IMG/VR virus record: IMGVR_UViG_3300019135_000026
Location: 1-47,172 of that record
DNA length: 47,172 nt
Direction: 5' to 3' (one strand)
Origin: a virus
Below the pieces are notes generated by a model. It searched no databases. It saw only the letters and a list, made by a program, of their open reading frames with translations, and had not been told where the DNA came from. The position numbers were made by a program, and so were the translations under genes. Shown here one piece after another: positions 1 to 47,172 of this stretch (position 1 is the first letter of the stretch; each line of letters starts with the position of its first letter).

Positions 1-1094
1 TGCTCGACCTTCAAGCTGGCGCAGTAGGCCAGGAAGGCGTCCAGCTCGCCGCGCATCTCGGCCTCGAAGCGTGCCAGCTCCCAGGTCTCGGACTGTTCCT
101 CGGGGGTGACCCCGCCGTCACCGCGAATGTTGCAGGTGACCGCGAAGGTGCCGGTGGCCATGTGCAGCGACAGTGCGTGGTCGCCGCCGCCGTAACGGCC
201 GCGGGTCTCACCGGCGACGGTGGTGATCGGGGCTTCCAGGACGTGCTTGGTGTTGGCCGCCAGTGCTGCGGCGAACACGTCGGCGTTGCGTGGCGCCATC
301 ACCACGCCCAGGCTGCGCATCGCGGCACGCAGGTCCTCATAGGCTGCGGTGGCGCGTTCCAGCGCCGGGCCTGACGACACGAAGTCCTGGAGCGTGGCGA
401 CGAAGTCGCCGCCGACGTTGGACTCAGCGAAGTCCAAGACCAGCAAGCTCTCCATGCCGGGGATGTAGCGGTCCGGGATCTCCACCGACGCCATCGACAG
501 CGCCGCTGAGGTCTGGCGGGACAGGAACGCCGCCGCCTCCTGCTCTGTGTCAAACGACTGGGTGCCCAGCTGCACCGGGATGCGATCGGCGTACTCGTCG
601 GCTCCTGCCGACACCTCCGACGGCGTCTCGATGTCGTATCTGCGGGTGGACGGGAAGATCAGCTCGGCGCTGACGACCTGGCGTCGGTTGTAGTTCTCCT
701 CGGCGACGATGATCAGGTGCGCCTCGATCGGGTAGTCGCGGTGGCGGAACACGAACCGCAGCCGGGTCGGCGGGCGCCGCGTGTTGTAGCTGTTGTGCTC
801 ATCGCGGGGCTGGACCAGGTGCAGTGACGCGCTGTCCAGCGGCTTGCGCTCCGGGAACAGGCACACCCATAGCTCGGCGCCGCGGGCCTCGGCGTCCAGC
901 TGCGCGGCGCGCAGCACCAGGGCGTCTTGGTCCTTGGCGAAGCCGGTCAGCTCGATGTGGCGCTTGGAGCGCATCTTGCGACCCGAGCCGCTCACTTCCC
1001 ACACGCGCTCGGCCTCCAGGACCGATCCGTCGCGCAGCAGCCACCGGCGGTGCTCGGTCTGGAGCGTGAAGTCTTCCCATGTCGTCTTCGCCAT
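1..1094 (-). CDS. Hypothetical phage protein, C-terminus cut by window edge
   Basis: The frame is open from an ATG at 1094 to the window edge, giving at least 364 residues with the stop outside. A GGAGG box lies about 8 bases before the ATG. The protein is a mix of charged helices and beta-prone stretches with no signal peptide or membrane segment, and I recognise no family. A glycine-rich turn (RYGGGDH) near residue 305 precedes a beta-rich stretch. It is the last visible gene of the leftward operon, downstream of a run of very small genes, and its size suggests a real enzymatic or structural role. Function unknown. Confidence 0.85.
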   Translation of the reverse strand, partial: MAKTTWEDFTLQTEHRRWLLRDGSVLEAERVWEVSGSGRKMRSKRHIELTGFAKDQDALVLRAAQLDAEARGAELWVCLFPERKPLDSASLHLVQPRDEHNSYNTRRPPTRLRFVFRHRDYPIEAHLIIVAEENYNRRQVVSAELIFPSTRRYDIETPSEVSAGADEYADRIPVQLGTQSFDTEQEAAAFLSRQTSAALSMASVEIPDRYIPGMESLLVLDFAESNVGGDFVATLQDFVSSGPALERATAAYEDLRAAMRSLGVVMAPRNADVFAAALAANTKHVLEAPITTVAGETRGRYGGGDHALSLHMATGTFAVTCNIRGDGGVTPEEQSETWELARFEAEMRGELDAFLAYCASLKVE

Positions 1095-1218
1095 GATGCG
1101 GCCCTCCAAGGCCTTGACGACCGTCGATCATCACTCACCGAAGTGGCGACGAACCGGTGGTCAGCGGGTGATGCTAGGTGACGTGTGTGGTGCGCGGTGC
1201 AGGTGGTGTGATCTGCGC

Positions 1219-1386
1219 TTACCGGACCCGGCGGGGCTGGCGGCGCAGCTCGGTGTGGACCGCCTGGGCGGTGGCCGCGTCGATGAAGAACACCGGCTGC
1301 TCGCCGGACTCACGGGCCTTGCGGACTGCGCGGCGGGCCGCCTGTGTCACTCGGCGCTCGTCGTCGCGGTGGTAGGACTTGCTCAT
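1219..1386 (-). CDS. Small basic hypothetical protein (55 aa)
   Basis: This frame is too short for a usual ORF cutoff but is supported by an AGGAAGG box seven bases before the ATG at 1386 and by its place between two genes of the same operon. The product is highly basic, with arginine pairs throughout and a tail rich in RR (LRRQPRRVR), and a short hydrophobic centre (PVFFIDAATA). It could bind nucleic acid, but nothing identifies it further. The leader ahead of it holds the strong hairpin at 1412-1438. Confidence 0.7.
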   Translation of the reverse strand: MSKSYHRDDERRVTQAARRAVRKARESGEQPVFFIDAATAQAVHTELRRQPRRVR

Positions 1387-1411
1387 CTCGGTACCTTCCT
1401 GGGCATGACAA

Positions 1412-1438
1412 CGCCCCCGGCCATCGTGGCCGGGGGCG
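1412..1438 (-). terminator. Perfect 12-bp hairpin between two left-arm genes
   Basis: CGCCCCCGGCCA (1412-1423) pairs with TGGCCGGGGGCG (1427-1438) around a 3-base loop. It starts just past the stop at 1452 of the preceding leftward gene and lies 25 bases ahead of the next start. No T-run follows, as is common in high-GC actinophages. It may terminate, attenuate or protect the message. Confidence 0.7.
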
Positions 1439-1451
1439 CTTCGACGGGGGT

Positions 1452-1667
1452 TCAGTTCAGGTGGATCAGGTCGCCGTGGGCGGCCACCGCGATGGTGGAC
1501 GTGCAGGTCAGCGCGGTTTCGATCTGCGCCTTGGCCGTCTCCGGGCAGGCGTGGATGGTCACATCGGCCAGCGCCCGGCCGGGCAGCAACTGGTCGCCGG
1601 AGGCCACGAGCACCAGGGCGTAGTGCTGGTGACCCTCGCAGTCGGTGTCCAGGGTCGGGTCGGTCAT
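1452..1667 (-). CDS. Hypothetical protein (71 aa)
   Basis: I chose the ATG at 1667 (MTDPTLDTDC) because GAGG lies about 5 bases upstream and this start sits just after the previous gene's stop at 1675. An ATG at 1733 would run back inside the neighbour. The product is acidic at its N-terminus with an alternating hydrophobic core (ALVLVASGD, STIAVAAHGD) that suggests a small beta-sheet protein. It has two or three cysteines and no clear metal motif. Function unknown. Confidence 0.7.
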   Translation of the reverse strand: MTDPTLDTDCEGHQHYALVLVASGDQLLPGRALADVTIHACPETAKAQIETALTCTSTIAVAAHGDLIHLN

Positions 1668-1674
1668 CAGGTCC

Positions 1675-1887
1675 TCACAGGCGCCGGGCATCGCGGGTGC
1701 GGCCCGCCGCAGCATCGGCTTGCACATGGGCACGTTGGACGATCATCGTGCCCGTCTTGCCCGACTTGACCTCGACCAGCTCCAGCGGCTGGCGTGCCCA
1801 CCGGCCGCAGATCGTGTCCTTGCAGTAGGCGAACCCCGCCTCGGCACGCTCGGGCGGGGTGATGGCGGCGCCGCACACCGTGCACAC
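1675..1887 (-). CDS. Zinc-ribbon-like small protein (70 aa)
   Basis: The start is GTG at 1887, giving MCTVCG at the N-terminus. C2 and C5 plus a second pair in FAYCKDTIC form a likely four-cysteine zinc ribbon over the first 27 residues. The rest is basic (KSGKTG, RTRDARRL). Small zinc ribbons of this style are common in actinophage operons, where their roles are unknown; RNA polymerase or nucleic-acid binding is a general possibility. The start lies four bases after the previous stop (1892), which suggests translational coupling. Confidence 0.75.
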   Translation of the reverse strand: MCTVCGAAITPPERAEAGFAYCKDTICGRWARQPLELVEVKSGKTGTMIVQRAHVQADAAAGRTRDARRL

Positions 1888-1891
1888 GGTG

Positions 1892-2104
1892 TCAGGCTGC
1901 GCGGTTCAGGCGCCGCAGCGCGGTGGCCTTGCGCCGCTGGTCGATGAAGCCGCGGAAGATCTGGCGGTTGAACCGGCCGTTGAACTGCGCCAGCTCCCGG
2001 GCCATCCCGTCGGCGAAGCGCTCTCGCGCCTCGTCGGAGCGGAACTCGTCACTGTCGGCGATGACCTCGGCGATGGCGATGAAGTGCTGCCTGCTGATGC
2101 TCAC
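1892..2104 (-). CDS. Conserved actinophage small protein (70 aa)
   Basis: The opening MSISRQHFIAIAEVIAD and the following helix (RFADGMARELAQFNGRF) match a short helical protein that I recognise as frequent in phages of Gram-positive actinobacteria, always without known function. The sequence reads as two or three amphipathic helices with a basic tail (DQRRKATALRRL). AGGAGG lies just upstream of the ATG at 2104 on the minus strand. The palindrome at 2125-2144 sits in its leader. Confidence 0.8.
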   Translation of the reverse strand: MSISRQHFIAIAEVIADSDEFRSDEARERFADGMARELAQFNGRFNRQIFRGFIDQRRKATALRRLNRAA

Positions 2105-2124
2105 GTGCGGCCTCCTTGGGGCCT

Positions 2125-2144
2125 GTTCCGACGTGCGTCGGAAC
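2125..2144. repeat. Perfect 8-bp inverted repeat, GACGTGCGTC core
   Basis: GTTCCGAC (2125-2132) and GTCGGAAC (2137-2144) flank GTGC. It lies in the 64-base gap between two leftward genes. It could be a short terminator for the upstream gene or an operator. Its core differs by one base from the GACGCGCGTC palindromes found elsewhere in the window. Confidence 0.7.
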
Positions 2145-2168
2145 GGGGGGTTGGTGCGGCGGTGCGGA

Positions 2169-2708
2169 CTAGGCGTTGTCTTCCTGGATGCGGCGCAGCA
2201 GCGTCTCGGTGTCGGCGTAGCCCTGCTTGCTGAGCAGGTAGCAGATCTGGTCCTCCAGCGCGTTGTTGACGCCCGCCGCCTCGCCCGCCTTGGCCTCGTG
2301 CACGTCCTCGTCCAGGTCGCCCTCGCCCAGGCCCAGGCTGCGGGTCAGGGCGACCAGCTCGGCCACCTGCTCGGGGTTGCCGCCGCCGGGCTGGCGGCTG
2401 TCGAACACGACGTTGTCGTTGACGTGCAGGCGCAGGTGCTCGCCGTGCTCGTAGTCGCCGTCGATCTCGACGTTGACCGTCTGCGGGTCGGTCAGCGACT
2501 CGTGCACCACCAGCGTGGTGTCGCGGACGGTGACCTCGGCGTAGGACTTGCCCTCGTCGCCGGGCTTGACGTGGGCGGTGACGCTACCGGGGGCTAGGCT
2601 GTTGGCCTCGGCCCACTCCTCGTCACGCCAGGTGCGGCAGGGCGTGCAGCGGTCGAAGCCCGGGTCGGCAGGCGCCTCGTTGCAGTACACGCACTCGTCC
2701 GTGCTCAT
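2169..2708 (-). CDS. Hypothetical protein with N-terminal zinc knuckle (179 aa)
   Basis: The ATG at 2708 follows a GAGGAG box. Residues 6-24 hold two CxxC pairs (CVYC and CTPC about 12 residues apart), a probable zinc site. Residues ~50-105 look beta-rich and acidic, and the C-terminal third is helical (ALEDQICYLLSKQGY; DTETLLRRIQEDNA). The overall charge is strongly negative. No enzyme motif is visible. The protein may be a small adaptor or a DNA mimic, but acidity alone is not proof of that. Confidence 0.82.
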   Translation of the reverse strand: MSTDECVYCNEAPADPGFDRCTPCRTWRDEEWAEANSLAPGSVTAHVKPGDEGKSYAEVTVRDTTLVVHESLTDPQTVNVEIDGDYEHGEHLRLHVNDNVVFDSRQPGGGNPEQVAELVALTRSLGLGEGDLDEDVHEAKAGEAAGVNNALEDQICYLLSKQGYADTETLLRRIQEDNA

Positions 2709-2789
2709 GTCGTGCTCCTCGTGTGTGTCTGGGTGGGTGCTGGCGTTTCTTGGAGCGCAGCGACGTGAGCCGCTGCGCTCGGGGTTGCG

Positions 2790-3149
2790 TCAGGCCGAGC
2801 GCAGGTTCTGCACGGCGGCGTCGCCGGTGTCGGTGCGGAACACCAGGACGTGGGTGGAGCGCCCCCCGGAGGTGGCGACGATCTCGGGCGTGCCGGTCTT
2901 GACCACTCGACCGGCGGCCTTGACAGCGTCGGCGGTCAGGTAGACGCGCCCGGTGTTCAGGGCGTAGCCGTGCGCCTCGGCGTGCACCTTGGCGTCGAAC
3001 TTCGGTGCGACCGCCTCGGCGACCGCGGCGGGGGTGGCGAACTCGGGCTGGACGCCGAGGGCACGCAGGACCTCGGTGAGCTGGCCCAGCAGCTCGGGCG
3101 ACAGCTTGGACACGTCGACTGCGGGCTGGGACTTGGGGGTGCGGGCCAT
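2790..3149 (-). CDS. Hypothetical protein (119 aa)
   Basis: The ATG at 3149 follows a clear AGGAGG box. The N-terminal half is helical (SKLSPELLGQLTEVLRALG; AVAEAVAPKF); the C-terminal half reads as a small beta domain (GRVYLTADAVKAAGRVVKTG; STHVLVFRTDTGD). It is the first gene after a ~470-base gap without genes, so it probably has its own promoter there. No family recognised. Confidence 0.8.
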   Translation of the reverse strand: MARTPKSQPAVDVSKLSPELLGQLTEVLRALGVQPEFATPAAVAEAVAPKFDAKVHAEAHGYALNTGRVYLTADAVKAAGRVVKTGTPEIVATSGGRSTHVLVFRTDTGDAAVQNLRSA

Positions 3150-3623
3150 GATGGTTGCCCTCCTGAGCGTTGTCGGGTGGCCGTCCCGTGCGGGGCGGCC
3201 GGTCCGTGCGGGGGGTGATGCGATGCTGCGAACCGCCTGTCGTGTGCATGCACAGGAACGGGATAGGCGCTTGGCACTGGCGTCGAGAGGCCCGCGAAGG
3301 CTACTGGCGACTCACCCGGGGGTGGGACGCGATGGCCGTGCGGCGCGATGTGTGACTCGCGCTCGTGATGGCTTCGGTTGCTCGGGCACTGAACCGGACC
3401 GCCTGGGATGACGTAGACGTGCGGGTGCAACGCGCCGGGACTCACCACGCACCGCAGGGAATGCGGGGCGGATCGTCCAGCGGCAATGGCTACTCACCGA
3501 TTCGGCGACGATCGGTGAGTCTTGCGGGTGACGTCACGTGATGTGCGGGGTGCGCATGCACGCCACGTGACGCGCACGCCGCATCACGTGGGGCGGGGGA
3601 GAAGTCCTCCACGTACGCGCGGG
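3150..3623. promoter_or_regulatory. Gene-free control region with hairpin and CACGTG cluster
   Basis: No convincing gene is present on either strand. A perfect 10-bp hairpin, ACTCACCGAT (3492-3501) with ATCGGTGAGT (3511-3520), lies mid-region. Three CACGTG palindromes follow at 3535, 3564 and 3585. This is a likely promoter/operator region for the leftward gene starting at 3149, and possibly a replication or partition site. I could not place a confident -35/-10 pair. Confidence 0.5.
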
Positions 3624-4829
3624 TCACAGCGTCAGCGCGTCCAGCGCGTCGGCGATGGCCGCAGCGGCTGCCTCGGGGTCGGGGAACACGGCCAGCGTGT
3701 AGGTCTGCGACGCAAGCACGCGGGACCCGTCGGCCAGGAAGGTGTCAGGGTCAAACGCGCCGCGTTCGAAGTGGTCGTGAGCCATCACGGTGGCGATGCG
3801 CAGCCAGCGCAGCGTGCGCTGGGCGAGACGCTTGGCGTACTCGGCGCGGATGGCCGGGTCGCGGTCGGCCAGGTAGCTGTCGTAGGACTCGGCCATCCCG
3901 CAGGCGGCGAACACGTCGCGGGAGAACTCGGTCCAGCGGAAGTAGCCGTCGGAGCGCCGGTGGGCGTCGTCGAGCAGCACCTCGACCAGGGCGTCAAGGC
4001 CACGGGCGGTGATCGCGGCGGCCAGGGTGGCCGACAGCAAGTGCGCGTCGGGCCGACCCGGGGTCGGGAAGCGCGCCCCGGTCATGCCCGGGACACGGTC
4101 GGCCAGGTGGCGGGCGATGACGGTGTCGACGCCGCCGGAGTTGGCCAGCGCTGTGTCCAGGCGCTCAAGGGAGTCGCTGCGCAGCTCGCCAGCGGCGTAC
4201 ATGTCGCGGTAGATGCGCTGCACGCTGGAGCGTGAGCGGTTGACGATGACGCCCATGAGCCACGACGCGTGCTCGGGGGAGTCGCCGTCGCAGTCGGGCA
4301 CCCCGACCTGGGCCGACAGCCAGGCGGCGGCCAGCGCCAGGGCGGCGTGGTCGTGCTCGCACAGGGCGATCTCGCGGTTGACCGCGATGAAGGTCTCAGA
4401 GCAGGCGTCCTCAGCGGCGGTGCCGACCATGCGCTCCACACGCCGGGCGCGGGAGGTGGCGATCGTGTCGATGATGCCGACCAGCAGGGTGGTGATCGGC
4501 ATGACGGCGCGCAGCGCCTCGGGGGTGACGGTCTGGGCGTCACGGTCGGCCTGCTCACCGGCGCGGCGGGCGGCCTTGCGGCGCTGGGCGGCGCGGCGGG
4601 CCACCGCACGGGCGCGGCTCAGCTCGCGCTGACGGGCGGCCTCGGCGTCGATGGGGTTGCCGGACCGGCGGGCTGCGTGGGCGTCGGCGGAGGTGTCCAT
4701 GCCGGTGCCGGAGGTGAGGTCCTCAAGCGTCGCGTCGGCCAGCACGGCCTCGGACACGTTCGGGGCGCTGCGGGTGGTGACGGCTGCGGTGACCAGGTCG
4801 CGGATGCGGTCGCGGGTGAGGGTGTCCAT
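3624..4829 (-). CDS. Large hypothetical left-arm protein (401 aa)
   Basis: I chose the ATG at 4829 (MDTLTRDRIRDLV) since AGGAGA precedes it and the upstream gene stops immediately before it (4831). The N-terminal 120 residues are highly charged with an alanine/arginine helix (ARAVARRAAQRRKAARRAG) that should form a long basic helix. The remainder is helical, with CDGDSPEHASWLMGVIVNRS around residue 220 and a C-terminal acidic alanine-rich helix. No membrane segment or catalytic motif is recognised. It is one of the two largest left-arm proteins, so it is a candidate early effector or replication accessory. Confidence 0.85.
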   Translation of the reverse strand: MDTLTRDRIRDLVTAAVTTRSAPNVSEAVLADATLEDLTSGTGMDTSADAHAARRSGNPIDAEAARQRELSRARAVARRAAQRRKAARRAGEQADRDAQTVTPEALRAVMPITTLLVGIIDTIATSRARRVERMVGTAAEDACSETFIAVNREIALCEHDHAALALAAAWLSAQVGVPDCDGDSPEHASWLMGVIVNRSRSSVQRIYRDMYAAGELRSDSLERLDTALANSGGVDTVIARHLADRVPGMTGARFPTPGRPDAHLLSATLAAAITARGLDALVEVLLDDAHRRSDGYFRWTEFSRDVFAACGMAESYDSYLADRDPAIRAEYAKRLAQRTLRWLRIATVMAHDHFERGAFDPDTFLADGSRVLASQTYTLAVFPDPEAAAAAIADALDALTL

Positions 4830-4830
4830 G

Positions 4831-5325
4831 TCAGGTCGTCTCCTGGGTGATCGGTGCGGGGGTGGACAGGCGGGCGAGGTCAGACACCGACATGCCGTGC
4901 TCGGCGAGCAGCGCGAGCACGGTCTCGATGGCGACCTGGGCGGTGCGGTCGGTCGCGGCGTCACGTGCGCGGTTGCGCACGTGGCCGGTCGTGGCGGTCT
5001 TGGTGGCGGCGTGCGCCTCACGCTGGACGCGGGCCGTCAGCGTGCAGATGCGGGCGTGCAGCAGCTTGTTGAACGGGCTGGACACCGCTCGCCCGTGGTC
5101 ACGCGCCGACAGCTTGTGACGGTCGAACGCCCCGTCGGCCAGGAGCAGCTCGTCGGGCGGCAGTGCGGGCAGGCCCGGCGTTTGGACGGGCGTCGCAACC
5201 GGTGCAGGTGCGGCCGGTGCCTCCGGGACGGCGTCGACTGGGGGGGTGACGACCAGTGTCGGCCCGTCGGGTGCAAGTCCGAGCGCCGCCAGGTGCTCGC
5301 GGCGCTGCGTGTCGGTCATGGGCAT
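4831..5325 (-). CDS. Hypothetical protein (164 aa), proline-rich linker
   Basis: The ATG at 5325 follows a GAGAGGA box. The first ~60 residues are proline/alanine-rich and disordered-looking; residues ~62-164 are a charged helical domain (DRHKLSARDHGRAVSSPFNKLL; TAQVAIETVLALLAEHG). Its stop nearly touches the start of the 401-residue protein, so the two are probably translated together. Function unknown. Confidence 0.82.
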   Translation of the reverse strand: MPMTDTQRREHLAALGLAPDGPTLVVTPPVDAVPEAPAAPAPVATPVQTPGLPALPPDELLLADGAFDRHKLSARDHGRAVSSPFNKLLHARICTLTARVQREAHAATKTATTGHVRNRARDAATDRTAQVAIETVLALLAEHGMSVSDLARLSTPAPITQETT

Positions 5326-5364
5326 GGCAGTTCCTCTCAGGTCAGGTGGGGGTGTGCGGGCGGG

Positions 5365-5751
5365 TCAGGACTGCAACAGCTCGGCGATGAGCTGTCCCTC
5401 GCCCAGCTGCATGCGCTCGCCCACGGCCTCGGCGAGCATGAAGATCTCGTGGGTGAGGGGGTCGCCGAACCAGGACGGGGGTGCGGTGGTGTTGTCCACC
5501 TGCCGCCACAGGCCGCCGATGGCCCGCAGCGTCACCAGCAGGTCCTTGGCGGGCGCCTGCCCGAGGAGTTCACGCCGCACACGCAGGCGCACGACGTCCA
5601 GGCCCATGCGCACCTGGAAGCGGCGGTGGGCGTTGGCGTCGCAGCGCAGGTCGATGCGCAGGTCGTCGATGGTGACGTCGGCGTCTGTCGCCAGCCACTC
5701 ACTCAGCTGCTCGAACTCGCGGCCGACGAAGTCGGGGGTGACGTTGCTCAT
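5365..5751 (-). CDS. Hypothetical protein (128 aa)
   Basis: The ATG at 5751 has a strong AGGAGG box. The protein is acidic at the start, then basic (DLRIDLRCDANAHRRFQVRM; VVRLRVRRELLG), with a tryptophan-containing centre and a helical C-terminus (IFMLAEAVGERMQLGEGQ). It has no cysteine cluster and no signal. Its leader is rich in TGTGCGGG on the plus strand, like several neighbours. Function unknown. Confidence 0.82.
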   Translation of the reverse strand: MSNVTPDFVGREFEQLSEWLATDADVTIDDLRIDLRCDANAHRRFQVRMGLDVVRLRVRRELLGQAPAKDLLVTLRAIGGLWRQVDNTTAPPSWFGDPLTHEIFMLAEAVGERMQLGEGQLIAELLQS

Positions 5752-5796
5752 GTGGCGGCCCTCCTGGGCTTGTGTGTGCGGGTGTGCGGGTGTGGG

Positions 5797-6354
5797 TCAG
5801 ACGGCCAGCAGCAGCGCGGCCAGCGCCGCCTGGGTGTCGGCGGGCAGTGCGGCGACCAGCGCCGCGAGGTCGGCCGGGGCGTCGGGTGCGGGCAGCACCG
5901 CGACGACGGGCTTGGGGGTGCGCGCCTTGGCCGCCTTGGCCTTGGGCGTCTTGGGCTTGGCCGTCTTGGCCGCCTTGGGCTTGGCGGCCTCGGGTGCGCC
6001 TGCCAGGGCGGCGAACTCGGCGTGCACCGCGGCCAGCGCCCGCCAGGTGGCGTCGGTGCCAAGCAGGTCACGCCCGCCCCGGTACAGCACGCGGTTGTAG
6101 GGCGAGCGCCGCTTGGCGGGGGCGACGATCTCCAGCTCGTCGTCGCCGACCACCAGCTCGTCCACGTCGGCGCCCTTGAACGTGAAGGCGGCCAGGGTGG
6201 TGACGTGGGCCGCCGTGCTGGGGGTGCCAGGCTCCACGACGGGTGCGGGGGTGACGCCTTGCGGGGCGGCGAGGTCACGCAGGATGGCGCGCAGCAGGCG
6301 CTCGTCGACAGTGACGGGCATGGCGGTGACGGGCGTGGCGGGGGTGACGGTCAT
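5797..6354 (-). CDS. Hypothetical protein with Lys/Ala/Pro-rich linker (185 aa)
   Basis: I chose the ATG at 6354, preceded by AGGAG, over an in-frame ATG further upstream. Residues ~10-120 form a globular domain (VDERLLRAILRDLA; NRVLYRGGRDLLG). Residues ~125-150 are a low-complexity run built from K, A, P and T that resembles the basic tails of histone-like and nucleic-acid-binding proteins. The tail (LPAPDAPADLAALVAALP) is alanine/leucine helical. The LPAPDA word recurs in the gene at 8149-8712. Nucleic-acid binding is inferred from composition only. Confidence 0.82.
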   Translation of the reverse strand: MTVTPATPVTAMPVTVDERLLRAILRDLAAPQGVTPAPVVEPGTPSTAAHVTTLAAFTFKGADVDELVVGDDELEIVAPAKRRSPYNRVLYRGGRDLLGTDATWRALAAVHAEFAALAGAPEAAKPKAAKTAKPKTPKAKAAKARTPKPVVAVLPAPDAPADLAALVAALPADTQAALAALLLAV

Positions 6355-6386
6355 GGCAGCTCCTGTGGGGGGGCGTGGGTGCGGGT

Positions 6387-6442
6387 CTGAGCGACCCCGG
6401 CAGCGCACGGACGCGGTGTCCGTGCGCTGCAAGCGCGCTCAG
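6387..6442 (-). terminator. Two-part hairpin between left-arm genes
   Basis: The inner stem GCAGCGCACGGAC (6400-6412) pairs perfectly with 6418-6430 around a 5-base loop. An outer arm CTGAGCG (6387-6393) pairs with CGCTCAG (6436-6442), which contains the stop codon of the upstream gene (6439). The same layout recurs at 6990-7060. It probably acts as terminator or attenuator for leftward transcription. Confidence 0.75.
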
Positions 6443-6954
6443 AAGCGGATGCGGCTCCAGCCGTGCACCGGGCCGCGCTCGCCCGTCTGGGCGATGTAGT
6501 CGCGCAGGGCGATCAGGTCGGCGCGCTCGTCGGCCAGCTCGTGGTCGCCGGGGACGGTGCCCGCCAGCTCGGCGTCGACCTCGTCCAGCGCGTCAGCCGT
6601 GATCGCGCCGGTGGTCGCCAGGGTCAGCAGCGCGGAGGTCTGCCCGCCGTGCCACTCCGCGGCGATCCGGCGGGCGACCGCGTCGGGCAGTGGCGCGTCC
6701 ACGAGCGGGTGCCCGGCGTCGCAGTGGTCGTCCATCGCATCGGGCAGCGCGAACACCGGCGCGGGGAACTCGTCGGTGTCGGCGCTGTCGGCGTCGATCG
6801 CGTTGGCCTCGGCGACCTGGGCGAGCACCTCGGTCACGGGCATGTCACGGGCGGCGGGGGCGGCCAGGCCCTCGCGGATGAGCTGGGCGACCAGGTGGGC
6901 GGGGCAGTAGACGGCGGCGCGGTAGGCGTAGCCGATGACGTCAGTGGCGTTCAT
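6439..6954 (-). CDS. Conserved phage protein (171 aa)
   Basis: The ATG at 6954 follows AAGGAGTG. The opening MNATDVIGYAYRAAVYCPAH and the later DEFPAPVFALP are words I recognise from a family widespread in Streptomyces and related phages, without known function. C16/H19 and a C/H pair in DDHCDAGHP could hold a metal ion. The C-terminal half is helical and acidic. The stop codon lies inside the outer arm of the hairpin that follows the gene. Confidence 0.85.
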   Translation of the reverse strand: MNATDVIGYAYRAAVYCPAHLVAQLIREGLAAPAARDMPVTEVLAQVAEANAIDADSADTDEFPAPVFALPDAMDDHCDAGHPLVDAPLPDAVARRIAAEWHGGQTSALLTLATTGAITADALDEVDAELAGTVPGDHELADERADLIALRDYIAQTGERGPVHGWSRIRF

Positions 6955-6989
6955 GTCACTCCTTGTGGGTGTGCGGGGGCGTGTGCGGG

Positions 6990-7060
6990 CTGAGCAGCCC
7001 CCGCACCCCACGGCCGGTCAGGTCCTGGCGGGACCGGTCGTGGGGTGCGAGCGTGCTCAG
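6990..7060 (-). terminator. Long two-part hairpin, 17-bp inner stem
   Basis: The arm at 7003-7019 pairs with 7032-7048 over 17 positions with one G-T wobble and a 12-base loop. The outer arms CTGAGCA (6990-6996) and TGCTCAG (7054-7060) pair around it and include the stop codon at 7057. It has the same plan as 6387-6442 with a different inner sequence, so structure, not sequence, is conserved. Confidence 0.75.
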
Positions 7061-7260
7061 ACGTGCAGCGGCTGGCGCGCCCACACCAGGGCGGCGGGCA
7101 GGCGGGCGGAGTCCATCCACCCCTGCTCACGCAGCCAGGCGATGTGGTGCATGCGGGTGAGCGCCTGGGTGAGCGGCGCGACGGGGGCGACGGTCGGCGT
7201 GTCGCTGCTGACCACGTAGGTCGCGGCGGGGGCGGTGCGGGTGCGGGTGGACTTGGTCAC
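7057..7260 (-). CDS. Small basic hypothetical protein (67 aa)
   Basis: I chose the GTG at 7260 because AGGAGG lies six bases upstream. The N-terminus is basic and threonine-rich (TKSTRTRTAPA); the C-terminus is a helix with aromatic residues (MHHIAWLREQGWMD). No motif is recognised. It lies between two hairpins, at 6990-7060 and 7284-7305. Confidence 0.7.
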   Translation of the reverse strand: MTKSTRTRTAPAATYVVSSDTPTVAPVAPLTQALTRMHHIAWLREQGWMDSARLPAALVWARQPLHV

Positions 7261-7283
7261 GGCGTGCCTCCTGGGCATGCGAT

Positions 7284-7305
7284 GGCCCCCGCTCAAGCGG
7301 GGGCC
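7284..7305 (-). terminator. Perfect 9-bp GC hairpin
   Basis: GGCCCCCGC (7284-7292) pairs with GCGGGGGCC (7297-7305) around TCAA. It lies directly upstream of the ribosome site of the gene starting at 7260 and downstream of the stop at 7344, like the hairpins at 1412 and 9878. Confidence 0.7.
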
Positions 7306-7343
7306 GGGTGGGTGCTGCGGAGTTGCGTGGTGCGTGGTGCAGG

Positions 7344-7553
7344 TCAGGCGGCGGTGGGCGGGGCCAGGCGGCGCGCCAGCGTCTGGGTGGGCAGCGGGCC
7401 GGTGTAGGCCAGCGTGCGAGCGACGATCAGCGCGTCGGGGGCGGGCATGACGGCGATCAGCGTGCGCGTGGGGACGACCGTGCGGACGGCACGTCGGCGG
7501 GTGACCAGCGCGTGGTCGACGAGCACGTCTGCGTGGGTGGCGACGAGGTTCAT
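7344..7553 (-). CDS. Small hypothetical protein (69 aa)
   Basis: The ATG at 7553 follows AGGAGG. The protein is basic and rich in valine and threonine (MNLVATHADVLVDHALV; RRRAVRTVVPTRTLIAVMP), suggesting a small beta-rich fold. It carries the word MPAPDA, similar to LPAPDA in two neighbours (5797-6354 and 8149-8712). Function unknown. Confidence 0.7.
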   Translation of the reverse strand: MNLVATHADVLVDHALVTRRRAVRTVVPTRTLIAVMPAPDALIVARTLAYTGPLPTQTLARRLAPPTAA

Positions 7554-7678
7554 TGCATGCCTCCTGGGCACGTGGTGGCCCGCGCCGTATGCGCGTGGCC
7601 GGGGGGTGCTGCGGTGGTGCGAGGTCTGAGCGACCCCCCATGCCCACCCGCTCACTCACGGGCGGACATGAAGCGCGC

Positions 7679-8041
7679 TCAGCGCAGGACGTCGTCAGCG
7701 CACACGAAGCCCGCCCACTTGGTCGCGCCGCCGCCCTCGACCAGCAGGTGCGCCGTCTCGGCACCCACGTAGACGCACTCGCTCTCGCTTGCGGGGGCGG
7801 TAGGCGTGGCGCCGTAGGAACCGTCGTCAACGGCGCCGTACGGCCGGACGGGAGCGGGCGTGGCGGGCACGGCGGTCACGGGTGCAGGGGTAGGGGCCAC
7901 GTACGGCGGTACCGGCAGGCTGTAGGCGTAGACCACCAGGGCGACAAACGCGGTGGCGAGCGCGGCCAGGATCCAGCGTCCGACGCGGGAGCAGGCGAGC
8001 ACCCACACGACGACGATGGCGAGCAGGACGAGGAACCACAT
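7679..8041 (-). CDS. Membrane protein with extracytoplasmic tail (120 aa)
   Basis: The ATG at 8041 follows GAGAGG. Residues 2-15 (WFLVLLAIVVVWVL) and ~21-40 are two hydrophobic segments, followed by a proline/alanine/threonine-rich stretch and a C-terminal domain with two cysteines (SECVYVGAE; AGFVCADDVL) that could form a disulfide. This layout fits a small membrane-anchored protein exposed at the surface. Superinfection exclusion or a membrane-stress role is possible but not shown. The gene is flanked by the palindrome at 8087 and hairpins. Confidence 0.8.
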   Translation of the reverse strand: MWFLVLLAIVVVWVLACSRVGRWILAALATAFVALVVYAYSLPVPPYVAPTPAPVTAVPATPAPVRPYGAVDDGSYGATPTAPASESECVYVGAETAHLLVEGGGATKWAGFVCADDVLR

Positions 8042-8086
8042 GGCGAAGCCTCTCGGGTGGGTGTGTGCGGGGGGATGTGCGGGTTC

Positions 8087-8097
8087 GGACGCGCGTC
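8087..8097. repeat. GACGCGCGTC palindrome, intergenic copy 1
   Basis: GGACGCGCGTC followed by TGTATCC lies upstream of the membrane-protein gene starting at 8041. It is a member of the dispersed palindrome family described in the findings; the copy at 10252 shares the same flank TGTAT. Confidence 0.7.
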
Positions 8098-8104
8098 TGT
8101 ATCC

Positions 8105-8138
8105 CGCACGGACCCGAGCGTGTGCCCGGGTCCGTGCG
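8105..8138 (-). terminator. 11-bp hairpin after the 187-aa gene
   Basis: CGCACGGACCC (8105-8115) pairs with GGGTCCGTGCG (8128-8138) around a 12-base loop, just beyond the stop at 8149 of the upstream leftward gene. Probable terminator or processing signal. Confidence 0.7.
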
Positions 8139-8148
8139 CGGGAGGGGG

Positions 8149-8712
8149 TCAGGCGAGGACGAGCGCGGCGGCGACCGCGGTCTCGACCGTGCCGCCCTCG
8201 GCCATGACGGCCTTGGCAGCCGCCCACGCCGGGCCGGTCGGCGCCAGCCCGGCCGCCCGCAGCGCGGGGGCGACGATCTCGCGGTTGGTGCTCTTGCGTG
8301 CCCGGTAGGCGGCGGCGCGCGCCTGGGCCTCGGCGCGCTTGGCCTCGTCGACCGGCTTGCGGGCGGCCTTGGGCTTGGGGGCGGGTGCGGGGGCGACCTT
8401 GGGCGCCTTGCCCTTGCGGGCGGCCTTCACGGCCTTGACCGGGGCGGCGGGTGCGGCCACGACCACAGGCGCGGCGTGAGCGTCGCAGCAGGTGGTCTTG
8501 CCAGCGCGGGCCTTGCGGGCGCAGGCGGCGCCCGCCTTGGTCACGCCGACGCACAGGCTCACGGCGGGGGTGCTCACGGGGGCGACAGGGGCGGCGTCAG
8601 GGGCGGGCAGGATGGCCAGCAGCGCGGTGACCTGCGCGGGGGTGAGCGCGGCCAGGCGGGCGACCAGGTCGGCGGCGGGGGAGGTGGCGGGGGTGTGGGT
8701 GCGTGCAGTCAT
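8149..8712 (-). CDS. Hypothetical protein with Lys/Ala-rich linker and repeated C-terminal domain (187 aa)
   Basis: I chose the ATG at 8712 after a GAGAGAAG box. Order: an alanine-rich helical start with LPAPDA, a cysteine block (SLCVGVTKAGAACARK, then CCDAHA) likely to bind zinc, a low-complexity Lys/Ala/Pro run (~residues 100-130), and a C-terminal helical domain starting STNREIVAPALRAAG. That last domain is similar to one in the gene at 9422-9853 (NRxI, ALR, WxAAxA, GG). Nucleic-acid binding is inferred from composition. Confidence 0.83.
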   Translation of the reverse strand: MTARTHTPATSPAADLVARLAALTPAQVTALLAILPAPDAAPVAPVSTPAVSLCVGVTKAGAACARKARAGKTTCCDAHAAPVVVAAPAAPVKAVKAARKGKAPKVAPAPAPKPKAARKPVDEAKRAEAQARAAAYRARKSTNREIVAPALRAAGLAPTGPAWAAAKAVMAEGGTVETAVAAALVLA

Positions 8713-8784
8713 GGCGTCTTCTCTCGTGTGCAGGTGTGGGTGCGCGCTGTCCCGGCGCGCTCGGGAGACCGGTCGGTCTCGCAA

Positions 8785-8819
8785 GCCGACGCACGTCCGC
8801 AGGTGCGGGGCGCGTCGGC
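8785..8819 (-). terminator. 8-bp hairpin in the gap after the 75-aa gene
   Basis: GCCGACGC (8785-8792) pairs with GCGTCGGC (8812-8819). A second small hairpin, GAGACCG/CGGTCTC (8765-8780), lies next to it. Both are in the gap between stop 8839 and start 8712. Confidence 0.5.
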
Positions 8820-8838
8820 AAGCGGCACAGACCGGGCG

Positions 8839-9066
8839 TCAAGCGATGTCGTCGCCCAGGCGGTAGGCCAGGGCGTGTCCGCGCACGGTGGTCAGCTCGC
8901 CCGTCGGGTAGGCGAGCAGGTCTTGTGCAAAGGCCAGCACGTGCTCGCGCTCGGGGACGGACCCGCCAAGCGCGGCGGTCAGCAGCTCCGACGCCGCGTC
9001 AGCGTGGGTGCCCACGCGCTTGCGCATGGCGAGCGTCGTGCCGGGGTGGGAGATGGTCAGGTCCAT
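8839..9066 (-). CDS. Small hypothetical protein (75 aa)
   Basis: The ATG at 9066 follows GAGAGG. The protein begins with a short beta-prone stretch (MDLTISHPGTTLAMRKRVG) and continues as helices (ADAASELLTAALGG; HVLAFAQDLLA). It has no cysteine and no signal. Function unknown. Confidence 0.75.
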   Translation of the reverse strand: MDLTISHPGTTLAMRKRVGTHADAASELLTAALGGSVPEREHVLAFAQDLLAYPTGELTTVRGHALAYRLGDDIA

Positions 9067-9113
9067 GGCGGGTACCTCTCGGGTGCGGGTGGGTGTACGG
9101 GTGTGTGCGTGGG

Positions 9114-9317
9114 CTAGTAGCGCGGCAGGTCCAGGGCGGGGGCGTACGCGCCGGTGCCCGCGATGTAGTCCGCCGCGTCGCGGCCCAGCTGGGCGCGCAT
9201 GCGGGAGGTCAGGTCGTCGCCAGAGCCGCGCCCGGCCACGTAGGCGTAGGTGCGCACGGCTGCGACCGCGACGGGGACAAGCGCGACGATCGTCAGGATG
9301 AGCAGGAAGTGCAGCAT
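9114..9317 (-). CDS. Small single-span membrane protein (67 aa)
   Basis: The ATG at 9317 follows GGGAGA. Residues 2-20 are hydrophobic (LHFLLILTIVALVPVAVAA), a membrane span or uncleaved signal. The rest is a short soluble tail with RMRAQLGRDAADYIAG. It is the second membrane protein of the left arm. Function unknown. Confidence 0.78.
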   Translation of the reverse strand: MLHFLLILTIVALVPVAVAAVRTYAYVAGRGSGDDLTSRMRAQLGRDAADYIAGTGAYAPALDLPRY

Positions 9318-9383
9318 GTGAATCTCCCGTGTGGGTGTGTGCGGGCAAGCCCGCGGCCTCGTCAGCGCACGTGTCACGTGCGG

Positions 9384-9414
9384 ACGCCCGTCCGAGTGCG
9401 ACCCGGACGGGCGT
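9384..9414. terminator. Perfect 11-bp hairpin
   Basis: ACGCCCGTCCG (9384-9394) pairs with CGGACGGGCGT (9404-9414) around nine bases, between stop 9422 and start 9317. Right beside it lies CGCACGTG-T-CACGTGCG (9366-9382), a second perfect dyad. Confidence 0.75.
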
Positions 9415-9421
9415 TTCGGCC

Positions 9422-9853
9422 TTACTTGGCTGCGAGACGCGCGGCCTCGCGGGTGGCGCTCACCCGGGCGTGGGCGGCACGGTTCGCGGCACGCTCGGCG
9501 ACGCGGTCACGCCCACGCGCCCCGTCCGCACGCCCCTGGGCGGGGGCAAAGCGGCGGCGCAGGTCCGCCAGGACGACGGGGGTGAGCAAGCCACCCGCGG
9601 CCACATGCGCCTGGGCAGCCACCCACACGCCCCCACGCGGCTCAAGCGCGATGCTGCGCAGCGCGGCAGAGATAGCGCGGTTGGTGGTCGCGTTGTCGGC
9701 ACGGGCGACGATGAAGGCGGGAACCTCACGGGCGGGGGCAGGTGCGGGCGTCACGACCGCGTCAGGCGCAGGGGCGACGACAAGCGCGTCAGCAGCGCGG
9801 GCGGTACGGGCGGCAGCGATACGGGCGGCAGCGGAGCGGGCGGTAAGGGACAT
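9422..9853 (-). CDS. Alanine-rich hypothetical protein, first gene of left arm (143 aa)
   Basis: I chose the ATG at 9853 because AGGAGG lies seven bases ahead; the frame stays open further upstream, but through the control region. The protein is very rich in alanine and arginine (SLTARSAAARIAAARTARAA) with a proline linker, a middle domain (TTNRAISAALRS; GGVWVAAQAHVAAGG) and a basic alanine-rich tail. The middle domain resembles the C-terminal domain of 8149-8712. Composition suggests a nucleic-acid-binding helical protein. As the first gene after the divergent control region it should be expressed early. Confidence 0.8.
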   Translation of the reverse strand: MSLTARSAAARIAAARTARAADALVVAPAPDAVVTPAPAPAREVPAFIVARADNATTNRAISAALRSIALEPRGGVWVAAQAHVAAGGLLTPVVLADLRRRFAPAQGRADGARGRDRVAERAANRAAHARVSATREAARLAAK

Positions 9854-9970
9854 GGCAAGCCTCCTGGGCATGGCAAAGCCCACCGCGCAGAGAACTGCGG
9901 GTGGGCGTGTGTGTGGGTGTGCGCTAGCGCCTGCGCGCTTGTGTGTGCGGGTGTGTGTGGCGCTGAGATA

Positions 9971-9999
9971 ACTATCGGTGATACTCTGCCAGCCTGCAA
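9971..9999 (-). promoter_or_regulatory. Leftward promoter for left arm
   Basis: On the minus strand TTGCAG (9999-9994), 17 bases, GATAGT (9976-9971). Both boxes are close to the vegetative sigma consensus, and the site faces the left-arm operon with a leader of about 110 bases. Confidence 0.6.
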
Positions 10000-10071
10000 C
10001 TCGGTAAAGTGCCTCTGACCTGCGTGTTCGCTTGAGAATTATGTAGACATTGTGACTCTCTGTAGACACCC

Positions 10072-10095
10072 TAGGGGTACCGGGTAGTACCCCTA
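10072..10095. repeat. 9-bp inverted repeat in control region
   Basis: TAGGGGTAC and GTACCCCTA flank CGGGTA. The arms are perfect and the site sits ~75 bases upstream of the leftward -35 box. Candidate operator or hairpin. Confidence 0.65.
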
Positions 10096-10251
10096 CATCC
10101 CCCCGTTCTAACTGGTGCAAATCGGGCGCTTGGGATGCACATACGCGTGGTCAGCCCGCGCACGACCTGCGTTCTGGAGTTCTGCAGCCCCCCGTACCCC
10201 TGCCGTAAATGACCTGGTCAGAGGCTATTTGCCCCTGTTATGCCTTCATAT

Positions 10252-10262
10252 GGATACGCGTC
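10252..10262. repeat. GATACGCGTC palindrome-family copy
   Basis: GGATACGCGTC followed by TGTATTC, matching the copy at 8087 in flank as well as core. It lies between the divergent operons. Confidence 0.65.
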
Positions 10263-10399
10263 TGTATTCGGCCCCCATGTGATGCCGCCACCCGGGTGCG
10301 ACATGGCCAGCGCCTGATTCCGTGACGCAGATCAGCCCTCCCAGATGCAGTAGGGGGAGAGACCCTGCGACCCACCCACCTGCGTGAGAGGCCTGAGCC

Positions 10400-10606
10400 G
10401 TGACTGATCAGCCAGAGACCCAGACCAAGCCTGAGACCGTCAGGGTCCAGCACGTCGTGTCCGGTATGACCGGCACGGTGGAGAGGCTGTCCCGGGACTT
10501 CGCCATCGTGCGCTGGGATGGCTTCACCTCCCTGAGCTGGCACCGGCCCTTCCAGCTGGTCGACCTTGGGGATCGGGACGCGCGTCGCAACGCCGAGACC
10601 CGGTGA
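10400..10606 (+). CDS. Small hypothetical protein (68 aa), SH3-like
   Basis: The GTG at 10400 follows GAGAGG at eight bases. The sequence has short beta-strands with turns (VRVQHVVSGMTGTVERLS; FAIVRWDGF), a pattern seen in small SH3-like or KOW-like barrels; this is an impression, not a family match. It is the first rightward gene after the control region. The 3' end contains a GACGCGCGTC palindrome and shares 20 identical bases with the gene at 26633. Confidence 0.75.
   Translation: MTDQPETQTKPETVRVQHVVSGMTGTVERLSRDFAIVRWDGFTSLSWHRPFQLVDLGDRDARRNAETR
10576..10595 (+). repeat. 20-base identity with 26797-26816 carrying a GACGCGCGTC palindrome
   Basis: The 3' end of the 68-residue gene and the middle of the zinc/winged-helix gene share 20 identical bases, starting GGACGCGCGTCGC. 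Both encode DARRNA. The proteins are otherwise unlike. Confidence 0.8.
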
Positions 10607-10721
10607 CGCGTGATCGCCTGTACGTGAGATCTGTGCGCCCCGTTACCGGGTGGGTGCGGGTGCCGGGACCTGTTGACCGATTCGCTGGGGTCTGGCGGTC
10701 ATGTACCTGCGGCTGGTGGGC

Positions 10722-10727
10722 TACGGT
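10722..10727 (+). promoter_or_regulatory. Leaderless -10 box TACGGT
   Basis: TACGGT ends six bases before the ATG at 10734, which has no clear ribosome site. The spacing matches the other leaderless starts in this island. No good -35 box is seen at 16-18 bases. Confidence 0.4.
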
Positions 10728-10733
10728 CAGGTG

Positions 10734-11057
10734 ATGACCGACCTCGATCCCGACCCGAGCCGCCAGATCCAGCAGCTCTACGCCGACTCCCAGGCCTTGT
10801 ACGAGCTGATCGAGCAGCTCCGCGACGACTCCCTGGGACGCCTGGACCGTGTCGACGAACAGGTGCGCCGCCTGCGTGCGGAGGTCCGCAAGGAGGTCAA
10901 CGGGCTGCACACCGAGGTCGGCGACGTGGTGACGGGCCAGCGCGGACTGGACGCAAGGCTCGGCCATGTGGAGACCCAGGTCGCCGCCGTTGCCCAGGAG
11001 GTCCAGGAGGTCAACGGCAAGCTGGACCTGCTCCTGGAGCGGCTGCCGGAACGCTAA
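10734..11057 (+). CDS. Coiled-coil protein (107 aa)
   Basis: I chose the ATG at 10734 (MTDLDPDPSRQIQQLYADS); an in-frame ATG at 10701 lies upstream of the -10 candidate. Almost the whole protein shows heptad-like spacing of leucine/valine with charged residues (LYELIEQLRDDSLGRLD; VNGLHTEVGDVVTGQRG; VNGKLDLLLERL), predicting a long coiled coil that should oligomerise. There are no cysteines and no membrane span. Function unknown. Confidence 0.78.
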   Translation: MTDLDPDPSRQIQQLYADSQALYELIEQLRDDSLGRLDRVDEQVRRLRAEVRKEVNGLHTEVGDVVTGQRGLDARLGHVETQVAAVAQEVQEVNGKLDLLLERLPER

Positions 11058-11156
11058 GTGAGAGCCGCACACCGGGACGGATTCACCTTGCGCAACTCAT
11101 GTGCCCTGCGGGCGCCTGGCGCCGGTGTGTTGGGACGGGTGTCGGAAACCCGGGTC

Positions 11157-11162
11157 TAGAAT
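11157..11162 (+). promoter_or_regulatory. Leaderless -10 box TAGAAT
   Basis: TAGAAT lies six bases before the ATG at 11169, leaving no room for a ribosome site. This is the best -10 match in the island. The -35 is weak. Confidence 0.55.
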
Positions 11163-11168
11163 CGGGCC

Positions 11169-11720
11169 ATGAGCGCCCTGCCGCGTCCTGACGTGCGACC
11201 CCTGGGCCGGGTCGAGTACGACACGCTGGTCGGCGCCGGTCTGTTGGAGGGCGAGCACGTCGAGCTGCTCGACGGGGAGATGGTGCGCGTGTCGCCGCAG
11301 GGTCCTGCTCATGCTCAGACCCTGCGCAACCTGATCCGGCTGCTGGCACCGGTGGTAGCCCAGGGTTGGGACCTGGACGTCCAGATGCCGATCGCGGCCA
11401 CGGCCGATTCCGAGCCGGAGCCGGACGTGGCGATTCGCCGACGGGGCGACTACAGCCAGGACCACCCGCCCAGCGCGGACCTGGTCATCGAGGTGTCGGT
11501 GTCGTCCCTGCCGCTGGATCGCACCCGCAAGGCGCGCATCTACGCCGCAGCCGGGGTCAAGACCTACTGGATCGTCGACGTCGGCGCGCGCGAGGTGATC
11601 GTGTGCACCGTCCCCCACCAGTCCCGGCGGCTGTGGCGGTCATTGGACACCCGGCGGCCCGGTGACCGGCTGACCGCCCCAGGCGGCATCAGATTCGACG
11701 TCGGCGAGCTGTTCACCTGA
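11169..11720 (+). CDS. Uma2 (DUF820) family PD-(D/E)XK nuclease-like protein (183 aa)
   Basis: Residues 32-37 (ELLDGE), 84-90 (EPDVAIR), 105-111 (LVIEVSV), K121 and the tail YAAAGVKTYWIVD follow the Uma2/DUF820 plan, a restriction-endonuclease-like fold common in cyanobacteria and actinobacteria. The likely catalytic set is E32, D86, E108 and K121. The length is normal for the family. The biological role of Uma2 proteins is not established, and they are not routine phage genes. The gene appears leaderless, and its stop overlaps the start of a tiny membrane protein. A defence, superinfection or host-attack role is inference. Confidence 0.88.
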   Translation: MSALPRPDVRPLGRVEYDTLVGAGLLEGEHVELLDGEMVRVSPQGPAHAQTLRNLIRLLAPVVAQGWDLDVQMPIAATADSEPEPDVAIRRRGDYSQDHPPSADLVIEVSVSSLPLDRTRKARIYAAAGVKTYWIVDVGAREVIVCTVPHQSRRLWRSLDTRRPGDRLTAPGGIRFDVGELFT

Positions 11721-11833
11721 TGCCGCCGGATGCGTTCTGGGTCTCGCTCGGTATCGGCCTGGCGGTCTCGCTGAGCATCCTGAGCTGGGGCGTAGCGGAC
11801 TGGCTGGTGAACCGGAACCGCCCACGCCGCTGA
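11720..11833 (+). CDS. Tiny single-span membrane protein (37 aa)
   Basis: The ATG at 11720 overlaps the stop of the Uma2 gene (TGATG), a coupled start. Residues ~5-28 (AFWVSLGIGLAVSLSILSWG) form one membrane span, followed by a basic tail (NRNRPRR). The length and the charge after the span suit a small membrane peptide. It may be a partner of the nuclease or an independent small membrane toxin; neither is shown. Confidence 0.6.
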   Translation: MPPDAFWVSLGIGLAVSLSILSWGVADWLVNRNRPRR

Positions 11834-11874
11834 TGGCGCATGACGCCGAGGTCGTCGGCATGGACGACGAAGTA

Positions 11875-11897
11875 CCCTGAGCGGTTGACGCTCAGGG
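11875..11897. promoter_or_regulatory. Perfect 9-bp dyad ahead of antitoxin-like gene
   Basis: CCCTGAGCG (11875-11883) and CGCTCAGGG (11889-11897) flank GTTGA. The right arm runs into the ribosome site GGGAGG of the gene starting at 11909. Antitoxins of the Phd/YefM type usually bind dyads at their own promoter, so this is a good operator candidate. Confidence 0.6.
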
Positions 11898-11908
11898 AGG
11901 CGATCACG

Positions 11909-12181
11909 ATGTCCGACGACGAACTGGCCGACGGCTACCAGGTGGACCTGGCGACGGCGCAGGCGTGCCTGCCTGAGCTGTTCCGGCGTGCCGATGACAA
12001 CGGCCCGATCGAGGTGCACGACGACGCCGGAGAGCTGCTCGGCGTCCTGGTCGCCCCCGGCAGCTGGGGCGTGTACTGCCAGCTGGAGGACGCCCACGAC
12101 AACCGGGTGATGGACGCCGCGCGCCAGGAGCCGGGGGAGTCGATCCCCTGGAGCCAGGTCAAGGCCGAACTCAACCTGTGA
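11909..12181 (+). CDS. Antitoxin-like (Phd/YefM-like) protein (90 aa)
   Basis: I chose the ATG at 11909, nine bases after GGGAGG. The centre (ELFRRADDNGPIEVHDDAG, then LLGVLVAPGSW) resembles the beta-hairpin core of Phd/YefM antitoxins, where a small sheet is followed by a partner-binding helix; the tail SIPWSQVKAEL is also typical. No toxin of a known family lies next to it. It may be an orphan used as a repressor or as an anti-defence antitoxin, or its partner may be an unrecognised neighbour. The family call is by pattern only. Confidence 0.6.
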   Translation: MSDDELADGYQVDLATAQACLPELFRRADDNGPIEVHDDAGELLGVLVAPGSWGVYCQLEDAHDNRVMDAARQEPGESIPWSQVKAELNL

Positions 12182-12188
12182 GCAGTCC

Positions 12189-12461
12189 CTACTCGCGCTC
12201 GCCGCGGTGCTCCCAGCGCTCGTAGTCGTCGACCATCAGCTCGTCCTCGTCGACCCAGGTCTTGTTGTCGACCTGGACGTAGTCACCGCCCTGGTCCAGG
12301 CCCGTGACGGTGACCGAGATGGCGGCGCCCTTGTGCCCGACGCCGGGCCAGATCGCCCGTTCGCCACGCTCGAAGCCCTTGCTGAACGATGCCGGGGTCT
12401 CCGGGTCGTCGACGTGGACCTGCTCGGTCGGCTGGGGCTGCTGTGCTTGCTCGTCGCTCAT
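12189..12461 (-). CDS. Acidic hypothetical protein, leaderless (90 aa)
   Basis: I chose the ATG at 12461 (MSDEQAQQPQP). It has no ribosome site, but TACAGT on the minus strand ends six bases upstream, so it is probably leaderless. The first 25 residues are disordered and acidic; then a small beta-rich domain (AISVTVTGLDQGGDYVQVDN) and an acidic tail (DEDELMVDDYERWEHRGER). It is transcribed against its neighbours. Function unknown. Confidence 0.7.
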   Translation of the reverse strand: MSDEQAQQPQPTEQVHVDDPETPASFSKGFERGERAIWPGVGHKGAAISVTVTGLDQGGDYVQVDNKTWVDEDELMVDDYERWEHRGERE

Positions 12462-12527
12462 GAGCGAACTGTAAGGCACGACCGCCGCTTTGCGCCCATC
12501 TGGTGCGCTGGCGCAGTCTGTTCGGCC

Positions 12528-12737
12528 ATGAGCATCGACGACGTGGTTCGTCCCTGTGGTGTGAAGCATGGCCAGCTGGCGGGATCGAGCTGCCCAGGCG
12601 AAGTGGTGTGGAGGCCGCTGCGGCGGGGCCTGGCCAGCGCAGCGCCGATCGTGGGCTACGTCCCCGAGCGCTGCCCGCAGTGCGGCAGCTCCTGGCAGCC
12701 GCCGGAGTCCGAACCCCCCGCCCCCCACAAGTGGTGA
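12528..12737 (+). CDS. Small cysteine-rich protein (69 aa)
   Basis: The ATG at 12528 is preceded by GTTCGG and a CAGTCT box, not by a ribosome site. C10, C22 and the pair CPQC near the C-terminus may bind zinc together with H14. The end (SSWQPPESEPPAPHKW) is disordered. The stop codon lies in a tandem repeat GTGGTGAA that also supplies the next start. Confidence 0.65.
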   Translation: MSIDDVVRPCGVKHGQLAGSSCPGEVVWRPLRRGLASAAPIVGYVPERCPQCGSSWQPPESEPPAPHKW

Positions 12738-12754
12738 AGTGGTGAAGTGGTGAC
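12731..12754 (+). repeat. Triplicate tandem octamer GTGGTGAA/C
   Basis: GTGGTGAA, GTGGTGAA, GTGGTGAC run head to tail across the stop of one gene (12735-12737) and the GTG starts of the next (12747, 12750). Gain or loss of a unit would shift the junction without touching either reading frame. Confidence 0.75.
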
Positions 12755-12944
12755 CGATCTCCCGGCCACCTCCGACACGCTGCACGCGCTGCTCGTGTTC
12801 GGCGCGGGCATGCTCGTCGGCTGCGGCCTGGTCCGGCTGCTCGGGTTCGGCAGACGCCGACCCACGACGGAAGATCTGCGCGCCGCCGCGATCTGTCTCA
12901 CCGCCGCCGCGATGGTGTTGTGGTGGGTCGTGATCGTGCGCTGA
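12750..12944 (+). CDS. Two-span membrane protein (64 aa)
   Basis: The start is GTG at 12750 or 12747. Two hydrophobic stretches, LLVFGAGMLVGCGLVRLL and ICLTAAAMVLWWVVIV, are joined by a basic loop (GFGRRRPTTEDLR). The stop abuts the stop of the convergent gene at 12945. Small two-span proteins of this type can be holins, but the position far from any lysis gene gives no support. Function unknown. Confidence 0.7.
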   Translation: MTDLPATSDTLHALLVFGAGMLVGCGLVRLLGFGRRRPTTEDLRAAAICLTAAAMVLWWVVIVR

Positions 12945-13613
12945 TCACCCGGCCGTGTGCTGATACGGATGCGCGTCGGAATCGGGATCCCGGTCGGGGT
13001 GCCACGTCCCGTCGTCGTCTCTGTCTCTGGGTCTGGGCGGCCGGATCACCGGCCCGAGATGCTGCGCGGTGGAGGTGAACGCCCAGCGCAGCCACAGCGT
13101 GCATTCGCAGTCCCAGCCGTACAGGTCCAGCGGATGGGTGTAGCGGGTGGCGTACTGGCCCGCCTCGGTGAGGTGGATGGCGTCCAGCCCGTCCTGCGCG
13201 GCCTGATAGAAGTCGATGCCGGGCCGGGCGAACTCGCGGTGCATGCTGCGCGGGTAGATCGCCTGTACGGCGACCAGGTCGACGATGCTGTCCACCACCG
13301 CGATGCGCGCGCCGGGGTCGGGGGTCGCCACCCACAGCACGTCGCGGTCCCCGTGCAGGTTCATCTCGGTGGCGGCGGCCACCCAGGCCGAGGACGCCCC
13401 GGTCTCGGGTTGCACCAGGGTGGAGGTCCACAGCCCGCCCTCGGGCTTGTTGCCCAGCGCGCCGAAGGGCCGGTCCTGGATGGCCAGGAAGCGCGCCCGG
13501 TCCAGCGGGTCGTCCTCGCGGGTGAGCCAGGCCTGCAGGCCCAGGTCCACCCCGCTGACGATCCGCATCCGCCCGTCGGCGTTCGGGACCGCATCGGTGC
13601 AGAAGGTGCACAT
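12945..13613 (-). CDS. Hypothetical protein (222 aa), leaderless
   Basis: I chose the ATG at 13613 (MCTFCTDAVPN). On the minus strand TAGCGT ends seven bases before it, so it is probably leaderless; the frame open further upstream has no start signal. The body is a mixed alpha/beta protein with the words LWTSTLVQPE, ARIAVVDSIVDL and LYGWDCECTLWLRWAF, and a disordered Asp/Arg/Pro tail from ~residue 190. The conserved-looking WDCEC block and LWTST block suggest an enzyme, but I cannot name the family. It lies convergent to a membrane protein, in the mixed-strand island. Confidence 0.8.
   Translation of the reverse strand: MCTFCTDAVPNADGRMRIVSGVDLGLQAWLTREDDPLDRARFLAIQDRPFGALGNKPEGGLWTSTLVQPETGASSAWVAAATEMNLHGDRDVLWVATPDPGARIAVVDSIVDLVAVQAIYPRSMHREFARPGIDFYQAAQDGLDAIHLTEAGQYATRYTHPLDLYGWDCECTLWLRWAFTSTAQHLGPVIRPPRPRDRDDDGTWHPDRDPDSDAHPYQHTAG
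12967..12977. repeat. GATGCGCGTC palindrome-family copy
   Basis: GGATGCGCGTC lies within the last codons of the leftward 222-residue gene, near the convergent junction at 12945. It is followed by GGAATCGGG. Confidence 0.55.
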
Positions 13614-13702
13614 GGGGCAAACGCTAGCAACCCCACTACCACGAAGCGCCCAGAACATCACGGACTGGACATCGGCGATTGCGGTCGGCAAGGTGTTCGG
13701 CA

Positions 13703-14347
13703 ATGAACCGATCCGCCGACCCGGCTCCCGATCCGGCCCTTGATCCCTGGACGCGCGGCGCGGGTTGCCCCCAGGCTGAGTGGCACACCGACTGCCCGGT
13801 GCGCGAGCACGACTGGACCGGCTGGTCTGACTGGGCGCAGGGCATGGCGCGCACCCACGTGCAGCGCAAATGCCAGGGCTGTGACCGGTACCTGATCTGG
13901 GTGCCCAAGGCGGGCGTGCGCGCATCCGACGCCGCCAGCTCCCAAGCCGGGATCAGCCTGGCCGACGACCGCATCAGCCCCGACGCCATCCGCTGCCCGG
14001 CGTGCGGGCGGGTGTCGGCCCACCCCGATGACGTCGCCCGGCGCTACTGCGGCAGATGCCATGCCTCACACGACGAGCTGGCCCGCGACCGCCGCTGGTC
14101 GCTGGCCTGGGTCACCTACGACCGGCGGATCCGCCGGGGCCTGTCGATACGCCGAGCCGCCCGCCAGATCAACGTCGGCATCTCCACCCTGAGCCGCCTG
14201 GAGGCCGGGGCGCCGATCAGCGCCGCCACCTTCGACCGGGTCATCGCCTGGCTCGACATCGACCCTGGCGTGTTCGCCTACGGACGCCCGGGGTCGAGCG
14301 GGCTGACCGCCGGGCGCCCCACCTCCTCATCCGGGGCACGGCAGTGA
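13703..14347 (+). CDS. Zinc-binding HTH transcription regulator (214 aa)
   Basis: The ATG at 13703 is preceded by GTTCGG two bases away and has no ribosome site. Residues 57-60 (CQGC), 98-101 (CPAC) and 116-119 (CGRC) form zinc knuckles. Residues ~140-192 are an XRE-type helix-turn-helix (RRGLSIRRAARQINVGISTL, then SRLEAG, then an IAWLDIDPGVF helix). It should bind DNA as a dimer and may regulate this accessory run, of which it is the first gene. Its stop overlaps the next start (GTGA). Confidence 0.82.
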   Translation: MNRSADPAPDPALDPWTRGAGCPQAEWHTDCPVREHDWTGWSDWAQGMARTHVQRKCQGCDRYLIWVPKAGVRASDAASSQAGISLADDRISPDAIRCPACGRVSAHPDDVARRYCGRCHASHDELARDRRWSLAWVTYDRRIRRGLSIRRAARQINVGISTLSRLEAGAPISAATFDRVIAWLDIDPGVFAYGRPGSSGLTAGRPTSSSGARQ

Positions 14348-14697
14348 AGCGCGACGACGCGGGCACCGATCACCTGACACGCACGTGGGCCGAGCAGGTC
14401 GCCAACGACCGCTTGATCGCCCAGTTCCACGGCCATGCCCAGACCAGCCTGACCGCCTACTGGGGGCCGCTGGCCGATTCCGACGGGCGTCTGGGCTGGT
14501 GGTGGCGCCGTGCAGACCTTGACGCCAAGCTCGCCCTCGCCGAACGGCTGTACATCCTGGGCGAGCTTGACCCCGCCACCTACTCCGGCCTGGCTCGCGC
14601 CCACGCCCGCGCCCACAACCAGCGCGCGCTGCTGTGGACCATCGCCGAGGTGGCCGCGATCTTGCTGTTCGTCCGCATCCCGCTGGGGGGAATGTGA
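14344..14697 (+). CDS. Hypothetical protein with C-terminal membrane span (117 aa)
   Basis: The GTG at 14344 overlaps the preceding stop. A charged helical body (HLTRTWAEQVANDRLIAQF; ADLDAKLALAERLYILGEL) ends in one hydrophobic segment, LLWTIAEVAAILLFVRIPL, so the protein is probably tail-anchored with its body in the cytoplasm. WWWRRADLD is a striking tryptophan cluster. Function unknown. Confidence 0.78.
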   Translation: MKRDDAGTDHLTRTWAEQVANDRLIAQFHGHAQTSLTAYWGPLADSDGRLGWWWRRADLDAKLALAERLYILGELDPATYSGLARAHARAHNQRALLWTIAEVAAILLFVRIPLGGM

Positions 14698-14912
14698 TCG
14701 CCGCACAAGCCGAGGCCGACAGCCAACCCGATACCCAGGCCGACCCGATCGGCCTGGACGGCCCGGGGGGGCACTGCGTGGTCGGCAACTGCACCAGCCC
14801 CGGTGACGACGTGAAGCGCATCTTCTGGATCAACGAGCCGACCGCCGCCTACCTGGACGTGTGCCGGTTTCACCGCGCCATGGCCTTCCCGGAATGGGTG
14901 CTGCCCCGATGA
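14694..14912 (+). CDS. Small zinc-ribbon-like protein (72 aa)
   Basis: The GTG at 14694 overlaps the previous stop. C29, C34, C57 and H60 (HCVVGNC and VCRFHRA) make a plausible zinc site. Two short beta strands (KRIFWINE; TAAYLDVC) link them. It is coupled at both ends by four-base overlaps. Confidence 0.72.
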   Translation: MIAAQAEADSQPDTQADPIGLDGPGGHCVVGNCTSPGDDVKRIFWINEPTAAYLDVCRFHRAMAFPEWVLPR

Positions 14913-15259
14913 CTGAGTCCCGCAACCCGACCCTGGACGCGCTCAACCGGCTGGCCAAGTGGCGCACCCTGCTCACCGGCTGGCAGCTGGGCACCCGAGC
15001 CAAGGGCGACCCCGAGGGCGACGCCGTGCGTGACCACCGCGAGGTGACACTGCTGCTGCGCGCCGAGATCAACGCCCTCACCGCCTTGCTGCTCAGCAAC
15101 CGCGTGTTCACCGCGGGGGAGTATCAGGCCGCCCTCGCCGAAGAAGCCGAGGCGCTGAATGCCGACTTGGAGCGGCGCTTCCCCGGCGTCACCGCCCACG
15201 ACGACGGCCTGCACATCGACCCGCAGAAGGCCACCTTCATGCACGGCTGGCGGCCATGA
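14909..15259 (+). CDS. Conserved actinophage helical protein (116 aa)
   Basis: The ATG at 14909 overlaps the previous stop. The pattern of a basic N-terminal helix (NPTLDALNRLAKWRTLLTGW), REVTLLLRAEINALTALLL, a VFTAGEYQAALAEEAEAL helix and a final FPGV segment is one I recognise in many phages of actinobacteria, with no known function. The VFT...E...A words suggest a helical dimer. Coupled to both neighbours. Confidence 0.83.
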   Translation: MTESRNPTLDALNRLAKWRTLLTGWQLGTRAKGDPEGDAVRDHREVTLLLRAEINALTALLLSNRVFTAGEYQAALAEEAEALNADLERRFPGVTAHDDGLHIDPQKATFMHGWRP

Positions 15260-15300
15260 CAACGTTGACGGTCAACCAGCCGCGGGCGCGGACCACGTGA
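15256..15300 (+). CDS. Possible 14-residue coupling peptide
   Basis: ATG at 15256 overlaps one stop and its own TGA overlaps the GTG at 15297. The product would be MTTLTVNQPRARTT. The perfect double overlap suggests it carries ribosomes across a 40-base gap, but it may be chance. Confidence 0.3.
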   Translation: MTTLTVNQPRARTT

Positions 15301-15527
15301 GGCCCGGCTGGACCGGCGCGGCGGTCGCCTGGCTGATGCTGGCGACCTGCCTGGGCATGGCCAAGGCCACCCTCCTCGCCCTGGCAGGTCTGGACCTGCC
15401 GCTGCTGGTGGACTGGGCCTGGTCGCTGGCCAACGGCTACTTCGCCTGGACCGCCAGCGGCATGACCGACGAGATCCCCCCCAGCACCACGGTCCTGCGC
15501 AAGCGCTGGCGCCAGGAGCAGCCATGA
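15297..15527 (+). CDS. Small membrane protein (76 aa)
   Basis: I chose GTG at 15297. Residues ~5-30 (GAAVAWLMLATCLGMAKATL) form a membrane span; LLVDWAWSLANGYFAWTASG is a second, amphipathic stretch; the tail is basic (VLRKRWRQEQP). It overlaps the next gene by four bases. Function unknown. Confidence 0.72.
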   Translation: MRPGWTGAAVAWLMLATCLGMAKATLLALAGLDLPLLVDWAWSLANGYFAWTASGMTDEIPPSTTVLRKRWRQEQP

Positions 15528-15871
15528 CCCAGGGGCACCCCACCGAGATCGTCGTCGCAGGTCGCTGGGACGACGTCCCCGAACTGCTCACCGGCCGGGC
15601 CGACACCGTCCGGCGCCTGTGCGTCCGCTGCGCCCACGCCTGCGCGCTGTCCCCGCTGGCGGCGCCACTGCTGGCGCGAGGCGCCGAGGTCGTGTGCACA
15701 CCGTGCTACTGGGGCGCTGACCCCGACCCCGACGAGGCCTACGACATCGTCCCAGGCGTCAGGGAGCAACTCGCCGAACTGCTGACCGATCACGATCCCA
15801 AGGTCGTCTCCGCAGCCGTCGACCAGGTGCTCACCGACCTGATCCGCAGGCGCAGCGCCCGGGAGAACTGA
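15524..15871 (+). CDS. Cysteine-containing hypothetical protein (115 aa)
   Basis: ATG at 15524, overlapping the previous stop. C33, C36 and C40 (LCVRCAHAC) plus the pair in VVCTPCYW form a likely zinc ribbon. The C-terminal half is acidic and helical (GVREQLAELLTDHDPKVVSA). Stop and next start overlap by one base. Confidence 0.75.
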   Translation: MTQGHPTEIVVAGRWDDVPELLTGRADTVRRLCVRCAHACALSPLAAPLLARGAEVVCTPCYWGADPDPDEAYDIVPGVREQLAELLTDHDPKVVSAAVDQVLTDLIRRRSAREN

Positions 15872-16227
15872 TGCGCGTCGGAACCTGTCCCAACTGCGGG
15901 CGGCGCAACGACGGCCAGCCCTATGACATCGGCTCCGGCCCGGAGCTGTCGTGCCCGTCATGTGAGTGGTGCTGGAGTGCTGAGGGTCAGGACCTGCAGC
16001 CGTGGGGGGTCCACAACCTCGCCCCGCTGGTCCCCCGCCGCGGCGCGCCGCTTGACACCCTCATCCACTGCCAGCACTGCCAGCGCAGCCTGCCGGTCGC
16101 CTGCGACCCGGCCGGGGACGACAGGGAGCTGCTGCAGCTCATCGCCGCGCACATGGTCATGGTCCACCAGGACCAGTCCGATCAGACCTGGGTCGAGGGT
16201 CGCGACTGGGTCCGGGTGCAGCCGTGA
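15871..16227 (+). CDS. Double zinc-ribbon protein (118 aa)
   Basis: ATG at 15871. Two zinc sites can be read: CPNCGRR with CPSCEWC in the first 35 residues, and CQHCQ with H94 and H100 in the second half (AAHMVMVHQD). The latter resembles a C2H2 layout. Its first codons form a GATGCGCGTC palindrome-family copy. A nucleic-acid or protein-binding role is likely, target unknown. Confidence 0.77.
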   Translation: MRVGTCPNCGRRNDGQPYDIGSGPELSCPSCEWCWSAEGQDLQPWGVHNLAPLVPRRGAPLDTLIHCQHCQRSLPVACDPAGDDRELLQLIAAHMVMVHQDQSDQTWVEGRDWVRVQP

Positions 16228-16721
16228 CCGATTCCGACCGCGTGCGCTCCGACCTGATCGACCGGGTCCTGGCCGACCTGCGCCAGCACGGGGGCCACCG
16301 GGGCGATCAAGCCGCCGAGGACGTCGAGCTGGTGATCGCCGCCCTGCACCGGCTCGGCGCCATCCTGCCCGTCGACCTGCACTTGCCGGGCAAGCTGGTC
16401 CGCGACCGCGTCCCGGAGTTGATCCGCGCGAAGGGATTCGATCCCGTCGTGGTCGTGGCACCGCCCGAGGAGCACCCGGCCCGCCTGTGCGCCAAGCTGA
16501 TCGAGGAGGTCCGCGAGTTCCTCGACACCGGCGACGTGCTGGAGCTGGCCGACGTCGCCGAGGTCCTCGGCGCCCTGGCCGCCCAGCGCGGAATGAGTCG
16601 CCGCGCCTTGGCCGCCCTGCGCCAGGCCAAGCACAACGCCAAGGGCGGCTTCACGCGCATGGCCGTCTGGCGGGGCAACCGGCCGCCAGCGCCGTCTGGA
16701 CACGCGTCGGGAGCGGCGTGA
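16224..16721 (+). CDS. MazG-like / PRA-PH-type nucleotide pyrophosphohydrolase (165 aa)
   Basis: The GTG at 16224 overlaps the previous stop. Residues ~55-150 carry the all-alpha NTP-PPase signature: KLVRDRVPELI, KLIEEVREFLD, ELADVAEVLGAL, and a final GGF block. The EExxE and ExxD metal-binding positions are present. This family hydrolyses nucleoside triphosphates to monophosphate and pyrophosphate; phage members may alter nucleotide pools or the alarmone response. The first 50 residues are a helical extension (RSDLIDRVLADLRQHGG). The end overlaps a GACACGCGTC palindrome copy. Confidence 0.88.
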   Translation: MTDSDRVRSDLIDRVLADLRQHGGHRGDQAAEDVELVIAALHRLGAILPVDLHLPGKLVRDRVPELIRAKGFDPVVVVAPPEEHPARLCAKLIEEVREFLDTGDVLELADVAEVLGALAAQRGMSRRALAALRQAKHNAKGGFTRMAVWRGNRPPAPSGHASGAA

Positions 16722-17023
16722 CCGCCCGGTGGACCCACGAGTCCGCAGCCGTGCTGCGGGCCAGCAACGCCGAGGAGGCCGACGGCTTGTACCGGCTGCA
16801 TCGCCTGTACCACCTGGCCTGGCTGGCGATGGGCTTCGCCAGCTTCACAGTCTGGGCGTTCCTCAACGCCTTGACCGACGAGCGGGTGCTGGAGCCGCCG
16901 CTGGTGCTGCTGGGCCTCATCGCCTGGTACTGGGCCGGTGTCCAGCGCGCAAAGGTGGCCGCCGCCCGGCGCCGCCGCGATCACATGGCCGCCCTGCGCG
17001 ACAGCCTGGCGCCTGACCGGTGA
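16718..17023 (+). CDS. Two-span membrane protein (101 aa)
   Basis: GTG at 16718 overlaps the previous stop. A charged N-terminal helix (LRASNAEEADGLYRLHRLYH) leads to two spans, LAWLAMGFASFTVWAFL and PPLVLLGLIAWYWAGV, and a basic tail (AARRRRDHMAALRDSL). Both ends are probably cytoplasmic. Function unknown. Confidence 0.77.
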   Translation: MTARWTHESAAVLRASNAEEADGLYRLHRLYHLAWLAMGFASFTVWAFLNALTDERVLEPPLVLLGLIAWYWAGVQRAKVAAARRRRDHMAALRDSLAPDR

Positions 17024-17247
17024 ACACCGCCGACAGTCCTGCGTTGGACCCCCAGGACACGCCGGAGATGGCCTGCGCCACCTGCGGGATGGGGCTGGCC
17101 CTGTCGATCCGCGGAGACCGCACGGAGTTCATCCACCCCGACCTGCACACCCTGCACGGCCAGGCTGCGGTCACCGCCACCGCGTGGATCCGCGGTGTCC
17201 ACCGACGCTTCCAGCGCGCTCGCATGGGGCCTGCGGCGAGGCTGTGA
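17020..17247 (+). CDS. Small zinc-binding-like protein (75 aa)
   Basis: GTG at 17020 overlaps the previous stop. CATCGM near residue 19 with FIHPDLHTLH ahead of residue 47 could hold zinc in a CCHH arrangement. The tail is basic (GVHRRFQRARMG). It is the last gene of the overlapping chain starting at 13703. Confidence 0.72.
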   Translation: MNTADSPALDPQDTPEMACATCGMGLALSIRGDRTEFIHPDLHTLHGQAAVTATAWIRGVHRRFQRARMGPAARL

Positions 17248-17262
17248 CAGCCCCCCTACGAC

Positions 17263-17291
17263 TTGGATAAGTGGGGCAGATGTTGCAAAAT
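17263..17291 (+). promoter_or_regulatory. Promoter with leaderless start
   Basis: TTGGAT (17263-17268), 17 bases, CAAAAT (17286-17291), then seven bases to the ATG at 17299. It starts a new overlapping chain of three genes. Confidence 0.55.
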
Positions 17292-17298
17292 GCCGTAC

Positions 17299-17610
17299 AT
17301 GATCCCGACTCGCGGCGTGATCCCCAAGGTGACCGGCTACCTGCGATTGCACGGCGGGGTCGGCAAGGCGCTGCTGGCCTGGACCGGCCCATGGCCGCCG
17401 CCGGAGGAACTGATCGCGGTGCGCGGCGCGATGACCGGCGGCGTCGCCTACAACGTGCCCGGCCAGCTAGCCGAGGAGACCCTGGCGGAGGCGCGCGAGT
17501 TGGGCGCGGCGATCGACACCTATGACCGCGTGGCCGTCTCGGGACTGTCCGACGGGGTCATCGAGCAGTCTCCGCACGTCGTGCGCGCGGCGGAGTACAA
17601 GGTCCGGTGA
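17299..17610 (+). CDS. Hypothetical protein (103 aa)
   Basis: I prefer the ATG at 17299, which the promoter places at the transcript's 5' end; an ATG at 17290 is the alternative. The protein reads as alternating helix and strand (VIPKVTGYLRLHGGVGKALL; LIAVRGAMTGGVAYNVPG; ELGAAIDTYDRVAVSGLSD). No motif recognised. Its stop overlaps the next start. Confidence 0.75.
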   Translation: MIPTRGVIPKVTGYLRLHGGVGKALLAWTGPWPPPEELIAVRGAMTGGVAYNVPGQLAEETLAEARELGAAIDTYDRVAVSGLSDGVIEQSPHVVRAAEYKVR

Positions 17611-17807
17611 GCCGCTTCACCCACCCGATCTGCCGCACCTGCTGGGACCAGCGTCAACCCGGCCGCGAGCCGGTGGCCCTGATCGGGGACTACCGCCACG
17701 AGGAGGCGTGCTGCTACTGCGACGTCAAGACCCTCGCCGGGATCTACGTCCGTGACGACCCCACCCTGGCGCCCTGCCTGGGCCTGCACGAGGACTTCAA
17801 CGCGTGA
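17607..17807 (+). CDS. Conserved small zinc-ribbon phage protein (66 aa)
   Basis: GTG at 17607. ICRTCWDQRQPGR at the start and CCYCDVKTLAGIYVRDDP later match a small zinc-ribbon family I recognise from many actinophages (two CxxC knuckles, then GIYVR). Function unknown. Overlaps both neighbours by four bases. Confidence 0.82.
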   Translation: MSRFTHPICRTCWDQRQPGREPVALIGDYRHEEACCYCDVKTLAGIYVRDDPTLAPCLGLHEDFNA

Positions 17808-18100
17808 AGCGCACACCCACCAGCGACCTGCTCGCCGACGCCCTGGACGCCGAGGGCGCCCCCCGGGAGATGGTCGATGCCGCCCGGTCGGGCCACTACG
17901 ACGACTTCCGGTCAGAGCTTGCCTTTCCGCTCACCCAGCTGGTGCACGACGCCACCCGCTTCGGGATGGACGGCATCGTCAAGCGCGCCCTGGACGGTGA
18001 GTTCGACGCTCAGGACTGGGAGGCCGAGGCCTGGCGGGCCAGCCCCGAGGGGCGGGCCACCTTCCACGAGCTGTTCGGCCGCCAAGCCGCACCGGGGTAA
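17804..18100 (+). CDS. Hypothetical helical protein (98 aa)
   Basis: GTG at 17804. The product is acidic and helical: DLLADALDAEGAPREMVDA, then FPLTQLVHDATRFGMDGIV and a tryptophan-containing C-terminus (QDWEAEAWRASPEG). The EGAP..MV.AAR.G.Y.D opening and LV.DA... pattern resembles small conserved phage proteins of unknown role. It is the last gene of this chain before a promoter. Confidence 0.76.
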   Translation: MKRTPTSDLLADALDAEGAPREMVDAARSGHYDDFRSELAFPLTQLVHDATRFGMDGIVKRALDGEFDAQDWEAEAWRASPEGRATFHELFGRQAAPG

Positions 18101-18109
18101 ATGTTCGGT

Positions 18110-18139
18110 TTGACCCGAGGTGGCGGCTGTGCCTAGAGT
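18110..18139 (+). promoter_or_regulatory. Strong sigma-type promoter
   Basis: TTGACC (18110-18115), 18 bases, TAGAGT (18134-18139). This is the best two-box match in the window. The transcript would have a leader of ~65 bases before the GTG at 18211. Confidence 0.7.
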
Positions 18140-18210
18140 GACTACCCGCTGACGGTGAGGTAGCTCGGGCTGCGGTCCCGGATTCGGACGGGCATCGGAA
18201 GGGGGAGGCG

Positions 18211-18444
18211 GTGGCAGAGGCGCAGCACTCTCGCGCCGAACACGTGGACATGGCCAAGCGGCGGGCGCTGCAGTACGTCGACCTGGGCGACGTCGCCGAC
18301 GCGATGGCCTCGCTGTTCTCCGACCTGAACAAGCACCCCGACACCCGGGGCCATCCCGCGATCATGCGGGGCGCTGAGCAGCTGTTCGACGGGCGGCTGC
18401 AAACCCCTGACCAGGCACGCGACTTCATCAGAGAGGTGCAATGA
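18211..18444 (+). CDS. Conserved phage small helical protein (77 aa)
   Basis: GTG at 18211 after GGGGGAGG. The sequence HVDMAKRRALQYVDLGDVAD, ASLFSDLNKHPDTRGH and a closing RDFIREV segment match a small family found across actinophages. No function is known. It is expressed from the strong promoter at 18110. Confidence 0.83.
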   Translation: MAEAQHSRAEHVDMAKRRALQYVDLGDVADAMASLFSDLNKHPDTRGHPAIMRGAEQLFDGRLQTPDQARDFIREVQ

Positions 18445-18450
18445 CCTGCC

Positions 18451-18456
18451 TAGGCT
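18451..18456 (+). promoter_or_regulatory. Leaderless -10 box TAGGCT
   Basis: TAGGCT ends seven bases before the ATG at 18464, and no ribosome site fits. No good -35 box is present. Confidence 0.45.
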
Positions 18457-18463
18457 GGCGCGC

Positions 18464-18649
18464 ATGAGCTACCAGCGCTTCGCCTTGCAGTTGAAGGTCG
18501 ACGACTCCGTCCTGGACAGTCCCGAACGCAGCACGCTCGGGGCGCCGGTGGATCTGGCCGAGTGGACCGCCGCGGACCTGGTCGCCGCCATCGAGGGCGG
18601 CCTGGTCGACCTGGCCGCCTCGGAGCTGCGCTATGAAGGGCCGCTGTGA
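18464..18649 (+). CDS. Small hypothetical protein (61 aa)
   Basis: ATG at 18464, apparently leaderless. An alternating hydrophobic N-terminus (YQRFALQLKVDDSVLD) is followed by an acidic helix (DLAEWTAADLVAAIEGGLV). The stop overlaps the next GTG. Function unknown. Confidence 0.7.
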   Translation: MSYQRFALQLKVDDSVLDSPERSTLGAPVDLAEWTAADLVAAIEGGLVDLAASELRYEGPL

Positions 18650-18858
18650 GCTTGCCCGTGAACAACGACCGCTTCCTGGTGCGCCTGTGGGTCCGCCGTG
18701 CTGGCGGCGGACACGACCGTGAGCACCGCGACGTGTTCGCCCACGACTGCGCCGACGCGTTGCGTCAGGCAGGCGTGGACCGGGGCGGCCTGGACGACGT
18801 GGAGCGCGTCGAGGTCATCCACCGTACCTACGGCTACTCCGCTGACCTTCGCCCATGA
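18646..18858 (+). CDS. Small hypothetical protein (70 aa)
   Basis: GTG at 18646, overlapping the previous stop. A beta-prone opening (DRFLVRLWVRRAGGG), a histidine/cysteine centre (DVFAHDCADALRQAG) and a final strand (VERVEVIHRTYG) suggest a compact alpha/beta fold. Overlaps the next start by four bases. Confidence 0.7.
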   Translation: MSLPVNNDRFLVRLWVRRAGGGHDREHRDVFAHDCADALRQAGVDRGGLDDVERVEVIHRTYGYSADLRP

Positions 18859-19184
18859 CGGCGATGGACCCTGCGGCCCTCGCTCAGCAGATGCTGGCCG
18901 ACCCCGCTTTCCAACGCCGCCTGCAAGAGCGCATCGCCAGCCTGGACATGGCCCCGTTCGCCGACCGGTCGCTGATCATCGGGATGTTCCTGGACGCCCC
19001 GCCGCCCGGATCGGTGACCGAGTCCTGCCAGGGCTGTGCGACCGACGTCATCATCGGCCCCGACTCCCAGCGGGTCGCGGCTCAGTACCCCGACAAGGTC
19101 GCCAAGGTCTGCATGGAGTGCGCCATCGCCATCGCCCGGGCCACCAAGGTGCGCGACGTCTACCGCGCCCGCAACGTGCCCTGA
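18855..19184 (+). CDS. Zinc-ribbon protein (109 aa)
   Basis: ATG at 18855, overlapping the previous stop. The first half is helical (LAQQMLADPAFQRRLQERI); the second half carries SCQGCATDV and VCMECAIAI, two CxxC pairs about 28 residues apart, a typical zinc ribbon. Ends the local chain. Confidence 0.76.
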   Translation: MTAMDPAALAQQMLADPAFQRRLQERIASLDMAPFADRSLIIGMFLDAPPPGSVTESCQGCATDVIIGPDSQRVAAQYPDKVAKVCMECAIAIARATKVRDVYRARNVP

Positions 19185-19213
19185 TCCCTTGCGGAGTCCC
19201 CATCCTGTTCGTC

Positions 19214-19219
19214 TAGATT
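19214..19219 (+). promoter_or_regulatory. Leaderless -10 box TAGATT plus GTTCGG
   Basis: TAGATT is followed by GTTCGGTT and then ATG at 19228. The GTTCGG word also precedes the starts at 12528, 13703 and 28255. Confidence 0.5.
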
Positions 19220-19227
19220 GTTCGGTT

Positions 19228-19569
19228 ATGAGCAGATCGCGGTCTGTCCCCGCCTACACCGACTTCCTGGGTGGCGCGGCGATGGCCGCCTGTGGCGCCA
19301 GCGCCGCCGCCCGCGGCCTGGTGACCGACCCCGACTGGCTCGCCGTCTTCAACTTCGCCACCGTGCCGTTGGCCATGGCCGCCTTGGCGTTCATGGCCTG
19401 GGTCGCCCGTCAGGTCGGGCGCGCCCCCGGCGCCTGGGTGCGCCTGGCTGCGGGTGCTGTCGCCGGGGGTGCTGGCGGATGGTCGGCCGGGCCGCTGGCC
19501 TCGACCGCCCTGGTGGCCGCCTACGCCGTGGCCATGACCCTGCACGCCCGCAGGGAGTGGACCTCGTGA
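19228..19569 (+). CDS. Multi-span membrane protein (113 aa)
   Basis: ATG at 19228, no ribosome site. Four hydrophobic segments can be read: FLGGAAMAACGASAAARGLV, VFNFATVPLAMAALAFMAWV, LAAGAVAGGAGGWSAGPLA and TALVAAYAVAMTLHA, separated by short charged loops. The stop overlaps the next start. A small integral membrane protein of unknown role; membrane remodelling or exclusion are guesses. Confidence 0.76.
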   Translation: MSRSRSVPAYTDFLGGAAMAACGASAAARGLVTDPDWLAVFNFATVPLAMAALAFMAWVARQVGRAPGAWVRLAAGAVAGGAGGWSAGPLASTALVAAYAVAMTLHARREWTS

Positions 19570-20084
19570 CCGCTCCGGACTGGAACCACCAGCGCAGCGA
19601 ACGGGTCGAGTCGGTCGCCGCCGAGCACATCGCGGTGATCACCAAGATCGACTCCGGATCGCTGTATGACCCGGCGACTGGTCAGTGGCTGATGGCCCTG
19701 CAGCTCCGCGGCCAGATGCTCCACGACGCAGACCAGGTCCACCACTACTACGCGCTGGATCTGGCCTCGGCGGCCTACCTGGTCGCCCGCTGCCTGGGCA
19801 GCTTCGGCACCAACCCCGACTTCTCCGCAAAGATCGACGAGATCTGGACCCGGCTGTCCAACGAGAGACCCCAGGCCGAACAGCGGCCCGCCCCGTTCGA
19901 GGCGGGCACGACCTGCACCCGCTGCCAGCACGACAACGCCGAGCACGTCCTCATCGTCGCCGCCGACGACGCGGCCGACGACAACGGGGTCGGCCTGATC
20001 GCCTGCCGTGTCGCGGGTTGCCAGTGCGCCCAGGCCTACGGCATCACCCACCCCGCAGCTGACACCTCGGAGCCTGCCCCATGA
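19566..20084 (+). CDS. Hypothetical protein with C-terminal zinc ribbon (172 aa)
   Basis: GTG at 19566. The N-terminal 110 residues are helical (HYYALDLASAAYLVARCLGS; DFSAKIDEIWTRLSNERP). The C-terminal part holds CTRCQHDNAEH and CRVAGCQCAQ, a CxxC...CxC zinc site. The arrangement HDNAEH resembles metal-binding knuckles found in small phage proteins. Overlaps both neighbours. Confidence 0.8.
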   Translation: MTAPDWNHQRSERVESVAAEHIAVITKIDSGSLYDPATGQWLMALQLRGQMLHDADQVHHYYALDLASAAYLVARCLGSFGTNPDFSAKIDEIWTRLSNERPQAEQRPAPFEAGTTCTRCQHDNAEHVLIVAADDAADDNGVGLIACRVAGCQCAQAYGITHPAADTSEPAP

Positions 20085-20323
20085 CCGACGTCTCCGGGCT
20101 GCCCCCGGCCAGCGACGAGGACACCATCTACGTGACCAAGATCTGCCTGTACGTCATCCACCCCCTTACTGACGGACGCTTCGGGGTCTTGATCCGCCTG
20201 CACGACATCGACAACGAGCACCACGAGGGTGTCAACGAGGTCGACACCTTCGAGGACGCCGTCCAGCTGCTGCGCGAGGCCAGCCAGATGCTGGGCACCG
20301 AGGTGGAGAAGGTCCCGGCGTGA
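20081..20323 (+). CDS. Small hypothetical protein (80 aa)
   Basis: ATG at 20081. Two strands (TIYVTKICLYVIH; FGVLIRLHDIDNEHHEG) are followed by an amphipathic helix (EDAVQLLREASQMLG), giving a likely beta-beta-alpha fold. Strongly acidic. Function unknown. Confidence 0.75.
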   Translation: MTDVSGLPPASDEDTIYVTKICLYVIHPLTDGRFGVLIRLHDIDNEHHEGVNEVDTFEDAVQLLREASQMLGTEVEKVPA

Positions 20324-20553
20324 CCCTGCAGGCCCGCCCGCTGCGCCCCGACTGCCAGGCCTGCGGTCAGATCCGCCCCATCGAGCTGATCGCCGTGCGC
20401 AGCACTGTCGTCCGCACCGGACCGCCCGGCCCCACCATCATCGAGTCGGTCCGCCACTGCGCCGACCGGCCCGCCTGCCAGGCCGCCGCCGCCGACATCC
20501 ACTGGTTGCCCGCCGTCCACGGCGGCCCGGGCCTGAACCCTGATCAGCCGTGA
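20320..20553 (+). CDS. Zinc-ribbon protein (77 aa)
   Basis: GTG at 20320. CQACGQIRPIELIAVRS and RHCADRPACQAA give a four-cysteine knuckle with a beta hairpin in between, the usual zinc-ribbon plan. Overlaps both neighbours by four bases. Confidence 0.74.
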   Translation: MTLQARPLRPDCQACGQIRPIELIAVRSTVVRTGPPGPTIIESVRHCADRPACQAAAADIHWLPAVHGGPGLNPDQP

Positions 20554-21017
20554 CCGACTGGCACGCCGTCCAGGCCCGCTTGCAGGCCGCCATGGGCGAA
20601 CTGGCCGAGCGGGTCCTGACCCGTGGCCCCGACGTCCACGCCGACGTCGCCGGGCTGGTCTGGGGCGACGGGCTGCTGCACGCCTACGCCGAGTTCCGCA
20701 TCGGCGCCCGCGACGTCATCACCGACGGCACCGTCACCGCCGACGCCTTGGTGGTGGACCGCGGGGACCGCCGGGTGATGTACGCCGACGTGCTCACCGG
20801 CGACGCCACCGTGCTGGCCAAGCTCGACGAACGCGACCAGCCGCTGGACCTGGACGACCCGGCTGCCGCCGACACGTTCGCCGCCGACGTCATCGCCTTC
20901 CTGGACGCCCACGCCGACACCATCATCAGCACGCTGTGGGAGCTGGCCAAAGACCCCGGCCGGGCCTGGCCCAGGCCAGACGAGCCAGCACCGGGCGACC
21001 AGGAAGCAGCCGACTAG
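20550..21017 (+). CDS. Hypothetical acidic protein (155 aa)
   Basis: GTG at 20550. An N-terminal helix (AVQARLQAAMGELAERVLT) leads to a beta-rich core (LLHAYAEFRIGARDVITDG; DALVVDRGDRRVMYADVL) and a C-terminal acidic helix. The tail is disordered (PRPDEPAPGDQEAAD). No cysteine and no family recognised. Confidence 0.78.
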   Translation: MTDWHAVQARLQAAMGELAERVLTRGPDVHADVAGLVWGDGLLHAYAEFRIGARDVITDGTVTADALVVDRGDRRVMYADVLTGDATVLAKLDERDQPLDLDDPAAADTFAADVIAFLDAHADTIISTLWELAKDPGRAWPRPDEPAPGDQEAAD

Positions 21018-21031
21018 GGGGAGGAGCCGCC

Positions 21032-21403
21032 ATGCCCGCCGCGGTCTTCGGCGATCTGTGGGACGCACCGATCTGTGACGACGCGCTGTCGGTTCCGACG
21101 CCCGTCGGTATCGACTGCCTGGAGTGTGGAGAAGCGGTCGCCGAGGGCGACTGCGGCGTCATGATCGGCTACGTCAAGTCCCCGGGGCAGTCCGGCGTCG
21201 CCCCCATCCACCGGGAATGCCACCTGCGCAGCGCCGTCGGCTCCATCGGTCACCTGCTCAAGGCCTGCCACTGCTACGGCGGCGCCACCGAGGACCCCGC
21301 AGGGCTGACCCGCCGACAGTCCGCCCTGGGAGACCGCCCAGCCGCCCCGCGACGACAGCCCGAGCAACTGAATGGGAAAGGCAAGTCGCAATGGAGCAGC
21401 TGA
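21032..21403 (+). CDS. Conserved phage zinc-binding protein (123 aa)
   Basis: ATG at 21032 with a strong GGGGGAGGAG box. The order LWDAPICDDA, PVGIDCLECGE, GDCGVMIG, HRECHLRSAVGSIGHLL and CHCYGG is one I recognise as a widespread actinophage family with clustered Cys/His; it recalls treble-clef or HNH-like folds but lacks a clear catalytic motif. The disordered C-terminus overlaps the start of the pectate lyase gene. Confidence 0.82.
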   Translation: MPAAVFGDLWDAPICDDALSVPTPVGIDCLECGEAVAEGDCGVMIGYVKSPGQSGVAPIHRECHLRSAVGSIGHLLKACHCYGGATEDPAGLTRRQSALGDRPAAPRRQPEQLNGKGKSQWSS

Positions 21404-22347
21404 TCGCAAAGGCCAACGGCTTCGCCGCTGACGTCACCGGTGGCGCGGGTGGTCGGTACGTGCTGGTGACATCTGCTGATAGCAAAGGAGCGGGCACGCT
21501 GCGCGCGGCGTGTGAAGACGGCGACACCGACGAGCCGCGCTGGATTCATTTCAACCACGACATGAGCATCGACTTGACGCGCCCGATCAACGTGCCATCC
21601 AACACCACCATCGACGCGCGCGGACAGCGCATTGACATCACCGGGCGCGGCCTGCACGTCATCGGCGTGCGTAACGTCATCATCACCGGGCTGAACATCG
21701 GCCCGCTCACCCGCTCGCGCGACGAGGACTGCATCAGCGTCCACTCGGGATCAGACCTGGTCTGGATCCACCACAACGACATGCACGACACTGGCGACGG
21801 GCTGATCGACGTCACCGCCGCCGACGGCCCCTGCCGGGTGACCATCGACTGGAACCGCTTCGGGCCACACCCCGGCCCGTACGCCACGGCGAAGGGGACC
21901 CAGTGGGCGCAGGGCAAGACGATGCTCATCGGCCAGCTGTCGTCTGACAAGGAATCACCCGACGACATCCGCGCCACGATCCATCACAACCTGTTTCGCC
22001 ACACCCGCCAGCGCAACCCGCGGGTCGTCAACGCCTGGGCGCACGTGTACTGCAACGTGTTGCAGGACTGGGGCGGCGATGACGGCCGAGGCTTTGCCAT
22101 GCAAGCCGGACCGGGCGGCAAGCTGGTGGCCCACGACAATGTGTTCCTCGGGGGCAGCTCCAAGAAGGCCATCTTGGTCGGCAAGGGCGGCACCGCCGAG
22201 GAGTATGAGAACAACAGCAACCGCACCGGCCTGGTGCTACAGCGTTACGGCCATGCGTTCGAGGTGCCCTACCACATGCCAGAGTTGGATGACGACTGGC
22301 GTGATCAGGTCACCCGTGAGGCCGGGTCGCAGGTCGGATCCGCCTGA
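21391..22347 (+). CDS. Pectate lyase, polysaccharide lyase family 1 (318 aa)
   Basis: ATG at 21391 after AAAGG, overlapping the previous gene by 13 bases in another frame. The protein follows the PL1 beta-helix plan: VPSNTTIDARG (~68-78), NVIITGLNIG (~95-104), SDLVWIHHNDM with DGLIDV (122-141), CRVTIDWNRF (148-157), KTMLIGQLSSD (176-186) and the catalytic-arginine block RQRNPRV (206-212). PL1 enzymes cleave polygalacturonate by beta-elimination with calcium. No signal peptide is seen. It may be a virion depolymerase, but it lies far from the tail genes. It may instead be released at lysis to open plant-derived polymer. Confidence 0.9.
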   Translation: MEQLIAKANGFAADVTGGAGGRYVLVTSADSKGAGTLRAACEDGDTDEPRWIHFNHDMSIDLTRPINVPSNTTIDARGQRIDITGRGLHVIGVRNVIITGLNIGPLTRSRDEDCISVHSGSDLVWIHHNDMHDTGDGLIDVTAADGPCRVTIDWNRFGPHPGPYATAKGTQWAQGKTMLIGQLSSDKESPDDIRATIHHNLFRHTRQRNPRVVNAWAHVYCNVLQDWGGDDGRGFAMQAGPGGKLVAHDNVFLGGSSKKAILVGKGGTAEEYENNSNRTGLVLQRYGHAFEVPYHMPELDDDWRDQVTREAGSQVGSA

Positions 22348-22359
22348 CTGTGATTCGGC

Positions 22360-22400
22360 GGTCCAAGTTGTGGACCTCCACCCGATGCGATGGAGGTCCA
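22360..22400. terminator. Overlapping hairpins, bidirectional terminator with operator-like dyad
   Basis: GGTCCA-AGTTG-TGGACC (22360-22376) overlaps TGGACCTCCA (22371-22380) that pairs with TGGAGGTCCA (22391-22400). The two stems share TGGACC and exclude each other. The site lies between convergent stops at 22347 and 22409. The first dyad matches 31021-31037 at 16 of 17 bases. Confidence 0.75.
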
Positions 22401-22408
22401 GCCAAGTC

Positions 22409-23596
22409 TCAGGCGGCCAGTTCGGTGAGCCGCTCGTCGACCTCGACCAGGGCAGTCGCGTCGGCGCGGATGGCGGCGCGCACGCCGCGGACCCGCTGCA
22501 CCCCGATCGCTGAGTCCATGGTGGTGGCGGCGTCCAGGGCGCCGAGCATCTGCATGGCGGCGGCGTCGATGTCGCCTGTCCCCGCGTAGGCGCGCGCGAG
22601 GTTGGACGCCGCGTACATCCGCTCGCGGGTGCCGGGGGCGGTGGCGCCCAGGACCGGGGTGAGTGTGGTGACTGCCGTGACGGTGTCGCCCAGTAGCGTC
22701 TCGGAGAAGCCGCGGTAGTCCGCGAGCCGCTGGGGGGTGAACGTCCACAGGTAGGCGTCGGGGGAGAAGAACACCAAGCCGCCGTCGTCGTCGGACTCGA
22801 TCAGCCCGTGCTCGGCGCGGACCAACGCGTCGGCGGTGGCGCGCCAGTCCCCGCCCAGGGCGGCCTCCTCGGCGTGGCGCGCCGCCAGCCACGCCCGCAG
22901 TCGTCCCGGCGCAGCTGCCAGGGACGCGCGTTCGTGCAGGCGCAGCGCCGTACGGTGGTCCCCGCCGCGCAGGCCGCGCGGGATGGGGGAGTACAGCGCC
23001 GCCTGGGAGGTCAGCGCGGCGGCGCGCAGGGCCTCGTCGCCCGCCTCGACCGCGGTCTGCTCGGCGAGGGTGAAGTGCGCGCGCGCCGCGCCAGGACGGT
23101 CGGCGTCAAAGGCCAGCCAGCCCGCCAGCGCCGCGGTCTCAGAGGTCAGCCGGGTCAGCCGGGCGCGTCGGGACGGGGACAGGCCGCCGTCAAGGCGCCG
23201 GGCGAGACGGTCGAGGTGGGCGGTCACGGCGGGCGTCAGTGCCGCGGCACGCTCGTCGTGATAGGCCGTCGCATAGGCGCGTGTGACGTCGGTGAGGGCG
23301 TTCAGCATGGCGTCGTCGGTCGGGGCTGGGGATACCGCGATGTCCAGTGATCCCAGCGGCAGCGCGGGAAGCAGCGCGGTGAGGCGCAGCAGTGTCCTTC
23401 GTTCCATGTCTACCCCCAGCTCATTGTTGCGGTCGCGCGCGTCCCGTAGGTGGGCGCGCGCGACGCGCACGGCATCGGAGGCGGTGACCCGCGCCCCGTC
23501 GGGGCGGGTCAGGCGGATCGCCAGCTCGGCCCGGTCCAAGGCCTCATCGGCGAGGCCCAGCGCCTCGATAACGGTACTGATCCCCCGAGCGGCCAT
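22409..23596 (-). CDS. TPR protein like the C-terminal part of Streptomyces XRE/TPR regulators (395 aa)
   Basis: I chose the ATG at 23596 with AGGGG about 9 bases ahead. The segment MERRTLLRLTALLPALPLG and the following long run of helix pairs (AHLDRLARRLDGG; ARAHFTLAEQTAVEAGDEAL; RERMYAASNLARAYAGTGD) resemble the TPR part of large regulators frequent in Streptomyces. Those usually start with a helix-turn-helix, which I cannot see here; the N-terminal 65 residues are helical but not an obvious HTH. It may act as a partner-binding or ligand-sensing protein, or as a decoy of host regulators. It runs against its neighbours and looks host-derived. Confidence 0.82.
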   Translation of the reverse strand: MAARGISTVIEALGLADEALDRAELAIRLTRPDGARVTASDAVRVARAHLRDARDRNNELGVDMERRTLLRLTALLPALPLGSLDIAVSPAPTDDAMLNALTDVTRAYATAYHDERAAALTPAVTAHLDRLARRLDGGLSPSRRARLTRLTSETAALAGWLAFDADRPGAARAHFTLAEQTAVEAGDEALRAAALTSQAALYSPIPRGLRGGDHRTALRLHERASLAAAPGRLRAWLAARHAEEAALGGDWRATADALVRAEHGLIESDDDGGLVFFSPDAYLWTFTPQRLADYRGFSETLLGDTVTAVTTLTPVLGATAPGTRERMYAASNLARAYAGTGDIDAAAMQMLGALDAATTMDSAIGVQRVRGVRAAIRADATALVEVDERLTELAA

Positions 23597-23759
23597 GGTG
23601 CCATCCCCTGATCGGCGGTGCGACGAGTTAGCTGATCGTACGGCGAGCTGACACAGGGGAGTAGTGCCCTGATCGCCCACCGTTTGGACTACTCTGCGCG
23701 CTACGTTGACCACTCTAGACTCATCGGTCAACCCCTCCCCATCCGGCTCAAGGCGGACT
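23597..23759. promoter_or_regulatory. Divergent promoter region with two inverted repeats
   Basis: GAGTAGT (23659-23665) and ACTACTC (23688-23694) form one dyad; GTTGACC (23705-23711) and GGTCAAC (23726-23732) form another, with TAGACT between its arms. It separates the leftward TPR gene from the rightward gene at 23760. Likely operators for one or both. Confidence 0.6.
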
Positions 23760-24023
23760 ATGGCGACACTGGAGCACGTCACCAGCTTGATCGGGCGCTA
23801 CATCGAGACCCACCGCACGGTCCGGCCGGGCGAGCAGGATCGCTACGGCCTGCCCGCTGGCAGCGACTGGGGCGGAGCGGGCTGGCTCATCGGGGTGAGC
23901 GTGGACCCCGGCGGCGCGATGCTGATCGAGGTCGACTGGGGCATGGCCTGGACCGTTGATGAGCACACCACCATCCTGGAGGTGCCCGCCCCTGACGACG
24001 CCCCCGCCCCGGAGCCACGGTGA
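23760..24023 (+). CDS. Small hypothetical protein (87 aa)
   Basis: ATG at 23760; the region just upstream belongs to the dyad-rich promoter, which argues against the longer frame from 23706. An N-terminal helix (EHVTSLIGRYIETHRTVRPG) is followed by a beta-rich part with WGGAGWLIGVSVDPGG and MLIEVDWGMAWTVDEHTTI. The acidic, proline-rich tail is disordered. Overlaps the next start (GTGA). Confidence 0.75.
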   Translation: MATLEHVTSLIGRYIETHRTVRPGEQDRYGLPAGSDWGGAGWLIGVSVDPGGAMLIEVDWGMAWTVDEHTTILEVPAPDDAPAPEPR

Positions 24024-24580
24024 CCGACCAGGATCCCGACGCCCGTCTGGACACTGTGGCCAGGCTGCCCGACATCGCCGAGTTCGCCGAGCAGGGCCGC
24101 GAGCCGTTCCGGCTGTGGACCGCCCACGGGTTGAACTGCGCGCTGTACGTCGGCTTCGCGTCGCTGTGCGGCTATGTGCAACTGTCCGACGGCCACCGCT
24201 GGCGCACCCTGGACCTGAGCGAGCTGGACGAGCACGTCAGCGTTCACGGCGGCGTCACCTACGCCGAGGACGGCTGGGTCGGCTTTGACACCGGCCACGC
24301 CATGGACTGGTGGGACCGCGACAACCTCGCCGCCCTCGGCATCGGCCTGCCCATCGACGAGGCCTACGACGCGGCAGCCGCGCGTGACCCGGCGTCACGA
24401 GCTGCGCTGGCCGCCATCCGCGGCGCGCGCCGCGGGCCGGAATCCAGCCGCTGGACGGTGGACCGCATCACCGCCGAGACCGAGACCCTCGCTCGGCAGC
24501 TGGCGGCCCGCACCCGCGCCGAGCGCGACGGCGTCCAGCCGGGGCTGACCGGCATGCTGCGCAGACTGCTGGGCGGCTAA
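24020..24580 (+). CDS. Conserved phage protein (186 aa)
   Basis: GTG at 24020. The block CGYVQLSDGHRWRTLDLSEL, VHGGVTYAEDGWVGFDTGH and MDWWDRDN matches a family seen in many phages and some bacterial genomes, with the words HGG(V/L)TY and GFD.GH. The C-terminal third is helical (DRITAETETLARQLAART). No reaction is known; the His-rich words could bind a metal. Confidence 0.85.
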   Translation: MTDQDPDARLDTVARLPDIAEFAEQGREPFRLWTAHGLNCALYVGFASLCGYVQLSDGHRWRTLDLSELDEHVSVHGGVTYAEDGWVGFDTGHAMDWWDRDNLAALGIGLPIDEAYDAAAARDPASRAALAAIRGARRGPESSRWTVDRITAETETLARQLAARTRAERDGVQPGLTGMLRRLLGG

Positions 24581-24584
24581 GGGC

Positions 24585-24758
24585 GTGCCCACCCCGCCGC
24601 CGATTAGCTCGGTCACGCTGTTCCTGCGCTGCCGCCATTGCGCCCGGCACCTGCGCGCCACGACGTCGTGGAAGCCAGGCTTGCCGCGCTACTTCCGCCA
24701 CACCTGCCCATGGTGTCAACGGTCCCAGCTGTTTGACCGCTTCGGGGTGCGCACGTGA
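24585..24758 (+). CDS. Small zinc-ribbon protein (57 aa)
   Basis: GTG at 24585, five bases after the previous stop. CRHCARHLRA near residue 16 and CPWCQRSQLF near residue 43 form a clear four-cysteine ribbon with basic, aromatic linkers. Too short for common ORF cutoffs, but its stop overlaps the next GTG (24755), which supports it. Confidence 0.7.
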   Translation: MPTPPPISSVTLFLRCRHCARHLRATTSWKPGLPRYFRHTCPWCQRSQLFDRFGVRT

Positions 24759-25546
24759 CGTCTCGCCCATGGTGGCGGCGCTGGCCGTCGCGGACCGGTC
24801 TGCTGGCCGTGCTGATTGGTGGCGGCATCACTGCCACCGTCCAGGCGGGCAACTGGCCCAGCTATGACCAGGCCAAGACCCTACTGGAGGGCTGGGCCGC
24901 CCTGCTGGGCGCCCTGGGCGTACCCGCCGTCGCCGCCGCTGTGCTGTGGTTGGTGCGCCACCAGCTCCGCGACCTCGTCAAGCGGATCGCGGAAGCCGAG
25001 TTGTTCGGCCAGAAGGTCAAGATCCGCCCCGAGGTCGTCCAGCTCAGCGAGTCAGTCCGTGAGGGCGCGAGGCTGTCGTCGACATCGCCGGTTGTCGTGG
25101 ACCGGCCCGCAGGCCAGGACTCTTCGACTCGCGTTGATGTCCACGTCGAGCAGGAACTACCGCGTGACGCGTCGTCCTATGTGTCGGCGGCGTTCGAGCC
25201 GCTGTTCGCCCAGCTGCAGATCATCGCCCGTCACTACCACCTGACGTCAGCAAACCCGGCCCGGGGCGGTGAGGAGATATCCCGCTTCCGCGACATGCTC
25301 AAAGCCATGCTGCGGCGCGGCGCACTGACCGACAGGCTCGTCGGCGACCTGGATCAAGCCGTGTCGCTGTGGCTGGACGCGACCACGGCGCCGCCGTGGG
25401 AACGCGGCATCAGCCAGCCCGAAGCGGTGCTGCTCGCCGACACCGCACGGACGCTCACCCAGCAACTCCGCCACATGCACGACATGGAGTTGCGGCAGCT
25501 GGAATCGGATGCCGAGCGCGACCGCGCTGACGACAGCCTGCGCTAG
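24755..25546 (+). CDS. Two-span membrane protein with large cytoplasmic domain (263 aa)
   Basis: GTG at 24755, overlapping the previous stop. After a basic start (RPWWRRWPSR), residues ~14-31 and ~46-67 are hydrophobic spans; residues 70-263 are a charged soluble domain with several amphipathic helices (RDLVKRIAEAELFGQ; EEISRFRDMLKAMLRRG; MHDMELRQLESDAERDRA). The layout, two spans then a cytoplasmic helical domain, is seen in phage exclusion and abortive-infection membrane proteins, but also in many others. No family recognised. Confidence 0.8.
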   Translation: MTSRPWWRRWPSRTGLLAVLIGGGITATVQAGNWPSYDQAKTLLEGWAALLGALGVPAVAAAVLWLVRHQLRDLVKRIAEAELFGQKVKIRPEVVQLSESVREGARLSSTSPVVVDRPAGQDSSTRVDVHVEQELPRDASSYVSAAFEPLFAQLQIIARHYHLTSANPARGGEEISRFRDMLKAMLRRGALTDRLVGDLDQAVSLWLDATTAPPWERGISQPEAVLLADTARTLTQQLRHMHDMELRQLESDAERDRADDSLR

Positions 25547-25616
25547 GGCAGCCTCTCGCCGAACACCAGCCACGCCGCGCACATCACGCACGGTGGCACC
25601 ATTATTGCGCTGAGGC

Positions 25617-25646
25617 TTGTTCTGTTTGCCCGGATCGCCCTACTCT
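25617..25646 (+). promoter_or_regulatory. Promoter before SNase gene
   Basis: TTGTTC (25617-25622), 18 bases, TACTCT (25641-25646). It sits in a 131-base gap and is followed by a GAGAGAGG ribosome site and ATG at 25678. Confidence 0.5.
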
Positions 25647-25677
25647 CCGCCAGCCGCGAGGAGAGAGGCGAACCACG

Positions 25678-26181
25678 ATGCCCACCGCACCCTCACCGCG
25701 GGAGGAGTGCACCGGCGACCCCGCACCTCGGTTCAAGGCCGCCGCCTCCGCCCCGCCGCCCGACGCGCCACCCGTCCCGCTCCCGGCCCACGCCGCCGCC
25801 CTGGCCGTCATCCCCCGCCCGCCTCCGGCGGTCCGCTACGACTACGCCGTCGAGGAGATCGTCAAGGTCATCGACGGCGACACCGTCGAGCTGGTCGTCG
25901 ACCTGGGCTTCCGCATGTACATCCGCGAGAAGTTCCGCCTGGTCGGCATCAACACCGCCGAGCTGCGCGCCCGCGACCAGGTCCAGCAGGAACAGGCCCG
26001 AGCCGCGCGCTCCTTTGTCGTGCGCTGGCTGGAACGCGCCGAGGGCCTGCGGGTGGAGACCTTCAAGGGCGGCACCGAGAAGTACGGACGCTGGCTGGCG
26101 GTGGTCTATGACAACGCCGGGGCGGTCCTCAACGACGACCTGTTCCACGCCGGGCTTGCCGAGATCTACATGCCGGGGTGA
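25678..26181 (+). CDS. Staphylococcal-nuclease-like (SNase/TNase) nuclease (167 aa)
   Basis: ATG at 25678. A disordered Pro/Ala N-terminus (~55 residues) precedes an SNase domain: VIDGDTVEL (64-72) with metal-binding D66 and D68, FRLVGINTAELR with R87 and E95, and GTEKYGRWLAVVY with R138. These match the catalytic Asp/Arg/Glu/Arg set of staphylococcal nuclease, so activity on DNA or RNA with calcium is likely. No signal peptide, so it acts inside the cell or after lysis. First gene of a three-gene chain. Confidence 0.9.
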   Translation: MPTAPSPREECTGDPAPRFKAAASAPPPDAPPVPLPAHAAALAVIPRPPPAVRYDYAVEEIVKVIDGDTVELVVDLGFRMYIREKFRLVGINTAELRARDQVQQEQARAARSFVVRWLERAEGLRVETFKGGTEKYGRWLAVVYDNAGAVLNDDLFHAGLAEIYMPG

Positions 26182-26636
26182 CCGACTACCAGAACGGCCG
26201 GTTCACCGTCACCGCGCGATCCCCGGGCGGCCCGCCCGACCCCTGCTGGATCGTGCTGGACTACGCCAACGACCCGGCAGCCCACCAGGCCGCCCGCCAC
26301 TACGCCAACAGCTCGGTCAACCGCAGCCCCGCGGTCTGTGAGGAGCTGACCGTCGCGCTGGACGGCGGCCAGGTCGGTGCGACCCTGCGCACCCACGACG
26401 TCACCGACGTGCTCGACCCTCCCGGCGCCCGTTACCTGGTGCTGGACTGCGCCCACAGCTACCCGGCCCGTGTCGCGCTGCTCACCTACGCCGCCGCCGC
26501 CGCATCCACCAGCCCCGCCAACGCCGCTGCGGTCACCGCTGCGCTGGCGGGCACCGCCGAGCAGTTCCGCGCATGGTGTGAACACCTCAACGCCCGCACC
26601 GCCTCGTCAGGCGGCAGGAGAAAGCGCCGCCCGTGA
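26178..26636 (+). CDS. Hypothetical protein (152 aa)
   Basis: GTG at 26178 overlaps the SNase stop. A beta-rich N-terminal half (NGRFTVTARSPGG; CWIVLDYANDPA; LTVALDGGQVGATLRTHDV) leads to an alanine-rich helical C-terminus and a basic tail (GGRRKRRP). Function unknown; coupling to a nuclease suggests shared timing. Confidence 0.78.
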   Translation: MTDYQNGRFTVTARSPGGPPDPCWIVLDYANDPAAHQAARHYANSSVNRSPAVCEELTVALDGGQVGATLRTHDVTDVLDPPGARYLVLDCAHSYPARVALLTYAAAAASTSPANAAAVTAALAGTAEQFRAWCEHLNARTASSGGRRKRRP

Positions 26637-27199
26637 CCGACCCCGTCGCCGTCGTGGCTCGCTACCAGGCCAGCGGCCAGCCGCCGCTGACCTGCGGCGC
26701 CAACCCCAACCACCCCCCGGTCGTCGCGCTGCCATGCCCCAGTGACCCGGGCGGGGTGGACCTGCTGTGTGTCGCCTGCGGAGCGTCACGGCGTATGGAC
26801 GCGCGTCGCAACGCCGCGGACGCCGCGGTGATCGCCGCGCTCACCCCCGACCATCCGGGAAGCCGCAGCGACTCGGCCGCCCCGCACGCCTGGGTCCGCC
26901 GCGACGCGCGCCCGACCGAGACCGCCGCCGCCGCGCGCGCCGCGCCGCGCAGCGGCACCCAGCGCATGGCCGTCCTGCACGCCGTGGCCAGCGCCGGGGA
27001 TCACGGCGCCACCGACGACGAGATCGCCCAGGTCAGCGGCATCATCCCGCCACGGGTGGCCAGCCGCCGCAAGGAGCTGCTGGACGGCGGCTGGGTCCGC
27101 GACTCCGGCGCCACCCGCCCCACCCGTACCGGCGCCGACGCGATCGTGTGGGTCCTGGCCGACGGCGCCCGCGCCGACTACGACGCGCTGACGGCCTGA
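26633..27199 (+). CDS. Zinc-ribbon plus winged-helix regulator-like protein (188 aa)
   Basis: GTG at 26633. The N-terminal half has CGANPNHP, PCPSDPGG and LLCVACGAS, a probable zinc ribbon. Residues ~108-180 are a winged helix: MAVLHAVASAGDHGATDDEI, GIIPPRVASRRKELLDGGWV and RTGADAIVWVL. This domain is shared with other phage replication and regulatory proteins that distinguish repeated DNA sites. The gene holds a GACGCGCGTC copy and shares 20 identical bases with 10576-10595. Confidence 0.8.
   Translation: MTDPVAVVARYQASGQPPLTCGANPNHPPVVALPCPSDPGGVDLLCVACGASRRMDARRNAADAAVIAALTPDHPGSRSDSAAPHAWVRRDARPTETAAAARAAPRSGTQRMAVLHAVASAGDHGATDDEIAQVSGIIPPRVASRRKELLDGGWVRDSGATRPTRTGADAIVWVLADGARADYDALTA
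26797..26816 (+). repeat. 20-base identity with 10576-10595
   Basis: Second copy of the identical 20 bases, in the linker between the zinc ribbon and the winged helix of the gene at 26633. Confidence 0.8.
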
Positions 27200-27254
27200 T
27201 CCGCGCCGCCGCGCTGCCGAGACACCCGCCAACACCCACCCAAGAGGAGACCAC

Positions 27255-27563
27255 GTGAGCGTGCGGTTCATCGACCCCAACAGCGGCGCATACCCCCAGC
27301 CGGGCGGTGTCGCGTCCGGCGCGGTCCCCGCCGCCCCGCCCGCCCAGCCCGCCGTCACCCCCGACACCCAAGGCCCACCCGCCGCGGAGCCGGTCTCACC
27401 CGACCCCGACGCCCAGGCCGCCCAGCGCGCCGCCACCGAACGGGAACTGGCGGGCATGAAGAAGGACGAGCTGCTCGAACGCGCCGAACGCGACGGCGTC
27501 GAGGTTGACCCGTCGATGACCAAGGCGGAGCTGATCACCGCACTGCTGGAACAGCAGGACTAG
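27255..27563 (+). CDS. SAP/Rho-N-like small protein A (102 aa)
   Basis: GTG at 27255 after AGGAG. A long Pro/Ala-rich disordered N-terminus ends in MKKDELLERAERDGVEVD and MTKAELITALLEQQ, the two-helix SAP or Rho-N-terminal pattern that binds DNA or RNA in other proteins. A paralogue lies at 29928-30179. Its stop shares four bases with the convergent gene's stop. Confidence 0.8.
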   Translation: MSVRFIDPNSGAYPQPGGVASGAVPAAPPAQPAVTPDTQGPPAAEPVSPDPDAQAAQRAATERELAGMKKDELLERAERDGVEVDPSMTKAELITALLEQQD

Positions 27564-28255
27564 AGACCCTCGCCCAGGCGCACGTCGCGCCATGCGGCCA
27601 TGCCCAGGTCGCGTTCCAGGCGCCCCGGCCAGATCGCGTAGTGGGGGTAGGACAACATCACCTCCGGACGTTCGTCGCTGACGACCTGGGCGACCGCTGA
27701 GGAGCAGAACCGCCGCGAGGTGTCGCGCTGGCTGGGGCCGAGCACCCCGGCCAGCAGCGGCACCGCGGCCAGCACCGCAGCCCACACCGCCAGCAGGTCC
27801 ACCGCCGCCAACCCCGCCGCGACGGCCGCGACGGCCAGCCAGATCGGTGCGAAGCGGCGCAGCCTGGTGGTGACGATCCGGGCCACCTCGCCGTAGGCGT
27901 AGGGGGTGTCCACCATCTCCTCGGAGCGGCGCAGGAACCCCACCCGCTGCTCCTCGGTGCGCCACAGCCGCATCACCCGGTCGACCTGGGTGGTGTCGCG
28001 CACCCGCCACTGCACCTTGCCCGGGTAGGCCTCCACCGTGCGGAAGGTCGCCGGGGCCGTCAGCGAGCCGTCCTCGGCGTACTCCGGCGGGGTCAGCTGC
28101 TCGTGGAACACCCAGCAGTGCGCATAGGGGGAGTGGGAGAACCGCCGGATCAGCCAGCTGACGATCCCCCCGCCCTCATCCCAGCCGAAGTCGCCCGGCT
28201 CGATGCCCGGCCACGGCTCGACAGCCGCCTTACCCGATCCGCTACGCTCACCCAT
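27560..28255 (-). CDS. Permuted NlpC/P60 (YiiX/C92-like) peptidase-like membrane protein (231 aa)
   Basis: I chose the ATG at 28255, preceded by GTTCGG and no ribosome site. PGDFGW (~20-25), SHSPYAHCWVFH (40-51) with likely catalytic H46, VEAYPGKVQ (74-82) and FCSSAVAQV (183-191) with likely C184 follow the circularly permuted papain-like amidase plan in which His precedes Cys. Between them, residues ~136-172 are two hydrophobic segments, which is unusual. This family cleaves or transfers amide or ester bonds on peptides, lipids or cell wall. The role here may be membrane or wall modification, lysis control or exclusion. Leftward, against its neighbours. Confidence 0.7.
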   Translation of the reverse strand: MGERSGSGKAAVEPWPGIEPGDFGWDEGGGIVSWLIRRFSHSPYAHCWVFHEQLTPPEYAEDGSLTAPATFRTVEAYPGKVQWRVRDTTQVDRVMRLWRTEEQRVGFLRRSEEMVDTPYAYGEVARIVTTRLRRFAPIWLAVAAVAAGLAAVDLLAVWAAVLAAVPLLAGVLGPSQRDTSRRFCSSAVAQVVSDERPEVMLSYPHYAIWPGRLERDLGMAAWRDVRLGEGL

Positions 28256-28290
28256 ACCGAACATATCGGCCGCACGGGTGGGGGGATGGG

Positions 28291-29118
28291 ATGGCGGCGG
28301 GTCACCGCGACGAGATCAAGATCGACAAGATCACGTCGGGACCCCTGCTGGCCCTGCGCGGCGGCAAGCCGCAGCACCGACTCGACGGCGGGGAGAAGAT
28401 CGACGGCGCCGAGCTGATGTGCGGCGTCATGGTCGCCGGTCGCGACGACCCCTGCCGCTTCATCAAGCACCACCCCGGCCCCTGCTCACCGGCGATCGCC
28501 CAGGAGTGGCAGCGTGCGCTGTCCACCGCCCACGACGCCCAGACCGCCCGCGTCAACGCCGAGACCCTGGCCACCCGCCTGCAGTCAGAGGTCGGCGCGC
28601 TGACCGATCTGGTGCAGCGGCTGTCCGAACGCGATGACGCCCAGCTGACCGACGCCACCGTGCTGGTCGCCCGGATGCTGGTCGACGACGGCGCCGTCCC
28701 GTCCGAGCGTGCCCTGGACCTGGCCGACAACCTCGTGGAAGTGCTGCGCACGCTGCTGCGCGGGGAGTTCATGTCCACCGTCGCGGTGCAGCTGGTCAGC
28801 GAACGCGACGAGGCCAAGGCCCAGGTCCACGCGCTCAGAAACCGCGTGATCGAGGCGGAGCGCAGACTGCAGGCCGCCCAGGGCGCCCTGGGACGCCAGC
28901 GCAGGACCACCGCGCCCGCCTGGTACCAAGACGACGACGACGTCGTCGACGACGTCACCCGCTACACCACCCGCAGCGACAAGATCGGGGAGGACGGGCG
29001 AGCCTACGCCGTCGGCACCAACGACGCGGCCTACACCACCCGCGACGCCCAGGAGGCGGTGTACCGCCAGCTGCTGGCTGAACAGGGCAAGCGGCTGCGG
29101 CTGCGCGACAGCTCCTAA
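28291..29118 (+). CDS. Coiled-coil hypothetical protein (275 aa)
   Basis: ATG at 28291, 35 bases from the divergent start at 28255; ribosome site poor (GGTGGGGGG). Residues ~35-66 contain CGV, CRF and CSP cysteines with HH, a possible metal site. Residues ~70-210 are charged helix with heptad-like spacing (RLQSEVGALTDLVQRLSERD; ERDEAKAQVHALRNRVIE). An acidic stretch DDDDVVDD separates a C-terminal segment. Likely an oligomeric rod; role unknown. Confidence 0.8.
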   Translation: MAAGHRDEIKIDKITSGPLLALRGGKPQHRLDGGEKIDGAELMCGVMVAGRDDPCRFIKHHPGPCSPAIAQEWQRALSTAHDAQTARVNAETLATRLQSEVGALTDLVQRLSERDDAQLTDATVLVARMLVDDGAVPSERALDLADNLVEVLRTLLRGEFMSTVAVQLVSERDEAKAQVHALRNRVIEAERRLQAAQGALGRQRRTTAPAWYQDDDDVVDDVTRYTTRSDKIGEDGRAYAVGTNDAAYTTRDAQEAVYRQLLAEQGKRLRLRDSS

Positions 29119-29130
29119 CCCGTACGCGGC

Positions 29131-29153
29131 CAGCCTCGCTTATCGTGAGGCTG
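29131..29153. promoter_or_regulatory. 7-bp inverted repeat before 87-aa gene
   Basis: CAGCCTC (29131-29137) pairs with GAGGCTG (29147-29153). TATCGT (29141-29146) between the arms could be a -10 box for the ATG at 29156. Either a weak terminator or an operator over a leaderless promoter. Confidence 0.4.
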
Positions 29154-29155
29154 CG

Positions 29156-29419
29156 ATGAACAACCGCGACGCAGCCACACCCCGGTCCCGCGAGCAGGTC
29201 GCCGCGCTGTTACCCACCGGCGCGGCCCGTCAGCTCGTCGGCCAGCCGCCCTTTGTCCAGGCCACCGCCGTGGACGCGGTGGCCATGGCCGTCGCGCGCT
29301 GGGAACTGGCGGGCGTCACCTTGGACCCCGTCGCCTTCGACGCGGTGGTCACCAGCCTGGTCATCATCGTCAAGCACCTCGCCCTGGCCGCCGCGGACCC
29401 CGACCCGGTGCCGCGGTGA
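29156..29419 (+). CDS. Small helical hypothetical protein (87 aa)
   Basis: ATG at 29156. Helices SREQVAALLPTGAARQLVG and VDAVAMAVARWELAGVTL lead to a hydrophobic final helix (VVTSLVIIVKHLALAAAD). Overlaps the next GTG by four bases. Function unknown. Confidence 0.75.
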   Translation: MNNRDAATPRSREQVAALLPTGAARQLVGQPPFVQATAVDAVAMAVARWELAGVTLDPVAFDAVVTSLVIIVKHLALAAADPDPVPR

Positions 29420-29682
29420 CCGTCACCCGGGTCGGTGAGGTCCACGCCCGCCGCGCCGCCACCGAGTACATGCGCGACAAGGGCTTTCCCGACGCGCGTC
29501 CATTCGCAGTCCAGCGTGTCAGCCCCGCCCAGACCGCCTGGCTGTTCAGCTACCAGCTGGACGGCGCCGCTCAGCTGCAATTGCGCATCACCTGGGACCC
29601 CGCCGAGGCCTGGGACTGGTACGTCACCTGGTTCCAGCGGGCCGCACGACACCAACTCACCGACGCCGACGCCGATACCTGA
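29416..29682 (+). CDS. Small hypothetical protein (88 aa)
   Basis: GTG at 29416. The pattern of helix (EVHARRAATEYMRDKG), strand (PFAVQRVSPAQTAWLFSYQL) and tryptophan-rich segment (EAWDWYVTWFQRAARH) suggests a small alpha/beta protein. It carries a GACGCGCGTC copy at 29491. Function unknown. Confidence 0.74.
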   Translation: MTVTRVGEVHARRAATEYMRDKGFPDARPFAVQRVSPAQTAWLFSYQLDGAAQLQLRITWDPAEAWDWYVTWFQRAARHQLTDADADT

Positions 29683-29726
29683 TCTCGACCCGTCGATGAA
29701 CCCCGTCGACCGTTGAGGAGATTGTG

Positions 29727-29918
29727 ATGGCAGCCGACGCATACGCCGGGCACCAGGGCAACAACACCCCGGCCGTCCGGAACAACCCCGACAACCGCGC
29801 GCCCGCGGACCGGCCCGACTACGACCCGGCCGACTACGCCGACCAGCCCGGCGCCGCAGCTCGCGCCAAGGGCTACCCGCGTGTCGACGGGCGCGTCACC
29901 GCGCGCACCGGCCGGTAG
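29727..29918 (+). CDS. Small disordered protein (63 aa)
   Basis: ATG at 29727 with GAGGAG upstream. The composition is dominated by Asp, Pro, Ala, Asn and Arg with tyrosines (PDYDPADYADQP), so the chain is probably disordered. Followed at once by the SAP-like gene. Function unknown. Confidence 0.65.
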   Translation: MAADAYAGHQGNNTPAVRNNPDNRAPADRPDYDPADYADQPGAAARAKGYPRVDGRVTARTGR

Positions 29919-29927
29919 GTGCCGACC

Positions 29928-30179
29928 GTGAGCGACGCCGACACCGTCACCCAGGAGCAGGGCAGCCTGGACGACCCCACCGGGATCGACGAGGCCGCGA
30001 CCAAGGCCGAGCTGCTGGAGCGCGCCGAGCAGCTGGGCATCGACGGGCGAGGCCAGATGACCAAGGCCGAGCTGGCCGCCGCCATCGCCTCGGCGGGCTA
30101 CCGCGGCACCGACGTCAACCGCGCCCGGGAGCCGTTCCCGTGGGAGACCGACCCCACCGCGGACCCGACCTTGCGCTGA
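29928..30179 (+). CDS. SAP/Rho-N-like small protein B (83 aa)
   Basis: I prefer GTG at 29928 to GTG at 29919, since AGGTG precedes it. TKAELLERAEQLGIDGRGQM and TKAELAAAIASAG repeat the SAP/Rho-N helix pair of 27255-27563, so the two are paralogues flanking a coiled-coil gene and others. The C-terminus (REPFPWETDP) is extended and may dock on another protein. Confidence 0.76.
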   Translation: MSDADTVTQEQGSLDDPTGIDEAATKAELLERAEQLGIDGRGQMTKAELAAAIASAGYRGTDVNRAREPFPWETDPTADPTLR

Positions 30180-30260
30180 GGCCTGACGCGCGCGCCCGCC
30201 CACCGGGTGCGCGCGGTCCCGGTCCACAGCAGCACCCGACCTTCCTCGCAGGAGCACCGC

Positions 30261-30521
30261 GTGCGCGTGTCGCGCTACCCCGAGAGCCGCGAAGCCATCC
30301 TCGACGCGATCGACGCCCACACCGAGCTGGCAGGGCCGTCACTGCGTGAGGTCTGCGCCGTCGTCGGACTGCCCGTCGGCACCCTGCACGACTACCTGTG
30401 CCGTCTCGCCGAAGAGGGGCTGGTCGAGTGGACCCCACGTCGCTTCCGGTCCCTGCGGCTGACCGAAGCTGGCCAGCGTGCCCGCCGGATGCCCTCGTCG
30501 TCGGCAGCGTCTGTGAGCTGA
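30261..30521 (+). CDS. LexA/MarR-like winged-helix protein (86 aa)
   Basis: GTG at 30261 after AGGAG. REAILDAIDAHTELAGPSLREV, then VGLPVGTLHDYLCRLAEEGLV and a wing (RRFRSLRLTEAGQ) match the winged-helix DNA-binding domain of LexA-type and related regulators. It lacks a protease or dimer domain, so it is a single-domain DNA-binding protein. Position next to a resolvase and just before the late operon fits a regulator. Confidence 0.78.
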   Translation: MRVSRYPESREAILDAIDAHTELAGPSLREVCAVVGLPVGTLHDYLCRLAEEGLVEWTPRRFRSLRLTEAGQRARRMPSSSAASVS

Positions 30522-31006
30522 GGCTGGCCGTCACCGGCAAGCCCGTCGCCAAGCAGCGTCCCAAGTTCGCCCGTCGCGGTGACCACGTTCGCATCTACAC
30601 CCCCGAAGCCACCGTTAGCTTCGAGGAGTCGGTGGGCTGGCAGGCCCGCGAGCAGCTGCTGCGCCTGCAGGCTGACGGCGACCTGGACCTGGCGGTGCTG
30701 CCGTTCACCGGCCGGGTCATCGCCACGCTGGCGTTCCACCTGCGCCGTCCCGCCAGTGCGCCCCGCCGCGTGCGCTACCCGCTGCGCAAGCCCGACGTCG
30801 ACAACCTCGCCAAGAGCGTCCTGGACGCACTGGTCAACGTCGCGGTGCTCAATGACGACAACATCGTCACTGACTTGACGATCTCCAAGCGTTTCGCCCC
30901 GCCCGACGCCCCCGAAGGTGTAGAGATCACCCTGCTCAGCTGGCTGCCCGAGACTCATGTAGCAAGCCCCGGCCTGAGCGGACGTATCAGCACGCCAAGC
31001 TCATAA
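30428..31006 (+). CDS. RusA-like Holliday junction resolvase (192 aa)
   Basis: LAVTGKPVAKQRPKFARRG, then RKPDVDNLAKSVLDALV and NDDNIVTDL give the RusA fold with the conserved Asp and Lys positions (DVDN, K, NDD). These dimeric enzymes cut four-way junctions symmetrically and help debranch replicated phage DNA before packaging. The start is uncertain: GTG at 30428 lies 94 bases inside the upstream gene, and no ATG or GTG falls closer to the domain. A non-standard start around 30500 would give a more typical length. Confidence 0.82.
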   Translation: MDPTSLPVPAADRSWPACPPDALVVGSVCELRLAVTGKPVAKQRPKFARRGDHVRIYTPEATVSFEESVGWQAREQLLRLQADGDLDLAVLPFTGRVIATLAFHLRRPASAPRRVRYPLRKPDVDNLAKSVLDALVNVAVLNDDNIVTDLTISKRFAPPDAPEGVEITLLSWLPETHVASPGLSGRISTPSS

Positions 31007-31016
31007 CCATCACAAC

Positions 31017-31049
31017 TGGTGGTCCAAGTCGTGGACCACCACTTACCAT
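31017..31049 (+). promoter_or_regulatory. Late promoter with overlapping operator dyad
   Basis: TGGTGGTCCA (31017-31026) and TGGACCACCA (31032-31041) form a perfect 10-bp dyad with a 5-base centre. TACCAT (31044-31049) six bases before the ATG at 31056 is a leaderless -10, and the dyad covers the -35 and spacer. A protein bound there would control the head operon. Confidence 0.65.
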
Positions 31050-31055
31050 GCCCGC

Positions 31056-31709
31056 ATGTCCACCACCGCAGCACCGCCCGCAGGGAATAGCAACAACCCC
31101 TACGGCGTCACCTTGCACACCGTGGTCACCGCGTCGGGCAGCGACATCCACCTGCAGACCGTCGAGGAGGCCGCCTGGTACGTGCGCCGCCGCGACGAGT
31201 ACCAAAAGCACAACAAGTTCCCCAACATCTCCGATCTGCTGGACCTCGACCGGCTGCTCACCCTCGAAGTGATGATCTATCGCTGGTCGCTGTGGATCTC
31301 CCAGGGCTGGGACTACCTGTACGGACTGATCGACCAGCGCGAGATGCAAAAAAACATCCGCGAGTACTCCGCCGAGATCCGGCTGCTCAAGCAGAACATG
31401 GGCATCGACAAGGTCGGGCGTGACAAAAACAAAGGCGAACAAGTCGGCGACTACCTGTCCACACTGCTGGACCGCGCCAAGGTGTTCGGCTATCACCGCA
31501 ACAACCAGTACCAGCTGGCGGTCACCAAGATCTATGAGCTGCGCAGCATGGTCACCACCTATGACCGCTGCGACGAGCGCGAACGCGAAGAACTCGACCT
31601 GTCACCGGAACGCATCCTGGACTGGATCCGCGGCGACTTGATCGTGCTGTGGGACGAACTGGACGATAGCTTCCGCGTCGATCAGTCCATCTGGGTCCGG
31701 AGCCTTTGA
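31056..31709 (+). CDS. Probable terminase small subunit (217 aa)
   Basis: ATG at 31056. After a short disordered start the protein is helical: EEAAWYVRRRDEYQKHNKF, DRLLTLEVMIYRWSLWISQG, a REMQKNIREYSAEIRLLKQN helix, and RILDWIRGDLIVLWDELDD. The length, helical make-up and position as first gene of the head operon, upstream of TerL, suit a small subunit that marks the packaging site. I see no classical HTH motif, so the call rests mainly on context and on a general likeness to annotated small subunits. Confidence 0.62.
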   Translation: MSTTAAPPAGNSNNPYGVTLHTVVTASGSDIHLQTVEEAAWYVRRRDEYQKHNKFPNISDLLDLDRLLTLEVMIYRWSLWISQGWDYLYGLIDQREMQKNIREYSAEIRLLKQNMGIDKVGRDKNKGEQVGDYLSTLLDRAKVFGYHRNNQYQLAVTKIYELRSMVTTYDRCDEREREELDLSPERILDWIRGDLIVLWDELDDSFRVDQSIWVRSL

Positions 31710-32309
31710 GTGCCGCGGACCAAGACCAAGCCGCCACCGTCCCCCCGCGGCAAGGGCCAAGCCCGGCTCGGTCTCACCGGCGAACAACTCGGCGCGCGCT
31801 TCCCCCTGCTGCGTGTCCTGGCCGGACCGCCCGGCGCCGACGGCGGACGCCGCGCCTGGGACGCCGCGCTCACCGCCCGGCCCGACGTCATGCACCGCAT
31901 CCTCGCCGACGTCATCAAGCAGACCTACGCCAAGCCCGGCCGCGTCGGCCAGCTGCCCATGCCCCACGAGGAAGAGGTCGACTTCCAGGCGCTGCTGTAC
32001 GGGGAGGACCAGGACCGCCCGCTCACCGAGGTGCTGCCCGCACTGATGGCCGCCAAGGGCCTGGGCACCCGCAGTCTGAGCGAACGCAGCGGCGTACAGC
32101 GCGCCACCCTCATCCGCCTGCTGCGCGGCGCCTACCTGCCCAACGCCATCGAGCTGCGCGCCATCGCCGTCGCCGTCGGAAAGCCCGCCGCCCACTTCGT
32201 GGAGTACCGCAAGCTGATGGCCGCCACCGCCCTGATCCGCATGGTCGACGAGCAGCCAGGCCTGGCCACCAGGCTGTACCGCGACTACCTCACAGTCCGC
32301 GCCTCCTGA
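31710..32309 (+). CDS. XRE-type helix-turn-helix protein (199 aa)
   Basis: GTG at 31710 directly follows the previous stop. The N-terminus is basic (PRTKTKPPPSPRGKG). Residues ~106-166 are an XRE-type HTH: LTEVLPALMAAKGLGTRSLS, RSGVQRATLIRLLRGAYLP and an IAVAVGKPAAHFVEY helix. Its place inside the head operon between a probable TerS and a fibre-like gene is unusual for a repressor; it may instead be the DNA-recognition part of the packaging machinery. Confidence 0.8.
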   Translation: MPRTKTKPPPSPRGKGQARLGLTGEQLGARFPLLRVLAGPPGADGGRRAWDAALTARPDVMHRILADVIKQTYAKPGRVGQLPMPHEEEVDFQALLYGEDQDRPLTEVLPALMAAKGLGTRSLSERSGVQRATLIRLLRGAYLPNAIELRAIAVAVGKPAAHFVEYRKLMAATALIRMVDEQPGLATRLYRDYLTVRAS

Positions 32310-32326
32310 GCGCCGAGACACATCCC

Positions 32327-33562
32327 ATGCGCGTAGACCTGCCCCCCTCGGCCCTGTCCGCCCTGCTGCGCGAACGGACCTTCCTCAGCCACGTGCCGGA
32401 GAACACCCCGTTCGGCAACGCCCCGGTGTCCGCGCGCACCCCGGTCATCGAGGCCAACAGCGTCTTCGGCGCCTCCCGGCTCCGCAACGTCATCCGCACC
32501 GCAGGCGCGGGCGGGGTGACCTCGTCGGGGGGCGGGCTGCGCCTGGCGACCACCGCGGCGGGGGCGGACTCGGTGGTCCTTGAGACCGCCGAGATCGGCC
32601 GCTACCAGTCGGGGTTCGCCGCGGAGTGCGGGATCGGGGTGCGCTTCCCCGCAGCCGCGCTGACCGGCAACCAGGTCGCCCGCTGGGGCTACTTCGACGA
32701 CGCCAACGGGTTCGGGTGGGGACGCGACGCGGCCGGGGTGTACGTATGGACCCGGCGCGGCGGGGTGGAGACCGCCGTCCGCCAGGCCGCCTGGAACAAC
32801 GACCGCCTCGACGGCTCGCGCGGCCTGTTCAATGCCTCGGGCAACACCCTGGACGTCGCCCGCGGCCAGAACTGGCAGGTCGATATGACCTGGGCCTACG
32901 GCATGGTCGCGTTCTCGGTGGTGCTGCCCGAGACCGACGCAGGTCCCGGCTACCTGCGCCAGCGTCCCATTACCGTGCATCGCATCAACCCCAGCGGGCA
33001 GACCTCCACGCTGAACCCTAACCTGCCGGTGTCGGCCAGCCTGCACAACAACGGCACCGCCGCCGCCGCGGAGATGTTCGTCGCTGACCGCCACTACTCG
33101 ATTCTGGGCCACTACGAGCCGTCGGATCGGGTCACCTCCGACAGGGTGCTGAGCAAGGCGCTGACCACCGCCTGGACGCCGGTCATCTCCTGGCGCCGCA
33201 AGGTCACCGGCTTCGAGGCGGTGTCGCTGCTCACCGAGGGCTACGGGATCATCGTGGCCACCAACAACGTGCTGCTCCAGGTGCGGCTCAACACCACCCT
33301 CACCGGCGCCGTCTGGGCCACCCCCAGCGAGACCTCGCCCGATGAGACCGCCCTGGAGCGCGACATCACCGGCACCGCTTTCGCCGGAGGGGAGAAGGTC
33401 TTCGGCGCGCTGCACGCCGCGGGGGGTCAGGCCACCCGGACGCTTGACCCGCACGAGTTCGAGATCCGCGTCCCCCGCAGCCAGATCCTGTCGCTCGTGG
33501 CGCGCTCCACCACCGGCACCGCCAGCGTGGACCTCAGCTCCCGCATGCTGGAGGAGTGGTGA
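32327..33562 (+). CDS. Fibre- or spike-like virion protein (411 aa)
   Basis: ATG at 32327. The centre is rich in short beta strands and aromatic-glycine turns (YFDDANGFGWGRDAAGVYVW; WQVDMTWAYGMVAFSVVLP), typical of a beta-sandwich surface or fibre domain. I recall similar NGFGWGRD words in large-phage surface proteins. A second half (GFEAVSLLTEGYGIIVATNN; LSLVARSTTGTASVDLSSRM) repeats the style. Probably a head or neck decoration or receptor-facing protein. It lies before TerL, not with the tail genes. Confidence 0.7.
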   Translation: MRVDLPPSALSALLRERTFLSHVPENTPFGNAPVSARTPVIEANSVFGASRLRNVIRTAGAGGVTSSGGGLRLATTAAGADSVVLETAEIGRYQSGFAAECGIGVRFPAAALTGNQVARWGYFDDANGFGWGRDAAGVYVWTRRGGVETAVRQAAWNNDRLDGSRGLFNASGNTLDVARGQNWQVDMTWAYGMVAFSVVLPETDAGPGYLRQRPITVHRINPSGQTSTLNPNLPVSASLHNNGTAAAAEMFVADRHYSILGHYEPSDRVTSDRVLSKALTTAWTPVISWRRKVTGFEAVSLLTEGYGIIVATNNVLLQVRLNTTLTGAVWATPSETSPDETALERDITGTAFAGGEKVFGALHAAGGQATRTLDPHEFEIRVPRSQILSLVARSTTGTASVDLSSRMLEEW

Positions 33563-33648
33563 CCGGCCGTACCGACACGCATCCGTACGCCTCCCGCCCC
33601 GGACTCGTCGGCCCGGCCCGCTACGCCATCACCGCCAAGGCCACCTGA
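33559..33648 (+). CDS. Tiny coupled ORF between fibre-like gene and TerL (29 aa)
   Basis: GTG at 33559 overlaps the previous stop (GTGA) and its own TGA overlaps the TerL ATG (TGATG), filling the gap exactly. The product begins TGRTDTHPYASRPGLVG and ends YAITAKAT. It includes a GACACGCATC near-copy of the palindrome family. It may be a real small virion peptide or a ribosome carrier. Confidence 0.5.
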   Translation: MTGRTDTHPYASRPGLVGPARYAITAKAT

Positions 33649-35291
33649 TGCCCGTCGTCGAGGACCTGTCAGAGGAGGAGCGCTACCTGCTGGCCTTGCT
33701 CCAAGACCCCTCCGGCATCGACCTGGCCGAGTTCTTGTGGACCGACGAGACCGCCGCGGACTCGGTGTTTCGCTGCTGGGACTTCCAGTACCCGTGGTAT
33801 CGCACGGAAGCGAAGTTCCAGATCGACCAGTGCGCCCGTGCGATTGGCAAAAGCGTCGGTATCCAGATGCGCGCCTTCGCGTTTGCATTTACCAACCCGG
33901 GCGAGGAGATGCTCATCACCGCGCCGGAGATGATCCATTTGGATCCGGTGACCAAGAACATCGAAGATCGCATCGTCTCGACTAGGGTCAGCCGCGAACT
34001 GCTCAAAAAGCAAGCCGGATCATTGGGTCTCACCCACCGGCCGTTCGAGGCGAAATTCGTCAACGGCGCGCGCATCATCGGTCGCATCCCTCAGAAGGAC
34101 GGCAAAGGCGTCAAGGGGATGCACCCCAAGAAGCTGGAGATGGACGAGGCGCAGGACTATCCCGAAGCGGGCTGGGTCGAACTCGGCGAGACGTTGAAGT
34201 ACGGCAACGACGACGCCACCTGGCGCTCCCACGGCGTCAGCCGCGGAGTGCGCGACCGCTACTACAAGCAGTCCCAACCCAACTCCGGCTGGTTCGTGCA
34301 CCGCTACACCGGCATGCACCGGCCCGACTGGACCGCAGAGGAACGCGCGTCCAAAGCGGAGCTGTACGGCTCCCGCGACCACCCCGACTACCGGCGCAAC
34401 ATCCTGGGCCTGCACGGCGACGCCCAGTCGCCGTTGTTCGTGCTCAACCGGCTGATGGCCTGCGTCGACAGCCAGCAGGCCAGCGACTACAACACCAACG
34501 AGTACGCCCACCTGCGCATCAACGACGAGCGGCTGCGCGACTCCGGACTGACCATCGGTGATCTCATCGACGTGCCGGTGCGCCACAGCGCCTATGAGTC
34601 GGTGTGGATCGGCATGGACGTCGGCATGACCAACCACCCCACCGAGATCCTGGTCTACGGCGAGACCGACCAGCGCAGCGGACTCAAGCCCGGCGAACCG
34701 GCCACCCGCCTCAAGCTGCTGCTGCGCCTGCACCTTGAACGCATCGCCTCACGCGACCAGCGCCTGGCTCTGGAGCACCTCCAAGACGTCTACCGCCCAC
34801 GCTGCATCGCCATGGACCGCACCGGGCTGGGCCTGCCGATCTGGTCAGAGATCATGACCGGCACCAACCGCGCGCTGGCCGCCTGCCTGCGCGGCTACAA
34901 CTTCTCCGAGAAGATCATCGTCGGCTACGAGCAAGCCGACCAGGACAAGGCCGCCACGACCTTCTGGACCCAGGAGGAAGAAGAACAGCGCACGATCTGG
35001 GCCAACGTGTTGGAGTACGCCTCAGACCAGCTGCGCGCCCTCGTCGACGCCGGGGCGATGCTGCTGCCCTGGGACACCGACCTGCTGCGCGAGTTCCAAG
35101 GCCAGACCTACCAGGTCGTGCGTTCGACCACCAACCCCTACGGGCGCAAGCAGTTCAACATGGGCAAGTTCCACTGCCTGGACGCCGCGCGCATGGCCGT
35201 GCTGCCCTACGTCCTGCAGCAGATCGAGGCCAGCCTCAAGACGGTCCGCAAGGCCCAGGTCCCGGTCCTTGACACCTTCCTGATGGCCTAG
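33648..35291 (+). CDS. terL: Terminase large subunit (547 aa)
   Basis: ATG at 33648. It is the motor and nuclease that translocates and cuts phage DNA at the portal. Walker A-like ARAIGKSV lies at 63-70, Walker B LEMDEAQD at 163-170 (with catalytic DE), and the RNase H-like nuclease carries D324 (WIGMDVG), D390 (AMDRTGLG) and D512 (HCLDAAR). The length is normal. The portal follows after two small genes, and the probable small subunit is two genes upstream. Confidence 0.95.
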   Translation: MPVVEDLSEEERYLLALLQDPSGIDLAEFLWTDETAADSVFRCWDFQYPWYRTEAKFQIDQCARAIGKSVGIQMRAFAFAFTNPGEEMLITAPEMIHLDPVTKNIEDRIVSTRVSRELLKKQAGSLGLTHRPFEAKFVNGARIIGRIPQKDGKGVKGMHPKKLEMDEAQDYPEAGWVELGETLKYGNDDATWRSHGVSRGVRDRYYKQSQPNSGWFVHRYTGMHRPDWTAEERASKAELYGSRDHPDYRRNILGLHGDAQSPLFVLNRLMACVDSQQASDYNTNEYAHLRINDERLRDSGLTIGDLIDVPVRHSAYESVWIGMDVGMTNHPTEILVYGETDQRSGLKPGEPATRLKLLLRLHLERIASRDQRLALEHLQDVYRPRCIAMDRTGLGLPIWSEIMTGTNRALAACLRGYNFSEKIIVGYEQADQDKAATTFWTQEEEEQRTIWANVLEYASDQLRALVDAGAMLLPWDTDLLREFQGQTYQVVRSTTNPYGRKQFNMGKFHCLDAARMAVLPYVLQQIEASLKTVRKAQVPVLDTFLMA

Positions 35292-35354
35292 CCGACGCCG
35301 CCGCGCGGCACCGCCGGGTCCATCCGGGGGGCATTCCCGGCCGATAGCCCGGCC

Positions 35355-35762
35355 ATGAGCACCGCACGCATGGCCATAAACGGCCACACCCCACCTGGCG
35401 CACCGGCCGCGCCCACCACCGCCGCGCCGACCCCCGGGGTGGACACCGCCCGCGACTTCGGCGGTGGGCTGGGCAGCATCGACTCGGTCCGCGCCGAGAT
35501 CAACGACGCCTTCGACGACATGCGCGCGTTCCACAACACCGAGCCGGACCAGGTGCTGCGCTACTGCGCCGGACACTCCGCGCGCCTGGCGGAGATCCGG
35601 GTGCAGATCAGCCGCATCGAGGTCGTCCATCGCCAGTGGAAGGCGATCCGGGTCAACGAGGTCGAACCGGCGATCGACGAGCTGCGCCAGCAGTTCTCCA
35701 TCGCCAGCCGCCTGATCGCGGTCCGCGAGCTGGACTGGCGGATGTCGGGGGCGGCGACGTGA
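35355..35762 (+). CDS. Hypothetical head-module protein (135 aa)
   Basis: ATG at 35355. A disordered Pro/Ala/Thr-rich N-terminus (~35 residues) leads to a helical region with heptad spacing (SVRAEINDAFDDMRAFHN; LAEIRVQISRIEVVHRQWKA; EPAIDELRQQFSIASRL). Likely an oligomeric coiled coil between terminase and portal genes, possibly a neck or scaffold accessory. Its stop overlaps the next GTG. Confidence 0.78.
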   Translation: MSTARMAINGHTPPGAPAAPTTAAPTPGVDTARDFGGGLGSIDSVRAEINDAFDDMRAFHNTEPDQVLRYCAGHSARLAEIRVQISRIEVVHRQWKAIRVNEVEPAIDELRQQFSIASRLIAVRELDWRMSGAAT

Positions 35763-35965
35763 CCGCCACCCGGTTCCGCAAGCGGCCCGTCGAGATCACC
35801 GCGGTCCGCACCGAGGAGGCGGTGGACATCGCCACCCTGGAGGGGGTCATGCACGCCAGCCCGGGCGACTGGATCATCACCGGGGTGGTGGGGGAGCGCT
35901 ACCCCTGCCGCGACGACGTCTTCCGCGCCACCTACGAGCCGGTCGACGGGACGTGGCCGTCGTGA
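35759..35965 (+). CDS. PGDYG-type phage protein (68 aa)
   Basis: GTG at 35759. The words RFRKRPVEITAVRT, HASPGDWIITGVVGERYPC and VFRATYEPV match a short family found in many phages and prophages, with the core PGDW/Y.I.G..GE.YP. No reaction is known. It overlaps both neighbours by four bases. Confidence 0.85.
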   Translation: MTATRFRKRPVEITAVRTEEAVDIATLEGVMHASPGDWIITGVVGERYPCRDDVFRATYEPVDGTWPS

Positions 35966-37602
35966 CCGACACCGGCGCGATGCCCACCCGCTTCCGCGAG
36001 GCGCGCGCCTCGCTGAGCTACGTCAACGAGGCCGGGGTCCCCGAGTCCGTCGCCGACGCCGCGCTGCGTTCCCAGGAGGTCGCCCAGGCGCTGTCGGGCT
36101 GGATGCAGCGGGCCAAGGGCGAGACCCGCACCGTGGACGTGTTCAACCGGCACGGCTACAACCGCGCCGACCACATCTTCGCCCAGATGGGCCAGTGCGC
36201 CGCCGCGGTAGAGGACGACGACGTGCTGTCCACCGCCGCCGACGTCACCGAAGCGCTGATGTTCCAGAAGGTCCATTTCGAGCTGAACAACGAGGACGAG
36301 CAGGACATCTGGAACCAGTACGGCGCGGAGCTTGACCTGGACTCCCGGCTGCGCGAGATGGGCCGCGAGCTGTACAAGGTCAGCCAGTTCTACGCCGGGC
36401 TGTGGTGGGACGAGCGGGTCTACACGGTGCGGACCCCCCCGGCCCGCCGAGGCGGCGGCGGGCGCGGCAACCGCACCCGCCGCAAGCAGTTCGCGCTGCG
36501 CCTGCCGACCGCCATCACCCTGCTTGACCCCACCAAGGTGCTGCCGGTGGGCAGCATGCTGTTCGGTCGCGAGCGCTTCGCCTACATCGCCGACCCCGAC
36601 GAGCACCGCGCGTTCGGGTCGGCGTTGGGCGGCGACATCGTCGACGAGGTCGTCCTCAAGCTGGTCGAGCGGCGCTACAACCCGCCCCCCGCGGAGCAGC
36701 GGCTGCTGGCTGACCTTGACCTGCCCGCCGACCGGCTGTGGCTGATGCGCGCCGACGCGGTCTTCCGCCACACCCTCACCAGGGCGTCCTACGAACGCTT
36801 CGCGCTGCCCCGGCTGCGCGCCGCGCTGCCGGTGCTGGAGTTGAAGCAGCACCTGCGCGCCTCGGACCGTTCCACCCTGATCGGCAACACCAACTTCATC
36901 GTGGTGATCCGCAAGGGCAGCGACAAGATCCCCGCCCAGCCCGCCGAGATCGAGAACCTCCAAGAGCAGGTCCGCGTCGTCGCCCGCCTGCCCATCCTCG
37001 TCGGTGACCACCGCCTGTCGGTCGACATCGTCACCCCGCCCACCGACAACACCCTGATCGAGTCGCGCTACTCGGTGCTGGACGCCCGGCTGGTGTTCAA
37101 GGCCCTGGGCACCTTCCAGCCGCAGGTGCAGGGCGGCAACACCGGCGGGCGCAGCGTGTCAGAGATGAGCCGTGTCGTCGCCCGCGGTCTTGAGGCCCGC
37201 CGCCACCAGTTGGGCCGCACCCTGGAGGCGCGCCTGTTCGCCCCCATCGTGGCCGCCAACCCCGAGCAGCTCACCGAGCGGCCCGGCCTGACGTTCTCGC
37301 CCCGCCGGGTGGCGCTGGAGTTCAACACCGACATCGTCAACGCCGTGCTCAAGGTCCGCGACCGCGGCGACCTGTCGCGCGAGACCATGCTGGAAGAGCT
37401 GGACTACGACCAGGACACCGAGTACCTGCGCCGCGTCCGCGAGGCCGACGACTACGACGACGGTTTCCAGTCCATCGTCCCGCACAACTCCCCGCAGGCC
37501 AACCCGTTCGGCAAGCCGACCGACCCCGACACCACCCCCGAGGGGGGACGCCCCAGCGGGGTCGTCGAGGACGAGCCGCGCCAGCCAGCCCAGGGTGCCT
37601 AG
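35962..37602 (+). CDS. Portal protein (546 aa)
   Basis: I chose the GTG at 35962, which overlaps the previous stop as in most junctions here; GTG at 35953 is possible. Order and content fit a portal: an N-terminal domain, a helical wing (EEALMF-like VTEALMFQKVHFELNNEDEQ), a stem region with LRLPTAITLLDPTKVLPVGS, a long hydrophilic clip segment, and a C-terminal helix bundle (RGLEARRHQLGRTLEARLF). The portal forms the dodecameric ring at one vertex. The acidic, disordered tail is common in portals. Confidence 0.88.
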   Translation: MTDTGAMPTRFREARASLSYVNEAGVPESVADAALRSQEVAQALSGWMQRAKGETRTVDVFNRHGYNRADHIFAQMGQCAAAVEDDDVLSTAADVTEALMFQKVHFELNNEDEQDIWNQYGAELDLDSRLREMGRELYKVSQFYAGLWWDERVYTVRTPPARRGGGGRGNRTRRKQFALRLPTAITLLDPTKVLPVGSMLFGRERFAYIADPDEHRAFGSALGGDIVDEVVLKLVERRYNPPPAEQRLLADLDLPADRLWLMRADAVFRHTLTRASYERFALPRLRAALPVLELKQHLRASDRSTLIGNTNFIVVIRKGSDKIPAQPAEIENLQEQVRVVARLPILVGDHRLSVDIVTPPTDNTLIESRYSVLDARLVFKALGTFQPQVQGGNTGGRSVSEMSRVVARGLEARRHQLGRTLEARLFAPIVAANPEQLTERPGLTFSPRRVALEFNTDIVNAVLKVRDRGDLSRETMLEELDYDQDTEYLRRVREADDYDDGFQSIVPHNSPQANPFGKPTDPDTTPEGGRPSGVVEDEPRQPAQGA

Positions 37603-38367
37603 ATGGACACGCGTCTGTCCATCCTCACCCCGGTCATCGCCCGCGACGCACGCTACCTGGCACGGCTGTGGTCCAGCCTCCGCAGACTCGACCTCGCCAG
37701 TGAGTTCTGTGGCCGGTGGGAGTGGCTGATCCAAGACGACTCCCCCGACGGGGTCGCCGACGCCAGCTGGCTGCCGCCCGACGCGCTGGACGATCCGCGC
37801 GTCAAGATCCACCACGCCGGACGCCCCGGCGGTGCGGCAGCCGCCCGCAACCTCGCGCTGACCCGCGCGTCGGGCAGGCTGCTGGCCCCCGTCGACGCCG
37901 ACGACGAGGTCGAACCCGCCGGGCTGGCCGCCCTGGCCGACCTGCTGGACAGCAACGCCGACCTCGCCTGGGCGGCACCGACACGCTGGGACGTCATCGA
38001 CGCCGACGGCGCGACCGTCGAACAGCGGCGCAGCCGCTGGCCGCACCTGGGCGGCGGGGTGAACCTGCTGATCGGTCCCGGCCTGCTGCGCGCCACCTGG
38101 CAGCAGCTGGGAGCCAACCCGTGCCCGCCCAACCAGACGGTCTACCGCACCCAGGCGGTCTGGGACGCGGGCGGCTGGCCGGGACTGATCATCGAACAAG
38201 ACCTCGCGCTGCTGCTGCGCGTCTCCGATCGCCACCCCGGCGGCTTCCTGGACGTCGCCTCGGTCCGCGCCCGGCGCTGGGACGGCCAGCTCACCGCCGC
38301 CGACCCCGCCCGCGACACCGTCCTGGCCGCCGAGGCGGTCCACCACGCCCGCGCCGCACTCACCTGA
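37603..38367 (+). CDS. GT2-family glycosyltransferase (254 aa)
   Basis: ATG at 37603, directly after the portal stop. LSILTPVIARD (5-15), WLIQDDSPDG (41-50), GRPGGAAAARNLAL (73-86) and LAPVDADDEVEP (94-105, DxD metal site at D98-D100) are the GT-A fold landmarks of GT2 enzymes. The C-terminal part (IIEQDLALLLRV, with ED-like acceptor-side acids) fits. It transfers a sugar from a nucleotide donor; the place within the head operon suggests a virion protein as acceptor. Glycosylated capsids and tails are known in actinophages. A GACACGCGTC copy overlaps its first codons. Confidence 0.85.
   Translation: MDTRLSILTPVIARDARYLARLWSSLRRLDLASEFCGRWEWLIQDDSPDGVADASWLPPDALDDPRVKIHHAGRPGGAAAARNLALTRASGRLLAPVDADDEVEPAGLAALADLLDSNADLAWAAPTRWDVIDADGATVEQRRSRWPHLGGGVNLLIGPGLLRATWQQLGANPCPPNQTVYRTQAVWDAGGWPGLIIEQDLALLLRVSDRHPGGFLDVASVRARRWDGQLTAADPARDTVLAAEAVHHARAALT
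37605..37615. repeat. GACACGCGTC palindrome-family copy
   Basis: GGACACGCGTC overlaps the first codons of the glycosyltransferase gene. It is flanked by TGTCCATCC, close to the flank of the copy at 43827. Confidence 0.6.
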
Positions 38368-38375
38368 CGCCATCT

Positions 38376-38386
38376 GAACGCGCGTC
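38376..38386. repeat. AACGCGCGTC palindrome-family copy
   Basis: GAACGCGCGTC in the 36-base gap between the glycosyltransferase and the next gene, followed by GATCC. Confidence 0.55.
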
Positions 38387-38403
38387 GATCCGAGACCAAC
38401 CCC

Positions 38404-39006
38404 ATGGCCCCCACCCCCGACGCCGCCCCGGCCGCCCCCGAAGACGCCCGCGTGTTCACCGCCGCGCAGCGCAAGCGCGCCGCCAGCGCCGGAACCGCCC
38501 TGCCCGACGGCAGCTTCCCGATCGTCACCGTCGCCGACCTGCGCAACGCCATCGCCGCCTACGGCCTGGCCGCCAACAAGGCCGCCGCCAAGGCCCACAT
38601 CATCCGCCGCGCCCGAGCGCTGGGCGCCACCAAGCTGCTGCCCGCCAGCTTCAAGCCCGGCGACCGCGCCAGCACCCAGGAGACCGTCATGCACGCCTGT
38701 CCCGACTGCGACCGCACCGGGTTCACACCCGCCGGGCTGGCCGAGCATGCCGCGGCGGTCCACACCCACGCCGAGGTCCAGCAGCTGCTGACCGCGGCGA
38801 TCCGGCGCAAGACCGTCGACGACATGGGCCGCAGCCGCTACCCCTACATCCGCGACGTCGCCGACGACTGGGTCGTCTATGACCTGGACGAGCGTCTGTA
38901 CCGCGCGTCGTACTCGGTCACCGGCGACGGCGTGGTCGACATCAAGGACGGCGTCGAGGTGGTCGCCAAGACCAGCTACGTGCCGGTCAAGCGGAGCAGC
39001 TCGTGA
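38404..39006 (+). CDS. Multidomain head-module protein with zinc finger (200 aa)
   Basis: ATG at 38404. Three parts: residues ~15-85 (DGSFPIVTVADLRNAIAAYG; AHIIRRARALGATKLLPASF) match a small domain widespread in phage head proteins; residues ~98-122 (CPDCDRTGF, then HAAAVH) form a C2H2-like zinc finger; residues ~140-200 (YPYIRDVADDWVVYDLDERL; YRASYSVTGDG) form a further domain often found with head proteases. It is probably an internal head or protease-substrate protein. Its stop overlaps a tiny coupled gene. Confidence 0.78.
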   Translation: MAPTPDAAPAAPEDARVFTAAQRKRAASAGTALPDGSFPIVTVADLRNAIAAYGLAANKAAAKAHIIRRARALGATKLLPASFKPGDRASTQETVMHACPDCDRTGFTPAGLAEHAAAVHTHAEVQQLLTAAIRRKTVDDMGRSRYPYIRDVADDWVVYDLDERLYRASYSVTGDGVVDIKDGVEVVAKTSYVPVKRSSS

Positions 39007-39167
39007 CCGGCGCCCAGCTCGGCGACCAGCCCGAGCACGACGAGGCCACCGCCGCCATGGTTCAGGCGCAGTGGGACCTGGTGGAGGCCAGCGGCATCGA
39101 CAAGGTCCACCCCGACGGCGTCAACCCCGACGGGCGGCCCACCCCGCCCAGCAAGCCCGACGCCTGA
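39003..39167 (+). CDS. Small coupled head-module protein (54 aa)
   Basis: GTG at 39003 overlaps the previous stop and the TGA overlaps the ATG of the protease gene (TGATG). The product is acidic (AQLGDQPEHDEATAAMVQAQ) with a proline-rich tail (GVNPDGRPTPPSKPDA). It is shorter than the usual cutoff, but the double overlap in a structural operon supports it. Confidence 0.65.
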   Translation: MTGAQLGDQPEHDEATAAMVQAQWDLVEASGIDKVHPDGVNPDGRPTPPSKPDA

Positions 39168-39925
39168 TGATGGACACGCTGGTCATCGACCGCGGCGACC
39201 GCGCCCTGCTGGTCACCCCCGCCCGCCGCATCACCGCCGCCGACCAGCTCGGCGGCGACACCGCCGCACGCTGGGACCCCGACCGCACCAACCCCCACGT
39301 GAAGTGGATCGCGGGCAACTACGCCGAGTCTGACCGGCCCAACTCCAACACCCAGTACTGGACCGGCGCCGAGCTGGCCGCCGCCGAACCGACGATCCGC
39401 TACTCGCCGCTGAACATGGTCCACAAGACCCGCCAGCCCGTCGGGTTCCTGCACTCCACCGCAGCGCTGCCCGCCGACGACCACGACGTCGAGGGCGCGA
39501 TCCGCATCGAGGTGCTCGCCGGGCTGTGGGAGCACGTGTTCCCCTTCGAGTCCGCCCTGGTCGACGCAGCCGCCGAACGCGACGCGCTGTTCCTGTCCAT
39601 GGAGTGCGTCGGCACCCACCTGCACTGCACCGGACCTGACGGCTGCGAGCAGTCCTTCATCTACGGCCAGACCGACGACTACTGCACCCACCTGCAAGAA
39701 CGGTCCAGCTACCGCCACATCGTCAACCCCGCCTTCCGCGGCTGCGCGCTGATCGTCCCGCCCGTGCGGCCCGGCTGGAGCGGCGCCACCGCCGAGGTCC
39801 TCGCCGCGGTCACCGACGAGGCCACCAAGCTCGCCGCGCGCGCCGCCGCCACCCCCGGAAGCCCCGAGCTTGACGCTGTGACCTGGGAGTACCTGATGGC
39901 CCAGGTGCTCACCGTCGCAGGCTGA
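39167..39925 (+). CDS. Probable head maturation protease (252 aa)
   Basis: ATG at 39167 (a second ATG follows directly). It sits in the usual place just before the scaffold. NMVHKTRQPVGFLH (83-96) offers H86 and DALFLSMECVGTH (139-151) offers S144, the serine-protease pair spaced as in T4 gp21-like prohead proteases. CTGPDGC nearby adds cysteines that may bind metal. It would cleave scaffold and capsid N-termini during maturation. The call is by motif spacing and position. Confidence 0.65.
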   Translation: MMDTLVIDRGDRALLVTPARRITAADQLGGDTAARWDPDRTNPHVKWIAGNYAESDRPNSNTQYWTGAELAAAEPTIRYSPLNMVHKTRQPVGFLHSTAALPADDHDVEGAIRIEVLAGLWEHVFPFESALVDAAAERDALFLSMECVGTHLHCTGPDGCEQSFIYGQTDDYCTHLQERSSYRHIVNPAFRGCALIVPPVRPGWSGATAEVLAAVTDEATKLAARAAATPGSPELDAVTWEYLMAQVLTVAG

Positions 39926-39937
39926 CCGCCCGCCTCC

Positions 39938-39966
39938 AGCGCCCCGCGACCGGCTTCCGGGGCGCT
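39938..39966 (+). terminator. 8-bp hairpin after protease gene
   Basis: AGCGCCCC (39938-39945) pairs with GGGGCGCT (39959-39966). It is followed at once by the palindrome copy at 39969. Partial terminator or processing site before the scaffold gene. Confidence 0.5.
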
Positions 39967-39968
39967 AC

Positions 39969-39980
39969 GGACGCGCGTCC
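39969..39980. repeat. GACGCGCGTC palindrome, intergenic copy before scaffold
   Basis: GGACGCGCGTCC, a perfect 12-bp palindrome, lies 50 bases before the scaffold start in the 107-base gap and is followed by ATTACATCC. Confidence 0.7.
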
Positions 39981-40032
39981 ATTACATCCGGCGACCGCGG
40001 CCACCGACTCCTCCTGACGAGAGGAGGTGCAG

Positions 40033-40770
40033 GTGAACGTGAATGAGACAGCCAAGCGGCTGCACGCCGAACTGCTGCAACTGCAGCCCGACGACGCGCG
40101 CCACGACGCCGACCTGTGCCCCATCTGCGCCGCCGAATCGGCGAGCGCTCGACCCGACCCCGAACCCCGCCAGGAGGGAGGGAAGCACACGTTGGACGCA
40201 GAGAAGCTCACCCAAGAGACCCACCAGGCGTTGGTTCGTGCGGCAGTCGAGCAGGCCACCGCCGAGTCCACCCGGAAGGTCAACGACCTCACCGCCCAGG
40301 TCGCCGCGCTGACCACCGAGCGCGACACCGCCGCGAGCCAGGCCGTCACCCTCACCGCCGAGAACGACCGGCTCAACGGCGAGCTGGATGCCGCACAGAT
40401 CCAGCTGCGCACCGTCAGCGACGAGAAGTCCGCGCTGGAGGCCGACCTGGCCGCCCGCGTCAAGGACGCTCAGCTCGCCGAGGTCGCCGCCGCCCGCGCC
40501 ACCCAGGTCCGCAACCTGCAGCTGTTCCCCGAGGACCACATCGCCGAGAAGGCCCGCAAGTGGGCCGAGGTCGACGAGACGGACTGGGCGGACCGGCTGG
40601 AGGAGTGGAAGACCATCCGCGGCACCGAGGGCGCCTCCGCCCCGCCCGTGAGCACCACCCCGGCGCCGGAGCAGGCATCAGCGCTCACCGGCTCCACCGA
40701 GGCCGCCCTGACCACGCCGTCCCTGCGCCGGACGGTGCTGGGGCTGCCCACCGCACGGAAGGAGGGGTAG
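40033..40770 (+). CDS. Scaffolding protein (245 aa)
   Basis: I chose the GTG at 40033, six bases after GAGGAG; GTGs at 40027 and 40039 are alternatives. An N-terminal CPIC knuckle (~35) precedes residues ~60-165 of coiled coil (KVNDLTAQVAALTTERDTAA; LNGELDAAQIQLRTVSDEK). The C-terminal part (EKARKWAEVDETDWADRLEE) is likely to bind the capsid protein. Scaffolds of this plan fill the prohead and are removed by the protease. Acidic and hydrophilic overall. Confidence 0.82.
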   Translation: MNVNETAKRLHAELLQLQPDDARHDADLCPICAAESASARPDPEPRQEGGKHTLDAEKLTQETHQALVRAAVEQATAESTRKVNDLTAQVAALTTERDTAASQAVTLTAENDRLNGELDAAQIQLRTVSDEKSALEADLAARVKDAQLAEVAAARATQVRNLQLFPEDHIAEKARKWAEVDETDWADRLEEWKTIRGTEGASAPPVSTTPAPEQASALTGSTEAALTTPSLRRTVLGLPTARKEG

Positions 40771-40776
40771 TCCGCC

Positions 40777-41319
40777 GTGTCCTACAGCCGCAACTTCGGG
40801 TTCAGGTCGTTCGAGAACATCGTCCGTGATGGGCGGTTCCGCACGCCCCGCACCGGTGATGCCTACCTGATCGGCACCGCGGTGATGGTGGACCCGGCAA
40901 CCCCGGGCTACTTCACCCGACCCGCCGCCGCTCAGCCCGCCACCCCGCTGTGCGGGATCGTGCTGTACGAGCACATCCAGCACCAGGGCACCGACATGGG
41001 GCTGACCAGCACCCATGACTCGCCCTACAACACCGCCCCCCCTGGGCGTTACGCCCAGATGATCCACGGGGTCGGCACCAAGGTGTGGTTCCGCAACACC
41101 GTCGACCGGTCGATGTACGACGGCCGGATCCAGGAGGGCGTGTCCCTCGTGGCGCTGGCCCCCGACGGCGTCACCGGCGTGCCGACCCTGGCCGTGGGTG
41201 ACTTCCTCACCCCCGCAGCCGACGGGACGTTCGTCGAGGGCAGCGCAGCCAACGGCTGGCTGATCGTCGAGCAGCTCAACCCCGCCACCGGCCTCGTTGA
41301 GGCCCGGTTCCGCTTCTAG
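40777..41319 (+). CDS. Head decoration protein (180 aa)
   Basis: GTG at 40777 after AAGGAGG. The protein is beta-rich with many glycine/proline turns (YLIGTAVMVDPATPGYFTRP; KVWFRNTVDRSMYDGRIQEG; GWLIVEQLNPATG), as for the small trimeric proteins that sit on the capsid. Its position between scaffold and major capsid protein is typical. It is separated from the capsid gene only by a ribosome site. Confidence 0.75.
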   Translation: MSYSRNFGFRSFENIVRDGRFRTPRTGDAYLIGTAVMVDPATPGYFTRPAAAQPATPLCGIVLYEHIQHQGTDMGLTSTHDSPYNTAPPGRYAQMIHGVGTKVWFRNTVDRSMYDGRIQEGVSLVALAPDGVTGVPTLAVGDFLTPAADGTFVEGSAANGWLIVEQLNPATGLVEARFRF

Positions 41320-41332
41320 GAGGTGTGACCAA

Positions 41333-42268
41333 ATGACAACCGCGAGCAAGGAATTGGTGGACGCGTTCGGGCGCACCCTGGACGAGAACCGCCGCAAGTA
41401 CGAGCTGTTCGAGAAGGCCAACCAGGAGGCGCGCAAGAACTGGGACAACCCCAGCTGGCGTGCCGAGTTCGCCGCAGAGCTGACCGAGTCGATCCTTTTG
41501 GGATTCGACTACGAGACGCTGGTGGACCGCTGGATCGAGACCGAGCGCACCGACTTCGATGGGCGCATCTTCATCCGTGAGGCCTCCGGCCTCAAGGCGT
41601 ACTACATGGCGCGCGGTGGCTACATCGAGGCGTCGGAACTGACCAGCGAGAACGCAGAGCTGCCCCGCGACATGGTCGGGGTGCACGTCTATGAGTTCGA
41701 CGACAAGCTGGTCAACAACTTCGCCGAGTCCGCCCAGACCCTTCGGGATCTGGCGATCCGGCGGATGGACGCCGAGATCAACCGGCGTGTCCACACCGTG
41801 CTGTCTGAGGCGATCCCCCCCGGCTCGCCCTACTACATCGCAACTCCCGGGCTGTCCAAGCCCGCACTGGACGCCGGTCTGCGCGCGGTCGCTGACACCT
41901 CGGAGTCCGACCTGGTCATCGTCGGTCGCGCCACCATGGTCGACCAGCTCGCCGACTTCGACGGCTACGGCGATGAGACCAAGGAGGAGATCCGCGACCG
42001 CGGGGTCCTGGGACGCTACCGCGGCGCCACCGTCATTCGTCTGCGCAACTTCAAGGACGAGGACAACCAGGCGTTCATCCCCGCCAACCAGCTGTGGATC
42101 ATGGGCCGCGACGCCGGGAAGTTCGGCTTCTACGGCGGCCTCAAGAGCAAGGAGTTCGAGGAGCAGGACAACTGGTACTGGCACTACCTCGCGCGGCGAG
42201 ACACCGGCCTTCTGGTGTACCACCCCGAGCGTGTCCGGCTTCTGGTCGACAGCAACCAGCAGCCGTAA
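41333..42268 (+). CDS. Major capsid protein (311 aa)
   Basis: ATG at 41333 after an AGGAGG box placed at the end of the previous gene. An N-terminal helical arm (DAFGRTLDENRRKYELFEKA) that may be processed, then HK97-type features: an E-loop-like beta region (LGFDYETLVDRWIETERTDF), a spine helix (ETLRDLAI-like QTLRDLAIRRMDAEINRRVH), and A-domain strands (ESDLVIVGRATMVDQLADF; VIRLRNFKDEDNQAFIPAN). Location, length and strong translation signal support the call. Confidence 0.88.
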   Translation: MTTASKELVDAFGRTLDENRRKYELFEKANQEARKNWDNPSWRAEFAAELTESILLGFDYETLVDRWIETERTDFDGRIFIREASGLKAYYMARGGYIEASELTSENAELPRDMVGVHVYEFDDKLVNNFAESAQTLRDLAIRRMDAEINRRVHTVLSEAIPPGSPYYIATPGLSKPALDAGLRAVADTSESDLVIVGRATMVDQLADFDGYGDETKEEIRDRGVLGRYRGATVIRLRNFKDEDNQAFIPANQLWIMGRDAGKFGFYGGLKSKEFEEQDNWYWHYLARRDTGLLVYHPERVRLLVDSNQQP

Positions 42269-42292
42269 CCAGCCCGCACCTCGATGAGGTCA

Positions 42293-42325
42293 CAACAAGC
42301 CCCCGCCGATGGCGGGGGCTTGTTG
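42293..42325. terminator. Perfect 15-bp terminator hairpin after the capsid gene
   Basis: CAACAAGCCCCCGCC (42293-42307) pairs with GGCGGGGGCTTGTTG (42311-42325) around GAT. It sits 24 bases past the capsid stop and ends with TTGTTG, the nearest to a T-rich tail seen in the window. Confidence 0.85.
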
Positions 42326-42425
42326 CATGCCACGGACCCCACCGTCCCGCGCGCCTTGCGCGATACGTCCGGATTGCGGCATGCTGCCGCGCGTCACATC
42401 CGCCTCACGTGCCGTACAGGTGCCC

Positions 42426-42707
42426 ATGCTCACCATCCTGCTCGTCGCCCTCGTCGCCGCCCTGACGGTGTGCGTGCTGGCCGCCATCGGCGCCCTGATG
42501 CGCGCCAACCGGCGCCAGGCCGCGCTGATCTCCGCCCAGGCGATCCAGATGCACCAGACCGCGGCGGACCAGGCGGTCATCGCCACCTCGCTGCGGCTGA
42601 TCCGCGACTCCACCGCCGACGAGGACTACCGGCTGCTCATCGAACGCGAGCTGGACCGGATGCCGCATGCGTACCTGCCGCTCGGTGACCCCGAGGACTC
42701 ACGATGA
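42426..42707 (+). CDS. Single-span membrane protein (93 aa)
   Basis: I chose the ATG at 42426 with GTG at 42420 as alternative. Residues 2-25 (LTILLVALVAALTVCVLAAI) are one membrane span; the rest is a cytoplasmic helix (ISAQAIQMHQTAADQAVIAT; DEDYRLLIERELDRM). It overlaps the band-7 gene by four bases, so the two are a unit. The layout recalls small partners of SPFH proteins. Confidence 0.8.
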   Translation: MLTILLVALVAALTVCVLAAIGALMRANRRQAALISAQAIQMHQTAADQAVIATSLRLIRDSTADEDYRLLIERELDRMPHAYLPLGDPEDSR

Positions 42708-43765
42708 CCCCCACCATCCGCAGCGTGTCGACCCTGGCCGCCCTGGCGCTGCTCGCCGCAGGCTGCGGGCTGGCGTCGGCTTCACCCAACCAGCTGTGCC
42801 TGCAGTACGGCGGCGGCATCAGCGAGGACAGGCAGTTCAAGCAGGTGATCCCGCCGGGCACCAACAACCAGACCATCGACGCTGGCGACGGCGTCTACTG
42901 CTATCCCAACGACCAGCGCACCTACCGGATCACCTCCCGCGCCGACGAGGGCGACAGCGGCTACGCCGACTCCATCGAGGTGGCGACCTCCTCGGGCGCG
43001 ACCGTGCAGCTGGAGGCGATCGTCAACTTCAAGCTCACCCAGGACCCCGAACTGCTGCAGCGCTTCCACAACGACGTCGGCCTGCGCACCGGCGCCTGGT
43101 ACGCCATGGACCAAGACCCCACCGTCCCCGACCCCGGCTGGGCGGCGATGCTCACCCAGTACTTCCGCCCGGCGCTGAACACCGCCGCCAGCGAAGTCGC
43201 CCGCCGCTACACCGTGGACCAGCTGGCCACCGGCCAGGACGAACCCGCAGTGCCCGCCCCCGCCACGGCCTCCGCAGTGCCGGAGCAGCAGTCCACCCGG
43301 GCCGAGTTCGAGCGGGCCATCGCCATGGCCTTCAAGAGCAACTTGATCGCCGGGATCGGCGGGGACTACTTCTGCGCCCCGTCCTACACCGGGGTCCCGC
43401 GAGACGACGCCCCGCCGCCCAACGAGGACGACAGCGTCGATGACCCCACAGGCTGCGGGGACCTGGAGTTCCGCCTCGAACGTGTGATCGCACCCCCGGC
43501 GGTGCTGGACAACTACGCGCGCCTGGAGGCGGCGCTGATCGCCGAGGAGACCGCCCGGCGCCAGATCGACGTCGCCGCCCAGGAACGCCAGGCGATCCAG
43601 TCCATCGTCGACGTCGTCGGCCCCGAGGTGTACGCCTGCCTGGAGGCCTACGACGCGGTGATCGAGGCCAACAACCGCACCGATCCCGCCGCGCCCAAGA
43701 TCGCCCCGCCGCCGTGCCTGACCGGCGCCGCAGGCGGCAACGTGCTCATCAGCCCCGGCGGGTAG
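42704..43765 (+). CDS. Band-7/SPFH-like lipoprotein (353 aa)
   Basis: ATG at 42704. Residues 1-21 are a lipoprotein signal with lipobox LLAAGC, acylated at C21. Residues ~55-240 follow the SPFH (band-7) pattern of a beta-rich start (TVQLEAIVNFKL) and a helical part (RAEFERAIAMAFKSNL), and residues ~260-315 are a coiled helix (NYARLEAALIAEETARRQID). SPFH proteins form large membrane rings, and band-7-like membrane proteins are known in actinophages. It lies between two strong terminators with its partner. Confidence 0.82.
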   Translation: MTPTIRSVSTLAALALLAAGCGLASASPNQLCLQYGGGISEDRQFKQVIPPGTNNQTIDAGDGVYCYPNDQRTYRITSRADEGDSGYADSIEVATSSGATVQLEAIVNFKLTQDPELLQRFHNDVGLRTGAWYAMDQDPTVPDPGWAAMLTQYFRPALNTAASEVARRYTVDQLATGQDEPAVPAPATASAVPEQQSTRAEFERAIAMAFKSNLIAGIGGDYFCAPSYTGVPRDDAPPPNEDDSVDDPTGCGDLEFRLERVIAPPAVLDNYARLEAALIAEETARRQIDVAAQERQAIQSIVDVVGPEVYACLEAYDAVIEANNRTDPAAPKIAPPPCLTGAAGGNVLISPGG

Positions 43766-43782
43766 CCGCCCCTACCCGCCGG

Positions 43783-43821
43783 GCGCGACGCCCCCGCTGA
43801 CCAGCCGCGGGGGCGTCGCGC
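43783..43821. terminator. Perfect 15-bp hairpin after the lipoprotein gene
   Basis: GCGCGACGCCCCCGC (43783-43797) pairs with GCGGGGGCGTCGCGC (43807-43821) around nine bases. It closes the two-gene cassette that opens after the hairpin at 42293-42325. Confidence 0.82.
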
Positions 43822-43826
43822 TGTTC

Positions 43827-43837
43827 GGACACGCGTC
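43827..43837. repeat. GACACGCGTC palindrome-family copy
   Basis: GGACACGCGTC lies directly after the terminator and is followed by TCCATCCCG, with ATG at 43900 downstream. Possibly part of the promoter or operator for the tail genes. Confidence 0.65.
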
Positions 43838-43899
43838 TCCATCCCGTTTTGCGGCCCGCCGAAGCCCTGACCTGGACCCGAACCAGGAGAGGACCGGCC

Positions 43900-44496
43900 A
43901 TGGCCGCCACCGACACCGTCGAGACGCCCGTCCCAACGCCGCCCGCCGCCGCGGCGGGGACCCCGTTCACGGAGACCTGGGAGAACGTCAGCCCGGTCAC
44001 CAACTGGGTGTGGCGCCTGGACGTTCGCGGTGAGCCGAAGGCCGAGATGATCGCCGGGCCACGGCTGTTCCGCCTCACCACCGAGGAGCGCCTGGTCACC
44101 TCCGAGCGTGTCCTGGACGTCCGTGACGACCCGTTCCGCAACGGCTGCTTCCGCCCGGTCGCCGTCCCCGCGGCGCTGGACATCAAGGCCAACCCCAACG
44201 CGCTGTCGGACAACGACATCGAGCGGATCCTGCGCGCCAGCGAGCTGGCCTGGGACGAGTACGTCACCTTGATCGACGCGCCCGCCACCCTGCGCCGGAT
44301 GATCGAGGCGGCGGACTCGATCACCGCCGCCGGAGGCGACATCAGCCTGCGCCGGTACAACCAGCTGCAGGCCCGCCTGACGCTGATGTCGCCCAAGCGG
44401 CGGGTCACCCAGAAGGACACCGACGCCTACGAGGCGATGGGCGGCGACGCCCCCACATCCCCCGCCCGGCCCAGCCTGCGCACCCGCGGACGCTGA
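43900..44496 (+). CDS. Phage structural or assembly protein (198 aa)
   Basis: ATG at 43900 after GGAGAGG. A disordered N-terminus (~25 residues) precedes a beta-rich segment (TNWVWRLDVRGEPKAEMIAG; RLFRLTTEERLVTSERVLDV) and a helical half (SDNDIERILRASELAWDEYV; ATLRRMIEAADSITAAGG). The NG.FRPV and T..ER.VT words appear in phage head-to-tail region proteins. Likely a neck or tail-associated protein; exact role unclear. Confidence 0.72.
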   Translation: MAATDTVETPVPTPPAAAAGTPFTETWENVSPVTNWVWRLDVRGEPKAEMIAGPRLFRLTTEERLVTSERVLDVRDDPFRNGCFRPVAVPAALDIKANPNALSDNDIERILRASELAWDEYVTLIDAPATLRRMIEAADSITAAGGDISLRRYNQLQARLTLMSPKRRVTQKDTDAYEAMGGDAPTSPARPSLRTRGR

Positions 44497-44498
44497 CG

Positions 44499-44933
44499 GT
44501 GAGCGACCTGAGCGGCTTTCAGGCGCTGCCGACCGACCGCGACGGCGACACGGCGACCTTCGGCAACCACCCCCAGGACCACAACCGCGTCCACGGCGCG
44601 GTCAACGCCGTCGTCGAGCTGCTCGCCGGAGACGTCACCGACGGCGCCGCGACGCTGGCCGCCCGGCTGGCCGCCGACCGCCAGGCCGCCCGCGACTACG
44701 CCGACAGCCAGCTGCTCGCCGCCGCCACCGGCGCCGTCGTGGTCCACCACCAGGACGCCGCCGCCGCCACCTGGGTCATCGACCACGCCCTGGCCAGTCC
44801 CACACCCACGGTCACCGCCACCGACAGCAGCGGCCGGGTGCTGGACGGCGACGTCACCTACCCCACACCGACGCGCGTCCAGATCGCCTTCTCTCACGCC
44901 CTGATCGGGCGTGTCGAACTGCGTCACGTCTGA
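44499..44933 (+). CDS. Virion-associated small protein (144 aa)
   Basis: GTG at 44499. FQALPTDRDGDTATFGNHPQ, HNRVHGAVNAVVELL and a helix (ADRQAARDYADSQLLAAAT) lead to a beta-rich C-terminus (VTATDSSGRVLDGDVTY; RVQIAFSHALIGRVELRH). The H..VHGAVNAV pattern occurs in the N-termini of tail or head fibres that trimerise. Probably an adaptor for the fibre genes that follow. Confidence 0.72.
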   Translation: MSDLSGFQALPTDRDGDTATFGNHPQDHNRVHGAVNAVVELLAGDVTDGAATLAARLAADRQAARDYADSQLLAAATGAVVVHHQDAAAATWVIDHALASPTPTVTATDSSGRVLDGDVTYPTPTRVQIAFSHALIGRVELRHV

Positions 44934-44944
44934 AGGGCTGACCC

Positions 44945-46093
44945 GTGCCGATCTTCGACAACCACGTCCGCTTCCAGCGCAACGAAGCCCAAGACCTGCG
45001 GCTCCAGCGGCTCACCGCCGCGCCGGACTCGCCGCAGGAGAGCTTGTTCTACTTCGACGTGACCGTGGGGTTGCCCGGGATCTACGTCGGCACCCCGGGA
45101 GCGGGCGGACGCTGGGTCTACCTCAGCGACAGCGCTATCGCCGACAACAGCATCACCTCGGCCAAGATCGCCAACGGCACCATCGTCGACGCCGACATCG
45201 CCGCCGCCGCCGCGATCGCACTGACCAAGCTCGCCACCGACCCGCTCGCGCGAGCCAACCACACCGGCACCCAGGCCGCCGCGACGATCAGCGACTTCGA
45301 CACCCGGGTCCGCACTACCCGACCCGACCAGATGGCGACCATGACCGCCGCGCTGAACTTCGGCGCCCAGCGCGGCATCAACGCCGCGGACCCCACCGGC
45401 GAAACCGACCTGGTCACCAAGCGCTACGCCGACCAGCTACGCGCCGGACTCCGCCTCAAGGACGCCGTCCGCGCCGCCACCACCGCCACGATCACCCTGT
45501 CGGGCGCCCAGACCGTGGACGGCGTCGCGCTGATCGCTGGCGACCGGGCGCTGGTCAAGCACGGCACCGACCAGGGCATCTACCTCGTCGCTGCCGGTGC
45601 GTGGACCCGAGCCGCCGACGCCGACACCTTCGGTGAGCTGCAGGACGGCGCCACCACCTTCGTCCAGGAGGGCACCACCCAGGCCAACACCACATGGACG
45701 CAGATCAACACCCTGACTGCGCTGACCACCTCGCAGAGCTGGCTGCAGCAGGGCGCCGCCGCCGCCTATCTGGGCGGCGCGGGCATGACCTTGGACGCGC
45801 AGACGTTCAACGTCGGCCAGGGGACCGGCGTCATCGTCGGCGCCGACACCGTCGCCGTCGACACCGCCGTGGTGGTCCGCAAGTACGCCGCCGCGATCGG
45901 TGACGGTACCGCCACCAGCTACACCGTCACCCACAACCTGGCAACCCGTGACATCACCGTCGGGCTGTACCAGGCCACCACCCCCTGGGCCGAGGTCATC
46001 ACCGACGTCGAGCACACCGACATCAACACCGTCACGTTGCGCTTCGCCAGCGCCCCCACCGCAGGGAAGTACCGCGTCGTGGTGCACGGCTGA
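44945..46093 (+). CDS. Tail fibre or minor tail protein (382 aa)
   Basis: GTG at 44945. The N-terminus is a short adaptor; the words RWVYLSDSAIADNSITSAKI, ANHTGTQAAATISDFDTRV, VTKRYADQL and a GIYLVAAGAWTRAADADT block (then VQEGTTQANTTW) recur in many phage fibres and minor tail proteins. The C-terminal ~100 residues form a further beta domain (GDGTATSYTVTHNLATRDIT). It should form trimers on the virion surface. Its stop overlaps the next start. Confidence 0.85.
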   Translation: MPIFDNHVRFQRNEAQDLRLQRLTAAPDSPQESLFYFDVTVGLPGIYVGTPGAGGRWVYLSDSAIADNSITSAKIANGTIVDADIAAAAAIALTKLATDPLARANHTGTQAAATISDFDTRVRTTRPDQMATMTAALNFGAQRGINAADPTGETDLVTKRYADQLRAGLRLKDAVRAATTATITLSGAQTVDGVALIAGDRALVKHGTDQGIYLVAAGAWTRAADADTFGELQDGATTFVQEGTTQANTTWTQINTLTALTTSQSWLQQGAAAAYLGGAGMTLDAQTFNVGQGTGVIVGADTVAVDTAVVVRKYAAAIGDGTATSYTVTHNLATRDITVGLYQATTPWAEVITDVEHTDINTVTLRFASAPTAGKYRVVVHG

Positions 46094-47172
46094 TGGCCCG
46101 CGCCGCGCTCACCGGCATCGACCTGGCGCTTGAGGGTACGGCCCTACCCGCCAGCCGAGGGCCGACCAGTCAGCCGCCGCTGCCGCTGGGCACCACGGTG
46201 GCCCACGTCGTGGGTGGCACCTGGCCCAACACCGGCATCGTGGTCACCCACAACTTCGGCGACAGCCCCGCCACCTGCCAGGTCTTCACCTACATCACCG
46301 GCTTCGGTCAGCAGTACCGGGTGTGGAACGACATCGCCAAGACGTGGCGTTCCTGGACCATCGTGCCCACACTGGCCACCGTCGCACCGCTGGCGCCCGC
46401 CGCAGTCGGTGCGGTCGGTGCGTCGATCTCGGCCGCCAAGGGCGACCACGCACACCCCGAGCAGACGTCGGTCAGCGGCACGGCGATCTCGCTGGACGGC
46501 CACCTCCACGGCATCGGGCTGGTCACCCAGCAGGGTGACACCACTATCCCCTCCACCCCGCCGAGCCTCTACCCGCCGGGGATCAGCTACAGATCGGTCA
46601 GCACCACCTACGGCTGGCCAGAGACCGGCACGGTGGTGACCGCACACCGCGCCGCCGGTTTCGTGTGGCAGACCCTCATCCAACAAGGCGTCGCAGGCGC
46701 CTCTCCCCGCGTGCAGTACCGCGCAGGGGCCACCGACTCTGACGCATGGACCGCATGGGTGCAGCTGAACGACCAGCGGCTGGCCGACAACGCCTTCACG
46801 GCCATCATGGCCGTCACCGCCTATCCCGCCGGTCACAGCTTCATGCAGGTGGGAAGCACCTGGACGGCCGAGTTCGGCTTCGCGCAGGTCGAGACCCTCC
46901 ACAACCCCCCCAGCGCAGGCGCCTCCTTCCAGCGCGCCACCACCATTGGCCCCGCTCACGAAGTCTGGGTGCGTCGCTGGAACGGCAGCGCATGGCAGGC
47001 GTGGACCCGCATCGACGGTCACCGGCGCCTGGCCGACAACGCCCTGCCCTCCACTGCCAGCGACGAGGCCTATCCCGACGGGTACAGCTACATGGCCGTG
47101 TCGAGCGGATGGACCGCAGAGTTCGCCTCGGCCACCATCGAGACGCTGCACAACCCGCCGACTTCGGGGCAT
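46093..47172 (+). CDS. Tail fibre protein with repeated knob-like units, C-terminus cut
   Basis: ATG at 46093 overlaps the previous stop (TGATG); the frame is open to the window end (360 codons). A first unit (GTTVAHVVGGTWPNTGIVVT, QYRVWNDIAKTWRSW) resembles the pyocin-knob pattern. Two related units then start YPAGHSFMQVGS and YPDGYSYMAVSS, each with LADNA just before and LHNPP after, about 90-100 residues apart. Repeats of this kind are receptor-binding fibre modules. KGDHAHPEQT is a typical fibre linker. Confidence 0.83.
   Translation, partial: MARAALTGIDLALEGTALPASRGPTSQPPLPLGTTVAHVVGGTWPNTGIVVTHNFGDSPATCQVFTYITGFGQQYRVWNDIAKTWRSWTIVPTLATVAPLAPAAVGAVGASISAAKGDHAHPEQTSVSGTAISLDGHLHGIGLVTQQGDTTIPSTPPSLYPPGISYRSVSTTYGWPETGTVVTAHRAAGFVWQTLIQQGVAGASPRVQYRAGATDSDAWTAWVQLNDQRLADNAFTAIMAVTAYPAGHSFMQVGSTWTAEFGFAQVETLHNPPSAGASFQRATTIGPAHEVWVRRWNGSAWQAWTRIDGHRRLADNALPSTASDEAYPDGYSYMAVSSGWTAEFASATIETLHNPPTSGH

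Follow-up and report, generated by a model that had tools for sequence, protein, structure and literature searches.

A two-box dyad at the start of a phage head operon as a putative operator

A perfect inverted repeat directly before the first head gene of a phage raises the question of what reads it: a regulatory protein on DNA, the transcription or packaging machinery, or nothing at all. The repeat was analyzed in the virus record IMGVR_UViG_3300019135_000026, an uncultivated phage whose entire 47,172 nt are referred to here as the window, and in related phages. The dyad probably serves as the docking point of a phage protein, which would control the timing of virus particle assembly.

The dyad and its setting in the window

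The putative operator (31017..31041, + strand) is TGGTGGTCCA-AGTCG-TGGACCACCA. Its arms, at 31017-31026 and 31032-31041, are fully complementary over 10 bp and are separated by a 5-bp spacer, and they include two TGGNCCA boxes at 31020-31026 and 31032-31038. The dyad begins 10 nt past the stop codon of an ORF for a RusA-like resolvase (30398..31006, + strand), the last gene before it, whose true start is uncertain. A putative -10 element, TACCAT (31044..31049, + strand), follows, and exactly 6 nt separate it from the ATG at 31056. The original prediction had described a perfect 10-bp dyad before the first head gene, covering the -35 position and the spacer of this -10 element, and both the sequence with its coordinates and the overlap are correct.

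The gene starting at 31056 (31056..31709, + strand) encodes a 217-aa protein and is predicted to be leaderless. No Shine-Dalgarno sequence was seen before it, and the window shows the arrangement of actinobacterial leaderless promoters, in which the -10 element lies 6-7 nt before ATG or GTG and a Shine-Dalgarno sequence is missing. TACCAT, the 6 nt and the ATG at 31056 are thus compatible with a leaderless start. For leaderless translation in mycobacteria, an ATG or GTG at the 5' end of the transcript is both required and sufficient (PMC4633059). Gene 31056 is the first gene of a head/packaging operon on the + strand, which continues with an XRE-like HTH protein (31710..32309), a head/packaging-like product (32327-33562, phrog_1645), the terminase large subunit (33648..35291; 42% identical to the terminase annotated in phage GX15bay), and more structural genes. 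Two very strong GC-rich hairpins with 15-bp arms, at 42293-42325 after the 41297-42268 gene and at 43783-43821 after the 42704-43765 gene, are likely terminators amid the structural genes.

When the 65 nt preceding 31056 were shuffled 500 times, arms as long as those of the dyad never appeared. Perfect dyads with arms of 10 bp or more number 12 in the window genome, where about 1.5 would be expected. Since perfect dyads are this common, the palindrome alone is unremarkable, and the case must rest on position, recurrence and conservation. No Rfam family matched, viral contigs yielded no match either to the complete dyad as an exact DNA pattern or to gene 31056 in a single-sequence search, and scans of genome contigs gave no matches.

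The recurrence is found at 22356..22380 (+ strand), between convergent gene ends, where 21 of 25 bases match 31017-31041. The 17-mer GGTCCAAGTCGTGGACC (31021-31037) reappears there as GGTCCAAGTTGTGGACC at 22360-22376 with one base altered, as had been predicted for the dyad center. When the window was shuffled 300 times with dinucleotides preserved, no 25-mer match with 4 or fewer mismatches arose; the closest one had at least 5. An overlapping 10-bp inverted repeat, TGGACCTCCA/TGGAGGTCCA (22371..22400, + strand), forms a terminator-like hairpin between the convergent genes. No promoter-like arrangement was seen around this second copy, which looks more like a terminator than an operator. Beside it is a gene for an NsdA-family TPR-like regulator (22409-23782, NCBIfam NF053720) on the strand opposite to its neighbors, a host-like cargo gene that points to a Streptomyces-like host. 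The phage also encodes a pectate-lyase-like protein (21124-22347, Pfam PF00544).

Conservation and position among relatives

Relatives were gathered through a terminase alignment and then through alignments of gene 31056 and of a small winged-helix (wHTH) protein encoded before rusA. Eleven were used (L005, L008, L010, L055, L058, L060, L095, L098, L099, L100, and L101), each with sequence upstream of a gene closely related to gene 31056 (55-63% identity); a twelfth, L009, is cut inside the gene. The original prediction had proposed a search for the dyad in relatives, and a two-box dyad lies within 65 nt of the gene-31056 start in all 11, or 12 of 12 with the window. Seven of the 11 dyads are of the GGNCC type, one of them divergent, and four are of the GGCTC type, and all have a 5-bp spacer. 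Scored as 6-N5-6, a dyad with 5 or all 6 positions paired is present in 11 of the 12 sequences, the window included, where shuffles would give 2.7.

The late-promoter sites of the window, L005, L008, L055, L058, L060, and L095 fit GGNCCR-N5-YGGNCC and belong to clade A. The variant in L010 is TGCCCG-N5-GGGGCA, while clade B (L098-L101) has GGCTC[A/T]-N5-[T/A]GAGCC. Among six clade A sequences, pairwise identity is about 93% (92-93%) at the ten box positions, 30% at the two N positions, and 41% in the spacer, and it is near random in the flanks, with 37% in the 15 nt upstream and 25% in the 17 nt downstream; this contrast is somewhat circular, as the boxes were recognized partly by eye, and the fixed position of the dyad is free of that problem. 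The clade A spacer is asymmetric, starting with A at almost every site and seldom ending with T, which argues against a simple symmetric operator.

More distant terminase relatives share no box sequence, and across 12 of 17 more distant records the dyad pattern matched once in total, in a coding-looking place. Unrelated dyads lie near the homologous gene in the distant relatives L016 (TTGCCATTCCA-N5-TGGAATGGCAA, about 5716-5742) and L017 (about 5776-5792), and CGTTCG-N7-CGAACG was read by eye upstream of the homologous gene in GX15bay.

In ten relatives, 29-33 nt separate the end of the 17-mer dyad from the start codon, and 17-20 bp separate it from a downstream TTYACT-like element (TTCACT, TTTACT, TTCCCT or TTGACT). 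This element itself lies 6-7 nt upstream of the start, the spacing of a leaderless promoter, and its distance to the dyad places one clade A box at the -35 position. In L095, an ATG stands at the usual distance, and the apparent start of gene 31056 follows 10 nt later. Two sequences depart from this geometry and lack TTYACT: the distance to the start is 18 nt in the window and 21 nt in L010. Compared with the ten relatives, the window dyad is shifted 11-12 bp toward the start, so that the positional rule is not universal, which counts against the operator reading. The upstream box TGGTCC (31020-31025) of the window is 18 bp from TACCAT, a neat reading that comes from one case.

The upstream neighbor of the dyad varies: it is rusA, a small ORF, a tRNA with a CTA anticodon (L055), or another gene (L098-L101). 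The dyad therefore belongs with gene 31056 and not with rusA. In G009, a relative of 144 kb, the CTA (amber-suppressor) tRNA immediately precedes the late promoter (L068:14548-14620; L055:2853-2925). Two further peculiarities were seen at this locus. The late promoter region of L058 is seemingly duplicated at about 2840-3000, with two dyads 70 bp apart and a tiny ORF (ATGACCCCTGCTGCACGATAA) between them. In L100, the gene 31056 homologue is seemingly interrupted (L100:5209-5675), with a promoter and a start-like sequence at 5209 and the gene body from about 5670; an endonuclease-like reading frame was recognized by eye in between, and the interruption is possibly an intron or insertion.

Several relatives carry a second site. 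It lies before a FliA/WhiG-type sigma gene in G010, right after a strong canonical terminator, in the middle of the late operon in G009, and in an intergenic region in G024. A further GGCTC...GAGCC site stands ahead of another gene in each of the clade B phages L098, L099, and L100. A single diffusible regulator would be expected to leave such agreement of box cores between loci. The idea of one shared protein acting at two sites is supported in part: the same altered core at a second locus in three clade B phages fits it, while the 22360 copy of the window has no promoter-like setting, which also speaks against a pure operator.

Candidate binding protein and competing explanations

With boxes conserved, flanks not, and a near-fixed distance in ten of the 12 phages, the predicted dyad at the head-operon start is confirmed as an observation, and its reading as an operator is supported in part. 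The favored explanation, considered likely though short of firm, is that the dyad is an operator for a shared phage regulator of the head operon. On this view, a dimeric DNA-binding protein encoded by the phage would sit on the two TGGNCCA boxes, 12 bp apart, at the leaderless head/packaging promoter, and its likeliest identity is the LexA-like winged helix of 80-90 aa whose gene immediately precedes rusA. We infer protein binding, the identity of the binder and the direction of control alike from comparison of sequences.

In the window, this favored candidate is the small LexA/IclR-like wHTH protein of 86 aa (30261..30521, + strand), encoded just before RusA, so that rusA stands between its gene and the late promoter. 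The window and ten of the eleven relatives carry the wHTH gene ahead of the late operon; the contig of L060 ends before its position, and in L010 the wHTH is cut at its start. The proteins are 79-91 aa long with pI values of 6.1-9.7, and the gene lies at least one gene upstream of the promoter. The predicted structure is a winged helix (pLDDT 80.7). LexA-DNA complexes were listed at the top against the PDB with weak E-values (0.013), and the score for Pfam LexA_DNA_bind was 19.5 bits, below the cut-off of 23.7. Profile matches were to IclR/LexA-type HTH and phrog_3502, the other matches were weak, and no RinA/ArpU/Ltr homology was among them. A C-terminal autoprotease domain is missing from the protein.

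Relatives of the wHTH are also present in 9 of the 17 more distant records. The protein is thus not exclusive to phages with the dyad box; with a single match to the dyad pattern across 12 of those records, this counts against the favored explanation. The XRE-like 31710 product, an alternative candidate binder, is also conserved in the dyad-bearing relatives. Neither the 22409 protein nor the ORFs around the 'zinc-HTH' (13703) had a tblastn match in the relatives' sequences searched. Judged by position only, the LexA-like wHTH is the likeliest binder, and if some protein binds, the chances that it is the wHTH are about even.

Activation is somewhat more likely in the lineage because its promoters lack the usual -35 and -10 elements. 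Repression suits the window at least as well, as the site there lies between -35 and -10. A wider proposal is put forward tentatively and may well be wrong: protease-less LexA-like winged-helix late regulators reading a two-box dyad at leaderless head promoters with TTYACT as an unusual -10 would be a new family, whose operator specificity shifted from GGNCC to GGCTC in concert at several genome sites.

The strongest competitor of the operator, itself rather unlikely, is an RNA terminator or processing hairpin that would end early transcripts after rusA and insulate the late promoter, with the 22360 copy ending both convergent genes. The window dyad folds into a stable RNA hairpin (-17.8 kcal/mol, z -3.4) close behind the rusA stop, and dyads in general lie 1-34 nt past stop codons, as terminators do, which weakens the case for a pure operator. 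The position of the 22360 copy between convergent genes with a second hairpin alongside, the numerous GC-rich hairpins of the window genome, and the ACTT that follows most clade B sites also suit a terminator. However, the window dyad has the GC-rich stem of an intrinsic terminator without its T-run: none follows any late-promoter dyad, including the window at 31042-31055, and a terminator scan was negative on the + strand at the window dyad. The L058 hairpin is no better than shuffles (z -0.36) with its pairing broken, and the L055 dyad likewise folds no better than shuffles (z -0.80), yet both boxes fit GGNCC in the former and the consensus in the latter. Box sequence is conserved beyond pairing. 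The distance to the start is conserved but not the distance to the upstream stop, and G010 already has its own terminator just upstream of the sigma-gene dyad. An obligatory rusA terminator as the sole role was rejected, given the varying upstream neighbor and the loss of pairing in L058. A double role as operator and terminator is possible.

It is improbable that a TGGNCC box serves a dedicated sigma factor as its -35, paired with TTYACT as the -10, and that the other box is incidental. One box does lie 17-20 bp upstream of the conserved TTYACT-like element, and three related phages encode sigma-70-type factors: G010 (L066:13019-13786, minus strand) and G009 (L068:7499-8266, + strand) have FliA/WhiG-type factors, and G024 (G024:90973-91119) has a protein with sigma-70 region 4. 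But both boxes are equally conserved, the spacing from box to TTYACT varies by 3 bp, and the window has TACCAT in place of TTYACT. No sigma factor was found in the window or in G025, a clade B phage of 66.9 kb, and a sigma factor as the shared factor was rejected, being found in three relatives and not in the window.

A packaging (cos/pac) site read by terminase would agree with a dyad upstream of the terminase genes, but it is highly improbable, as several phages have further copies at unrelated loci, among them the promoter region of a sigma-factor gene and the interior of a late operon. A chance palindrome, conceivable where dyads are frequent in GC-rich DNA, was rejected by its conservation in 11 relatives and the second copy, and is the least credible of all.

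Comparison with known late-control systems

The operator reading would provide a concrete late-control element and a candidate regulator for a phage group represented almost entirely by metagenomic sequences. The parallel change of box core at two sites would be a natural experiment on the joint change of a regulator and its operators.

By analogy, the dyad system may be a variant of RinA/Alt/Ltr-like late control. The late activators of this kind in Gram-positive phages (phi11, TP901-1, phi13) use a repeated sequence upstream of the late promoter, to which the two conserved boxes of the predicted site, 12 bp apart, would correspond. The repeats of Alt are at -76 to -32, just upstream of the late promoter (PMC13123087). 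Here, in contrast, a two-box dyad is located at about -47 to -31 of a leaderless promoter, the candidate is a LexA-like winged helix without detected RinA/ArpU homology, and rusA lies between the regulator gene and the promoter. RinA, Alt and Ltr are activators, whereas the present dyad may serve either activation or repression.

The resemblance to LexA and SOS boxes would lie in the predicted winged-helix domain and in dyad half-sites roughly one helical turn apart. Unlike LexA, the 86-aa protein has no protease/dimerization domain, and GGNCCA-N5-TGGNCC is neither CTGT-N8-ACAG nor GAAC-N4-GTTC. In phage P2, the zinc-finger protein Ogr/Delta reads an imperfect late-promoter dyad, TGT-N12-ACA near -55. 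The present system would share with it a dyad upstream of a late promoter read by a phage protein, while the sequence and the position of the dyad differ.
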